A stretch of DNA of 52,707 nt. Source: Alphaproteobacteria bacterium. Its GTDB lineage: Bacteria > Pseudomonadota > Alphaproteobacteria > Rhizobiales > Xanthobacteraceae. Location of the stretch: contig JAJPHK010000186.1 in the NCBI GenBank assembly GCA_021325315.1, forward strand, positions 1 to 52,707, in the 5' to 3' direction. This document shows, in pieces, positions 1-52,707 of the stretch; position 1 is the first letter of the stretch; each line of letters starts with the position of its first letter. The translations under genes were made by a program, and so were the position numbers. The notes under the pieces are model-generated. The model worked only from the letters and a program-made list of their open reading frames with translations, had not been told where the DNA came from and did not search any database.

Positions 1-1476
1 CCGATCGGATATGGCAAGACGATGTTTCACCAGGTTTACAACTGGGGCTTCTACACCGAGCCCGAGCCGAACATGCACGGCCGGAAAATTTACTGGCCGC
101 GCGGAAGAGGACTCGGCGGATCGAGCTCGATCAACGGGCTGATTTCCATCCGCGGCCAGAGCGACGACTATGATCGCTGGGCGCAACTTGGCAATCCCGG
201 CTGGGATTGGAAAAGCGTTCTTCCTTATTTCATCAAATCGGAACACAACAGCCGCGGTGCAAGCGCGACCCATGGCGGCGACGGCCCGCTCTGGTCGTCG
301 GACATCGTCGAGAAACACGAATTGATGGAAGCCATCATTCGCGGCGCCGAGGAACTCGGCGTCCGGCGAACCGACGATTTCAACAGCGGCAATCAGGAAG
401 GCGTCGGCTACTATCAGCTCTTCACCCATAACGGCTGGCGCATCAGCGCCGCGGCCGCTTATCTGAAGCCCGCGCGCTCGCGCAAAAATCTCCACATCGA
501 GACCGATGCGCATGCAACTGGCCTGATTATGGAGGGCCGCAAGGCGACCGGTGTGCGTTATCGTCAAAATGGGGCAATCCGCGCGGCAAAAGCCTCCCGT
601 GAGGTGATCTTGTCGGCGGGCTCGCTGCAATCCCCGCAACTCTTGCAACTCTCCGGCATCGGGCCGGCCGAGTTGTTGCGGCAAAACGGCATCGAGGTCG
701 TGCACGAGCTGAAAGGGGTCGGCCAGAATTTGCAGGATCATCTGCAATTCCGGCTGATGTACCGCGTCTCGAAACCGATCACGACGAACGACGATTTGCG
801 CAGCTGGTTCAGCCAGGCGCGCATCGGGTTGCAATGGCTGCTCAAAGGTACCGGGCCGCTCGGCATCGGCATCAATCAGGGCGGCTTGTTCACGCGCATC
901 CTGCCGGGTTCGAAGACGCCCGACATCCAGTTTCATTTCGGCACGCTCTCCGCAGATCAGGCAGGCGGCAAGCCGCATCCCTGGCCGGGCTGCACTTTCT
1001 CGGTTTGCCAGTTGCAGCCCGAATCGCGCGGAAGCGTCGAAATCAAATCGGCGGATCCGATGGAGCCACCGGCGATGCGGCCGAATTATCTTTCGACCGA
1101 AACCGACCGCCACTGCGCGATCGAGGCGATCAAATATGCGCGCAAGTTAGCTTCGACGAAGGCGCTGAAACCTTACCTCGTCAGCGAATACAAGCCCGGC
1201 GCAGACGTGCAGACCGACAATGAAATTCTCGAATTCGCGCGCGAAAACGGCGCGACCATCTTCCACCCGGCGGGTACCTGCAAAATGGGTTCTGACTCGA
1301 TGGCGGTGACCGACGCGCGTCTGCGCGTACGCGGTATCGCGGGCCTTCGAGTCGTCGACTGTTCCATCATGCCGACGCTGGTTTCGGGAAATACGCACGC
1401 GCCAGCCGTGATGATCGCGGAGAAGGCGTCGGACATGATTCTGGAAGACGCGAAAGCGGGTTTAAGGGCGGCTTAA
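1..1476 (+). CDS. GMC-family FAD oxidoreductase, candidate isethionate dehydrogenase (5' truncated)
   Basis: The reading frame is open from the first base, so the gene starts outside the window; 491 residues are visible and about 50 (the N-terminal FAD GxGxxG fold) are missing. Visible GMC signatures are the RGLGGSSSINGL stretch near the left end and the C-terminal HPAGTCKMG, whose histidine codon lies at 1264, plus GNTHAPAVMIAEKA, giving the catalytic His/His pair. The family oxidises alcohols to aldehydes. It lies 22 bp before an MHS-family carrier and close to xsc, pta and sau-like genes. Isethionate dehydrogenase (IseJ) is a GMC enzyme paired with an MFS permease, so oxidation of isethionate to sulfoacetaldehyde is the favoured inference. 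Choline or another alcohol as substrate cannot be excluded by sequence alone. Confidence 0.85.
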   Translation, partial: PIGYGKTMFHQVYNWGFYTEPEPNMHGRKIYWPRGRGLGGSSSINGLISIRGQSDDYDRWAQLGNPGWDWKSVLPYFIKSEHNSRGASATHGGDGPLWSSDIVEKHELMEAIIRGAEELGVRRTDDFNSGNQEGVGYYQLFTHNGWRISAAAAYLKPARSRKNLHIETDAHATGLIMEGRKATGVRYRQNGAIRAAKASREVILSAGSLQSPQLLQLSGIGPAELLRQNGIEVVHELKGVGQNLQDHLQFRLMYRVSKPITTNDDLRSWFSQARIGLQWLLKGTGPLGIGINQGGLFTRILPGSKTPDIQFHFGTLSADQAGGKPHPWPGCTFSVCQLQPESRGSVEIKSADPMEPPAMRPNYLSTETDRHCAIEAIKYARKLASTKALKPYLVSEYKPGADVQTDNEILEFARENGATIFHPAGTCKMGSDSMAVTDARLRVRGIAGLRVVDCSIMPTLVSGNTHAPAVMIAEKASDMILEDAKAGLRAA

Positions 1477-1498
1477 TCACAACAACGGGGAGCGAACA

Positions 1499-2815
1499 AT
1501 GGAAGACAAGACACTACTAAAACGCGTCGTGTACGCGTCGCTGATCGGCGCGACAGTCGAATGGTACGATTTCTTCCTCTACGGCACGGTGGCCGGAATC
1601 GTATTCAACAAACTTTATTTTCCGGCGGGCGATCCGTTCATCTCGACGATGCTCGCTTATACGACCTTCGCGGTCGGTTTTATCGCGCGGCCGCTCGGCG
1701 GCGTGATCTTCGGCCACTTCGGCGACCGCATCGGCCGCAAGAGCATGCTTATTCTCACCTTGATGATCATGGGCATTGCGACCTTCCTGATCGGCCTCGT
1801 GCCGACCTATGCGCAAATCGGCATTTGGGCGCCGATCCTGCTCCTCGTTCTGCGCGTCTTGCAGGGCATCGGACTCGGCGGCGAGTGGGGCGGTGCGGTG
1901 TTGATGACCTACGAATACGCCAAGCCCGAACAGCGCGGACTTTATGCGAGCTTCCCGCAGATCGGCCTTTCCATCGGCCTTTGCCTCGCGGCCGGCATCG
2001 TGGCGCTGCTCTCGTACTCGTTGACGGACGCGCAATTCCTGAGCTGGGGCTGGCGCGTCGCGTTCCTGTTGAGCTTCGTGCTCGTGTTGGTCGGTCTCTA
2101 CATTCGGCTGAACATCATGGAGACTCCGGAATTCGCCAAGCTGAAATCGAAGCGCGCGGAAGTGAAAGTGCCGTTCGCATCGATGATCACGAACTATCCG
2201 AAGGAAGTGGCGGCCGGAATGTGCGCTCGTTTCATCGACGGCGTATTCTTCAACATCTTCGCGGTCTACTCGATCGCGTTTCTCACGTCGCAACTGAAGA
2301 TCCCGCGGACCGAAGCGCTGCTCGGCGTTTGCGCGGCGGCGCTCGTGATGTGCCTGTTCATCCCGTATTTCGGCGGCGTCTCCGACCGTATCGGGCGGAC
2401 ACGGACTTACTTCTGGGGCTCGCTGATTACGGGCTTCTCGGCGCTGCCGGCGTTCTGGATCTGGATGCATTTCCCGGAACAGCCGATCCTGGTCTGGGCT
2501 GCGCTCGTCGTTCCGTTCGGCATTTTCTATGCCTCGATCTACGGGCCGGAAGCGGCGCTGTTCTGCGATCTCTTCACGCCGGAGGTCCGCTACACGGGGA
2601 TTTCCTTCGTGTATCAATTCTCGGGCATTTTCTCGAGCGGCCTGACGCCGATCATCGCCGCCGCGCTGGTGCAGCACTACGCGCCGAACGGCGGCTGGGC
2701 GGTCGCTTGGTATTGCGTCTTCGCGGGCGTCGTCAGCGCGCTCGGGGCGATGTGGATCTCGCATCTCGCGAAACAGCGTGCGAATGGCACGGTTCGAGCG
2801 AGGGCGGCCGCCTGA
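1499..2815 (+). CDS. MFS transporter, metabolite:H+ symporter (MHS) type, candidate isethionate permease
   Basis: The 438-residue protein has twelve predicted hydrophobic segments. The MHS hallmark GATVEWYDFFLYG lies near residue 18, and the MFS loop motif GHFGDRIGRKS after the second helix pair. The start is preceded by GGGGAGCG with good spacing. It follows the GMC gene by 22 bp and the pair ends at a strong terminator, so they form one operon. MHS relatives (ProP, ShiA, KgtP) import small organic acids or osmolytes with protons. Pairing with a GMC dehydrogenase beside xsc suggests uptake of isethionate (IseU-like). The family is seen directly; the substrate is inferred. Confidence 0.85.
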   Translation: MEDKTLLKRVVYASLIGATVEWYDFFLYGTVAGIVFNKLYFPAGDPFISTMLAYTTFAVGFIARPLGGVIFGHFGDRIGRKSMLILTLMIMGIATFLIGLVPTYAQIGIWAPILLLVLRVLQGIGLGGEWGGAVLMTYEYAKPEQRGLYASFPQIGLSIGLCLAAGIVALLSYSLTDAQFLSWGWRVAFLLSFVLVLVGLYIRLNIMETPEFAKLKSKRAEVKVPFASMITNYPKEVAAGMCARFIDGVFFNIFAVYSIAFLTSQLKIPRTEALLGVCAAALVMCLFIPYFGGVSDRIGRTRTYFWGSLITGFSALPAFWIWMHFPEQPILVWAALVVPFGIFYASIYGPEAALFCDLFTPEVRYTGISFVYQFSGIFSSGLTPIIAAALVQHYAPNGGWAVAWYCVFAGVVSALGAMWISHLAKQRANGTVRARAAA

Positions 2816-2840
2816 CGTAATTCCTGCTTCGATAAGAAAC

Positions 2841-2876
2841 GAACGGCCCGGAGAAATCCGGGCCGTTCTTTTTTTT
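2841..2876 (+). terminator. Rho-independent terminator of the GMC-MFS operon
   Basis: A perfect 12-bp stem (2841-2852 with 2857-2868) closed by a GAAA tetraloop is followed by eight T residues at 2869-2876. It sits 25 bp after the MFS stop and just before the end of the convergent pta gene, so it isolates the two units. Confidence 0.95.
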
Positions 2877-2878
2877 GC

Positions 2879-3799
2879 TCAGGGCAGGCTAAGCTGGGCG
2901 AGGGCGCAGGAGGCAATCCGCGCCCGTCGCGAGTCGGACCGGCTCGTGAGAATCACAGGCACGCGCGCGCCTAGGATCACGCCCGCACATTCGCCGCCGC
3001 CGATATAGATGAAGGATTTATAGAGAATATTTCCCACATCGAGACTGGGCACCATCAGGATGTCCGGATCGCCCGCAACAGGCGAGGAAATTCCTTTTGT
3101 TGCAGCCGATGCCGCCGAAATCGCGTTGTCGAAGCCGAATGGCCCGTCGACAATTGCGCCGTTGAACTGTCCGCTCTTTCCCATCTTCACGAGTTCGCCC
3201 GCATCCACGCTCGAAGCGATGTTCGGATTGACGTATTCGACCGCGGAGAGGAGGGCGATTTTCGGATTCGGCAGTTTGATGGCATGCGCGAAAGCGATCA
3301 CGTTCTCAAGAATGCTGACCTTGTCCTTCAGCGCGGGGGCGATGTTCACGACTGCGTCCGTCACCATAAGCGGCTTGTGATAGGCCGGGAGATCGAACCA
3401 GAAAACGTGGCTCATGCGCTTGGCGGTTCGCATGTTGGCGTCGCGCGCCACGACCGCGCCCATCAGCTCGTCCGTATGCTGCGATCCCTTCATGATCGCA
3501 TTCGCTTCGCCTGCTCCCGCGACGGCGACAGCCTTGCGGGAAGCCACGATCGGATCGTCTTCGGTCTCGATCAGCCGAAGGTCCGCGATGCTTGCCTTCA
3601 ACGCGTCCGCCGTAGCCTGGATTCGTTGGCGCGGCCCCACAAGGATGGGCTCAATCACGCCGGCTTCGCGCGCGGCAAGCGCCGCGGCGAGCGAATCCGC
3701 CGAGCAGGGATAGGCAACGGCGACCGACAAGCGGCCCTTGCTCCGGGCGGCCGCTTCCAGCGCGTCGAGTTTCGGAAAAATTTTGGTTTGTTGTTGCAA
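2879..3799 (-). CDS. pta: Phosphate acetyltransferase (PTA/PTB family)
   Basis: The 306-residue protein belongs to the phosphate acetyl/butyryltransferase fold, with the family's conserved tracts such as NAIMKGSQHTDELMG near residue 105 and MVTDAVVNIAPALKDK near residue 155. It transfers acetyl from acetyl phosphate to CoA. It is the short single-domain form, shorter than E. coli Pta. It lies 8 bp downstream of an iclR gene on the same strand and opposite xsc. Because Xsc releases acetyl phosphate, Pta supplies the step to acetyl-CoA, as in known xsc clusters. Phosphate butyryltransferase activity is the alternative, but the neighbourhood favours acetyl phosphate. Confidence 0.88.
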   Translation of the reverse strand: MQQQTKIFPKLDALEAAARSKGRLSVAVAYPCSADSLAAALAAREAGVIEPILVGPRQRIQATADALKASIADLRLIETEDDPIVASRKAVAVAGAGEANAIMKGSQHTDELMGAVVARDANMRTAKRMSHVFWFDLPAYHKPLMVTDAVVNIAPALKDKVSILENVIAFAHAIKLPNPKIALLSAVEYVNPNIASSVDAGELVKMGKSGQFNGAIVDGPFGFDNAISAASAATKGISSPVAGDPDILMVPSLDVGNILYKSFIYIGGGECAGVILGARVPVILTSRSDSRRARIASCALAQLSLP

Positions 3800-3807
3800 G
3801 CGAGTGC

Positions 3808-4569
3808 CTAGTCGTTCAGTGTCGCGGCAAGTGCCTCGGCCGCGTCTTGCAGCACGGGAAGCTTGGTCAGGATTTCGGGATGCGACAGCCGCGTCACCGG
3901 CGCCTGGATCGCGAGCGCTGCGACACAGGAGCGCAAGCGGCCCTTCTTCTGGAAAATCGGAACGGCAAGGCAGATCAGGCCCGCCAAAAACTCTTCACGG
4001 TCGAGCGCGTAGCCGTCCTGCCGGATTTGTTTCAGTTCTCTGATTAATTCCGATTTCTCGGTAATGGTGTTTTCCGTCTGCCGCTCGAGTTTCAGGTCGC
4101 GCAAAATGAGATCGCGTTTCGCGGGCGGCAGCAATGCGAGAAATAGCTTGCCGCTCGCCGAGCAATAGGCTGGGACCTTCGACCCCTGTTGAAACGTGAT
4201 TCGAAGCGGCCACTTCGATTCAACGCGATCGAGATAGGTGACCTGCGTTCCCTCCAGAACCGTCAGATTGCAGGACTCGCCGACTTCCTGCACCACGCGA
4301 AGGAGGATTTCGTGCCGGATTGCGCCCGCGGGCTTATTCGACAAGATCGAAAACGCGAGTTTCGATGCGCGTGAAGCAAGCTCGTAGCGGCGGCCGTCCG
4401 GCGTTCGTTGTACTAGGCCTGCATTTTCGAGCGAGCCGAGCCAGCGGTGCATCGTCGGCTTCGGCACGTTCATACTGGCCGAAAGCTCCGCGAGTGTCGC
4501 CGGATGCTGCGCGCCGGCGACAGCTTCCAGCAAGCCTAGAGGTTTCAGCACTCCGAAAAGCTCATTCAT
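3808..4569 (-). CDS. IclR-family transcriptional regulator of the xsc/pta locus
   Basis: Starting at the ATG at 4569 gives 253 residues, the normal IclR size. An N-terminal winged helix-turn-helix (ATLAELSASMNVPKPTMHRW, about residues 23-42) is followed by the IclR effector domain with SASGKLFLALL and LAVPIF tracts. Upstream in-frame ATGs would add about 94 residues without family character, so they are not used. The gene is divergent from xsc across a 157-bp spacer and co-directional with pta, which makes it the likely regulator of both units. The effector is unknown; sulfoacetaldehyde, isethionate or another sulfonate is plausible by context only. Confidence 0.85.
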   Translation of the reverse strand: MNELFGVLKPLGLLEAVAGAQHPATLAELSASMNVPKPTMHRWLGSLENAGLVQRTPDGRRYELASRASKLAFSILSNKPAGAIRHEILLRVVQEVGESCNLTVLEGTQVTYLDRVESKWPLRITFQQGSKVPAYCSASGKLFLALLPPAKRDLILRDLKLERQTENTITEKSELIRELKQIRQDGYALDREEFLAGLICLAVPIFQKKGRLRSCVAALAIQAPVTRLSHPEILTKLPVLQDAAEALAATLND

Positions 4570-4587
4570 ACGGCAACCGTAGCATAA

Positions 4588-4604
4588 ATTCCGAAAAATG
4601 GAAT
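4588..4604. promoter_or_regulatory. Candidate IclR operator in the iclR-xsc divergent spacer
   Basis: An inverted repeat ATTCC-N7-GGAAT occupies 4588-4604, just upstream of the iclR start and about 120 bp before xsc. The spacer (4570-4726) is locally AT-rich, unlike the surrounding genes. IclR proteins often bind short palindromes of this size beside their own gene. The assignment rests on position and symmetry only. Confidence 0.4.
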
Positions 4605-4726
4605 GTATTTTACAGTATAACGAAATATCCGTTGCATCAAACCTGAAAGCCGTGCAATTTCCTCCCCGCCTCAAACATTCCCCGAATATTTCGCGGCGTG
4701 AGCTCGAACGGTAAAGGACGCGACCC

Positions 4727-6502
4727 ATGAAGATGACGACGGAAGAAGCCTTCGTAAAAGTTTTGCAGATGCACGGCATCGAACACGCTTTCGGCATTAT
4801 CGGCTCGGCCTTCATGCCGATCTCGGATTTGTTCCCGAAAGCTGGCATCACCTTCTGGGACGTCGCACACGAAACGAACGGCGGCCTGATCTGCGACGGT
4901 TACACGCGTTCGACCGGCAAGATGGCAATGGCGATCGCGCAGAACGGACCGGGCATCACCGGTTTCGTCACTGCGATCAAGACCGCGTACTGGAACCACA
5001 CGCCGATGCTGCTTGTCACGCCGCAGGCGGCGAACAAGACGATCGGGCAGGGCGGTTTTCAGGAAGTCGAACAGATGGCGCTCTTCCGCGACATGGTCTG
5101 CTACCAGGAAGAAGTGCGCGATCCCTCGCGCGTCGCTGAAGTATTGAACCGTGTGATTTCGAAAGCGAAACGCCTCTCCGCACCCGCGCAGATCAACATT
5201 CCCCGCGATTACTGGACGCAGGTGATCGACATCAACCTTCCGGCGATCGTCGATTTCGAGCGTCCGGCGGGCGGCGAAAAAGCGATCGCGGAAGCCGCGA
5301 AACTTTTGTCGGAAGCAAAATTTCCCGCGATTCTGTCGGGTGCGGGCGTCGTGCTTGCGAACGCGATCGAGGATTGCGCGTCGCTCGCCGAAAAACTCGA
5401 TGCGCCGGTCTGCAACAACTACCAGCATAACGATAGCTTCCCCGGCAGCCATCGCCTCGCCGTCGGCCCGCTCGGCTATAATGGCTCGAAGGCCGCGATG
5501 GAGCTTGTATCGAAGGCGGATGTCGTGCTCGCGCTCGGCACGAGGCTCAATCCGTTCTCAACCCTGCCCTGTTACGGCATCGACTACTGGCCGAAGAACG
5601 CGAAAGTGATTCAAGTCGACATCAATCCTGATCGCATCGGCCTCACGAAGCCCGTTACGGTGGGCATCTGCGGCGACGCCAAGCTCGTCGCGAAAGCGAT
5701 CCTCGCAAAGCTCGCCCCAGCGGCGGGCAATGCAGGGCGCGATGAACGCAAGGCGCTGATCCACTCAACGAAATCCAAATGGTTGCAGACGCTTTCCAGC
5801 ATGGATCACGAGGAAGACGATCCGGGCACCAACTGGAATGCGGAAGCGCGCAAGCGTGACAGCGACCGCATGTCGCCGCGTCAGGCGTGGCGCGCGATCC
5901 AGGCCGGCTTGCCGCGCGACGCCATCATCTCGAGCGATATCGGCAACAACTGCGCCATCGGCAACGCTTACCCGACGTTCGAGAAAGGCCGGAAATATCT
6001 CGCTCCCGGCCTGTTCGGCCCATGCGGTTACGGCTTTCCATCGATCATTGGCGCGAAGATCGGCAACCCCGACATGCCTTGCGTCGGCTTCGCGGGCGAC
6101 GGTGCCTTCGGCATCTCCATGAACGAAATGAGCTCGATCGGCCGCAAGGAGTGGCCGGGCATTACGATGGTCATCTTCCGCAACTATCAATGGGGCGCGG
6201 AAAAGCGGAATTCGATTCTCTGGTACGACAACAATTTTGTCGGCACCGAGCTCGATCCGCATCTGAGCTACGCAAAAGTCGCGCAGGGCTGCGGCTTGAA
6301 GGGCGTCACCGTGAAGACGCCGCAAGAGCTGACGCAGGCGCTGCAGGATGCTTGCGAAGCGCAAAAGAAGGGCGAGACCACCTTCATCGAAGTCTTGCTC
6401 AATCAGGAGCTCGGCGAGCCGTTCCGCCGCGACGCGATGAAGAAGCCCGTTGTCGTCGCCGGGATCAAACGTGAGGACATGCGGCCGCAGAAGGTCGCCT
6501 GA
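4727..6502 (+). CDS. xsc: Sulfoacetaldehyde acetyltransferase
   Basis: The 591-residue ThDP enzyme matches Xsc along its length. It has the N-terminal MKMTTEEAFVKVLQMHGIEH, the KTAYWNHTP and IGQGGFQEVEQMALF tracts, and a C-terminal ThDP/Mg site GDGAFGISMNEMSS. The thiamine-activating glutamate is in AHETNGG near residue 50. Xsc converts sulfoacetaldehyde and phosphate to acetyl phosphate and sulfite in the cytoplasm, the desulfonation step shared by taurine, isethionate and sulfoacetate catabolism. Flanking pta, iclR, isethionate-type and sauS-type genes agree. No taurine genes (tpa, tauXY) are present, so taurine is not the obvious source. Length and motifs are complete. Confidence 0.96.
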   Translation: MKMTTEEAFVKVLQMHGIEHAFGIIGSAFMPISDLFPKAGITFWDVAHETNGGLICDGYTRSTGKMAMAIAQNGPGITGFVTAIKTAYWNHTPMLLVTPQAANKTIGQGGFQEVEQMALFRDMVCYQEEVRDPSRVAEVLNRVISKAKRLSAPAQINIPRDYWTQVIDINLPAIVDFERPAGGEKAIAEAAKLLSEAKFPAILSGAGVVLANAIEDCASLAEKLDAPVCNNYQHNDSFPGSHRLAVGPLGYNGSKAAMELVSKADVVLALGTRLNPFSTLPCYGIDYWPKNAKVIQVDINPDRIGLTKPVTVGICGDAKLVAKAILAKLAPAAGNAGRDERKALIHSTKSKWLQTLSSMDHEEDDPGTNWNAEARKRDSDRMSPRQAWRAIQAGLPRDAIISSDIGNNCAIGNAYPTFEKGRKYLAPGLFGPCGYGFPSIIGAKIGNPDMPCVGFAGDGAFGISMNEMSSIGRKEWPGITMVIFRNYQWGAEKRNSILWYDNNFVGTELDPHLSYAKVAQGCGLKGVTVKTPQELTQALQDACEAQKKGETTFIEVLLNQELGEPFRRDAMKKPVVVAGIKREDMRPQKVA

Positions 6503-6519
6503 GAAAAAACTCGAATGGA

Positions 6520-6553
6520 GTGGCCGCGCAGCGATGCGCGGCCACTTATTTTT
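6520..6553 (+). terminator. Rho-independent terminator of xsc
   Basis: A perfect 10-bp GC stem (6520-6529 with 6536-6545) with a six-base loop is followed by TTATTTTT. It begins 18 bp after the xsc stop and its T-run overlaps the last codons of the convergent lysR gene. Confidence 0.85.
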
Positions 6554-7421
6554 CGGCCGGAGCGGAGATATTTCCCAATTCGCGCGCCAGATAACGTGCA
6601 AGCTGCTCGGCCGCGTCGGACACGCCCTGTTCCTTGCGATGCAGTACCATTTCGATTGCCGGTAGATCCGGCAATCCGTCCGCTTTATTGAGCACGCGGA
6701 TGTTGGGCGTGATCGTGCAACGGGGAAATGCCGAAACCGCGATCCCCGCGAGAACCGCCGCCTGCAAACCCGCGAAGCTGTCGCAAATCGAGCGGATCGC
6801 CCACGGAAGGCCGGCGGCATTCAGGGCATCGATCGCAAGCTGCCGATAAACGCTGCCTTGCGGAAGGACGGCGAGCGGCAACGGCCTTCGCACTTCTTGC
6901 GTCCCGCTCAGGCTCGCGGCCCAGACCACCGGCTCGTGCCGGATCACTTCGCCGCGCCGGAAGTCAGGCTGGTTGGTCATGAGTGCGATATCGAGTTCCT
7001 CGCGCTCCAGCGCCGCATGCAGGTGAACACTCCGAGTGCACCGCAAATGGATTTCAACGTTGGGATGCGCGCGCGAAAAGTTTTCCAGCACTTCGGGTAA
7101 TAAATACGCAGCGTAGAGATCCGGCGTACCCAAGGTCACATGCCCGGCGATACCGGGCTGCGAGAAGCGGCCGCGCGCTTCGTCGTTCAGCCGCAGAATC
7201 GTGCGTGCGAATTCCAGGAGCACTTCGCCGTCGGGCGTGAGCACGAGCTGCCGGCGGTTCTCGCCGAACAGCGTTCGGCCGACCGCGTTTTCCAGCCGTT
7301 TGATTTGATGCGTGACCGCCGGCTGCGTACGGCCGACTTTTTTCCCCGCCGATGTGATCCCGCCGGTATCGACGATGGCGACAAAAGTACGCAGAAGTGC
7401 GATGTCGAGGTCTTGATTCAA
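6546..7421 (-). CDS. LysR-family regulator divergent from the TTT transporter
   Basis: The protein has the LysR N-terminal winged helix (LLRTFVAIVDTGGITSAGKK, about residues 9-28, then TQPAVTHQIKRLE) and a C-terminal periplasmic-binding-like effector domain. The TTG at 7421 gives 291 residues, the usual LysR length, and places the conserved LRTF tract at its normal distance from the N-terminus. A longer frame reaches an ATG upstream but would run through the promoter. The gene diverges from tctC. The shared element in the tct and sauU promoters begins exactly at its start codon, so it probably regulates itself, tctCBA and the sau-like operon. The effector is unknown. Confidence 0.85.
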   Translation of the reverse strand: MNQDLDIALLRTFVAIVDTGGITSAGKKVGRTQPAVTHQIKRLENAVGRTLFGENRRQLVLTPDGEVLLEFARTILRLNDEARGRFSQPGIAGHVTLGTPDLYAAYLLPEVLENFSRAHPNVEIHLRCTRSVHLHAALEREELDIALMTNQPDFRRGEVIRHEPVVWAASLSGTQEVRRPLPLAVLPQGSVYRQLAIDALNAAGLPWAIRSICDSFAGLQAAVLAGIAVSAFPRCTITPNIRVLNKADGLPDLPAIEMVLHRKEQGVSDAAEQLARYLARELGNISAPAEK

Positions 7422-7496
7422 TGATAAATTCCGCGAATGATATGGATGCAGATTATCAATTTTGTCACGATTGCTGCATCGTGCACCATTAGAAAA
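7421..7496 (+). promoter_or_regulatory. Duplicated promoter element, copy 1 (upstream of tctC)
   Basis: This block aligns without gaps to 10714-10790. Over the first 69 bp, 54 positions are identical, including ATTATCAATTTTGT and TGCATCGTGCACCAT. An inverted repeat GATGCA (7445) / TGCATC (7475) is kept in both copies with the same 24-base gap. It overlaps the lysR start and ends about 85 bp before tctC. A LysR binding region is the simplest reading. Confidence 0.7.
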
Positions 7497-7574
7497 AACG
7501 TCCACCATGCCGCAGTGGGTATCTAAAATCCCCGCGGCAAAGGCATAAACAATAAAGAGTTCTCGGGAGGAACA

Positions 7575-8555
7575 ATGAAACTTTTGCATTCGACTCGCTC
7601 TGTCGCGGGCCGATTCGCCGTTTTTCTGGCGATCGCGCTGTGCGGCACACTCTTTCTCTTTGGCGGCAAGGCAACGGCGGCTGGCTATCCGGAGCGGCCG
7701 ATCGAACTGATCGTGCCGTGGGGCCCCGGCGGCGGCGCCGACCAATTGGCCCGCCTCATCAGCAAATTAATGGAGCCGATGCTGGGTCAGGGGATTCCGG
7801 TTGTGAACGTGCCGGGCGGCACCGGCGCGACCGGCATGGCGAAACTCTTGGCATCGCCCCCCGACGGTTACTCCATGGCGATTTACATTGCCGACAGCCA
7901 TGCACTGCTCGCCGGCAAGACGCCGCGTTGGACGATGGACGACATCACGCCAGTCGCGGTGATGATGAAGGTGCCTTCGTTCATCTTTGTGAAGCAGGAC
8001 AGCCCGTTCAAGACCTGGGCCGACTTCGAAAAGGAAGCCAAGGCCAATCCGGGCAAGCTGAAGGTCGCGACCCTCGGCTTCGGCAGCGTCGACGACTTTT
8101 CGCTTTCCGTGCTTGCGAAAGCCGGCATCAATGTTGTGCAAGTGCCGTTCTCGAAGCCAAGCGAGCGCTATGTCTCGATTCTCGGCGGTCACGCCGACGC
8201 GCTCTACGAGCAAGCGGGCGACGTCGCGCAGTTCCTGAACGGCAAGCAGATGAGGCCGATTCTCCTGTTCGGCGAGAAGCGGCTCGACAGGTTCAAGGAT
8301 ATTCCGGCGTCCTATGAGCTCGGCTATAAAGTGGCGCTGCCGCAGTTTCGCTCTATCGTTGTGCGTTCGGGCACGCCACCGGAAATTGTCAAGAAACTCT
8401 CGGACGCGCTGAAGAAAGTCTACGACTCGCCCGAGTACAAGAAGTTCATGGAGGATCAGTACTGCGACCCGAACAGCTGGGAGGATTCGGCGCACGCGCC
8501 AGCTTTCGTGAAGCAGCAGCTCGAAGACATGAAAAAGACGCTCGCGACGAACTGA
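7575..8555 (+). CDS. Tripartite tricarboxylate transporter substrate-binding protein (TctC/Bug family)
   Basis: The 326-residue protein has an N-terminal signal peptide of about 35 residues ending near ATAAGYP. The Bug-family core follows, with YPERPIELIVPWGPGGGADQ at the mature start and later the GATGMAKLLASPPDGY tract. The ribosome site TCGGGAGG precedes the ATG. It captures a small carboxylate-like ligand in the periplasm for TctBA, which follow directly. Its place between xsc and the sau-like operon, and a shared promoter element with the latter, suggest an organosulfonate ligand. TTT systems for sulfolactate (SlcHFG) are a precedent. The ligand cannot be read from the sequence. Confidence 0.88.
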   Translation: MKLLHSTRSVAGRFAVFLAIALCGTLFLFGGKATAAGYPERPIELIVPWGPGGGADQLARLISKLMEPMLGQGIPVVNVPGGTGATGMAKLLASPPDGYSMAIYIADSHALLAGKTPRWTMDDITPVAVMMKVPSFIFVKQDSPFKTWADFEKEAKANPGKLKVATLGFGSVDDFSLSVLAKAGINVVQVPFSKPSERYVSILGGHADALYEQAGDVAQFLNGKQMRPILLFGEKRLDRFKDIPASYELGYKVALPQFRSIVVRSGTPPEIVKKLSDALKKVYDSPEYKKFMEDQYCDPNSWEDSAHAPAFVKQQLEDMKKTLATN

Positions 8556-8568
8556 GGCGGGTATTGTA

Positions 8569-9114
8569 ATGGACAAGACCCTCTTCCGTTCGATCCTCCC
8601 TTACATCGCGGGACTCGCGATTGCGTCCGGCCTGTATTGGTACGCGACGATGATCGAGTACACGCCCCGGCCCGGTTCGCTCGGGCCGGGAGCGTGGCCG
8701 AAGCTTGCTATCCTATTGCTGGCCGCGTCCTGTTTGTTCGAAATCGTGCGCCGAATCATCGTCGGCAACCGCGATGCCACGGGATTGATCGAAGCGTTCG
8801 AGCGGGAAGAGGAGGAACCCGTACAGAAAACTCCCGTCTATCCGCGGATGCTAATTGGCGGGATTGTTCTAATGGCGATTTACGCCGTGCTGCTTCCGTA
8901 TCTCGGCTTTATCTTCGGAACGTTCCTCTTCCTTGTCGCCTTCATGTATGTCGGAGGATTTTGGCGGCATGGAACCGTGTGGCTCACCAGCACGGTTGTG
9001 ACGTTGCTGACGGGAATTTTATTTTTGCGAATCGCCTACGTTTCGTTGCCGCGCGGCGTCGAGCCGTTCGCGATGGCCACAGACGTGTTCTTCAAAATTC
9101 CGAGCCTGTGGTAA
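8569..9114 (+). CDS. TTT transporter small membrane subunit (TctB)
   Basis: The 181-residue membrane protein has four hydrophobic segments with a hydrophilic, acidic loop (EAFEREEEEPVQ) between the second and third, the usual TctB layout. It begins 13 bp after tctC and ends 6 bp before tctA, so it is in the same operon. TctB is the small accessory subunit of the tripartite tricarboxylate transporter and acts with TctA in the inner membrane. Sequence conservation in TctB is weak, so the call rests on size, topology and position between the other two subunits. Confidence 0.85.
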   Translation: MDKTLFRSILPYIAGLAIASGLYWYATMIEYTPRPGSLGPGAWPKLAILLLAASCLFEIVRRIIVGNRDATGLIEAFEREEEEPVQKTPVYPRMLIGGIVLMAIYAVLLPYLGFIFGTFLFLVAFMYVGGFWRHGTVWLTSTVVTLLTGILFLRIAYVSLPRGVEPFAMATDVFFKIPSLW

Positions 9115-9120
9115 TCGCCC

Positions 9121-10623
9121 ATGACTGACATTCTCATTCAGCTCACGCACGGCTTCGTCGCTTGTCTAAGCCCCGTTCATCTGACGTTACTCTTTTTCGG
9201 CATCGTGATTGGGCTTCTGATCGGCGTGTTACCTGGTCTCACGCTCGTGATGGGCGTTGCGCTCGCGCTTCCTTTCACCTACCAGATGGATGTCACCGCC
9301 TCGATCATTCTGCTCGGCGCCATGTACGTATCGGGCACCTACGGCGGCGCATTCACGGCAATCCTGTTCAAAATACCCGGGGAACCCATCGACGTTCCGA
9401 TGTTGTGGGACGGCTACACGATGGGCCGCAAGGGCAAGCCCGCCAAGGCGCTCGGCTGGACACTGGTGGCGGCGCTTGGCGGCGGACTTCTCTCCGCCAT
9501 CGTTATGGTCGCGCTCACGGAACCGCTCGCCAAATTCGCGCTTAGCTTCTCCTCGCCGGAATATTTCGTGATCGTGATGTTCGGCCTTTTGAGCGTGGTT
9601 GCGATCGGGAAGGGTTCGCTCGCGAACGCTTTCATCAGCATGAGCGTCGGGATTCTGATCTCGGCCGTCGGCGTCGATCCGATCTATGGGGCGCCGCGCT
9701 TTACGTTCGGCTCGCCGATTCTGGCCGATGGCATCGAATTTCTCGTCGTGATGGTCGGTGCCTACGGCGTCGGCGAAGTCTTGACGCGGCTTGAAACCGG
9801 CTTTGCCACGCAGCCGATCGAGAAGATCAAGAACGCGCGTACGGAATTGCCGACCTGGAAGGAGCTGAAGGAAGTTAAGGGCATGTTTTTCCGCTCCTCC
9901 GTGGTCGGGGATCTGATCGGCCTGTTGCCGGGGGCGGGCGCCACCATTGCTTCGTTTGTGAGCTACGGTATCGAAGCGCGGTTCGGAAAACGCAGAAAGG
10001 AGATGGGTACCGGCGTCGCCGAAGGCGTGATTGCCCCGCAAGCGGCGGCGACCGCTTCGGTCGGTGGCGCGCTTGTCCATTTGCTAGCGCTCGGAATTCC
10101 CGGCAGCGGAGCGACTGCCGTCATGCTGGGCGCCTTCATGCTGCACGGAATACAACCCGGCCCGCAGGTGCTCGTAACCTCGGCGCCGATGGTTTACACG
10201 ATTTTCGCGTCGATCTTCCTCGGGCTGTTCCTGATGTGCGCGATCGGCTATCTCGCCATCAAGCCGCTGATTAAAATTCTCGACTTTCCCGAAGCTGTCG
10301 TGTCCGCTTACGTGTTGACGCTCTGCTTCATTGGCGCGCTTTCGATCCGCAACAACATTACGGATCTGTGGCTGATCATCGCCTTTGGCGTTATCGGTTA
10401 TGGCTTCGAGCGGCTGAAATTTCCGATCGCCCCGCTGGTGCTGGGCGTCATTCTCGGGCCGATCGCGGAAGACAACTTCATGAACACGATGATCAGCTTC
10501 AGCAACGACTGGACGGTATTCTTTACGCGCCCGATTTCCGGAACGATCGTGGCCTTCACGGTTATTGTGCTGCTGCTGCCCTTTATTCAAAAATTGCGGG
10601 CCCATTATCTGGCGACCGCATAG
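9121..10623 (+). CDS. TTT transporter large membrane subunit (TctA)
   Basis: The 500-residue polytopic protein has the TctA signatures: a glycine-rich N-terminal GVLPGLTLVMGVALALPFTY near residue 36 and YGGAFTAILFKIPGEP near residue 77, repeated in degenerate form in the second half (GLLPGAGATIASFVSYG, LALGIPGSGATAVMLGAFML). Around eleven or twelve hydrophobic segments are expected. It is the transport channel of the tctCBA system and uses an ion gradient. It ends the operon; a perfect hairpin lies 33 bp after its stop. The transported compound is inferred from the sulfonate context only. Confidence 0.9.
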   Translation: MTDILIQLTHGFVACLSPVHLTLLFFGIVIGLLIGVLPGLTLVMGVALALPFTYQMDVTASIILLGAMYVSGTYGGAFTAILFKIPGEPIDVPMLWDGYTMGRKGKPAKALGWTLVAALGGGLLSAIVMVALTEPLAKFALSFSSPEYFVIVMFGLLSVVAIGKGSLANAFISMSVGILISAVGVDPIYGAPRFTFGSPILADGIEFLVVMVGAYGVGEVLTRLETGFATQPIEKIKNARTELPTWKELKEVKGMFFRSSVVGDLIGLLPGAGATIASFVSYGIEARFGKRRKEMGTGVAEGVIAPQAAATASVGGALVHLLALGIPGSGATAVMLGAFMLHGIQPGPQVLVTSAPMVYTIFASIFLGLFLMCAIGYLAIKPLIKILDFPEAVVSAYVLTLCFIGALSIRNNITDLWLIIAFGVIGYGFERLKFPIAPLVLGVILGPIAEDNFMNTMISFSNDWTVFFTRPISGTIVAFTVIVLLLPFIQKLRAHYLATA

Positions 10624-10655
10624 CCGGGGACGCCGATTCATCGCAAATGCGATTC

Positions 10656-10686
10656 TGGTCTGACGAACAGATTGTTCGTCAGACCA
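10656..10686. repeat. Perfect 14-bp inverted repeat after tctA
   Basis: TGGTCTGACGAACA (10656-10669) and its exact complement (10673-10686) flank a three-base loop. No T-run follows on either strand, so it is not a standard terminator. It lies between tctA and the second copy of the duplicated promoter element. It may be a factor-dependent terminator, an mRNA-stabilising hairpin or an operator for a dimeric regulator. Confidence 0.6.
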
Positions 10687-10713
10687 TTTGTCGCAGCGGT
10701 GCCGGTGTTTCCG

Positions 10714-10790
10714 ATGATAAACGTCGCGAATGGCGACGATGCAAATTATCAATTTTGTGACGGCGAGTGCATCGTGCACCATGCTGAAAA
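10714..10790 (+). promoter_or_regulatory. Duplicated promoter element, copy 2 (upstream of the sauU-like operon)
   Basis: This is the second copy of the element at 7421-7496, at 54 of 69 positions and without gaps. The GATGCA (10738) / TGCATC (10768) inverted repeat and the TGCATCGTGCACCAT block are intact. It ends about 60 bp before the MFS gene start. Shared control with tctCBA is inferred. Confidence 0.7.
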
Positions 10791-10849
10791 GCCAACGGCC
10801 GTGAAAACATGACTCGCGGCTCAGAATAATTCCGCCGGGAGGACAAAAC

Positions 10850-12139
10850 ATGCAATTGGTGCACAGACAAGCGTCCCGCTTGGTGCTGCTCATCTCATGC
10901 CTGATGTATTTCGTTTTCTACATCGATCGCGTGAACATATCGACCGCGGCGCCTGTCATGCAGCAGGATCTAGGGCTCACCGCAACGGAGCTCGGGATCG
11001 CATTTTCCGCCTTTGCCTATCCTTATGCGTTCTTCCAGATCGCTGGCGGCTGGTTCGGCGACCGGCTGGGGCCGCGGAAGGGCCTTTTCATTTGTTCGCT
11101 GATCGTCGCCGTATCGACGATCTGGACCGGCATTGCAGGTGGACTGCTGTCGCTCTTTCTCGCGCGGCTCGCGCTCGGCATTGGCGAAGGCCCCGCGTTT
11201 CCGACGGCGACCCGCGCGCTGTCGAGCTGGATGCGTCCCGATCAGCGCGGCTGGGCGCAGGGTATCACGCACGCTTTTTCGCGTCTGGGTAACGCAATCT
11301 CGCCGCCGTTGATCGCAGCGCTCATCGTCGCCTTTTCCTGGCGTGTCTCCTTCTTCGTTCTGGGGGCGGCGAGCTTGGTCTGGTCGCTTTTATGGTGGCT
11401 CTATTTTCGGGACGATCCGCGCGATCACCCGCAGATCACGAACGAAGAGCTCGAAGGCCTTCCGCCGGCGAATGTTGCGGCGGCGCGCAAATCGATTCCC
11501 TGGGGCCCGCTCTTCATGCGAATCCTGCCGGTCACGCTCACGGACTTCTGCTACGGTTGGATTCTTTGGCTCTATCTTAATTGGCTGCCGTCTTTCTTCC
11601 TTCACGAATACAATTTGAAGATCAAAGCCTCGGCGCTGTTTGCCGCTGGCGTATTTTTCGCAGGCGTGGTCGGCGATACGGTGGGAGGGCTCCTGAGCGA
11701 TCGCATCCTCAAGAAAACCGGCGATGTCGGCAAAGCGCGTATAACCGTGATCGTGCTCGGCTTTCTTGGATCGTTCTGCTGCATGCTGCCGATTGTCTTT
11801 ATTCACGATCTCAACATGGTCGCACTGTTCCTCTCCGGAGCGTTCTTCTTCTCGGAGCTGATCGTGGCGCCGATCTGGGCCACCCCGATGGATATCGCAC
11901 CCGAATTCTCGGGAGCCGCGAGCGGTTTCATGAATTTCGGCTTCGGTATGGCCGGCATTATTTCCCCGGTCGTGTTCGGCTATGCGATCGACCTTTCGGG
12001 GCGCTGGGACGTTCCTTTTATCGGGTCGCTGGCGATGCTTTTAATTGGCGCGGTGCTCGCGTTAAGAATGAGGCCGGGCGAGCGTTTTGTTGCCCCGCAA
12101 TCCGCGCCGCAAGTCGCGAAAAATACAGCCGTCACTTAA
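10850..12139 (+). CDS. MFS transporter of the ACS/phthalate-permease type, candidate sulfoacetate importer (SauU-like)
   Basis: The 429-residue carrier has about twelve hydrophobic segments and the anion:cation symporter pattern: YIDRVNISTAAPVMQQDLGL near residue 24 and GGWFGDRLGPRKG near residue 66. The start is preceded by CCGGGAGGAC. It leads the operon with the CoA-acylating dehydrogenase and the CoA-ligase subunits. In Cupriavidus necator the sulfoacetate genes include an MFS carrier (SauU), so sulfoacetate is the favoured substrate. ACS-family members also carry sugar acids or aromatic acids. The gene gives a second uptake route beside tctCBA, both under the same promoter element. Confidence 0.85.
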   Translation: MQLVHRQASRLVLLISCLMYFVFYIDRVNISTAAPVMQQDLGLTATELGIAFSAFAYPYAFFQIAGGWFGDRLGPRKGLFICSLIVAVSTIWTGIAGGLLSLFLARLALGIGEGPAFPTATRALSSWMRPDQRGWAQGITHAFSRLGNAISPPLIAALIVAFSWRVSFFVLGAASLVWSLLWWLYFRDDPRDHPQITNEELEGLPPANVAAARKSIPWGPLFMRILPVTLTDFCYGWILWLYLNWLPSFFLHEYNLKIKASALFAAGVFFAGVVGDTVGGLLSDRILKKTGDVGKARITVIVLGFLGSFCCMLPIVFIHDLNMVALFLSGAFFFSELIVAPIWATPMDIAPEFSGAASGFMNFGFGMAGIISPVVFGYAIDLSGRWDVPFIGSLAMLLIGAVLALRMRPGERFVAPQSAPQVAKNTAVT

Positions 12140-12173
12140 AGATGACGGATTGAACGAGGAGATGGAGTTAGCC

Positions 12174-13601
12174 ATGAGTGTCGTCGTGGAAATGCCGAAC
12201 CAGAAATCGCCCGCGCAGCAAATCGCGGCTGATCTCATGCGAAAGGCCCGTATCGCGCAGGAAGCCTTCGCCGAAGCCGATCAGGCGCGCGTCGACGAGG
12301 CCGTCCGCGCGGTTGCCTGGTCGCTCTATAAGCCCGAGCATGCGAAGGAACTTGCCGAACTCGCGGTGCAGGACACCGGTCTCGGCAACGTGCCGGACAA
12401 GATCATCAAGAAACAGCGCAAGACCTTCGGCACGCTGCGCGACCTCCTGCGCGTGAAGTCAGTCGGCGAGATCGAACGGGACGACAAGCGCGGTATCGTG
12501 AAGTTCGCGAAGCCGATCGGCGTTGTGGGTATCGTGACGCCGTCGACCAATCCGGGCGCGACGCCCGTGAACAAGACGATGATGGCGATCAAGGGCCGCA
12601 ACGCCGTAATTGTCGCGCCGTCGCCGCTTGGCTACCGCACCACGGGGCTCACCGTCGAATATATGCGGAAGGCGCTCGCGCAAATCGGCCTGCCGGAAGA
12701 CCTCGTGCAAATCCTTCCGTCGCCGGTCACCAAGGATACGACCCAGGCGCTCATGGAGGCGGTGGATCTCGTGGTGGTCACCGGCTCGCAGGATAACGTG
12801 CGCCGCGCCTATTCGAGCGGCACGCCTGCGATCGGCGTCGGCGCTGGCAACGTCCCCGTGATTATCGACGAGACCGCGAATCTCGACGACGCGGCGAAGA
12901 AAATCTGCGCGTCCAAAACCTTCGACAACGCGACGTCCTGCTCGTCCGAAAATTCGGTCGTGATCGTCGACGCCGTTTACGACAAGGCGATCGAGGCGCT
13001 GAAGCGGGCAGGCGGCTATCTGGTTGATCCGTCAAAGAAAGCGAATGTCGTCAACGAGCTTTGGAAGAACGGAAAGCTCAACCGCCACCTGATCGCGCGC
13101 GACATGCCGGTGCTCGTGAAGGGATTCGGTCTTCCCGAGGAAGCGGCGAAATCGAAATTCCTCATGGTGGAGGAAACCGGCATCGGCCGCGGCTATCCGC
13201 TCTCCGGCGAGAAGCTTGCGCTCGTGCTCACCGTCTATCGCGCCTCCGATTTCAAGGCGGCGAAGGAGACCATCCGCAAAATTCTCGATTTCCAGGGCAA
13301 GGGTCATTCCATGGGCCTGCACACCACCAACATGGCGCGCGCCCGCGAGCTTGCGGAAGAACTGCCGGTCGTCCGAGTGCTGATCAATTTCGCGCACACT
13401 TTCGGCAATGGCGGCGGCTTCGACAGCGGCCTCGAGTTTACGCTGACCATGGGCTGCGGCTCATGGCAAAAGAACTCGATCTCGGAAAACCTGAACTACA
13501 GGCACTTCCTCAACATCACCCATCTCGTGACGCCGATCCCGGAAGACAAGCCGAGCGAGGAAGCGCTGTTCGGGCCGCACTGGGCGAAATACGGGAAATA
13601 G
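12174..13601 (+). CDS. sauS: CoA-acylating aldehyde dehydrogenase, candidate sulfoacetaldehyde dehydrogenase
   Basis: Starting at 12174 gives 475 residues and the best ribosome site (GGAG seven bases upstream); an in-frame ATG at 12162 is the alternative. The protein is an acylating aldehyde dehydrogenase. It has the substrate tract IVTPSTNPGATPVNK near residue 120, nucleotide-loop VVVTGSQDNV, and catalytic Cys256 in ATSCSSENS. Such enzymes interconvert acyl-CoA and aldehyde with NAD(P)H. Beside xsc and an acid-CoA ligase, the likely reaction is sulfoacetyl-CoA reduction to sulfoacetaldehyde (SauS). It is not the longer bifunctional AdhE. Acetaldehyde or propanal as substrate would not explain the neighbours. 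Confidence 0.82.
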   Translation: MSVVVEMPNQKSPAQQIAADLMRKARIAQEAFAEADQARVDEAVRAVAWSLYKPEHAKELAELAVQDTGLGNVPDKIIKKQRKTFGTLRDLLRVKSVGEIERDDKRGIVKFAKPIGVVGIVTPSTNPGATPVNKTMMAIKGRNAVIVAPSPLGYRTTGLTVEYMRKALAQIGLPEDLVQILPSPVTKDTTQALMEAVDLVVVTGSQDNVRRAYSSGTPAIGVGAGNVPVIIDETANLDDAAKKICASKTFDNATSCSSENSVVIVDAVYDKAIEALKRAGGYLVDPSKKANVVNELWKNGKLNRHLIARDMPVLVKGFGLPEEAAKSKFLMVEETGIGRGYPLSGEKLALVLTVYRASDFKAAKETIRKILDFQGKGHSMGLHTTNMARARELAEELPVVRVLINFAHTFGNGGGFDSGLEFTLTMGCGSWQKNSISENLNYRHFLNITHLVTPIPEDKPSEEALFGPHWAKYGK

Positions 13602-13613
13602 AAAGCGACAACG

Positions 13614-14741
13614 ATGAATCTCGAGGAATACGCTGCCAAGCGCAGCGTGCTTCAGCCCGCGGGCATTCCGACGCCGCGCGGCACGATCTGCAAGACCCCG
13701 GAAGAAGCGGCGGCCGCCGTGCGCAATATCGGCCCGTCGGTGGTGAAGGCGCAGGTGCCGGCCGGCAAGCGCGGCAAGTCCGGCGGCATCAAGATGGCCG
13801 ACAAGCCGGAAGAAGGCGCGGCCGCCGTGCGCCAGATCGTCGGCATGACGATCGGCGGCAGCCGCGTCGAGCAGGTGCTTGTCGAGGAGCGTTGCCCCAT
13901 CGAGCGCGAGCTTTACGCGGCGGTGCTCACGGACGTGACAAGCCGCAGCCCGCTCATTCTGTTCTCCACCGAAGGCGGCATGGACATCGAGGAAGTGGCG
14001 GAGAAAAAGCCTGCGGCGATCCGGCGGCATATCGTCGATATCGATCGCGGCTTCGGCGCGGCGGACGCGGCAACGCTTCTGAAAGGCCTCGATCTCGGCG
14101 CGGCCTCCGCGGCGGTTGCGGATATTCTGGTGAAGCTCTACAAGGCGTTTTCCGAAAATGACGCGGAGCTCGTCGAGATCAATCCGCTCGCGGTCCTGAA
14201 GGACGGGCGCGTGATCGCGCTCGATTGCAAATTCGTGCTCGACGACGCTTCCGCCGTGCGCAAGCCCGATCTCGCCAAGGTCGCTGCGCCCCCGCAGATG
14301 ACCGCGCTCGAAAAGCGCGGCGCTGACGTGGGCCTCAAATTCATCCAGCTCGACGGCAATGTCGGCGTGCTTGCGAACGGCGCCGGGCTGACGATGACCA
14401 CGATGGACGTGATCGACCATTTCGGCGGAAAGCCAGCGAATTTTCTCGAGATCGGCGGCGAGGCCTATACGAAATCCGAAATTGCGCTCGATCTCGTTCT
14501 CTCCAATCCCGGCGTAAAAAGCCTCGTGATCAATTTCTGCGGCGCCTTCGCGCGCACCGACGTGATGGCCGAAGGCGTCGTGAAGGCGTGGGAGAAATTG
14601 AACCCGGCCGTCCCCGTATTCTTCTCCATTCACGGCACCGGCGAAAAGGAGGCCGTGAAGCTCGTGAAGGAACGGCTCGGCATCGAGCCCTACGATCTGA
14701 TGGAAGACGCGGTGAAGGCCGCAATCGAGGCAGCGAAATGA
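13614..14741 (+). CDS. ADP-forming acyl-CoA ligase beta subunit, candidate sulfoacetate-CoA ligase (SauC-like)
   Basis: The 375-residue protein has the succinyl-CoA synthetase beta fold. An N-terminal ATP-grasp domain (MNLEEYAAKRSVLQ, then VVKAQVPAGKRGKSGGIKMA near residue 44) and the Mg-binding ELVEINPLAVL near residue 183 precede the C-terminal CoA-ligase domain. It starts 12 bp after sauS and overlaps its alpha partner by an ATGA, so the two are translationally coupled. With sauS and xsc downstream in the pathway, activation of sulfoacetate to sulfoacetyl-CoA using ATP is the natural role. Cupriavidus instead uses an AMP-forming SauT; none is present here. Succinate or malate as substrate is the alternative. 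Confidence 0.75.
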   Translation: MNLEEYAAKRSVLQPAGIPTPRGTICKTPEEAAAAVRNIGPSVVKAQVPAGKRGKSGGIKMADKPEEGAAAVRQIVGMTIGGSRVEQVLVEERCPIERELYAAVLTDVTSRSPLILFSTEGGMDIEEVAEKKPAAIRRHIVDIDRGFGAADAATLLKGLDLGAASAAVADILVKLYKAFSENDAELVEINPLAVLKDGRVIALDCKFVLDDASAVRKPDLAKVAAPPQMTALEKRGADVGLKFIQLDGNVGVLANGAGLTMTTMDVIDHFGGKPANFLEIGGEAYTKSEIALDLVLSNPGVKSLVINFCGAFARTDVMAEGVVKAWEKLNPAVPVFFSIHGTGEKEAVKLVKERLGIEPYDLMEDAVKAAIEAAK

Positions 14742-15604
14742 TTTACCGGCGCGGTCAAAAGGTTCTGGTGCAAGGCATCACCGGCAAGCAGGGCACGTTC
14801 TGGGCCGAGAAGATGATGGAGTGCGGCACCGAGGTCGTGGGCGGCGTGAACCCCAAGCGCGCGGGCGAGAAGCATCTCGGCGTTCCGGTCTACGGCACGG
14901 CGGTCGAAGCGGCGAAGCAGCGGCCCTGCGACATGTCGGTGATCTTCATCCCGCCCTTGATGGCGAAGGACGCGATTATTGACGCGATCGATGCCGGGAT
15001 CAAAACCATCGTCGTGCTCACCGAGCACATCCCGAGCCACGATGTGTTGCAGATTTTCGCCCGGTTGAGGAATTCGGAAAGCCGCATCGTCGGCCCGAAC
15101 ACGGCGGGAATCGTCACTCCGGGCGAGGGCTTTGTCGGCATCATGCCGGGTCACAATCCGAGCGTCTTCATGCCGGGCCGCGTGGGCGTGATTTCGCGAA
15201 GCGGCAGCCTGGGGACGTTGATCTGCCTCAACCTCACGCGCGCGAAGCTCGGCCAGTCGGCCTTCATCGGCATCGGCGGCGATCCCATCATCGGCACCAC
15301 GACACGCGACGCACTCGAAGCCTTGGATAAGGACGACCGCACCGACTCTGTCGTTCTCGTCGGCGAGATCGGCGGCGCGATGGAAGAAGAGGCCGCCGAA
15401 TACGCGAAGACGATGAAGAAGCCGGTGGTTTCGTTTATCGCTGGCCGCTCGTCGCCGCCGGGCAAGAAGATGGGCCATGCGGGCGCAATCGTGAGCGGCG
15501 GGAAGGGCGGCTATGGCGCGAAACGCGCGGCGCTGGAAAAGGCGGGCGTGAAGGTCGCCGATACACCGGCGGATATCGCCACTATGCTGAAATCGGCCTA
15601 CTAG
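14738..15604 (+). CDS. ADP-forming acyl-CoA ligase alpha subunit, candidate sulfoacetate-CoA ligase (SauD-like)
   Basis: The 288-residue protein matches the succinyl-CoA synthetase alpha subunit in size and layout. The CoA-binding Rossmann start is VLVQGITGKQGTFWAEKM, and the phosphohistidine loop is GKKMGHAGAIVSGGKGG near residue 247 with its histidine intact. The ATG overlaps the stop of the beta gene. The complex would transfer phosphate through this histidine to form acyl phosphate and then acyl-CoA. Operon position behind sauS marks it as the activating enzyme for sulfoacetate. The substrate pocket cannot be judged without alignment, and a true succinyl- or malyl-CoA synthetase remains possible. 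Confidence 0.75.
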   Translation: MIYRRGQKVLVQGITGKQGTFWAEKMMECGTEVVGGVNPKRAGEKHLGVPVYGTAVEAAKQRPCDMSVIFIPPLMAKDAIIDAIDAGIKTIVVLTEHIPSHDVLQIFARLRNSESRIVGPNTAGIVTPGEGFVGIMPGHNPSVFMPGRVGVISRSGSLGTLICLNLTRAKLGQSAFIGIGGDPIIGTTTRDALEALDKDDRTDSVVLVGEIGGAMEEEAAEYAKTMKKPVVSFIAGRSSPPGKKMGHAGAIVSGGKGGYGAKRAALEKAGVKVADTPADIATMLKSAY

Positions 15605-15659
15605 AGGCAAAATTTCTCAGCAATTTCAATTGCTTCGGCAGGTAGCCGAAAGGCGCGCC

Positions 15660-16700
15660 ATGGCGTATCTGAACGCCATGAACATATATTCGCGCGATAA
15701 GCATCTTCCGGCAGCCCGCTTCAGCGTGGCGCCGATGATGGACTGGACCGACCGCCACTGCCGGTTCTTCCATCGGCTGCTGACGAAAAATACGCTGCTC
15801 TATACCGAGATGCTCACGGCGGATGCCGTGATTCACGGCCCGCGCGAGCGGCTCTTGGGCTTCGATCCGGAGGAGCATCCGGTCGCTCTGCAGCTCGGCG
15901 GGAGCGATCCCGAAAAGCTCGCGGATGCCGCAAGGATCGGCGCGGATTTCGGCTATGACGAAATCAATCTGAATGTTGGCTGCCCCTCCGACCGCGTGCA
16001 GGAGGGGCGTTTCGGGGCTTGCCTCATGCGTGAGCCGAAACTCGTCGGCGAATGCGTGACGGCCATGAAGCGCGCGGTGAAAATTCCCGTCACGGTGAAA
16101 TGCCGCCTCGGCGTCGACGATCAGGATATGGAACAATCGCTCGATCATTTCGCCGATATCGTCATCGGGGCAGGCGGCGATGCGCTGATCGTGCACGCGC
16201 GCAAGGCCTGGCTTGAAGGTCTGAGCCCGCGGGAGAACCGTACCGTCCCGCCGCTCGATCACGCGCGCGTCTGTCGGCTAAAAGAGCGTTTCGGAAACTT
16301 CCCCGTGATTTTGAACGGCGGCATCATGAGCATCGCGGAAGCGAAAGCGCATCTCGCGCATGTCGACGGTGTGATGATGGGCCGCGCGGCGTACGAAAAT
16401 CCCGGCCAGCTGCTCGCCGCCGATCCCGAAATCTTCGGTGTGCCGCCGCCGGTCCGCGACCTGAAGATGGCGGTCGAAAAACTGTTTCCGTATATCGAGC
16501 GCGCGATGTCGGAAGGCGCGCGGCTGAACAGCATCACGCGGCACCTGCTCGGGCTGTTTCGCGGTCAGCCGGGGGCGCGGCTGTACCGCCGCCATCTCGC
16601 GACAGAAGCGGTGAAGCCCGGCGCGGGCGTCGCGGTTCTCCGCGAAGCGCTCGCCTTCGTGCGCGATGGCGATCGTGAACTCGCTCGAAGCGCTGCCTAA
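15660..16700 (+). CDS. dusA: tRNA-dihydrouridine(20/20a) synthase
   Basis: The protein of 346 residues (start 15660; an ATG at 15678 is equally possible) is an FMN TIM barrel. It has the DusA-specific opening RFSVAPMMDWTDRHCRFFHR and the catalytic cysteine in NVGCPSDRVQEGRFGACLM. It reduces uridine 20/20a in the D-loop of tRNAs with NADPH. It sits 55 bp after the sau-like operon but has no functional link to it and marks the end of the catabolic island. The family length and motifs are complete. Confidence 0.92.
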   Translation: MAYLNAMNIYSRDKHLPAARFSVAPMMDWTDRHCRFFHRLLTKNTLLYTEMLTADAVIHGPRERLLGFDPEEHPVALQLGGSDPEKLADAARIGADFGYDEINLNVGCPSDRVQEGRFGACLMREPKLVGECVTAMKRAVKIPVTVKCRLGVDDQDMEQSLDHFADIVIGAGGDALIVHARKAWLEGLSPRENRTVPPLDHARVCRLKERFGNFPVILNGGIMSIAEAKAHLAHVDGVMMGRAAYENPGQLLAADPEIFGVPPPVRDLKMAVEKLFPYIERAMSEGARLNSITRHLLGLFRGQPGARLYRRHLATEAVKPGAGVAVLREALAFVRDGDRELARSAA

Positions 16701-16730
16701 CGGTTTTCAGTAAAATTGTATTGCATTCCG

Positions 16731-16824
16731 CCGTCATGCCCGCACTTGTTGCGGGCATCCACGCCTTGAAAACCGCGCTGCAAAAAAGGCGTGGATGCCC
16801 GGCATAAAGCCGGGCATGACGACG
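16731..16824. repeat. Palindromic intergenic repeat, family A copy 1
   Basis: A 94-bp imperfect palindrome runs from CCGTCATGCCCG to CGGGCATGACGACGG. Inner arms ATCCACGCCTT and AAAGGCGTGGAT flank a variable centre. It belongs to the same family as 47556-47646 and 49448-49599. It lies between the convergent dusA and protease genes and could terminate both. Confidence 0.8.
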
Positions 16825-16866
16825 GTTGGTTCTCGCATGAAAAATCTAGTGCGAAACGGTTTTGTT

Positions 16867-17589
16867 CTACTGCGCCAGCCGCTTTGCGTGCATCACGAGC
16901 CGCTCGCCGCGTACCTCGAACGATTCGAGCCGGCTCAAAAAGCTCATGCCGAGTAGACTCGTCTTCAGGTCTCCGGGCGCGGTGACGAGCGCGGGCACGC
17001 GCCGCTCCTGAATGTTTCCGACCGCGATCTTGTCGAGTACGACCGAGGCCGCTTTGCCGCGGCCGTTGGCAGTCTCAATGGGAACGTCGTATTTCAGAAG
17101 TTCGACCGGCAGGCCCGCGGCCTTTGCCGCCTCCGCGGTGAGCACTACGCTCGACGCGCCCGTGTCGACCAGCATCGCGACGCGCGTACCGTTCACCTCG
17201 CCGCGGATGTTGAAGTCGCCCTGGTGTGCGCGCGCGACTTCGACGGCGCGGTCCGAGCCCAGCTTCGCGAAGGGAATGCCGGGAAACAACCCCGCGAGTA
17301 CGCGCGTTCCGCCGGATTCGATCTCAAAGCGATAATTGTAGCCCGCGACCGCGAGCCCCGCGACCGAAAGCCAGAACACGCCCGCGCGCAGCGTCTGGCC
17401 GAGGCGGTGATAGAGGAGCGCCGAGATTGCGCCGAACACCATGAAAATCAGCACCACGCCGGTGACCAGCGCCGCGAACGAATTGAGCTCGATACCGGCG
17501 ATCGTCCCCTGCTCGTGACGGATGGCGAGCGCCAGCACGGATACACCAAGGGCTGCGACAACTAACCAAAGCGGACGATCGGAACTCAC
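16867..17589 (-). CDS. Retropepsin-like (clan AA) aspartic protease, membrane-anchored
   Basis: A GTG start at 17589, preceded by AAGGAA, gives 240 residues. Two to three N-terminal hydrophobic segments (to about residue 85) lead into a single retropepsin domain with the active-site motif AMLVDTGASSVVLT near residue 130. This layout matches the bacterial TIGR02281-type family, in which one chain carries one aspartate and probably dimerises. It follows the histidine kinase by 17 bp on the same strand, so they are likely cotranscribed. The substrate is unknown. No ATG lies at the expected N-terminus, which is why GTG is chosen. Confidence 0.8.
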   Translation of the reverse strand: MSSDRPLWLVVAALGVSVLALAIRHEQGTIAGIELNSFAALVTGVVLIFMVFGAISALLYHRLGQTLRAGVFWLSVAGLAVAGYNYRFEIESGGTRVLAGLFPGIPFAKLGSDRAVEVARAHQGDFNIRGEVNGTRVAMLVDTGASSVVLTAEAAKAAGLPVELLKYDVPIETANGRGKAASVVLDKIAVGNIQERRVPALVTAPGDLKTSLLGMSFLSRLESFEVRGERLVMHAKRLAQ

Positions 17590-17606
17590 AGGTAATTTCC
17601 TTCTCT

Positions 17607-19169
17607 TTAGGCACTTTGCGCGAGCGGGTCGCGCGATTTCTGGTAATCCGGCATTTCGGGCTGCGTGGAGGTTTCGCCAACCGGCGGGAGCGCCGTCATT
17701 ACGCGTTCGGCCGGGAAGGTGACGATCACTTCCGTCCCTTCGCGCAATTTCGATCGCAACGTGAAGCTTCCGCCATGCAGATCGATCAGCCCCTTCACGA
17801 TCGGAAGCCCAAGCCCCGCACCTTGCTCGGCGCTTTTCAGCGCGTTCGAGCCCTGGCCGAAAGACGAAAGTACGACGGAGATTTCTTCCTCCGGAATCCC
17901 CGGTCCGGTATCGCGCACGGAAAGATATTGTCCGCCCGACGCCGTCCAGCCGGCCTTGATCCAGATTTCGCCGCCCTGCGGCGTGAACTTGATCGCGTTG
18001 GAAAGAAGATTGAGGCAGATCTGCCGCACCGCGCGCTCGTCCGCCCACAGCTTCGGCAGCGCGGGCTCGTACAGATCGTGAATGGTGACGCCGCGGCTCC
18101 CCGCGCGCAACTTCAGAAGATGATGGCATTCCTCCGCGGCATGCACGAGGCTCACGGCTTCCTCGTTCAGCTCGTAGCGTCCGGCCTCGATGCGCGAGAG
18201 ATCGAGAATTTCGTTGATGAGATTCAAAAGATGCTGGCCGGAGTCGTGAATGTCGCCGGCATACTCGCCATAGACGGGAACGGCGTGCGCGCCCAGGAGC
18301 TGATTCTTCATCACTTCGGAAAAACCCAAAATCGCGTTCAGCGGCGTGCGCAGCTCGTGGCTCATTTGCGCGAGGAAGCGCGACTTCGCGAGATTTGCCG
18401 CTTCCGCGCGCCGCGCGACTTCCTCCGATTTCGCCTTTGCCTGCTCCATCTCGCCGATCAGGTCGTCGAGCTGGCTGCGCGCCTCCAGCGCCGAGATCGC
18501 CGACTGGTGCAAACGATTCGCGACCATGACGAAATAGGCCTCCGCGCCCGCGGTGAGTCCCGCGAGCACAAGGTCCTGCGGCTTTCCGCGGAGAAGATAT
18601 TGAATCACGACCATGCCCGCGACCGGCATGGTGGAAGCGTAAACGGCGGGCGGAACGCTCGCGGCAAGCATGGAAAAGACCGCGACGACCAAGAGCATCG
18701 CGAACAGCGAAAAATCGCCCGCGCCCTGCTGTCCGACATCGACGAGCACATTGATGTTCAACACCCAGGAAATGCCGAACAGGAAATCGAGAAGGATGAA
18801 GATGATCCGGAAGTGCCGCTGCGTCTCCATGTTGACCGGCGCCTTCATGAATCGGCGGCAGGCGGCGATGTTCAGCGAATGGATGGTGAGCGCGAGGAAT
18901 GTCCAGATCAGTGCCTGGTAACCGCCGGTCCAGAGGCTGGAGGCGAGGCCGACGAGCGAGACGAGAAGATAAAGAGCGAACGAGCCCCCAAGCCGGTGTT
19001 CCGCATAGAGCTTCAGGAGCTCATGGTCGTAGGCGGGCTTCAATCCCGTGGCCGAGGTCAGCGCATCGCGCGTCTCGCGGACGCTGCGATTGAGCTTTAA
19101 TCTTTGTTCATGGGCGGCCCGCGCAGCGTCTGCCGCGCGTTCGTCGCCCCGGGCCTTATGCCCAGTCAT
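17607..19169 (-). CDS. Membrane sensor histidine kinase
   Basis: The 520-residue protein has about six hydrophobic segments between residues 62 and 215. A short coiled coil then leads to a HisKA dimerisation domain with phospho-accepting His271 in QMSHELRTPLNAILGFSE. The HATPase domain follows, with the N-box NLLSNAIKFTP, DTGPGIP and GAGLGLPIVKGL. There is no receiver domain, and no response regulator gene is nearby, so it is an orphan kinase. It resembles the PleC/DivJ/PdhS group seen in alphaproteobacteria. The signal and partner are unknown. A retropepsin-like protease gene follows 17 bp downstream. Confidence 0.88.
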   Translation of the reverse strand: MTGHKARGDERAADAARAAHEQRLKLNRSVRETRDALTSATGLKPAYDHELLKLYAEHRLGGSFALYLLVSLVGLASSLWTGGYQALIWTFLALTIHSLNIAACRRFMKAPVNMETQRHFRIIFILLDFLFGISWVLNINVLVDVGQQGAGDFSLFAMLLVVAVFSMLAASVPPAVYASTMPVAGMVVIQYLLRGKPQDLVLAGLTAGAEAYFVMVANRLHQSAISALEARSQLDDLIGEMEQAKAKSEEVARRAEAANLAKSRFLAQMSHELRTPLNAILGFSEVMKNQLLGAHAVPVYGEYAGDIHDSGQHLLNLINEILDLSRIEAGRYELNEEAVSLVHAAEECHHLLKLRAGSRGVTIHDLYEPALPKLWADERAVRQICLNLLSNAIKFTPQGGEIWIKAGWTASGGQYLSVRDTGPGIPEEEISVVLSSFGQGSNALKSAEQGAGLGLPIVKGLIDLHGGSFTLRSKLREGTEVIVTFPAERVMTALPPVGETSTQPEMPDYQKSRDPLAQSA

Positions 19170-19335
19170 GATGTTGATCCGCCGACCGAAATGACTAAGG
19201 AACGATTGCCGGAGGGTGGTTAACAGCGGGCTCAGGAATATGGTTAATGAGTTCTAAATCGGCTTTCCGGCCGGGGGATTTTTCGCCGTGGCGCCGCGAC
19301 TTAGGCTACGCGGCCGCGGAGCGGGGAGGAGCGAG

Positions 19336-19947
19336 ATGAAGCTGTATGACGGCGGCCGCGCGCCCAGTCCGCGGCGTGTGCGCATCTTCCTCGCCGAGAA
19401 GGGCCTCGACGTTCCGAAGGTGCCGGTCGATCTCGGGAAGCTGGAGCAGAAGGATCCGGAATTCCTGAAAGTGAATCCCATGGCGCGCGTGCCGGTTCTG
19501 GTGCTCGACGACGGCACGGTGATTTCGGAGACGATGGCGATCTCGCGTTATTTCGAGATGCTGCATCCGGAGCCGAATTTGCTGGGCCGCGATGCGCTCG
19601 AAGTGGCGAAAATCGAGATGTGGAATCGGCGCCTGGAGCACGGGCTCTATACTTACGTGCAGGCAGTCTTCCGCCACACGCATCCTGCGATGGCCGAGAT
19701 GGAAAAGCCGCAGGTCGCGGCCTGGGCGGAAGCGAACCGCCCGCGCGTGTTCGAATTTCTGGAAATCTTCGACCGCGAACTCGCGAACCGCCGCTTCGCC
19801 GCCCTAGACCGCTTCACGGTCGCGGACATCACCGGCCTCGTTTCGGTCGATTTCATGAAGCCGGCGAAGCTCGCAATTCCCGACGAGTTCGCGAACGTGA
19901 AGCGCTGGCATGCCGAAATCTCGGCGCGCCCGAGCGCGGGGGCTTAA
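19336..19947 (+). CDS. Glutathione S-transferase family protein
   Basis: The 203-residue protein has an N-terminal thioredoxin-like domain (MKLYDGGRAPSPRRVRIFLA, then the cis-proline VNPMARVPVLVLDDG and the gamma-glutamyl-binding ISETMAIS). The helical C-terminal domain ends with FTVADITGL. The start has GGGAGGA upstream. It probably conjugates or reduces electrophiles with glutathione in the cytoplasm. It is a single gene opposite the histidine kinase and ends at an intergenic repeat. The substrate is unknown. Confidence 0.88.
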   Translation: MKLYDGGRAPSPRRVRIFLAEKGLDVPKVPVDLGKLEQKDPEFLKVNPMARVPVLVLDDGTVISETMAISRYFEMLHPEPNLLGRDALEVAKIEMWNRRLEHGLYTYVQAVFRHTHPAMAEMEKPQVAAWAEANRPRVFEFLEIFDRELANRRFAALDRFTVADITGLVSVDFMKPAKLAIPDEFANVKRWHAEISARPSAGA

Positions 19948-19948
19948 T

Positions 19949-20058
19949 CCTCACCCTGAGGAGGCCAGCGAAGCTGGCCGTCTCGAAGGGTCCATCCGTG
20001 ATTCACGGGCCTCATCCTTCGAGACAGCCGTCTTCGGTGGCTTCCTCAGGATGGGGGT
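19949..20058. repeat. Intergenic repeat, family B copy 1 (CTCACCCTGAGGA...TCCTCAGGATG)
   Basis: An imperfect palindromic element lies between the convergent GST and dehydrogenase genes. The outer arms are CTCACCCTGAGGA and TCCTCAGGATG; inner pieces include GCCAGCGAAGCTGGC and TCTCGAAGG / CCTTCGAGA. Related copies occur at 43956-44166 and 44245-44336. Confidence 0.75.
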
Positions 20059-20065
20059 CTGAATG

Positions 20066-20935
20066 TTAGCGATTGAGCAGCGCGATCAGGCTTGACGTAT
20101 CCCAGCGCTTGCCGCCCATCTTCTGCACTTCCGAATAGAATTGATCGACAAGCGCCGTCACGGGGAGGTGCGCGCCGTTCCGCCGCGCTTCGGCGAGGCA
20201 AATGCCTAGATCCTTGCGCATCCAGTCGACGGCGAAGCCGTAATCGAATTTTCCCGCCGCCATCGTCTTGTAGCGGTTTTCCATCTGCCACGATTGCGCG
20301 GCGCCCTTCGAGATCGTCGCGATCAATTTCTCGATGTCGAGCCCGGCCTTCATCGCGAAGTGCAGACCTTCCGCGAGCCCCTGCACGAGGCCGGCGATGC
20401 AAATCTGGTTCACCATTTTCGCGAGCTGCCCCGCGCCCGGCTTGCCCATCAGGTTGCAGGCCTTGGCGTAGGACATGATCACCTTTTCGGCCCGCTCGAA
20501 CGGGCCCTGGTCGCCGCCGCACATCACGGTGAGCACGCCGTTCTCCGCACCCGCCTGGCCGCCCGATACCGGCGCGTCGACGAAATCGAAGCCGTTCTTC
20601 TTCGCGCCCTCATAAAGCTCGCGCGCAATTTCCGCCGAGGCGGTAGTGTGGTCGACCAGCACCGCGCCTTTTTTCATGCCGTGGAACGCGCCGTCCTTGC
20701 CGAGCATGACTTCGCGGAGATCGTTGTCGTTGCCGACGCAGGCCATGACGAAGTCCTGGCCCTCGGCCGCTTCCTTCGGCGTCTTCGCGCTTTTGCCGCC
20801 GAACTGCTTCACCCACTGGTCGGCTTTTGTGGCGGTGCGATTATAGACGGTGACCTCGTGGCCGCCCTTGGTTTTGAGGTGTCCGGCCATCGGATACCCC
20901 ATCACGCCCAAACCCAGAAAAGCTACCTTCGCCAT
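20066..20935 (-). CDS. NAD-binding beta-hydroxyacid dehydrogenase (3-hydroxyisobutyrate dehydrogenase family)
   Basis: The 289-residue protein begins with the Rossmann motif FLGLGVMGYPMAGHL. It carries the substrate-binding DAPVSGGQAGAENG near residue 120 and the catalytic lysine in GQLAKMVNQ (about K173). These are the family marks of 3-hydroxyisobutyrate dehydrogenase, tartronate semialdehyde reductase and relatives. It oxidises or reduces a beta-hydroxy acid with NAD(P). It stands alone between a GST and mrp on the other strand, so the substrate is not resolved. A reduced-sulfonate substrate such as 3-sulfolactaldehyde is possible in the family but unsupported here. Confidence 0.88.
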   Translation of the reverse strand: MAKVAFLGLGVMGYPMAGHLKTKGGHEVTVYNRTATKADQWVKQFGGKSAKTPKEAAEGQDFVMACVGNDNDLREVMLGKDGAFHGMKKGAVLVDHTTASAEIARELYEGAKKNGFDFVDAPVSGGQAGAENGVLTVMCGGDQGPFERAEKVIMSYAKACNLMGKPGAGQLAKMVNQICIAGLVQGLAEGLHFAMKAGLDIEKLIATISKGAAQSWQMENRYKTMAAGKFDYGFAVDWMRKDLGICLAEARRNGAHLPVTALVDQFYSEVQKMGGKRWDTSSLIALLNR

Positions 20936-21101
20936 GTCGTCCGTCTCCCTGTCTTGCGTCGCGGGCTTGCCGCCCGCTATTTCCGCCCCATAGGTCATTC
21001 TTGAGGTGCCTTCGTCAACTGCAATTGCCGCATGGCTTGCATTGACGCTATCTCCGCTGCGCTTATGGTGGCGCCGAAATTCCGCGATATTGGACGATGT
21101 T

Positions 21102-23353
<2,252 letters not shown>

Positions 23354-23421
23354 ACGGGTGCGAATACCGTTAATCTAGATAGAAAGTTGCGACTTTAGGG
23401 TTAGTTGGCGGTAACCCTTGA

Positions 23422-24561
<1,140 letters not shown>

Positions 24562-24588
24562 GCGTAATCTCGGTCTCGCAAGAAGAAA

Positions 24589-24620
24589 CCCCGGCGCTCA
24601 GGCGCCGGGGTTTTTGTTTT
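24589..24620. terminator. Rho-independent terminator between the TRAP binding-protein and membrane-subunit genes
   Basis: A perfect 9-bp GC stem (24589-24597 with 24602-24610) with a TCAG loop is followed by TTTTTGTTTT. It terminates the plus-strand binding-protein gene and lies 4 bp past the stop of dctM on the other strand. An A-rich 5' side may also help the opposite direction. Confidence 0.92.
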
Positions 24621-24623
24621 GCC

Positions 24624-26300
24624 CTACTGAATTTTCGGCGGCTCAATCGCGGGCGGCGGGCCGATATCGGGCACGCCGATGTCCGGAAGCTGGATTTCGA
24701 TCTTGACCTTGTTCGGGTCGATGCCTGTGCCGAGCCCCTTGTAGTGCATCACCATCGCCGGGAAGAAAATCACCAGCGCCACCATGATGACCTGAATGGC
24801 CACGAACGGAATCGCACCCCAGTAGATTTGCCCGGTGGTGACACCGTCGGTGCGCTTACCGGTGACCCGGTCGATGTAGCTTTCCTTTGGCGCGACCGAA
24901 CGCAAATAGAAGAGGGCGAAGCCGAACGGCGGATGCATGAACGAAGTCTGCATATTCACACCGAGGATCACGCCGAACCAGATGAGATCGATGCCGAGCT
25001 TTTCGGCCGGTCCGGCCAGAAGCGGGATGACAATGAAAGCGATCTCGAAGAAATCGAGGAAGAAGGCGAGGAAGAAGACGAACGTATTGACAAAGATCAG
25101 AAAGCCAATTTGCCCGCCCGGCAGCGAAATCAGCAAATCCTCCACCCAGCGATGACCGTCGACTCCGTAGAAAGTAAGCGAAAACGTGCGCGCGCCGAGC
25201 AGGATAAAGACGACGAAGGAGGAGAGTTTCGCGGTGGCTTCCGTCGCCTGTTTGACGATGTTCCAGGTGAGGCGGCGCTTGAAAAAGGCGAGCAAGAGCG
25301 CACCGGTCGCGCCCATCGCGCCGCCTTCCGTGGGCGTGGCGAGCCCGATGAAGATCGTGCCAAGCACGAGGAAGATCAGGAAGAGGGGCGGCACCATCGC
25401 GAAGGTGACCTGCTGCGCCATAAGCGACAGGAGCCGGAATCCCGTCATATGCGAGATCACCCAGTTGATGACGGCGACCACGAAAGCGAACACGATGCCG
25501 ACGAACATAGTGAGCACGACGAAATCGGCCCCGTGCGTTTCCGAATTGCGCATCACGAACCAGGCAAAGACGGCGCTGACCGCCGTAAGGATCGCAAGCG
25601 ATGTCAGCCCGCGGTTGCCGTTCGGCTCGCGAAAGCCGACCGCCTCCACCGGAAGCCCTGGCGCGGCCTTGGGAAAAAAGATCGTGACGAAAAAAACATA
25701 GACAGCATAAAGGCCCGCGAGAACGATACCCGGAATGAATGCGCCCTCATACATATCGCCGACCGAGCGGCCGAGCTGGTCGGCCATGACGATCAAGACG
25801 AGCGACGGCGGAATGATCTGCGCGAGCGTGCCCGACGCCGCGATCACGCCGGTCGCGACGCGCCGGTCGTATCCGTAACGCAGCATGATCGGGAGCGAAA
25901 TGAGCCCCATCGAAATGACGGAAGCCGCGACGACGCCCGTTGTCGCGGCAAGCAACGCGCCGACGAAAATCACCGCATAGGCGAGCCCGCCGCGCACCGT
26001 GCCGAAGAGTTGCCCGATCGTGTCGAGCAGATCCTCCGCCATGCCGGATCGCTCCAATATGAGTCCCATGAAAGTGAAGAAAGGGATCGCGAGCAGGACG
26101 TCGTTGTTCATGACGCCGTAGATGCGTTCCGGCAGGGCTTGCAGGAAGTCCGGCTGAAACAGACCGAGCTCGATACCGAGCAGCGCATAGATGAGGCCGA
26201 CGGCCGCAAGCGAGAACGCCGCCGGATAGCCGAGCAGGAGCACGACCACGAGCGAAGCGAACATGATCGGCGCCATATAGTGGATCAATAACGTGGTCAC
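24624..26300 (-). CDS. TRAP transporter large membrane subunit (DctM family)
   Basis: The 558-residue protein has the DctM layout of 12 or more hydrophobic segments and family motifs such as IPFFTFMGLILERSGMAEDL near residue 72 and ASGTLAQIIPPSLVLIVMAD near residue 155. It is longer than typical DctM (about 430), through a central insertion with extra hydrophobic stretches and a proline-rich tail ending PAIEPPKIQ. The long form accompanies TakP-type systems. The GTG start overlaps the DctQ stop by four bases. It is the sodium-coupled transport channel for the two TakP-like proteins next door. Confidence 0.88.
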   Translation of the reverse strand: MTTLLIHYMAPIMFASLVVVLLLGYPAAFSLAAVGLIYALLGIELGLFQPDFLQALPERIYGVMNNDVLLAIPFFTFMGLILERSGMAEDLLDTIGQLFGTVRGGLAYAVIFVGALLAATTGVVAASVISMGLISLPIMLRYGYDRRVATGVIAASGTLAQIIPPSLVLIVMADQLGRSVGDMYEGAFIPGIVLAGLYAVYVFFVTIFFPKAAPGLPVEAVGFREPNGNRGLTSLAILTAVSAVFAWFVMRNSETHGADFVVLTMFVGIVFAFVVAVINWVISHMTGFRLLSLMAQQVTFAMVPPLFLIFLVLGTIFIGLATPTEGGAMGATGALLLAFFKRRLTWNIVKQATEATAKLSSFVVFILLGARTFSLTFYGVDGHRWVEDLLISLPGGQIGFLIFVNTFVFFLAFFLDFFEIAFIVIPLLAGPAEKLGIDLIWFGVILGVNMQTSFMHPPFGFALFYLRSVAPKESYIDRVTGKRTDGVTTGQIYWGAIPFVAIQVIMVALVIFFPAMVMHYKGLGTGIDPNKVKIEIQLPDIGVPDIGPPPAIEPPKIQ

Positions 26301-26902
26301 GATTTGGCTCCGTGCTTCGACTCGGCTTCTTCGATCGCTTTAATGACCTCCTGCGCCTCCGCTTCGGCCGCGTTCGGCTTCTCGGCATGCGGATCGGGAA
26401 TAAGGCCGCGCATCACCGCGATCCGCTTGATGATCTCGGAAATGCACTGCACGAGCAGTAGCGTGAAGCAGACGGGGACAAGCAATTTCGCAGGCCAAAC
26501 CGTGAGGCCGCCGGCGTTCGGGGATTGCTCGTTGATTTTGTAGGACGCCTCGAAGAACGGCCATCCGGTGATAACCAGCACGGCGGCGAACGGCAGCAAA
26601 AAGAAAACGTGCCCGAACAGATCGATCGAGTCGCGTACCCGTTTCGGAAGCATGTTGTTCACGATGTCGATGCGGATATGCTCGTTCGCGATCAGCGTCC
26701 ATGACGCGCAGAGAAGAAAAACAACCGCGAACAAGTACCATTGCAGTTCGAGCCATGAGTTGGAGCTCACGTCGAAGAGCTTGCGTATAATTGCGTTTAC
26801 GGTGGAGACCAGAACAGCCGCGAGAATTGCCCAGGCGGCGATCTTTCCGATCCAGGTATTGCCCGCGTCAATGACGCGGCTCAGCTTGAGCAGTCCGGTC
26901 AC
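26297..26902 (-). CDS. TRAP transporter small membrane subunit (DctQ family)
   Basis: The 201-residue membrane protein has four hydrophobic segments and the DctQ-type SWLELQWYLFAVVFLLCAS tract near residue 55. A charged C-terminal tail follows (about residues 165-201). The GTG start is preceded by AAGGGGGG. It is translationally coupled to the large subunit. The 203-bp region upstream, up to the end of moaA, must hold its promoter; no clear operator was seen there. A GC hairpin GCGCG-AGCAG-CGCGC lies in that spacer near 26940. Confidence 0.85.
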   Translation of the reverse strand: MTGLLKLSRVIDAGNTWIGKIAAWAILAAVLVSTVNAIIRKLFDVSSNSWLELQWYLFAVVFLLCASWTLIANEHIRIDIVNNMLPKRVRDSIDLFGHVFFLLPFAAVLVITGWPFFEASYKINEQSPNAGGLTVWPAKLLVPVCFTLLLVQCISEIIKRIAVMRGLIPDPHAEKPNAAEAEAQEVIKAIEEAESKHGAKS

Positions 26903-27105
26903 GTTCCCCCCTTAGAAGCGAGCCGTTCTTTTTGATTTGCGCGAGCAGCGCGCTTGTTATTTTGGCTTAGGCTTCGTTGATGAGGCACCATAGCGGATCG
27001 AATCGAGCGATCAAGCATTGATGCGGCGCGAAATCTGCGTCCCACACAAATATGCCAGCCATTTTAGCCAAGTTCCGGCTGCGACCAAATGCGCAGCGGA
27101 AAACG

Positions 27106-28140
27106 TTAACCGCCGGTCATGCTCATATGGCGGGCAACCGCCGGCTGCCTGGTGCGGCGGTCGATCACGAAATCATGGCCTTTCGGCTTACGCGCGATCG
27201 CATCGTCAATCGCGGCGTGCAGGAGATCGTCGCTCTCCGAAGCACGGAGCGGGGTGCGCAGATCGGCGGAATCCTCCTGGCCGAGGCACATATAGATGGT
27301 GCCTGTGCAGGTGACGCGCACCCGGTTGCAGCCTTCGCAGAAATTGTGCGTGAGCGGCGTAATAAAGCCGAGCCGCCCGCCGGTTTCCTTCACGCGCACA
27401 TAGCGGGCGGGGCCGCCGGTGCGATAGTCGATGTCTTCGAGCGTATAGCGCTCGGAAAGCCTCGCCCGCACCAGCGAAAGTGGTAGATATTGATCGACGC
27501 GCTCCGGCCCTACCTCGCCGAGCGGCATCACTTCAATGAGCGACAGATCCATGCCGCGGCCATGCGCCCATTCGAGGAGCGTGGGGATTTCGTGTTCGTT
27601 CTCGTCCTTGAGCGCAACGGCGTTCAGCTTCACATGCAGGCCCGCCGCCTGCGCCGCGTCGATCCCTTCCATTACCTTCTTGAGGTCGCCCCATCGTGTA
27701 AGCGCGCGGAATTTCGCTTCATCGAGCGTATCCAGCGAAACATTCACCCGCTTCACGCCGATATCGGCAAGCTCCTTCGCATAGCGCGAAAGTTGCGAAC
27801 CGTTCGTCGTGAGCGTGAGCTCGTCGAGCGCGCCGCTCTTCAAATGCCGCGCGAGCGAGCGGAACAGCACCATGATGTCGCGCCGCACCAGCGGCTCGCC
27901 GCCTGTGAGCCGCAATTTCCGCACCCCGCGCGCGACGAAGGCCGAGCACAGCCGGTCGAGCTCCTCGAGCGACAGGAGATCCTTCTTCGGCAGAAAGGTC
28001 ATGTTTTCCGCCATGCAATAGACGCAGCGGAAGTCGCAGCGGTCGGTAACGGAAACCCGCAGATAGGTGATCGCCCGTCCGAAGCGGTCGATCATCCCGG
28101 GAAGGGAGGTCTCGCCCTTAATGTCCGGCTTCACGTTCAT
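27106..28140 (-). CDS. moaA: GTP 3',8-cyclase, molybdenum cofactor biosynthesis
   Basis: The 344-residue radical SAM enzyme has the N-terminal cluster motif [11 protein letters not shown] near residue 35. A second cluster is bound by cysteines in [20 protein letters not shown] near residue 265, and the C-terminus is the double glycine MSMTGG. It converts GTP to the cyclic intermediate of molybdopterin with MoaC. It stands alone here; other moa genes are not in the window. A molybdopterin oxidoreductase at 36553 is a potential user of the cofactor. Confidence 0.95.
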
Positions 28141-28238
28141 GCCTTTTAATATATGCGGAATTCCCCGCCCTCGAAAGGTGCCGAAGCTGCTTGCGCCCCG
28201 CGAATTCGGCGCTAGCTTGCGGCCTCAGGAGAAATTGA

Positions 28239-28628
28239 ATGCCCCAAAATCAACCTTCGCACACGCACTGGCCGACGGAATTGCGCCTGCGCAAGGACCG
28301 CAAGGCGCTCGTGGTTTCGTTCGAAAACGGCGAACGGTTCGAGCTCCCCGCCGAATATCTTCGCGTCGAGAGTCCGAGCGCCGAAGTGCAGGGACACCAC
28401 CCCGACCAGCGGCAGCTCGTCGGCGGCAAGCGCGACGTGCAAATTCTCGAAATCCATCCGGTCGGCAATTACGCCGTGCGGCTCGTCTTCGACGACATGC
28501 ATTCGACTGGAATCTATTCGTGGGAATACCTCGCCGAGCTCGGCCACGATCATGAAAAGCGCTTTTCGCGTTACCTGGATGAGTTGAAGTTGAAGGGTAT
28601 GAGCCGCGAGCCTTTGAAACGGCACTAG
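28239..28628 (+). CDS. DUF971 (gamma-butyrobetaine hydroxylase-like N-terminal domain) protein
   Basis: The 129-residue protein consists of one DUF971/GBBH-like domain, with WPTELRLRKDRKALVVSFEN, then ELPAEYLRVESPSAEVQGH and YAVRLVFDDMHSTGIYSW. In eukaryotic hydroxylases this domain binds zinc. Bacterial stand-alone forms are linked to iron-sulfur protein maturation only by genomic association. It diverges from moaA across about 100 bp. Function is not established, but the family assignment is firm. Confidence 0.85.
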   Translation: MPQNQPSHTHWPTELRLRKDRKALVVSFENGERFELPAEYLRVESPSAEVQGHHPDQRQLVGGKRDVQILEIHPVGNYAVRLVFDDMHSTGIYSWEYLAELGHDHEKRFSRYLDELKLKGMSREPLKRH

Positions 28629-28647
28629 GGTTCGGCGCGAGAAACAA

Positions 28648-28896
28648 TTACCAGCTTGGAATGGAGCGGGAGTTGCCCGGGATCGAGCGCGGCCCGACGG
28701 GCTCCGAATTCTGACGCGGGATCGAATGGAAGTTTTCCGGAATCGAACCGAAGTTTCGAGGGATCGAAGTGGAGGGATATCTGTAGTTATTCATTTCGAC
28801 GGCGGTGTCTCCGGATTCGACGCTGCTGTATTGCGCAAACGCTGGTGCCGGCACGGTGGCTAGCAAAAAGACGGCAAGGATTTTGTATGCGTTCAC
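28648..28896 (-). CDS. Small secreted protein with Ser-Ile-Pro repeats
   Basis: An 82-residue protein starts at GTG 28896 behind a clear AGGAG site. A signal peptide (to AFAQ, about residue 22) is followed by an acidic stretch and then a C-terminal half built from repeated SIPxN units (SIPRNFG, SIPENFH, SIPRQNS, SIPGNSR, SIPSW). No family is recognised. The mature part is about 60 residues, hydrophilic and lacks cysteine. It may be a periplasmic or surface structural peptide. Coding is supported by the signal peptide, ribosome site and regular repeats. Confidence 0.6.
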   Translation of the reverse strand: MNAYKILAVFLLATVPAPAFAQYSSVESGDTAVEMNNYRYPSTSIPRNFGSIPENFHSIPRQNSEPVGPRSIPGNSRSIPSW

Positions 28897-29015
28897 GAAC
28901 GTCTCCTGCGACAGGCGACTCGAAAACGCTGCGCTCTCCGGGAAGTTCCAGCCGAGCTCTTTGTAACGCGCGGATCGTTGAATTTGATGAAAATTCTTAT
29001 GAAGCGCGACACAAA

Positions 29016-29048
29016 AGGAGTCCGATGAAAATCGGACTCCTCTTTTTT
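29016..29048. terminator. Bidirectional rho-independent terminator
   Basis: An 11-bp perfect stem (29016-29026 with 29031-29041) carries a GAAA loop, with CTTTTTT on one side and TTTT on the other strand. It lies 17 bp past the stop of the minus-strand gene at 29065 and probably serves that gene. Confidence 0.85.
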
Positions 29049-29064
29049 CACTCCGAGGTAGAAA

Positions 29065-29331
29065 TTATTTGTTTTGACCCGGAGCGTAACCCGAAGCGCC
29101 GGGTTGTCCGCTTTTGCTGCCTTTATCCTGCATCTCGTGTCCGGGTGCATAACCCGATGCCCCGGGGCTGCCTGTCTTCGGCCCTTTTTGCTGCATCTCG
29201 TGTCCCGGCGACATTTGCGACGCGCCGCCGCCGGTGTTCGATCCGCCCTTGCTCTTTCCTTGACCTTGCGCGAATGCGATCGCCGGTGCGACGATCAGCG
29301 CGAAAATTGCGAGAGCCTTCCTCACATTCAT
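29065..29331 (-). CDS. Small secreted glycine-rich protein with GASGYAPGHEMQ repeats
   Basis: The 88-residue protein has a signal peptide (to AIAFAQ, about residue 22). A Gly/Ser/Lys-rich mature part follows, with repeated units PGHEMQQKG, PGASGYAPGHEMQDKG and PGASGYAPGQ. Proteins with this GASGYAPG(H)EMQ repeat are common in Bradyrhizobium-like genomes and have no known function. It has its own terminator downstream. An extracellular or periplasmic stress role is only a guess. Confidence 0.7.
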   Translation of the reverse strand: MNVRKALAIFALIVAPAIAFAQGQGKSKGGSNTGGGASQMSPGHEMQQKGPKTGSPGASGYAPGHEMQDKGSKSGQPGASGYAPGQNK

Positions 29332-29485
29332 GTTGTCCTCCGTCTCTCATCAGCGGGGGCAACGTCCTGGATTCTTCGAAGTTCCTATATCCGCACGCGG
29401 AACCGAAGAAGGAGAAATCGTGAAATGGTCGCGTCGTTTCCTTGGCGGAAACAAATCATTTGTAGGAAGAATTGCTCGGGGAAAA

Positions 29486-29560
29486 TGGTGGGCGCGACAG
29501 GGATTGAACCTGTGACCCCTCCCGTGTGAAGGGAGTGCTCTCCCGCTGAGCTACGCGCCC
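29486..29560 (-). tRNA. tRNA-Val(CAC)
   Basis: The minus strand reads a full cloverleaf. The acceptor GGGCGCG pairs with CGCGCCC, the D arm is GCTC/GAGC, and the anticodon stem CTCCC/GGGAG encloses loop TTCACAC with anticodon CAC (valine codon GTG). The T arm is ACAGG-TTCAATC-CCTGT. The discriminator A and the CCA end are encoded at 29486-29489. Confidence 0.96.
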
Positions 29561-29621
29561 GTACCGGCCAGCGATGTAAGGAAGCCGTCGGCGAAGTGTC
29601 AAGCGAAGCTTTGCCAGCGTC

Positions 29622-31397
29622 TCAAATCTTGTAGGCCATGCGCAGCCCACCCCAGTGCTTGCCCTGGACGCGAACGGGCGCGGCGATCTCCTTGCACATA
29701 ATCATCACGCCGCCGCCCATGTCGCGCGGGTAGTTCTGGATCACATAAGGGCGCACGCTGCGGGCGGCCGTCAGTCCCGCGCGGTCGTCGAAGATGCGGC
29801 GGTTGCGGGAATTCGCGACGTTCCATTTCGGATCGTCGGGCCGCTGCGGATGCGAATATTTCTTGTTGTGCACGCCGATATATCCGTTGCGGTCGATCGC
29901 GCAGCAGAACAGCATGCGCGCATCCAGCGTAAGCGCCCGGTCGAAAATGCTTTGCAGCGGGCTTTTTTCGAACGCGTCGAGATAGCGCGAGCGCATATGC
30001 TGCGGGTTGGTATTGGGGATCGCGACGTATTCGTTATCGAAAAGCTCGGTCATCGTCAGGCGGTTTTCGCGCAGCATCTGCTCCATGCAGGCGGAGACTT
30101 CCGCGGCCGTCTCGATGCAGCGCTCGATTACCTCGTGATTTTCTTCCCGGATCGCGGCAACTTTTCCGGCGAGCCGCGCACGCGTCGGATCGTCCATGCC
30201 GGTGAAGCTGAGGTGAAAGCCAAGCGCCGAGCGGTTGACGATCTGCGCCGAAAGCTTGCCGACCTCGCCGATCTCGGCCGTGACGGCGCCACCGGGCGCC
30301 GAAACGCCTTCCGGCACCTCGATCCGCGCGAGCGCGCCGTGCTCGCTGATATCGACGGTTTTCCCCGACAGTACGCCGCGCGGAAGCGCAAGTGTCACCG
30401 GCAATTCGCAGGGCAGGCGGTCGAAGCGGCGGCGGTCGCCGATTTCGGTTTGGCGCAACAGGATGGAAAGCCGCGCCTTGAGCTTGGACGCGAGCGTTGA
30501 CGCCGTTTGACCGACCCGGTCGATCTCCGCGCTTTCGTGCGAGGCGTCTTCCGTTGCGCTCTTGATTTCGCTTGCGCCGGAGGAAACGCGCTCGATGAAT
30601 TCGGATGTTGTTCCCGCTGCTTTGGAAAGACCTTCGGCGGACGAAATTTGTTCATTCACGGCTGACGTAATGGTCGAGAAGACCGGCCGGATGCTGTTGA
30701 TGATGGAGGAGATGCGCTTGAGCGCCTCGATCGAAGCGCGCGCATCCGCCTGCAATTGGGCGACGCGCCGTGCGATCTCGTCGGTCGCTTTCTGCGTTTC
30801 GGCGGAAAGCGCCTTGACCTCCGTCGCCACCACGGCGAAGCCGCGGCCGGCTTCGCCCGCGCGCGCCGCTTCGATAGTCGCGTTCAGCGCGAGCAGATTC
30901 GTCTGCTGGGCGATCTTGGAAATCAGGCCGATGACATTGCCGATCTCGTTGGTGGAAGAGTTCAGCCCCTCGACGCTCATGCCCGCTTCGGCGGCGGCCT
31001 CGTTCGCCTTGTCGGCGAGTTCGTTGGCGGATTGAACCTGGCGGCCGATCTCGTTCGACGATTGCGCCATGTTCTGCGTGGCGGCGGCGAGCTCGCGCGC
31101 ATCTTCGTTCGCGCTCTTCGCCAGATTGGCGAAATCCTCCGTCCGCGCGCGGATCGCATCGAGCGAATTGACCGACGAGGCGATCCGGACATGCACCTGC
31201 TCCGCGGCTTCGCCGACCTCGGCGATCAGCTTTCCGAGATCGAGTTCGATCATGTCGATCGACTCGCGCACGGCGCTGGAAATGACGCCGCTGTTCTCGG
31301 CGGGTGCGATGCCGGGCGCAGCGGCTGCGGGCAAAGCGGCAGGCTCGCTTTCGGGCGCGGCTGTTGTTCCCCGCTTCAATCGCGAAAGCAAAATCAT
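29622..31397 (-). CDS. Soluble methyl-accepting chemotaxis-type protein with PilZ-like domain
   Basis: The 591-residue protein has no transmembrane segment. Residues 45-315 form the long coiled coil of a chemoreceptor signalling domain with the CheA/CheW-contact hairpin near [20 protein letters not shown] (about 162-181). Residues 322-410 look like a PilZ domain, with RRRFDR and DISEHG matching the RxxxR and D-x-S-x-x-G c-di-GMP motifs. Residues 430-591 form a sensory, Cache/PAS-like region. The order signalling domain first, sensors after is unusual. It probably couples c-di-GMP or a cytosolic signal to a chemotaxis array; no che genes are nearby. Confidence 0.85.
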
Positions 31398-31496
31398 CGG
31401 GATTACCCTGCAGGTAATGTACCGCCGAGACCCGCGGCCGGTTCTTAAAAATCGGGATTCCGCGGAAAATACTGCAGGCAGATGGTTAAGGAGAAC

Positions 31497-32192
31497 CTAA
31501 TTTGCCCGTGCGGGCAGCAGCAATTCGCCTGCGGCATCAGGTACTTCGGCGAGCCTCCCGACAACGCGATCGGCGCCGAGCTCGCTCGCAGGGATGTCCG
31601 AGTAGCCGAAATTGACGGCAATCACCGGCACATTGGCGGCGCGCGCCGTTGCGACATCGGTACGCGAATCGCCGACCATCACGACCAAGGTCGAATGCCC
31701 GCCGGCGCGCGAGACCGCACTGAGAAGATGGCCGGCATCGGGCTTGCGCATGGGGAAGGTGTCGGAGCCGGCGATGACCGCGAAGTATTCCGCGAGTCCG
31801 AGCGCATCAAGCAACTTCACCGAAAAGCTCTCCAGCTTGTTGGTGCAGACCACAAGATGCGCGCCGGCGTCTTTTAACCGGCCGAGCGTTTCCTTCGCAC
31901 CCGGAAAGGGCTTCGATTCGTCCGCAAGATGCGCGTCGTAATGTGTCAAAAAACGCTCGAACATGCGGCTGAGCTGGTCGGGGCTCGCGGTCTTTCCTTC
32001 CAGCGTGAGCGCTCGCTCGATCATCGCGCGCGCGCCGTGCCCGACAATGTCTCGCATCTTGCCGAGAGGCACCTGCCGGTATCCGCTCTCGCCCAGCGTG
32101 AGATTAAGGGCGGTGCATAGGTCGGGTGCGGAATCGACGAGCGTGCCGTCGAGATCGAAAGCGATGGTAGGGCGGATCACGGAGGCGTCCAT
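31497..32192 (-). CDS. gph: Phosphoglycolate phosphatase, HAD family
   Basis: The 231-residue protein has HAD motif [14 protein letters not shown] near residue 10, motif II in VVCTNK, the lysine of MRKPDAGH and motif [16 protein letters not shown]. It fits Gph, which removes the phosphate from 2-phosphoglycolate. The ATG at 32192 is used because upstream frames lose family character. A plus-strand ATG begins at 32191, inside this start. rpiA is divergent. Other small HAD phosphatases are possible, but the cap and length match Gph. Confidence 0.85.
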
Positions 32193-32313
32193 GGCGCTCT
32201 TCGCTACCCTTCGCGCGCGCAAAAGTCCACGGCATGTACGCCCCGAATCCATTGCTGGCGACGGAAAACGGGCCGTGCTACCACCCGCGCGCCACGAACA
32301 CGGAGCTTTTCCT

Positions 32314-33033
32314 TTGTCAAAGGCGCCGGCCGCCCAGGACCAGGATGCGCAAAAACGCGAAGCGGCGCGCCGCGCCCTCGATTTCATTCGTCCGGGCATG
32401 CGCCTTGGCCTCGGCACAGGCTCAACCGCCGCGCACTTTGTCGATCTTCTGGCGGAAAAGGTAAAGGACGGGCTCGACATCGTCGGCGTGCCGACCTCCG
32501 AGGCGACACGCGCCCAGGCTGAAAAGCTCGGTGTGCCGCTTACCACCCTCGACGAAGAGGATGAGCTTGATCTTACCGTCGACGGTGCCGACGAGGTCGA
32601 TCCCGCCCTCAATTTGATCAAGGGCGGGGGTGGAGCGCTTTTGCGGGAGAAAATTGTCGCAGCCGCCTCCCGCGAGATGATCGTCGTCGCAGACGAGAGC
32701 AAATATGTGAAACGGCTGGGCCGGTTTCCTTTACCTATAGAAGTGGTTGATTTCGGCCTCGGTGCCACGAACCACGCGATAAAGACGGTATTTAAAGCCT
32801 CTGGCTGCGACGGCCCGATTCGTTTAAGGCACAGGCCGGACGGCCATGTTTTCGTCACGGATCAGGGACACCTGATCCTTGATGCCGGCCTTGGAGCCAT
32901 CCCCGATGCGCGGCGGCTCGCGCAAGGGCTCTCCGAGGTGCCGGGTGTTGTGGAACACGGTCTCTTCATCGGGCTTGCTCGCCGGGTGATCCTCGCAGGA
33001 AGCGGGGGAGTCCGGATTATCGAGCGGCCCTAA
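32314..33033 (+). CDS. rpiA: Ribose-5-phosphate isomerase A
   Basis: A TTG start at 32314, with GGAG eight bases upstream, gives 239 residues, the normal RpiA length. Motifs are [12 protein letters not shown] near residue 30, the [20 protein letters not shown] active-site stretch near residue 88 and [11 protein letters not shown] near residue 125. It interconverts ribose-5-phosphate and ribulose-5-phosphate. Longer frames reaching ATG 32191 add residues without RpiA character. The order rpiA, DUF2059, gor is shared with Bradyrhizobium-like genomes. Confidence 0.9.
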
Positions 33034-33056
33034 GTTTTATTCACGGGAGAAAGAAT

Positions 33057-33569
33057 ATGAATCGCCTGATCCTTGCCCGCGCATGGAAGTCGGTTGCGGC
33101 GGCGCTTTTCCTCGGCCTGATCGCCGGCGCGGCATCTGCACAGAAAGCGCCGACTCCGGCGCAGGTCGAGCTCGCGCGCCAGATCATCAACACCTCGGGC
33201 GAAGTGCATGCGCTCGATCCGCTGATTCCCTCGGTCATGCAGGCGGCTTACACGAATTTCGTGCAACAGAATCCGGACCTGCAGAAACCGCTCGTGGAAA
33301 CGATGCAAGCCCTGCAGCCCGAATTCATGCAGAAGCAGGCGGAAGTGGCGGACATGATGGCGAATGCCTATGCGAGCCACTTCACTGAAGCGGAGTTGAA
33401 GGAAATCCTCGCGTTCTACAACACGCCGACCGGCAAGAAGATGGTCGGCGAGCTGCCCAAGGTCATGCAGCAGAGCCTCGCTTCCGCACGCGAATACGGC
33501 AACAAGCTCTCCGAACAGCTCGTCGTCCGCATCCGCGAAGAGATGAAGAAGAAAGGCCACACGATCTAG
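33057..33569 (+). CDS. Secreted DUF2059 protein
   Basis: The 170-residue protein has a signal peptide (cleaved after AASAQ, about residue 29) and one DUF2059 domain with the conserved tract YASHFTEAELKEILAFYNTP and GKKMVGELPKVMQQS. It is predicted periplasmic and all-helical. The function of the family is unknown. It lies 23 bp after rpiA and 24 bp before gor, so the three are probably one operon. Confidence 0.88.
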   Translation: MNRLILARAWKSVAAALFLGLIAGAASAQKAPTPAQVELARQIINTSGEVHALDPLIPSVMQAAYTNFVQQNPDLQKPLVETMQALQPEFMQKQAEVADMMANAYASHFTEAELKEILAFYNTPTGKKMVGELPKVMQQSLASAREYGNKLSEQLVVRIREEMKKKGHTI

Positions 33570-33593
33570 CCGGGCAGGGCAGGAGCGCAGAAG

Positions 33594-34955
33594 ATGACCG
33601 AGGGGGACGTCGACCTCTTCGTCATCGGCGCAGGCTCAGGCGGCGTACGCGCCGCGCGCATCGCGGCAGGCTACGGCGCGCGGGTGATGATCGCCGAGGA
33701 ATATCGCGTCGGCGGCACCTGCGTGATCCGCGGCTGCGTTCCCAAGAAACTGCTCGTCTACGCAAGCCGCTTCTCGCACGATTTCGAGGATGCCGTTGGC
33801 TTCGGCTGGACGGTCGCGGGCGCGAAGTTCGACTGGCCGACGCTGATCCGAAACAAGGATAAAGAGATCGCGCGGCTGGAAGCTGCCTATCATGCGACCT
33901 TGCACCGCGCGGGCGTCGAGATTGTCGAGTCGCGCGCGGTAATCGAAGACCCGCACACCGTCCGCATCCTGAAAACCGGCGCGCGCATCCGCGCCGGGAC
34001 CATTCTGGTCGCGACCGGCGGGCATCCGGTGAAACCTGATATGCCGGGCGCCGAGTTCGTCATCACCTCGAACGAAGCCTTCCAGCTTCCGCGGCTGCCG
34101 CGCCATATCGTAATCCAGGGCGCGGGCTATATCGCGGTTGAATTCGCCTGCATCTTTCATGGGCTCGGCGCGCAGGTGACGCTCGTCCACCGCGGCCCCG
34201 AAATCCTGCGCGGCTTCGACGACGACGCGCGCCATCACTTGCGCGCCGAAATGGTCTCCCGCGGGATCAAGGTCGTGCTAGGCGAGACGATCGCGTCCAT
34301 CCGGAAAAACGGCCAGCAATTGGAAGCGACGCTCTCAAGCGGCGAAAAGCATACCGCCGACGCGATCATGTCGGCGGTCGGCCGCGCGCCCAATACAAAG
34401 GACATCGGCCTGGAGGCCGCCGGGGTGAAGCTGAACGCCGACGGCGCCGTTGCGGTCGACGAATTTTCGAAATCCAGCGTCGATTCGATTTACGCGATCG
34501 GCGACGTCACGAACCGCATCGCGCTCACGCCGGTCGCGATCCGCGAAGGCCACGCTTTCGCCGACACCGTCTTCGGCAAGAAGCCCTCGCGCGCCGACCA
34601 CGATTATGTGCCGAGCGCGGTCTTCGCCGAGCCGGAGCTTGCGACCGTCGGTCTTTCGGAGGCGAAGGCGCGCGAAAGAGGATTCGACCTCGATATCTAC
34701 CGCACTGGTTTCCGGCCCCTGAAGGCGACGCTTTCGGGGCGCGCGACCTCGATCATGATGAAGCTCGTGGTCGACCGGGCGACCCATCGCGTGCTCGGCG
34801 TGCATATTGTGGGCGAGGGCGCCGCGGAAATGATTCAAATGGCGGCGATTGCGGTGAAGATGGGCGCGCGCAAGGCCGATTTCGACGCGACGGTGGCGCT
34901 GCATCCGACCGCGTCGGAAGAACTGGTGACGCTGCACAACAAAGTCAGCGGCTGA
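33594..34955 (+). CDS. gor: Glutathione-disulfide reductase
   Basis: The 453-residue flavoprotein has an N-terminal FAD motif (VIGAGSGGVRAARIAAGYGA). The redox disulfide is GGTCVIRGCVPKKLL near residue 40, the NADPH Rossmann motif is GAGYIAVEFACIFHG and the C-terminal His-Glu pair is HPTASEEL. The CVIRGCVPKK form is the glutathione reductase signature rather than that of lipoamide dehydrogenase. It keeps glutathione reduced with NADPH. Its last 11 bases overlap the end of the convergent hydrolase gene. Confidence 0.93.
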   Translation: MTEGDVDLFVIGAGSGGVRAARIAAGYGARVMIAEEYRVGGTCVIRGCVPKKLLVYASRFSHDFEDAVGFGWTVAGAKFDWPTLIRNKDKEIARLEAAYHATLHRAGVEIVESRAVIEDPHTVRILKTGARIRAGTILVATGGHPVKPDMPGAEFVITSNEAFQLPRLPRHIVIQGAGYIAVEFACIFHGLGAQVTLVHRGPEILRGFDDDARHHLRAEMVSRGIKVVLGETIASIRKNGQQLEATLSSGEKHTADAIMSAVGRAPNTKDIGLEAAGVKLNADGAVAVDEFSKSSVDSIYAIGDVTNRIALTPVAIREGHAFADTVFGKKPSRADHDYVPSAVFAEPELATVGLSEAKARERGFDLDIYRTGFRPLKATLSGRATSIMMKLVVDRATHRVLGVHIVGEGAAEMIQMAAIAVKMGARKADFDATVALHPTASEELVTLHNKVSG

Positions 34956-35802
34956 GCCAGTCGGCGGCGAGCGGCCAGAGCTTCCCGCGGCCGATCTCGC
35001 GAAAGAATCCGAAATGTCCGAGCTTGCGCTCGCCGATGTCGTTCGGCCGCACGGTGATGTGCTCCGCTTTCGTGCCTGTGTAGTGCCCAAGCAGTCTTTC
35101 GACCGCGGCCGGCGGCGCCCATTTGTCGTCGCTCATGCCGATTCCGTAGAGCGCGCCGCGATAGTTCGAAAAATTCTTTCGCTCTTCGAGCGTTTCGTCG
35201 TCGAACAGATAATCGGGCCGCATGCACCAGCCGGCCCATTCGAGAAAAACGTTCTTCGGCAGATCCTCTCCGATGCCCAGCCAGCCGGGGATGTAGCCCA
35301 ATGTGTGAGCGACCACGGGCCCGGCAAAGTTCAGCATCACATAAATCCGGTAGTTCTCCGGAAACGGAAACAGCCGCCAGTAGCCGATCTGCGAGGCGAC
35401 AAAGACCGCGCGCGAAACTTTCGCGCTATTCGGCAGAAGCCCGAGCGCCTGGCCGCCGAAGGAATGTCCGATAAAAAAGAGGGGCTTTCCGGCGGCGCGT
35501 TCGGCCGTGAAATCGACGGCCGCGCGCAAGTCGAGTAGCGCCCAGTCGCGCATTCGCGCCGGAAAGCCGGCGAGCGAAGCGGGCCTTGAACCGCCGACCC
35601 CGCGATAATCGAACGTGAGCGCGTCGAAACCGCGCCCGGCGAGATAGCGCGCGAATTTCGAATAATACTGCCGCGGTACCGCGGTAGCGGAAGCGATCAG
35701 AACGAGCGCCTTCGCGGGCGTTTCCGAGCGGAAATGACTCCCCGCGAGCCGGAACCCGTCGGCGCCCGAAAACGTAAATTCTTCTGTGCCGTTCTCGCCC
35801 AT
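34945..35802 (-). CDS. Alpha/beta hydrolase
   Basis: Starting at 35802, behind AGGGG, gives 285 residues. The serine-hydrolase elbow GHSFGGQALG lies near residue 117, and a strand tract LVLIASATAVPRQYYSKFAR near residue 32 bears the oxyanion region. DALTFDYRGVGGS follows, as in COG4757-type hydrolases. A late acidic residue and the histidine in LGHFGFF complete a plausible triad. The substrate is unknown. The gene is convergent and overlapping with gor. Confidence 0.82.
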   Translation of the reverse strand: MGENGTEEFTFSGADGFRLAGSHFRSETPAKALVLIASATAVPRQYYSKFARYLAGRGFDALTFDYRGVGGSRPASLAGFPARMRDWALLDLRAAVDFTAERAAGKPLFFIGHSFGGQALGLLPNSAKVSRAVFVASQIGYWRLFPFPENYRIYVMLNFAGPVVAHTLGYIPGWLGIGEDLPKNVFLEWAGWCMRPDYLFDDETLEERKNFSNYRGALYGIGMSDDKWAPPAAVERLLGHYTGTKAEHITVRPNDIGERKLGHFGFFREIGRGKLWPLAADWLSR

Positions 35803-35928
35803 GACCCCTGCCGCAGCGGCGTTGAATAAGCGCCCGGGGCGGCGGGTTGCAAGATGACGCGGCGTCATCACGTTTCGGTCACAGAGAGCTGATTCCGCCG
35901 TGTGAAATAAATTTGCTATGGGGCGATC

Positions 35929-36543
35929 ATGACCAGCGCCGTCGCAGCGAACCGAAAACCGAAGGTCATCCATCCGCTCTGGGTGCGGATTACGCATTGG
36001 CTGAATGCGCTCGCGATGATCGTGATGATCGGCTCCGGCTGGCAGATTTATAACGCCTCGCCTATTTTCGGTTTCACCTTTCCGCGCTCGATTACGCTTG
36101 GCGGCTGGCTCGCGGGCGGCATTATGTGGCACTTTGCCGCGATGTGGCTCCTGGTCGTGAACGGCCTCGTCTATCTCACGCTCGGAATTATAAGCGGCCG
36201 CTTTCGCCGCAAGCTATTTCCCATTCGCACGCACGAGCTCGCGCGCGACATCGGCGACGCGCTTCGCTTCCGCCTCACGCATGACGATCTCTCCGTCTAC
36301 AACGCGGTGCAGCGGCTCCTTTATCTCGGCGTGATCCTGGCGGGCGTCGTCATCGTGCTCTCGGGCCTTTCGATCTGGAAACCGATCCAGTTGCAGGAAC
36401 TGACCGCGCTCTTCGGCGGTTACGAGAGTGCCCGTGTCGTGCACTTTCTTGCGATGGCGGCGATCGCCGGCTTCCTCGCCGTGCACGTGCTGCTCGCGCT
36501 GATCGTGCCGAAGAGCTTGAGAGCGATGATCACGGGCCGTTAG
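35929..36543 (+). CDS. Cytochrome b561 / hydrogenase-type b subunit
   Basis: The 204-residue membrane protein has four main hydrophobic helices and histidines placed for two b haems: HPLWVRITHWLNA near residue 15, WHFAAMW near residue 65 and VHFLAM with VHVLLA near the end. It belongs to the family of b-type cytochromes that anchor molybdoenzymes or hydrogenases. It lies 9 bp before a Tat-exported molybdopterin oxidoreductase, so it very likely passes electrons between that enzyme and the quinone pool. It is not the six-helix MsrQ type. Confidence 0.85.
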   Translation: MTSAVAANRKPKVIHPLWVRITHWLNALAMIVMIGSGWQIYNASPIFGFTFPRSITLGGWLAGGIMWHFAAMWLLVVNGLVYLTLGIISGRFRRKLFPIRTHELARDIGDALRFRLTHDDLSVYNAVQRLLYLGVILAGVVIVLSGLSIWKPIQLQELTALFGGYESARVVHFLAMAAIAGFLAVHVLLALIVPKSLRAMITGR

Positions 36544-36552
36544 GAGACAGCC

Positions 36553-37329
36553 ATGGCGCGCATCAGAAAAGCCGTACCGGGCGTCGATCCGAAACTTCTC
36601 GTCAAGGACGCGGCGAAGCTCTTGCCCGATCCCGCGCGGCGCGCCTTCTTGCGCGGCGGCATGAGCCTGGGAGCGCTCGCGTTCCTTGCGGGCTGCGACA
36701 TCGTCGACGGACCGAGCGCGGAGAGCGCGCTTAGCAAAATCTCTTTCTTCAATGACCGCGTACAGGCGTGGATTTTTGGACTCAATCGCCTGGCGCCGAC
36801 CTATCCCGAAAGCGCGATCACCAGGCCGTTCCCGTTTAATGCCTATTACACCGAGGACGAAGCGCCGGAGGTCGAGGGCGACACGTACAAGCTGAAAGTC
36901 GGCGGCCTCGTACAGGAAAAGAAATCTTGGCCTCTGTCCGAGCTCTACGCGCTGCCGCAGGAGAAGCAGATCACGCGCCATGTCTGCGTCGAGGGCTGGA
37001 GCGCGATCGGGAGCTGGACCGGCGCGCGCCTTTCCGATTTCTTGCAGCGCATTGGCGCCGATACCAAGGCGAAATACGTCAACTTCATCTGCGCCGAAGG
37101 TTACTCGACCTCGATCGACATGCCGACGGCGCTGCATCCGCAGACGCAGATGACGTTCAGATTCGCGGACGAAATCCTGCCGCGTGCCTACGGCTATCCG
37201 ATGAAGATCAGAATCCCGACCAAGCTTGGATTCAAGAATCCCAAATACGTCACGGAGATGTACGTAACCAACGATTATCCCGGCGGTTATTGGGAAGACC
37301 AGGGCTACAACTGGTTCAGCGGGCTTTAG
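36553..37329 (+). CDS. Tat-exported molybdopterin-dependent oxidoreductase (sulfite oxidase/MsrP superfamily), probable lipoprotein
   Basis: The 258-residue protein carries a Tat motif (ARRAFLRGG, about residues 29-36) followed by a lipobox LAGC with Cys48, so it may be a Tat lipoprotein. The catalytic domain has the single Mo-ligand Cys145 in HVCVEGWSAIGSW, and FICAEGYSTSIDM near residue 178. It is shorter than E. coli MsrP and lacks the C-terminal dimer domain of true sulfite oxidases. Coupled to the b-type cytochrome gene, it may reduce or oxidise a sulfur compound at the periplasmic face. The substrate is unknown. Confidence 0.85.
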   Translation: MARIRKAVPGVDPKLLVKDAAKLLPDPARRAFLRGGMSLGALAFLAGCDIVDGPSAESALSKISFFNDRVQAWIFGLNRLAPTYPESAITRPFPFNAYYTEDEAPEVEGDTYKLKVGGLVQEKKSWPLSELYALPQEKQITRHVCVEGWSAIGSWTGARLSDFLQRIGADTKAKYVNFICAEGYSTSIDMPTALHPQTQMTFRFADEILPRAYGYPMKIRIPTKLGFKNPKYVTEMYVTNDYPGGYWEDQGYNWFSGL

Positions 37330-37456
37330 TAGCGGTTTTTTCCCCTTCTCACAGGCAAAATTACCCGGCAGGATAAGCTCCACTCAGGAGCGGGGCTGTC
37401 GTATTATTGCCGGCGGCTGCATACTGTCCGTCGCAGGGGATAAGGGGAGACTGGCC

Positions 37457-38458
37457 GTGAGAAAAATCGTTTTCGCTTTGTTGTTCGTGTTTGCCTTGCC
37501 GGCGGCGAATCCCGCACGAGCAGCGGACGTCATCTGCTACAATTGTCCGCCGCAATGGGCTGACTGGGCGTCAATGCTGAAGGCAATCAAGGCCGAACTC
37601 GGATACGACATCCCCCACGACAACAAAAATTCGGGCCAATCGCTGGCGCAGATTATCGCCGAGAAGAATAATCCGGTCGCCGACATCGCGTATTTCGGCG
37701 TCGACGTCGGCATCAAAGCCAAGGCCGAAGGCGTACTGCAGCCGTACAAGCCGAAGGGCTGGGACCAGGTTCCCGCAAGTCTCAAGGATCCGGAAGGATA
37801 CTGGACGGCGACCCATTTCGGTACCCTCGGCTTGTTCGTGAACAAGGACGCACTCGGCGGCAAACCTGTGCCTGCGTGCTGGAAGGATCTTTTGAAGCCC
37901 GAATATAGAGGCATGGTCGGCTATCTTGATCCCTCATCGGCCTCCGTCGGCTATGTCGGCGTTGTCGCCGTCAATCAGGGCCTCGGCGGTTCGGACAAGG
38001 ATTTCACGCCGGCGATCGAGTACTTCAAGGGGCTCGCCAAAAACGACGTGATCGTGCCGAAGCAGACTTCTTACGCGCGCGTCGTCTCGGGCGAAATTCC
38101 GATCCTGTTTGACTACGATTTCAACGCCTATCGGGGCAAATACAGCGAGAAGGGAAACTTCGAATTCGTCATCCCTTGCGAGGGCACGGTTACTTTTCCC
38201 TACGTGATGACGCTCGTGAACAAGGCGCCGGACAAGGAAAAGGCCGAGAAGGTCCTCGACTTCATCTTGTCCGACAAGGGACAGGCGATCTGGACCAACG
38301 CCTATCTGCATCCCGTGCGCGACGTTCCGCTTCCCGAGGCTGTGCAGAAAAAATTTCTCCCCGCGAGCGAATACAGCCGCGCGAAAAGCGTGGACTGGGG
38401 CGCGATGGCGAAAGTGCAGAAGGCGGTCGTCGATCGGTATCTTGCGGAAGTTCGTTGA
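37457..38458 (+). CDS. ABC transporter periplasmic binding protein (family 1, spermidine/phosphonate/iron type)
   Basis: A GTG start preceded by AAGGGGAGA gives 333 residues. A signal peptide ends near ARAAD (residue 23); the mature protein begins VICYNCPPQW and has a two-lobe type II fold with the hinge tract YWTATHFGTLGLFVNKDA near residue 115. It resembles binding proteins for iron, polyamines and 2-aminoethylphosphonate but has no decisive ligand motif. It is the first gene of a five-gene importer operon ending in a GpdQ-like phosphodiesterase, hinting at a phosphodiester ligand. Confidence 0.85.
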   Translation: MRKIVFALLFVFALPAANPARAADVICYNCPPQWADWASMLKAIKAELGYDIPHDNKNSGQSLAQIIAEKNNPVADIAYFGVDVGIKAKAEGVLQPYKPKGWDQVPASLKDPEGYWTATHFGTLGLFVNKDALGGKPVPACWKDLLKPEYRGMVGYLDPSSASVGYVGVVAVNQGLGGSDKDFTPAIEYFKGLAKNDVIVPKQTSYARVVSGEIPILFDYDFNAYRGKYSEKGNFEFVIPCEGTVTFPYVMTLVNKAPDKEKAEKVLDFILSDKGQAIWTNAYLHPVRDVPLPEAVQKKFLPASEYSRAKSVDWGAMAKVQKAVVDRYLAEVR

Positions 38459-38518
38459 TCGCAGTCCTGTTTGCGGAATAACCTTCGAGGCATGATCCTG
38501 GAGGGATTCCCAAGGCCA

Positions 38519-39334
38519 ATGTCGGGTGCGACCTTTCTCCGTTTGTCTCTTGTGCCGCTCGCGGTGATCGTGCTCGCCTTTTTCGTCCTACCGATGTCTC
38601 AACTGATCATCGCGGGCGCGAATGGTCCGCTCGGTCTCAAGGCCTATGCGGCGATATTGCTGGAGCCGCGTTACCGCGAAACGCTCGTCAATACCGTGCT
38701 GCTTTCGCTCGCCGTGACCCTCGCGACGCTGGTGATTTCAACGATCGCGGGACTGTTCGTTCAGCGCAATCGTTTTCCGGGCCGCGCTGTACTGATCGCA
38801 ATGCTCACTTTCCCGCTCGCCTTTCCGGGAGTTGTCGTCGGCTTCATGATCATTCTGCTTGCGGGACGTCAGGGCTTGATCGGCGAGGTCACTCAGAATC
38901 TCGCGGGCGGCAAGGTTGTCTTTGCTTATTCTATCGGCGGCCTTTTTCTTGGTTACCTCTATTTCTCGATTCCGCGCGTGATTCTCACAGTGATGGCGGC
39001 GGTGGAAAAACTTGACCCCCGGCTTGAGGAAGCGGCGCGCTCGCTCGGCGCCGGCCCGTGGGCGGTTCAACGCGATGTTATTCTGCCCGCTCTGACGCCC
39101 GCATTTATCGCCTCAAGTGCGATTTCGTTCGCAACCGCGATGGGCGCGTTCGGTACCGCATTTACGCTCGCAACCAATATCGATGTGCTGGCCATGCTGA
39201 TCTACACCGAGTTCACGCTGGGCGCGAACATCGCCATGGCCGCGGCGCTATCGGTCGGGCTCGGGGTCGTCGCCTGGGCCATTCTCGCGCTTGCCCGCAG
39301 CTTTGCCGGCGCCGCCGTTGCGGCGGCGGGGTAG
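38519..39334 (+). CDS. ABC transporter permease 1
   Basis: This hydrophobic protein of about 271 residues has six predicted helices and the permease EAA loop in ERLDPR-like form (EKLDPRLEEAARSLGAGPWAVQ). It belongs to the spermidine/putrescine/iron-type importer permeases. The start is uncertain: ATG 38519 is used; ATG 38492 and TTG 38471 are in frame and would add 9 or 16 residues. It forms the heteromeric channel with the next gene. Confidence 0.82.
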   Translation: MSGATFLRLSLVPLAVIVLAFFVLPMSQLIIAGANGPLGLKAYAAILLEPRYRETLVNTVLLSLAVTLATLVISTIAGLFVQRNRFPGRAVLIAMLTFPLAFPGVVVGFMIILLAGRQGLIGEVTQNLAGGKVVFAYSIGGLFLGYLYFSIPRVILTVMAAVEKLDPRLEEAARSLGAGPWAVQRDVILPALTPAFIASSAISFATAMGAFGTAFTLATNIDVLAMLIYTEFTLGANIAMAAALSVGLGVVAWAILALARSFAGAAVAAAG

Positions 39335-39336
39335 GC

Positions 39337-40140
39337 ATGATGAAAACGCGCATCTTGTTCGGCCTGCAACTCGTTTTCACGCTTCTCGTCGCAGCATTCC
39401 TGATTGTGCCGGCGCTGCTTTCCATGGTCGCGGGAGTCACAGTGAATTACTTCCGCGGTATTCGCTCGGGCGTCACGCTGGATTGGATCGGCCAAGTTTG
39501 GACACTTTACGCCGACACCATCGGCCGCTCTTTCGAGGTCGCGCTCGCGACGTTGCTTGTCACGCTGTTGATCGGCATACCTGCGGCTTACGCGTTGCAT
39601 AGGCGTGGCGGACGATTTTCGCGTGTGGTCGAGGAAATCATTACACTTCCGATCGCCATTCCGGGCCTTGCCACCGCGCTCGCGCTTATTTTGACCTATG
39701 GCGGCTTCGGCGATTTTCGCCGTTCGTGGCTCTTCATTTTGGCGGGCCATGTGATCTTCACATTGCCCTTCATGGTGCGCGCGGTCATGGCGGTATTCGC
39801 GACCATCGATGTGAAGACACTTGACGAAAGCGCGGCCTCTCTTGGCGCCTCGCCGTGGCGGCGTTTTCGGGACGTTATCGTGCCAAACGCGAAGCCTGGC
39901 GTGCTCGCCGGCGCGTTGATGGTTGTGACGCTCTCGCTTGGCGAATTCAACCTGACTTGGATGCTGCATACGCCCCTCACCAAGACTTTGCCGGTGGGGC
40001 TCGCCGACAGCTACGCCTCGATGCGGCTCGAAATCGCATCGGCCTATACACTCATTTTTTTTGTCATGATTATTCCGTTGCTGGTCGCAATGCAGATGAT
40101 TGGCGATAGCACGCGCTTGATGACGGGCAGGAAATCATGA
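39337..40140 (+). CDS. ABC transporter permease 2
   Basis: The protein of 267 residues (start 39337, two bases after the preceding stop) has six helices and an EAA loop DVKTLDESAASLGASPWRRF. It is the PotC/ThiP-like second permease. Its stop overlaps the ATPase start in an ATGA, showing translational coupling. With permease 1 it forms the inner-membrane channel of the importer. Confidence 0.87.
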   Translation: MMKTRILFGLQLVFTLLVAAFLIVPALLSMVAGVTVNYFRGIRSGVTLDWIGQVWTLYADTIGRSFEVALATLLVTLLIGIPAAYALHRRGGRFSRVVEEIITLPIAIPGLATALALILTYGGFGDFRRSWLFILAGHVIFTLPFMVRAVMAVFATIDVKTLDESAASLGASPWRRFRDVIVPNAKPGVLAGALMVVTLSLGEFNLTWMLHTPLTKTLPVGLADSYASMRLEIASAYTLIFFVMIIPLLVAMQMIGDSTRLMTGRKS

Positions 40141-41201
40141 CCGAGGTGCAAGGTGTTTCCGTTCACCTTCAGGCTTGCGCTAAAACCTTTCCCGACGGCA
40201 CACGCGCACTCGAAGCCGTCTCCCTCGATGTCGCCCGCGGTGAAACGATGGTGTTCCTTGGGCCGTCGGGTTGCGGGAAAACCACCACACTTCGCATTAT
40301 CGCCGGTTTGGAGCGGCCCGATGCCGGCGGACGGGTTCTGTTTGACGGCGAGGACGTGACCCATCTTCCCATCGAGCGCCGCAAGGTCGGCATGGTGTTC
40401 CAGTCCTACGCGCTGTTTCCGAACATGTCGGTCGCGGAAAACATCGGTTATTCGCTGAAAATCCGCGGCATTGACCGCGCCGAACGCGCCGCACGCGTCG
40501 CCGAACTCATGGCGCTCACGGGGATCGGCGGGCTGGAAAACCGGAGTATCGACCAGCTTTCCGGCGGCCAGCGGCAGCGCGTGGCGCTCGCGCGCGCCGT
40601 CGCCATGCGTCCGCGCGTGCTTTTGCTCGACGAACCGCTGACGGCTCTCGACGCCTCGCTCCGTGAGCGGTTGCGCGCCGAGCTCAACCGGCTGCTTCGC
40701 TCGCTTGGCATCACGGCGGTCTATGTTACCCACGACCAGGCCGAAGCAATGGCACTCGGCGACCGCATTGTCGTGATGCGAAGTGGCGCGATCGCGCAGA
40801 TCGGTACGCCGCGTGAAATTTATTTCGAACCGGCGAACCGCTTTGTCGCCGAGTTTGTCGGTGCCGCGAATATTCTTGAGGCGGAAGCCGGAGAAGGGTT
40901 TCTCGCTTTGCGCGGCGGTCGGCTTCCGATTGGCGGCAGCGCGAAAGCTGTGAAAGGAAATGTCGTTGCGATGGTCCGCCCCGAGGCGGTTACCTTCGTT
41001 GCGCCCGAAGGCGCGCTTCTGACCGGTCGCGTTGAAACCGTGAGCTTTATTGGCGACCGGTTGCGCTGCACGGTTGTCGGTGTTTCCGAGCGCCCGCTTT
41101 CGATCGATGCCCCGAATACAATCTCCGTCTCTCCGGGCGATCAGGTGGGACTCTCGATCGATCCGGATGCCGTCCGGTTATTTCCCAAAGAATCTGCCTG
41201 A
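40137..41201 (+). CDS. ABC transporter ATP-binding protein
   Basis: The 354-residue protein has Walker A GPSGCGKTT near residue 42, the signature LSGGQRQRVALARA near residue 141, Walker B VLLLDEPLTALDA and the H-loop VYVTHDQAEA. A C-terminal TOBE domain (about residues 285-350) marks a multi-sugar/spermidine/iron-type ATPase. It powers the two permeases upstream. The ATG lies in the stop of permease 2, and the phosphodiesterase start shares one base with its own stop. Confidence 0.92.
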   Translation: MTEVQGVSVHLQACAKTFPDGTRALEAVSLDVARGETMVFLGPSGCGKTTTLRIIAGLERPDAGGRVLFDGEDVTHLPIERRKVGMVFQSYALFPNMSVAENIGYSLKIRGIDRAERAARVAELMALTGIGGLENRSIDQLSGGQRQRVALARAVAMRPRVLLLDEPLTALDASLRERLRAELNRLLRSLGITAVYVTHDQAEAMALGDRIVVMRSGAIAQIGTPREIYFEPANRFVAEFVGAANILEAEAGEGFLALRGGRLPIGGSAKAVKGNVVAMVRPEAVTFVAPEGALLTGRVETVSFIGDRLRCTVVGVSERPLSIDAPNTISVSPGDQVGLSIDPDAVRLFPKESA

Positions 41202-42031
41202 TGACCACGCCCTTGCTGATCGCGCAGATTTCCGATCTGCATATCAAACGACCTGGCGAAAAGGCCTACGGCGTTGTCGACACGGCGGCGGCGCTTGATC
41301 GTTGCATCGCGCATCTGAACGGTATGCGGCCGCAGCCCGGCCATGTTGTGATTTCGGGCGATCTCGTCGACGGCGGCAAAGCCGAGGAGTACGCGCATCT
41401 CAGGCGCCTGCTCGCGCCGCTGAAGGCACCCTTCAGTCTGATTCCCGGAAATCACGACGCACGCGAAACGATGCGGGCGGCCTTCCCGGATCAGCCCTAC
41501 GCGCAGTCGAGCGGCTCGATGCATATGCGGGTAGCAGTCGGCGATCTCGATCTTATCCTGCTCGACTCGTCCGTGCCCGGAAAACCGCACGGTTTTCTCG
41601 ATGCCGAAGCGCTGCTATGGCTCGACAAAATCCTTGCGTCGGAGAACAAGCGGCCGGCGCTTCTGTTTCTTCACCATCCGCCCTTTGTGACCGGTATCGG
41701 GCATATGGATCGGCAGAACCTTCAGAATGCAGGCGATATGGCGGCCGTGATCAAACGCCATCCGCGCGTGCGTATCGTGGCGGCAGGTCATGTGCATCGC
41801 GCCGTATTGACGCGCTTTGCCGGTATTCCGGCGACAATTTGTCCGGCACCCAACCACGCCGTCGTGCTCGATCTCGACGGCTCGCTCGTTCCTTCCTTTG
41901 CGGTCGAACCGCCTGCGTTTCATCTTCATGCCTGGTTCGGGGAGAGGGATGAGCTCGTCACGCACTGTGTACCGATTGGAAATTTTATCGGCCCGCATCC
42001 CTTTTTCGGCGCAGGCGGTAACTTGCTTTAA
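41201..42031 (+). CDS. Binuclear-metal phosphodiesterase, GpdQ-like (class III)
   Basis: The 276-residue protein has all calcineurin-type metal motifs in order: SDLHI near residue 11, SGDLVDGG near residue 49, GNHDAR near residue 79, LFLHHPP near residue 156 and AGHVHRA near residue 196. Its length and the RPGEKAYGVVD tract next to SDLHI match GpdQ, a glycerophosphodiesterase that also cleaves other phosphodiesters. It is the last gene of the ABC operon, overlapping the ATPase stop by one base. No signal peptide is present, so it hydrolyses an imported compound in the cytoplasm. Cyclic-nucleotide phosphodiesterase is the alternative. Confidence 0.87.
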   Translation: MTTPLLIAQISDLHIKRPGEKAYGVVDTAAALDRCIAHLNGMRPQPGHVVISGDLVDGGKAEEYAHLRRLLAPLKAPFSLIPGNHDARETMRAAFPDQPYAQSSGSMHMRVAVGDLDLILLDSSVPGKPHGFLDAEALLWLDKILASENKRPALLFLHHPPFVTGIGHMDRQNLQNAGDMAAVIKRHPRVRIVAAGHVHRAVLTRFAGIPATICPAPNHAVVLDLDGSLVPSFAVEPPAFHLHAWFGERDELVTHCVPIGNFIGPHPFFGAGGNLL

Positions 42032-42069
42032 AACTGCATTCGGACTGTACGCAGCCGCTGCCGCGCGGT

Positions 42070-42387
42070 TCACGACCCGTTCGGCAGCGGAATGAACAGG
42101 CAGAGGCTCGAGGCCTTGCGATCCTTATTCTTGGAGCAGCGGTGAAAGCCGCCGTCGGGACTGAATCTCACCTTACGCAACGAATTGGCGTTCGGCCCGG
42201 CGAAAATCTCGCCGGTCGCCTTGATTTTCCATGAACCGTCCGGAAGTCCTTCGACCTCGTTTGGCGAGATCGCATAGCAGTCTCCGCCCGCGCAGCACTC
42301 GTACGGATACCACTCGTGTGTGCGCGCGGCGGATGGGAAAACCACGAGCGCGGATACGAACAAGAATACCGTCATGCAGGGCCGCAT
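42070..42387 (-). CDS. Small secreted cysteine-rich protein
   Basis: Starting at 42387 gives 105 residues (42375 is an alternative). A signal peptide (to about residue 25) precedes a mature part beginning HEWYPYECCAGGDCYAI, with three cysteines at once and one more in FHRCSKN. Similar short proteins with the HEWYP..CC..DC pattern are frequent in Bradyrhizobium-like genomes but uncharacterised. It is expected to be periplasmic and disulfide-bonded. No operon partner is seen. Confidence 0.7.
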   Translation of the reverse strand: MRPCMTVFLFVSALVVFPSAARTHEWYPYECCAGGDCYAISPNEVEGLPDGSWKIKATGEIFAGPNANSLRKVRFSPDGGFHRCSKNKDRKASSLCLFIPLPNGS

Positions 42388-42602
42388 GCGCGGAAGTCTT
42401 GCCCGATTGCATCTGCAAATCATGATTTTCCAAATTTTGAGGTGGTTGGAGACAGACTCGCTCGTAACTTTGCAGTAACGGGTAAATGCCTTGTCCGGTT
42501 CCGGATGATTCACGCCACTGTGATGGCGAATCCGCGAATAGCCGTCACTGGACGCGGTATGTCGCCGCGCTAATGTCGTCTTTGGTTCAGGGGATGGAAT
42601 TT

Positions 42603-43949
42603 ATGCAAAACCGCTTTCAGCCCTCGCGGCGCGAATTTCTCGCCGGCCTTGGCGGCGTATCGCTCGCGGCCTTGCTGCCGCGCGTTTCCTTCGCGCAATC
42701 GCTGCCTCTAAACCCCGACGTCGCGATCATCGGCGCGGGCGGGGCGGGGCTTTCCGCCGCGCGCACGCTGATGCAAGCGGGAAAAAACGTCGTCATTCTC
42801 GAAGCGATGAGCCGGATCGGCGGCCGCGCCTACACGGAGTCGGCCACGTTCGGCGTTCCGTTCGACTGGGGCTGCCAGTGGATTCAGGCCGCCGACCGCA
42901 ATCCGCTTCTTCCGCTCGCGAAGGAATGGGGCTTCGATCCGTATTTGCACGACCTCGAACTCGACCGCATCTACTACGGCGCAACGCCGCGCCGCTTCAC
43001 GCAGCGCGAGATGGATCGCACGAAAGCGATCGAGGAGCGCTTTCCGAAAATCAACCGGCGCGCCGCGCGCTGGCGCGACGGCCCGGTTTCCTCTGTGCTG
43101 GTGCCGCGCACGCCGGAAGAAGAGGCGGCGATGACCTACATGTTTCCGATGGACATGGCGGTCGATCCCGGCGAGCTTTCGATCCGCGACTGGGCGCGGC
43201 AGACGGATCTTGCGCCGAACTATCTTGTGCAGAAAGGCCTCGGCACGGTGGTCGCAAAGTTTGGCGAGGGCTTGCCTGTCTCGCTCTCGACGCCGGTGAA
43301 GAGAATTCGCTACGGCGGAAAAGGAGTCGCGATCGAAACGGAGAAAGGCGACGTGCAGGCGAAAGCCTGCATCATCACCGCCTCCACCGGCGCGCTGCAG
43401 TCGGGCTTTATCCGCTTCGATCCGAAACTCCCCGACTGGAAGGAAGACGCCATCGGCGAATTGCCGATGGGCTTGCTCGCGAAAATTCCGCTTCTTCTCG
43501 ACGGCGAGCGCTTCGGCCTTTCGCCGTTCGATGACATTCTCTACGAGCGCTCCGGCCTGCAGGACATTTATTTTCTCTGCTTTCCCTTCGGCATGAACAT
43601 GATGATCGGCTTCGTCGGCGGATCGTTTGCGTGGCACCTCACGGCGGAAGGAACGGAAGCCGCCACCGATTTCGCGCTCGACGCGCTCCGCCGCCTGTTC
43701 GGCGAGAAAGCGCCGAGCCATGTGAAAAAGGCCGAGTTCAGCCGCTGGGCGAATATTCCGTGGGTGCGCGGCTCCTATGCGGCTGCGCTGCCGGGCAAAG
43801 CGGGCGCCCGCACCGCGCTCGCCCGGCCGATTGCGGATCGGCTTTACTTCGCGGGCGAGGCGCTTGCCGGGCCGCTCGCGCAGACCATCGGCGGCGCGAT
43901 CCTTTCGGGGGAGGCGGTGGCGAGGGATGTGCTGAAGCAGATCGCCTGA
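42603..43949 (+). CDS. Tat-exported FAD-dependent amine oxidase family protein
   Basis: The start at 42603 gives 448 residues, with AGGGG eight bases upstream; ATG 42594 is also possible. A Tat signal (SRREFLAGLGG, cleavage after SFAQS) is followed by the FAD motif IIGAGGAGLSAARTL and RIGGRAYTES. The FAD-closing tract LYFAGEALAGPLAQTIGGAI is C-terminal, as in monoamine oxidase. It probably oxidises an amine in the periplasm to aldehyde and ammonia. The substrate is unknown and there is no partner gene beside it. Confidence 0.87.
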   Translation: MQNRFQPSRREFLAGLGGVSLAALLPRVSFAQSLPLNPDVAIIGAGGAGLSAARTLMQAGKNVVILEAMSRIGGRAYTESATFGVPFDWGCQWIQAADRNPLLPLAKEWGFDPYLHDLELDRIYYGATPRRFTQREMDRTKAIEERFPKINRRAARWRDGPVSSVLVPRTPEEEAAMTYMFPMDMAVDPGELSIRDWARQTDLAPNYLVQKGLGTVVAKFGEGLPVSLSTPVKRIRYGGKGVAIETEKGDVQAKACIITASTGALQSGFIRFDPKLPDWKEDAIGELPMGLLAKIPLLLDGERFGLSPFDDILYERSGLQDIYFLCFPFGMNMMIGFVGGSFAWHLTAEGTEAATDFALDALRRLFGEKAPSHVKKAEFSRWANIPWVRGSYAAALPGKAGARTALARPIADRLYFAGEALAGPLAQTIGGAILSGEAVARDVLKQIA

Positions 43950-43955
43950 GGCTTC

Positions 43956-44166
43956 CTCACCCTGAGAGGCTGGCCGAAAATGCGAGCAATATCTTCAGGG
44001 ACTTTCTAATCGCCTGAAGATGAATCTTTTTTCGTCATGGCCGGGCTGAGGCATGCCTAGTCCGCCGCGGCGGACTAGGCATGCCGTCTCGAAGGGTCCA
44101 TCCGTAGTTCGGGGCCTCATGCTTCGAGACGCCGCGCTTTGCGCGGCTCCTCAGCATGAGGGTTAA
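43956..44166. repeat. Intergenic repeat, family B copy 2, with other repeats inside it
   Basis: The 412-bp gap 43950-44361 holds no gene. This part runs from CTCACCCTGAGAGG to CTCAGCATGAGGGT, the family B arms. It contains CTCGAAGGGTCCATCCGTAG and GCTTCGAGACG pieces also found at 19949-20058, plus a GTCATGGCCGGGCT fragment of family A and a perfect 36-bp palindrome. It looks like repeats inserted into one another. Confidence 0.65.
44050..44085. repeat. Perfect 36-bp palindrome without loop
   Basis: GGCATGCCTAGTCCGCCG is followed at once by its exact complement. Such a self-complementary block can extrude a cruciform. It lies inside the family B repeat. Confidence 0.9.
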
Positions 44167-44244
44167 GATAGCGGCGGAAATGAAGTTTTTCGCCAATACA
44201 ACCAACTGGTATCTTTTAAAGAATTGAGTGTATAACCCCGTCGC

Positions 44245-44336
44245 GCCCCATCCTTCGTGACGCCCCGCCACCTCGATTTTGAGGAGGCGCGACGCGCTGT
44301 CTTGAAGGAGAGGTGGCGAGGCTCCTCAGGATGAGG
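44245..44336. repeat. Intergenic repeat, family B copy 3
   Basis: The region CGCGCCCCATCCTTCGTGACG to GGCTCCTCAGGATGAGGCG carries the same CCATCCTTCG and CTCCTCAGGATGAGG ends as the other copies, with a different centre (CCGCCACCTCGATTTTGAGG). It ends 26 bp before the DAHP synthase gene, so the promoter of that gene must lie within or before the repeat. Confidence 0.65.
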
Positions 44337-44361
44337 CGCCCGGTGTGAAGAGGGTGTTGTC

Positions 44362-45750
44362 ATGGCTCAGCGTTGGACCCCGGACAGTTGGCGATCGAAG
44401 CCGATCGTGCAGGTGCCGGAATATCCCGATAAACGTGCGTTGGAAGAGACCGAGAAGCAGCTCGCGACTTTTCCGCCGCTTGTTTTTGCGGGCGAGGCGC
44501 GGGCCTTGAAGCGCGCGCTCGCGAAAGTCGCGGCGGGCGATGCTTTCCTGTTGCAGGGCGGCGACTGCGCCGAGAGCTTCGTCGAGCACAACGCCAATAA
44601 CATCCGCGACTTCTTCCGCGTCTTCCTGCAGATGGCGGTGGTGATGACCTTCGCCGGCGCGCTGCCGGTCGTCAAAGTCGGCCGCGTTGCGGGCCAGTTC
44701 GCAAAACCGCGCTCGTCGCCGACGGAGAAGCGCGGCGACGTGGAGCTTCCCGCCTATCGCGGCGATATCATCAACGACGTCGCCTTCACCAGGGAAGCCC
44801 GAACGCCCGACCCGCACCGTATGCTGAAAGCATATCGCCAGTCGGCGGCGACGCTCAATCTTTTGCGCGCGTTTTCGACCGGCGGTTATGCGAACCTGTC
44901 GAACGCGCATCAGTGGATGCTCGGCTTCGTCAAGGACAGCCCGCAGTCGCACCGCTATGAAGCGCTTGCGAAGCGCATCACCGAGGCGCTCGACTTCATG
45001 CGCGCCTGCGGCATCGATCCCGAGACGCATCCGGAAATGCGCACCACCGATTTCTACACCAGCCACGAGGCGCTGCTCCTGCAATACGAGCAGGCGATGA
45101 CGCGCGTCGATTCGACGAGCGGCGACTGGTACGATACCTCCGGCCATATGGTCTGGATCGGCGACCGCACGCGCCAGCCGGATCACGCGCATGTCGAATT
45201 CGCGCGCGGCATCAAGAATCCGCTCGGGTTGAAGTGCGGCCCGTCTTCGACGCCCGACGGCCTCCTGAAGCTTCTCGACATCCTCGATCCGGAGCGCGAG
45301 CCGGGCCGCATGACGCTGATCGCGCGCTTCGGCGCGGGTAAGGTCGAGGCGCATCTTCCCGCGCTCGTACGCGCGGTGAAGAAGGAGAAGCGTCCGGTCG
45401 TGTGGTCGTGCGATCCGATGCACGGAAACACCGTGACGGCGAACGGCTACAAGACCCGCCGTTTCGAGCAGGTGCTGCAGGAGGTGAAGGAATTTTTTGC
45501 AGTGATGGCCGCCGAGGGCGTGCACGCCGGCGGCGTGCATCTCGAGATGACAGGCCAGAACGTCACCGAATGCATGGGCGGAGCAAAGGCGATCGGCGAA
45601 ACCGATCTCTCCGACCGCTACCACACCTTTTGCGATCCGCGGCTCAACGCCGACCAGGCGATCGAGATGGCGTTCCTGGTTTCCGATCTCCTGAAAAAGG
45701 AACAGAGGCTCGGCCAGGGCCGCAAGGTGCCGGCGGTGGCGGGGCTGTAA
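44362..45750 (+). CDS. 3-deoxy-7-phosphoheptulonate synthase, class II (plant type)
   Basis: The 462-residue protein matches class II DAHP synthase over its length. It starts [20 protein letters not shown] and has the metal/PEP motif [12 protein letters not shown] near residue 55. The phosphate-binding tracts [19 protein letters not shown] and [12 protein letters not shown], and [14 protein letters not shown], follow. It condenses phosphoenolpyruvate with erythrose-4-phosphate, the first step of the shikimate pathway. Class II is usual in alphaproteobacteria. No other aro gene adjoins it. Confidence 0.95.
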
Positions 45751-45971
45751 ATTTGCGCGATCATTCCAGGGCGCGTGCGTAAGCAAGCCGACCCGGAATC
45801 CAGAAATGTACGCGGCCGTATCCGGAAATGACGGCGTAATTTTGTGCGCTGCTCCCATGACAAGTTGCCCGGAAGATTTCCTCCCTTGCCGGTGTTAGGC
45901 TTCTTGTAAGCGCGGGTACGGACCCGGCGTGCACGCGGTGGTGCAGGCAGAACCGGGCTGGGAGGAATGCA

Positions 45972-47126
45972 ATGAAACGTCACTTCCTGGCGGGCGCGGC
46001 TGCGCTCGCGCTCGCTTCCTTTGTATCGTCGGCCGAGGCGCAGATCGCGATCTCCGCGAACGACGGCAAGGCCGGCCTCGACGACGGCAAGAGCATCGTC
46101 AATCAAAATCCCCATCCCGATTACATCACCATTTTCGACCTCGGGCAGAATCCGCCGAAAGTGTTGGGCGAAGTGATGAACGTGCCCACGAGCGTCGTGG
46201 GTCCGCCGCAATCGGTCGCGATCGCGCATGACGGAAGCTTCGCGATCGTCACCGGCGCGTTCAAGGTCGACCCCGCCGATCCGAAGAAGACCGTCGCCGA
46301 CAACAAGGTCACTGTCATCGACCTCAAGGCCAAGCCCTTTGCCGCGATCGCGACGCTGGAAGCGGGGCCGGGCGCGACCGGCGTTTCGATCAATCCCGCG
46401 CAGACGCTCGCCCTTGTCGCAAACCGCAACGAAGGCACGGTTTCGGTCTTCACGATTTCGGGCAAGGAGCTCAAGCCCGCTGGGAAAATCCAGCTCGGCG
46501 ACGCGAAGTCGGGCCCGAGCCATGCCGTCTTCACGCCCGACGGCAAGATGGCGCTCGTCACGCGTGACGGCGACCACAAGGTTTCGATCCTGAAGGTGGA
46601 CGGCGACAAGGTCGAGGACACGAAAAAAACCATGACCGGCGGCTTCCGCCCCTACAGCATCGAGGTGAGCCCCAAGGGCGATATCGCCGTGTTCGGCAAT
46701 CAGGGCGGCGGCACCGGCGACAACGACGTGATCAACGTCGTCGATCTCAAGTCCAACCCCCCGCGCGTCGTCGACACGATCTCCGTCGGTCCGACCCCCG
46801 AAGGCGTCGGCATGTCGCCGAAGGGCGATTTCGTCGCCGTCACGGTGATGAACAACACCAACAAGCCGAAGTCGTTTCCATTCTATCACGACAACGGAAT
46901 CCTGAAGGTGTTCAGCATCCGCGGTACGAAACTGCAACTCGCCGCGGAAGCGCCGGTTGGCCACTGGTGCCAGGGCGCGGTCTGGAGCAAGGATCAGAAG
47001 ACGATCGTCGTGCAATGCATGGTCGAGAAGGAGTTCGAAATCTTCCGTTTCACCGGCGACAGCCTGAAGCGGACCGGCGAAATCAAGCTGAAGGCCGGCG
47101 GTGCGGGCCTGTGCGCGCAGCAGTAA
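45972..47126 (+). CDS. Secreted beta-propeller (YVTN/40-residue repeat) protein
   Basis: The 384-residue protein has a signal peptide (cleaved after SAEAQ, about residue 24) and a chain of about seven beta-propeller blades of the lactonase/YVTN type. Repeats include VAIAHDGSFAIVTGA, VSINPAQTLALVANRNEGTV, AVFTPDGKMALVTRDGDHKV and VGMSPKGDFVAVTVMNN. It is periplasmic or extracellular. An enzyme role such as 6-phosphogluconolactonase is not supported by active-site residues I can see. The GGGAGG site precedes the ATG. The 221-bp gap before it contains GC-rich inverted repeats but no gene. Confidence 0.85.
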   Translation: MKRHFLAGAAALALASFVSSAEAQIAISANDGKAGLDDGKSIVNQNPHPDYITIFDLGQNPPKVLGEVMNVPTSVVGPPQSVAIAHDGSFAIVTGAFKVDPADPKKTVADNKVTVIDLKAKPFAAIATLEAGPGATGVSINPAQTLALVANRNEGTVSVFTISGKELKPAGKIQLGDAKSGPSHAVFTPDGKMALVTRDGDHKVSILKVDGDKVEDTKKTMTGGFRPYSIEVSPKGDIAVFGNQGGGTGDNDVINVVDLKSNPPRVVDTISVGPTPEGVGMSPKGDFVAVTVMNNTNKPKSFPFYHDNGILKVFSIRGTKLQLAAEAPVGHWCQGAVWSKDQKTIVVQCMVEKEFEIFRFTGDSLKRTGEIKLKAGGAGLCAQQ

Positions 47127-47154
47127 AATTTTAACGCCTCTCGCCAAGATTGCG

Positions 47155-47176
47155 GGCGCGGCAGCCAAGCCGCGCC
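47155..47176 (+). terminator. Possible terminator after the beta-propeller gene
   Basis: An 8-bp GC stem (47155-47162 with 47169-47176) with a six-base loop is followed by TGTTTCCTTT. The T-run is broken, so strength is doubtful. It lies 20 bp before dgkA. Confidence 0.4.
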
Positions 47177-47195
47177 TGTTTCCTTTGAGGCGAAC

Positions 47196-47552
47196 ATGCA
47201 CCGGCTCCTGAACGCCTGCATCTACACCTGGCACGGCCTGCGCGCCGCCGCGCGGAGCGAGGAGGCCTTCCGGCAGGAGATCGCGGTTTTCGTGCTCGCC
47301 GTGCCGATTGCGTTTTTCATTGCAAGCGAACCGTGGAAGCGGCTTTTGCTGATCGCCGCGGTGGTCTTCGTCATGATCGTCGAGCTTTTGAACACGTCGA
47401 TCGAGAAGCTTTCCGATCACGTCACGCCGAAGAAGAACGCCCGGATCAAGAATGTGAAGGACATGGGCTCGGCCGCGGTCGGGCTTTCGATCCTGCTCGC
47501 GGCGGCCGTGTGGCTGATCGAGATTTGGGAATGGATCACGACGATGACTTAA
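47196..47552 (+). CDS. dgkA: Diacylglycerol kinase (prokaryotic, membrane)
   Basis: The 118-residue protein has three membrane helices and the DgkA core: ARSEEAFRQEIAVF near residue 20 and the catalytic LLNTSIEKLSDHV near residue 65, followed by KDMGSAAVGLSI. It phosphorylates diacylglycerol in the inner membrane to recycle lipid by-products. It is a single gene flanked by repeats. Confidence 0.93.
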   Translation: MHRLLNACIYTWHGLRAAARSEEAFRQEIAVFVLAVPIAFFIASEPWKRLLLIAAVVFVMIVELLNTSIEKLSDHVTPKKNARIKNVKDMGSAAVGLSILLAAAVWLIEIWEWITTMT

Positions 47553-47555
47553 GGC

Positions 47556-47646
47556 TGTCATGGCCGGGCTCGTCCCGGCCATCCACGCCTTAACAACATT
47601 GAGGCAATAAAGGCGTGGATGCCCGGCACAAGGCCGGGCATGACGT
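47556..47646. repeat. Palindromic intergenic repeat, family A copy 2
   Basis: TGTCATGGCCGGGCTCGTCC to CAAGGCCGGGCATGACG, with inner arms CCATCCACGCCTTA and AAAGGCGTGGATG. It is an uninterrupted member of the family also at 16731-16824 and 49448-49599. Confidence 0.82.
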
Positions 47647-47699
47647 GGTAAATGGCCTTTGCGTTGCAGCAGGCTCACGGCAGGGCTACATCTTTCTCC

Positions 47700-49436
47700 A
47701 TGAGCAAAGACACCCTCCGCCTCGCCATCGCACAGCTTAATCCCGTCGTCGGCGACGTCGGCGGCAACGCTACGCTCGCGCGCCGTGCGCGTGCGGAAGC
47801 GGTGAAGCAAAGCGCCGATCTCGTCGTCTTCACCGAGCTCTTCATCTCCGGCTATCCGCCGGAAGATCTCGTCTTGAAGCCCGCCTTCCAGGCGGCCTGC
47901 CGCGCGGCGGTGGAAGAACTCGCGCGCGAGACGAAGGACGGCGGCCCGGCGATGCTGCTCGGCACGCCCTGGCCGCAGGACGGCAAGCTCTATAACGCGA
48001 ACGTGCTTCTCGACGCCGGCAAGATCGCGGGGCTGCGCTTCAAGGTGGATCTGCCGAACTACGGCGTCTTTGACGAGAAGCGCGTCTTTCACGAAGGCCC
48101 GATGCCCGGGCCGGTGAATTTTCGCGGTGTGCGCATCGGCATCCCGGTTTGCGAGGACATCTGGAAGCCGGACCCGGTGGAATGCATCAGCGAGACCGGC
48201 GGCGAAATCCTGCTCGTCACCAACGCCTCGCCCTATCGCCGCGGCGTGATGATGGAGCGCCTGAACGTCGCGGTCCCGCGCGTCGTCGAATCCGGTCTGC
48301 CGCTCGTCTACGCGAACCAGCTGGGCGGACAGGACGAGCTTGTGTTCGAGGGCGCCTCCTTCGGCTTGAACGCCGACCGTTCGCTCGCGTTTCAGATGGG
48401 CGGATTCAAGGAAGAAGTCGCGCTAACCGAATGGAAGCGGGAGGGCGGGACGTGGAAATGCACCGCCGGCCCGCGTGAGAAATTACTCGAAACCGACGAA
48501 GCCGATTACAACGCCTGTATGCTGGGCTTGCGCGACTACGTGAACAAGAACGGCTTCCCTGGCGTCGTGCTCGGCATGTCCGGCGGCATCGACTCGGCGA
48601 TTTGTGCGGCGATCGCCGCCGACGCGCTCGGCCCTTCGCGCGTGCATGCGGTGATGCTGCCTTACAAATACACCGCGAAGGATTCCTTCACTGACGCCGA
48701 GGCCTGCGCGAAAGCGCTCGGCGTGCGTTACGACACAATCCCGATCGCGCCCGCGGTCGAGGGTCTGGAAGCGACGCTCGCTTCCGCCTTCAAGGGCGAG
48801 AAGCGCGACATCACCGAGGAAAACATCCAGTCGCGCGCGCGCGGCACGATCCTGATGTCGATCTCGAACAAATTCGGCCCGATGGTGGTGACGACGGGCA
48901 ACAAGTCGGAAATGTCCGTCGGCTACGCCACGCTCTACGGCGACATGAACGGCGGCTTCAATCCGATCAAGGATCTCTACAAGACAGAGGTCTATAGGCT
49001 CGCCGCGCTCAGGAACCGCTGGAAGCCGGAGAGCGCGCTCGGGCCTGCGGGCAGGGTCATTCCCGAAAACATTCTCACCAAGGCGCCGACCGCGGAGCTG
49101 CGCGAGAACCAGAAGGATCAGGATTCGCTCCCGCCATACGACGTGCTCGACGCGATCCTCGCCCGTCTCGTCGAGGGCGAGGATTCGGTCGCGGCGATCG
49201 TCGCCGACGGCTTCGATGCGGAAACCGTGAAGCGCGTGGAAAGGCTTCTGTATCTTGCCGAATACAAGCGCCGGCAGGCGGCGCCCGGCGTGAAGGTGAC
49301 GCGCAAGAATTTCGGCCGCGACCGCCGCTATCCGATCGTGAACAAGTTTCGCGACAACGGCGCGCCGCCCGCGAAGCCCGACGAGTCGCTCGTTTCCGGC
49401 GCGGTGCCCACGAAAAGCGAGGCGGTGGATTTCTGA
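47700..49436 (+). CDS. nadE: Glutamine-dependent NAD+ synthase
   Basis: Starting at 47700 gives 578 residues; an ATG at 47652 would extend into the spacer. The N-terminal nitrilase-type glutaminase domain has the catalytic glutamate, lysine and cysteine in FTELFISGYPPED, FKVDLPNYGVFDE and IPVCEDIW. The C-terminal synthetase has the PP-loop GMSGGIDSAICAAIA near residue 298. It amidates nicotinate adenine dinucleotide to NAD with ammonia channelled from glutamine. The domain order and length are typical. Confidence 0.94.
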   Translation: MSKDTLRLAIAQLNPVVGDVGGNATLARRARAEAVKQSADLVVFTELFISGYPPEDLVLKPAFQAACRAAVEELARETKDGGPAMLLGTPWPQDGKLYNANVLLDAGKIAGLRFKVDLPNYGVFDEKRVFHEGPMPGPVNFRGVRIGIPVCEDIWKPDPVECISETGGEILLVTNASPYRRGVMMERLNVAVPRVVESGLPLVYANQLGGQDELVFEGASFGLNADRSLAFQMGGFKEEVALTEWKREGGTWKCTAGPREKLLETDEADYNACMLGLRDYVNKNGFPGVVLGMSGGIDSAICAAIAADALGPSRVHAVMLPYKYTAKDSFTDAEACAKALGVRYDTIPIAPAVEGLEATLASAFKGEKRDITEENIQSRARGTILMSISNKFGPMVVTTGNKSEMSVGYATLYGDMNGGFNPIKDLYKTEVYRLAALRNRWKPESALGPAGRVIPENILTKAPTAELRENQKDQDSLPPYDVLDAILARLVEGEDSVAAIVADGFDAETVKRVERLLYLAEYKRRQAAPGVKVTRKNFGRDRRYPIVNKFRDNGAPPAKPDESLVSGAVPTKSEAVDF

Positions 49437-49447
49437 GTTATTTTTAT

Positions 49448-49599
49448 TGTCATGGCCGGGCTTGTCGCCCAAGTTGGGTTTACCCGACTTGGGCTTTCAA
49501 TATCTTTCGAACTCGGGCAAGCCCGAGTTAGTGCCATCCACGTCTTAGCGGCTTCAAGAAAGAAAGGCGTGGATGCCCGGCACAAGGCCGGGCATGACG
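49448..49599. repeat. Palindromic intergenic repeat, family A copy 3, interrupted by a double-hairpin element
   Basis: The ends (TGTCATGGCCGGGCT; GGCGTGGATGCCCGGCACAAGGCCGGGCATGACG) match copy 2. A block at about 49467-49531 splits the left arm and is made of two hairpins: GCCCAAGTTGGG-TTTA-CCCGACTTGGGC and AACTCGGGC-AA-GCCCGAGTT. A related double hairpin lies at 52514-52571. Confidence 0.75.
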
Positions 49600-49649
49600 A
49601 GTATGGAGAAGCGCCGTACTCAGCACTCGGCGAAGAGGAGGGCGCCTTG

Positions 49650-49802
49650 TTGGCCTGGATTCCTCGCGACGTCTGGCTTGCGGCGATTGCCGCCGCCGCC
49701 GTTCTCTTGGCCGCGCTCTACGAATTCATGCCGGTGCTCGCGGCGCTGCTCGCCGTTGCGCTGGTGAGCGCCGTCGTTGCAGTGATCGTCGGCCGTGACT
49801 AA
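49650..49802 (+). CDS. Small membrane protein, paralogue 1 of 3
   Basis: A TTG start (49650, or 49647) follows GAGGAGGG and gives 50 residues. After WIPRDVW the rest is nearly all hydrophobic, with one long or two short membrane helices around LYEF, ending VGRD. It matches the two next small proteins in the PxDV start, the central (Y/C)E(F/Y) pair and the length. No known family is recognised. No FNR/FixK box was seen before this copy, unlike the next two. Confidence 0.55.
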   Translation: MAWIPRDVWLAAIAAAAVLLAALYEFMPVLAALLAVALVSAVVAVIVGRD

Positions 49803-49865
49803 ATAACAAAAATATGATCCTACCCGGCACCGGCCGCGGGCGGTGAAATTAGTCCGTAAGACGTA

Positions 49866-49879
49866 TTGATTTGCATCAA
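49866..49879. promoter_or_regulatory. FNR/FixK-type box, perfect TTGAT-N4-ATCAA (copy 1)
   Basis: TTGATTTGCATCAA matches the FNR/FixK consensus in both half-sites. About 30 bp downstream is an AT-rich stretch (ATTAATAATAG) that could be the -10 region, the spacing of a class II activated promoter. The next gene is small membrane paralogue 2. Confidence 0.8.
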
Positions 49880-50023
49880 GGCGCAATGCCTTTGCTGCAA
49901 TGAAAATTAATAATAGCGAACTATGTTACTGGCATGAAAACGATGTTTCCCGACAGTCGCCAGCGTGTCGCCGGGCGTCTTTCCGGGCGCAAGCGCTCCG
50001 CTCCGCCCGCCGGTAAAGGCGCC

Positions 50024-50185
50024 ATGATCGACGCCGTTCCCGTCGACGTCCGCATTGCGCTCGTGGCTGCGGCGGTCTTGCTGCTCGCCGCCGCCTACGA
50101 ATATTCGCAGACGCTTGCGGTCTTTCTCTATGCGTTGATCGGCGCAACCTTCGTCGTTTCGGCGATGGGCCAGAGAGAAGTTTAA
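50024..50185 (+). CDS. Small membrane protein, paralogue 2 of 3
   Basis: ATG 50024, five bases after AAAGG, gives 53 residues beginning MIDAVPVDVRIAL. An in-frame ATG at 49934 would add 30 basic residues, but paralogy to copies 1 and 3 favours the short form. One or two membrane helices surround AAYEYSQTL; FLYAL and a terminal RE(V) are shared with copy 3. It lies behind a perfect FNR/FixK box, so expression under low oxygen is likely. No function is known. Confidence 0.65.
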   Translation: MIDAVPVDVRIALVAAAVLLLAAAYEYSQTLAVFLYALIGATFVVSAMGQREV

Positions 50186-50190
50186 ACTTT

Positions 50191-50204
50191 TTGATCTGGA
50201 TCAA
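50191..50204. promoter_or_regulatory. FNR/FixK-type box, perfect TTGAT-N4-ATCAA (copy 2)
   Basis: TTGATCTGGATCAA is a perfect FNR/FixK site. The sequence after it shares TTTGCTGCxATxAAAA with the region after copy 1, so the two promoters look duplicated. It starts six bases past the stop of paralogue 2 and precedes paralogue 3. Confidence 0.82.
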
Positions 50205-50315
50205 AAAACGGCGCGGCTTTGCTGCGATAAAAAATATCTTCTCTAGGGTCAACTTTCTTGCCGGAGCGGAAACGCTTCGGCAGGTTTTCCCGCTCTGGCG
50301 TCAGAAGAGGGCACG

Positions 50316-50471
50316 ATGTTCGAAGCTCTCCCGGCCGATGTTCGGATTGCGATTCTGGCCGAAATCGCCGTGGTGGTCGCCGCCGTGTGCGAATACTCAA
50401 CGACCCTCGGGATTTTCCTCTACGCGCTGGTCGCCGCGGTCGCTGTCGCCTCGACGATCAGGGAGGCGTAA
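50316..50471 (+). CDS. Small membrane protein, paralogue 3 of 3
   Basis: The 51-residue protein starts at ATG 50316 behind GAGGG. It aligns with paralogue 2: MFEALPADVRIAI, then AAVCEYSTTLGIFLYAL and the final TIREA. The bulk is hydrophobic and forms one or two helices. It is preceded by a perfect FNR/FixK box. Its stop abuts the end of the convergent fecR-domain gene with no gap. Confidence 0.65.
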   Translation: MFEALPADVRIAILAEIAVVVAAVCEYSTTLGIFLYALVAAVAVASTIREA

Positions 50472-51260
50472 TCAGAACGGCGGCCGGAACTGCAGCGTCC
50501 GCCTGATGCCTTCGCCGACGCCCTTGCCGATTTGTTCGGTCGTTCTGCCGACGTTGCGTGTCGTGTTCTCCACGGCCTTCGCAGTGCCGCCGACGACCTT
50601 GCCGGTGCCCTTCAGCATCAACGCCGCGCTCTTCGTGAGCGCCTGCGAGACGCCGTTCAGCCCGCGGAAGAGCTTCGCTGCCTCGCGCGCCGTCGCGTTG
50701 GTGAAACCGATCAGCGTCACAGCAAGCGCCGGATCGCCCGCGCGCACGCGCCGGCAGCCCGCGCCGGTGTTGCGGTTGCAGACCTCGGCGTCGCCTTCGA
50801 CGGTGGCATAGATCATCTTGTCGCCTTCGACGGAGACGTCGATCACGGTGCCGCGCACGCCGATCGTCGCGACCTTGGTCTCGATATGGTAGGCGGAATG
50901 ATCCGAGGTGCCGCTCGCGAAGCGCATCGCGCCGCGCACAAGCCGGATCGTCGCGTTTTGCGCCTTGTCGCCGTCGAAGATCATCTTGTCGAGCACGATT
51001 TCGGCATTCGGCCCGACGGTGAGCGTGGTGCCGTCGACGAATTTGATCTCGGTCGAGCCTTTCGCCGAGGTGTTCACCCGGTCGTCCTGCTGCACCGCAT
51101 CGTCCACGGAAAGCGAGGCGAGGGCGGCGCCGCGCGTGTAATTCGCGGAAGGAACGACGGACGTGGCCTTGCCGATCACGGGATCGGCGGAGGCGGGGCC
51201 CGCGAGAACAAGCGCGCCGCATGCCGCCAGGACCATTCGAGTGAAATACGAGAATCTCAT
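50472..51260 (-). CDS. Secreted FecR-domain protein
   Basis: Starting at 51260, behind AAGGGGA, gives 262 residues. A signal peptide (to PASAD) is followed by a FecR-type beta domain with VNTSAKGSTEIKFVDGTTL near residue 65 and VATIGVRGTVIDV near residue 130. A C-terminal tail rich in Lys, Thr and Gly (from about residue 200) is amphipathic. There is no membrane anchor or sigma factor gene, so it is not the usual anti-sigma FecR. It is a periplasmic or surface protein of unknown role. Confidence 0.82.
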   Translation of the reverse strand: MRFSYFTRMVLAACGALVLAGPASADPVIGKATSVVPSANYTRGAALASLSVDDAVQQDDRVNTSAKGSTEIKFVDGTTLTVGPNAEIVLDKMIFDGDKAQNATIRLVRGAMRFASGTSDHSAYHIETKVATIGVRGTVIDVSVEGDKMIYATVEGDAEVCNRNTGAGCRRVRAGDPALAVTLIGFTNATAREAAKLFRGLNGVSQALTKSAALMLKGTGKVVGGTAKAVENTTRNVGRTTEQIGKGVGEGIRRTLQFRPPF

Positions 51261-51393
51261 GCCGTCCCCTTGGAGAATCATAGCATTTTCGGTGGAGGCA
51301 GGCCAAAAAAGGGAACCCCACCCGGTGGTGCGCGTTATGTCAGCGACGAATGCCCGCGGGACCCTTGAAATGCTTGAAAAGTGGGAGCGACGA

Positions 51394-51594
51394 ATGAGCG
51401 GTAATTATGCGCAGATCGGCGAGCAGACGGCGAAATTCCAGAGCGAGCGCGCGCCCGAAATGCGGAATCAGGAAGAAAAACGGGAATGGCACGGTGACGA
51501 GCTGATGAGCGAGGAGCAGGCTCGGCGCCTGCGCGAGGTCTCCCGGAAGCGGAATTTGAAGATGCAGAAAAAGCTGCGCAGGCAGATGCCCTGA
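51394..51594 (+). CDS. Small charged hypothetical protein
   Basis: ATG 51394, with GGGAG seven bases upstream, gives 66 residues; ATGs at 51337 and 51370 are in frame. The protein is strongly charged, with a run of Arg/Lys/Glu (SEEQARRLREVSRKRNLKMQ) predicted helical, and has no signal peptide. It could be a small nucleic-acid-binding or regulatory protein, but no family is recognised. Coding support is moderate. Confidence 0.45.
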   Translation: MSGNYAQIGEQTAKFQSERAPEMRNQEEKREWHGDELMSEEQARRLREVSRKRNLKMQKKLRRQMP

Positions 51595-51617
51595 CGCAAT
51601 CAGCCGTAAGCCTTTAG

Positions 51618-51640
51618 AGAGGCGGCCTCAGGCCGCCTCT
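51618..51640. repeat. 10-bp perfect hairpin at the convergent gene ends
   Basis: AGAGGCGGCC-TCA-GGCCGCCTCT lies between the plus-strand small gene and the last codons of the minus-strand small gene (51628-51828). No T-run follows on either strand, so intrinsic termination would be weak. Confidence 0.6.
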
Positions 51641-51828
51641 CCGTGATTCTTGTCCCCCGGGCGCTCGACCTGCGCCACGAAACGCATGCGGTCCCAAAGC
51701 AGCACCCGGCCGGTCTCGGCGAGCGGCGCACACTGTCGAAGCGCTTCGGCGTCGTTCTTGCTGGCGAAAAGGTTGACGCTTTTGAATCTACCCAGCTTGT
51801 CCATCTGGTAAGCGCGATATACGGGCAT
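51628..51828 (-). CDS. Small hypothetical protein
   Basis: ATG 51828, with AAAGGA upstream, gives 66 residues: MPVYRAYQMDKLGRFKSVNL, then an Asp/Ala helix and a C-terminal tail. The YRAYxxDxxGRF start resembles a small uncharacterised group found in Rhizobiales. There is no signal peptide or membrane segment. Upstream ATGs would add basic residues only. Its C-terminal codons lie inside the hairpin at 51618-51640. Confidence 0.6.
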   Translation of the reverse strand: MPVYRAYQMDKLGRFKSVNLFASKNDAEALRQCAPLAETGRVLLWDRMRFVAQVERPGDKNHGEAA

Positions 51829-52082
51829 CTGTTTTTCCTTTTTATTGGCCCTTCCTCCTGTGCCCATCATTCTGCGTCCGGCAGGGAAGCCTGTCGGTCG
51901 AATCGGCGACGCAGAACCGAAATTTTTTGAGATTCATCCCACAATGCACCGGTCGCCGAATCGTCGAGCGAATCGAACGGGCTAGCGCCTGTGCTGCGGC
52001 CGCGAACAGGGTTCCGCGATCGCTTGGCAAATTCGCCGCAGGGCCTAAACTGCTTTTGGAAACGCTCGGCGAGGGGGAAACG

Positions 52083-52370
52083 ATGAGTGCTGCGGTTTCG
52101 GTGTGGCTGTTTTTCCGGGTTTTGCGCTGGGCGGGCTGGCTCGCCTTTCTCGCGGTGGGCGGGATCTACATGTCCGACCCGCTGGCGCATCTGAACAGCT
52201 TCGGGCATCTCACGCCGGCGATGGAATTCGCGATGTTCGGCACGGGCCTCGCCGCCATGAGCTTCGGGCTGTTGGAGATGATGATGCGCGAGCGCGCCGG
52301 GCTGGCGACGCCGACGATCACGCAGCTCATTCCGCCGAAATCGGAGGGGACGAAGGCGCTGGTGCGGTAG
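52083..52370 (+). CDS. Small membrane protein (two helices)
   Basis: ATG 52083, preceded by GAGGGGG, gives 95 residues. Two hydrophobic segments (about residues 8-30 and 45-65) flank the loop YMSDPLAHLNSFGHLTPAME; a cytoplasmic tail ends KALVR. No domain is recognised. The frame continues upstream but without a better start or coding signs. Confidence 0.6.
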   Translation: MSAAVSVWLFFRVLRWAGWLAFLAVGGIYMSDPLAHLNSFGHLTPAMEFAMFGTGLAAMSFGLLEMMMRERAGLATPTITQLIPPKSEGTKALVR

Positions 52371-52513
52371 GGCGCAAGTCGACGACCACTCTTAACTGAA
52401 TGTCATTACTGGGCCGTCGCGCCCGGCGAGCGGAACGCGAGCCGTGGCGCGGACGAGTCCCGGTAATCCATGATAGCTTTCCAAGTGCACTGAAGATCAT
52501 CATGGATCACCGC

Positions 52514-52571
52514 AACTCGGGCTTGCCCGAGTTGCGCATTCAAAACTCAAGTCGGCAACAGCCGACTTGAG
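52514..52571. repeat. Double-hairpin repeat element
   Basis: Two perfect hairpins, AACTCGGGC-TT-GCCCGAGTT and CTCAAGTCGGC-AACA-GCCGACTTGAG, are separated by a short linker. They correspond, in inverted order, to the pair inserted in the family A repeat at 49467-49531. The 337-bp gap 52371-52707 contains this element, GC-rich repeat debris and the promoter at its right end, but no gene. Confidence 0.75.
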
Positions 52572-52641
52572 GGTCTCGCAGAGTCAGCCGCTTGCTACGC
52601 TCGCAGGACGCTGCGGCCCATTGCAGGCAAAAGTCTCGTGC

Positions 52642-52670
52642 TTGACATCCGTCTTTGATAGCCTTATATT
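52642..52670 (+). promoter_or_regulatory. Strong sigma-70-type promoter reading out of the window
   Basis: TTGACA at 52642-52647, a 17-bp spacer, and TATATT at 52665-52670 form a near-consensus promoter. CCTATCATCCTATCC follows at the start site. The transcribed unit lies beyond the right edge. Confidence 0.65.
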
Positions 52671-52707
52671 CCTATCATCCTATCCGTCGAAGGGGCGCTT
52701 CTAGAGG

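Follow-up and report, generated by a model that had tools for sequence, protein, structure and literature searches.

What are the three small reading frames that lie in tandem between nadE and a FecR-domain gene, and why do two of them stand behind perfect palindromes of the FixK/FNR type? The question divides into whether the frames are related genes, whether they are switched by oxygen, how widely they occur and on what their products could act. The window, i.e. the whole stretch of 52,707 nucleotides that was analysed, corresponds to contig C89 in the draft genome of a soil-type alphaproteobacterium; this assembly comprises 207 contigs totalling 2.94 Mb and is 94.7% complete. The trio is flanked on its 5' side by nadE (47652–49436, NAD synthetase) and on its 3' side by the convergent FecR-domain gene (50472–51281, minus strand), and neither neighbour points to respiration. 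The features of the locus are as follows.

49647–49802, plus strand: copy 1, a predicted membrane microprotein of 51 residues; TTG start after GAGGAGG; no FixK box
49866–49879, plus strand: perfect FixK/FNR box TTGATTTGCATCAA, 144 bp 5' of the copy 2 ATG
49880–49914, plus strand: stretch behind the first box (CTTTGCTGC, AT, AAAA), resembling that behind the second; putative −10 role from class II spacing
50024–50185, plus strand: copy 2, a predicted two-helix membrane microprotein of 53 residues; read from the alternative ATG, 49934, it would have 83 residues
50191–50204, plus strand: perfect FixK/FNR box TTGATCTGGATCAA, 111 bp 5' of the copy 3 ATG
50205–50239, plus strand: stretch behind the second box, resembling that behind the first, with the putative −10 region GATAAAAAAT; putative promoter
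50256–50284, plus strand: strong predicted stem-loop in the copy 3 leader, with a GAAA loop and then AGGTTTT (z −2.2)
50316–50471, plus strand: copy 3, a predicted membrane microprotein of 51 residues, from ORF, motif and paralogy analyses

Reading frames, paralogy and predicted fold

The three copies align end to end, with Met1, Pro6, Asp8, Val9, Ala12, Ala15, Ala22, Ala23, Glu26, Leu31, Leu35, Val44 and the terminal arginine invariant. The motifs listed in an earlier sequence-only reading of this DNA were found as described: PxDV (PRDV, PVDV and PADV in copies 1, 2 and 3, respectively), (Y/C)E(F/Y) (YEF, YEY and CEY), FLYAL common to copies 2 and 3, and a terminal RE in the same two copies (the ends being RD, REV and REA). 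Sequence identity is 51% for copies 2 and 3, 39% for copies 1 and 2 and 32% for copies 1 and 3. The corresponding alignment scores are 122, 83 and 65 against shuffle maxima of 62, 66 and 63 (82, 70 and 65 with the hydrophobic pattern kept; 1/5000 for copies 1 and 3). The likeness exceeds that expected from composition and hydropathy, and the three frames are true paralogues. The earlier description of three tandem membrane paralogues of about 50 residues is thus borne out, with the membrane placement being a prediction.

Purine-rich ribosome-binding sites are present at all three starts, and the GC content by codon position (0.67–0.76, 0.40–0.45 and 0.75–0.80) is gene-like and near the values for nadE and the FecR gene. 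For copy 1 the frame proposed earlier stands, but its start had been placed at 49650 and is most likely the TTG three bases before, at 49647, judging from the GAGGAGG that precedes it. For copy 2 the ATG at 50024 is preferred because the additional 30 codons of the disfavoured 83-residue version lack coding composition (GC 0.67/0.67/0.70 versus 0.68/0.40/0.75) and nothing in copies 1 or 3 corresponds to them. Copies 2 and 3 show an excess of synonymous changes (dN 0.34, dS 0.99, Fisher p 0.0013); when these substitutions are permuted under stricter conditions, p is about 0.065 for this pair and about 0.02 for copies 1 and 2. Purifying selection at the protein level appears moderately supported by these comparisons.

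AlphaFold models, built on an alignment of the three sequences, predict helices at residues 7–27 and 29–52 in copy 2 (pLDDT 88) and at 7–27 and 29–50 in copy 1 (pLDDT 90), with the helix break directly after the conserved E-(Y/F) in both. The hydropathy permits two short membrane segments with an acidic residue between them, and the fold is probably a membrane hairpin, the alternative being a single long helix with a kink. An arginine lies near each end in copies 2 and 3 and, by the positive-inside rule, suggests that both ends are cytoplasmic. A fold search of the predicted model against the PDB produced no match.

FixK-type boxes and their neighbours

Both boxes are exact TTGAT-N4-ATCAA palindromes, in agreement with the sequence-only reading, which had called them perfect. 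The window contains these two against 0.05 expected, and the whole draft genome contains eight, compared with none for a reversed control pattern; the probability that any two among eight random sites fall within 325 bp is 0.006. Three of the eight lie inside coding sequence (contigs C17, C26 and C188), and the five intergenic ones are those of the trio together with C7:1116, C7:24434 and C7:33280. Upstream of copy 1 the best box-like site has four mismatches.

Contig C7 encodes a two-domain NarK, and the ORFs after narK appear to resemble narGHJI in position and opening sequence; CBS-domain-like and Usp-like ORFs also seem to be present. Since the other intergenic boxes lie at narK and its neighbours, those of the trio are grouped with the set of this nitrate-respiration island. 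The same contig encodes a CRP/FNR protein (C7:29028–29762) with Crp/FNR domains above the Pfam cut-offs. Its best score is against the FixK model NF050806 (E = 2.6 × 10−66, below the strict cut-off of that model), and the FNR cysteine cluster is absent from it, there being no N-terminal cysteines.

In Bradyrhizobium diazoefficiens the FixK2 box is given as TTGA/C-N6-T/GCAA, and in the available portion of that study the boxes of FixK2 targets are spread over about 22–287 bp (PMC9104804); the box-to-ATG distances in the trio, 144 bp for copy 2 and 111 bp for copy 3, fall inside this reported spread. An AT-rich stretch behind the boxes occupies the expected class II −10 position and could serve as the −10 element. 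Taken together, the perfect boxes, the occurrence of the same box class at the nitrate-respiration island, the FixK-type regulator and the AT-rich stretch make low-oxygen control of copies 2 and 3 by FixK well supported by inference, and the earlier proposal of a low-oxygen system holds to the same extent. The stem-loop in the copy 3 leader lies just 3' of the presumed transcription start and is not common to copy 2; it may be an attenuator, a terminator or an mRNA-stabilizing hairpin.

Behind the two boxes some 30 bp can be aligned (GGCGC, CTTTGCTGC, AT and AAAA), and the local alignment of box plus stretch scores 30 against a shuffle maximum of 25. The sequence-only reading took this similarity to show that gene and promoter were duplicated together. 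The aligned stretch does exceed the shuffles, but weaker and partial look-alikes behind two C7 boxes of unrelated genes (24460+ and 33280−) leave co-duplication unproven, so that it is probable and the better reading rather than the sole one. A general extension of FixK promoters as the source of the stretch was set aside, since in relatives the motif shows no enrichment, following 3 of 84 box orientations against a background frequency of 3.1%.

Several further arrangements were observed around FixK boxes. The box that separates narK from a divergent DUF6455-like gene (a sub-threshold Pfam match; L003 637–1068 and 1256–4012 on C7) has parallels in relatives, where proteins resembling the DUF6455-like one are also found behind boxes (L076, L097 and L110). 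A perfect and a near-perfect box of the FixK type stand 26 bp apart before a gene for a small basic protein (C7:24434 and 24460; L004 3935 and 3961). At about C7:33068–33456 (L004 12569–12957) a perfect box separates two divergent small hydrophobic ORFs, which are candidates for further FixK-controlled membrane microproteins, unrelated in sequence to the trio; small hydrophobic ORFs behind FixK boxes thus occur at C7:33280 in this genome and also in a relative (L108).

Distribution and related systems

No homologue of the trio was found in Pfam, NCBIfam, the PDB, plasmids, viral contigs or the genome_contigs collection, the last of which was scanned twice (with an alignment headed by copy 1 and with copies 2 and 3). 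Nor did any turn up among 150 relatives or in genomes sampled from the family (392), the order (397) and the class (385), samples that overlap, amount to about 1,000 genomes and include only one from the same genus. Weak matches with E values of 0.005–0.05 were discarded, as they lie inside long reading frames or cover a model only in part and their frequency is about that of chance. A search for homologues with upstream TTGAT-N4-ATCAA sites, which had been suggested as a check on the sequence-only reading, yielded none in the collections searched, within which the trio is restricted to this lineage. In the genome of the same genus nadE and its upstream neighbour are kept (81% and 76% DNA identity), the trio is not found behind nadE and the FecR homologue sits elsewhere among other neighbours; the trio occupies a breakpoint region that is non-syntenic with the sister genome.

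Within the class of FixK-controlled small proteins, which is already known, the trio makes up a new family. Small genes activated by FixK2 in B. diazoefficiens include, in the available portion of the study, bsr6066, bsr7087 and bsl7992 (DUF2933) (PMC9104804). Like copies 2 and 3 of the trio, these are short genes, mostly of unknown function, behind boxes of the TTGA-N6-TCAA type and under the control of FixK, which in the trio is presumed. Unlike bsl7992, the trio has no Pfam match to DUF2933, and the likeness to bsr7087 and bsr6066 is by description only; nor does the available text describe the Bradyrhizobium genes as paralogues in tandem, each with a perfect box of its own, as copies 2 and 3 are here. 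A tentative scenario, possible but doubtful, is that these are young lineage-restricted helical-hairpin microproteins that arose or were captured here, became wired to FixK and were amplified with their promoter, which would add a layer of low-oxygen control at the membrane with no counterpart found in close relatives.

Proposed role and rival explanations

The reading that is preferred, with slightly better than even confidence, is that the trio encodes lineage-specific microproteins that act as modulators of a respiratory complex or of the inner membrane in which they lie, copies 2 and 3 being activated by FixK at low oxygen. As oxygen falls, a FixK-type CRP/FNR regulator would switch on two of the three tandem genes by binding TTGAT-N4-ATCAA at about −41.5, with copies 2 and 3 each transcribed from a class II promoter of its own. 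Each protein would insert as a short helical hairpin (predicted helices 7–27 and 29–52), its ends in the cytoplasm and the conserved E-(Y/F) at a tight periplasmic turn. The alanine-rich helix faces would most likely pack against a low-oxygen membrane complex or against themselves, and this packing could adjust the activity of the complex or the state of the membrane. A model for action on the membrane itself is YohP of Escherichia coli, a stress-induced membrane microprotein without catalytic activity, which differs from the trio in its length of 27 residues, its unrelated sequence and its link to starvation rather than oxygen (PMC12719787). Because no homologue was found, no partner can be deduced from a conserved neighbourhood; the putative nitrate reductase of C7 or the bd oxidase are possible partners.

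The strongest rival is that the copies are type I toxin-like membrane peptides, switched on by FixK at low oxygen to depolarize or silence cells and restrained by antisense RNA, since it was through small hydrophobic ORFs in tandem that such loci were discovered. Tandem duplication of this sort was among the search criteria for ZorO, and in general the membrane type I toxins are shorter than 60 residues (PMC8309996, PMC3919570), as are the hydrophobic copies of the trio at 51–53. The narrow distribution, shared with ZorO/ZorP, Ldr and Ibs, and the strong hairpin ahead of copy 3 would also suit a toxin, which is nevertheless judged unlikely. The trio differs from the named toxins in its dedicated activator boxes, in two predicted helices rather than one and in a conserved acidic residue in the core. 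An antisense RNA gene was sought by two weak tests, a σ70 consensus scan that gave no promoter-like site on either strand and a search of Rfam that gave no match at E values up to 1. Accessibility of the ribosome-binding site is ordinary in comparison with 34 other genes, and a leader that sequesters this site was dropped as a toxin signature. It is less probable still that genuine boxes stand here before ORFs that do not give functional proteins, being leaders, decaying frames or possibly regulatory RNAs. Their orphan status, small size and position in the breakpoint region fit this view, as does the borderline permutation support for protein-level conservation, whereas the end-to-end alignment of three frames of near-equal length, the retained motifs and ribosome-binding sites, the gene-like codon-position GC and the synonymous excess argue for proteins.

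The suggestion in the sequence-only reading that such proteins modulate oxidases or transporters found no specific support: ccoN gave no match in the draft genome, and the 5.4 kb fetched around the bd oxidase genes cydAB (C37; L131 2376–4778) contain no TTGA-N6-TCAA box. Both results also weigh against an accessory role in a terminal oxidase, as a CydX/CydX-like or CcoQ-like subunit, which is the least probable of the alternatives considered. The trio resembles CydX and CydX-like (DUF2474) proteins in being tiny, hydrophobic and, as predicted, membrane-located with a link to low oxygen; two-helix CydX-like forms are described from some CIO oxidase clusters (PMC5322542), and no cydX-like ORF of at least 25 residues directly follows cydB in this genome. 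However, there is no above-cut-off match in Pfam or NCBIfam, the trio lies outside any oxidase operon, between nadE and the FecR-domain gene rather than adjoining cydAB, and relatives ought to carry a subunit of so widespread an oxidase, yet none of those searched has a trio homologue.

Small membrane proteins controlled by FixK or FNR are recurrent and their role is mostly unknown. The proposed modulators would, if real, represent an orphan microprotein recruited to an oxygen regulon within a single genus, and the locus is a clean natural case, with two intact boxed copies beside one unboxed, in which promoter gain or loss and the divergence of copies are testable together. Copy 1 would have lost its box or never gained one and drifted in sequence, and may be read through from nadE. 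A dispersed palindromic repeat resembling GTGGATGCCCGGCACAAGGCCGGGCATGAC occurs at 16732–16822, 47557–47645 and 49533–49605 of the window and also at C7:68190–68259; one of its copies occupies the gap between nadE and copy 1, so that the promoter of copy 1 may have been displaced.
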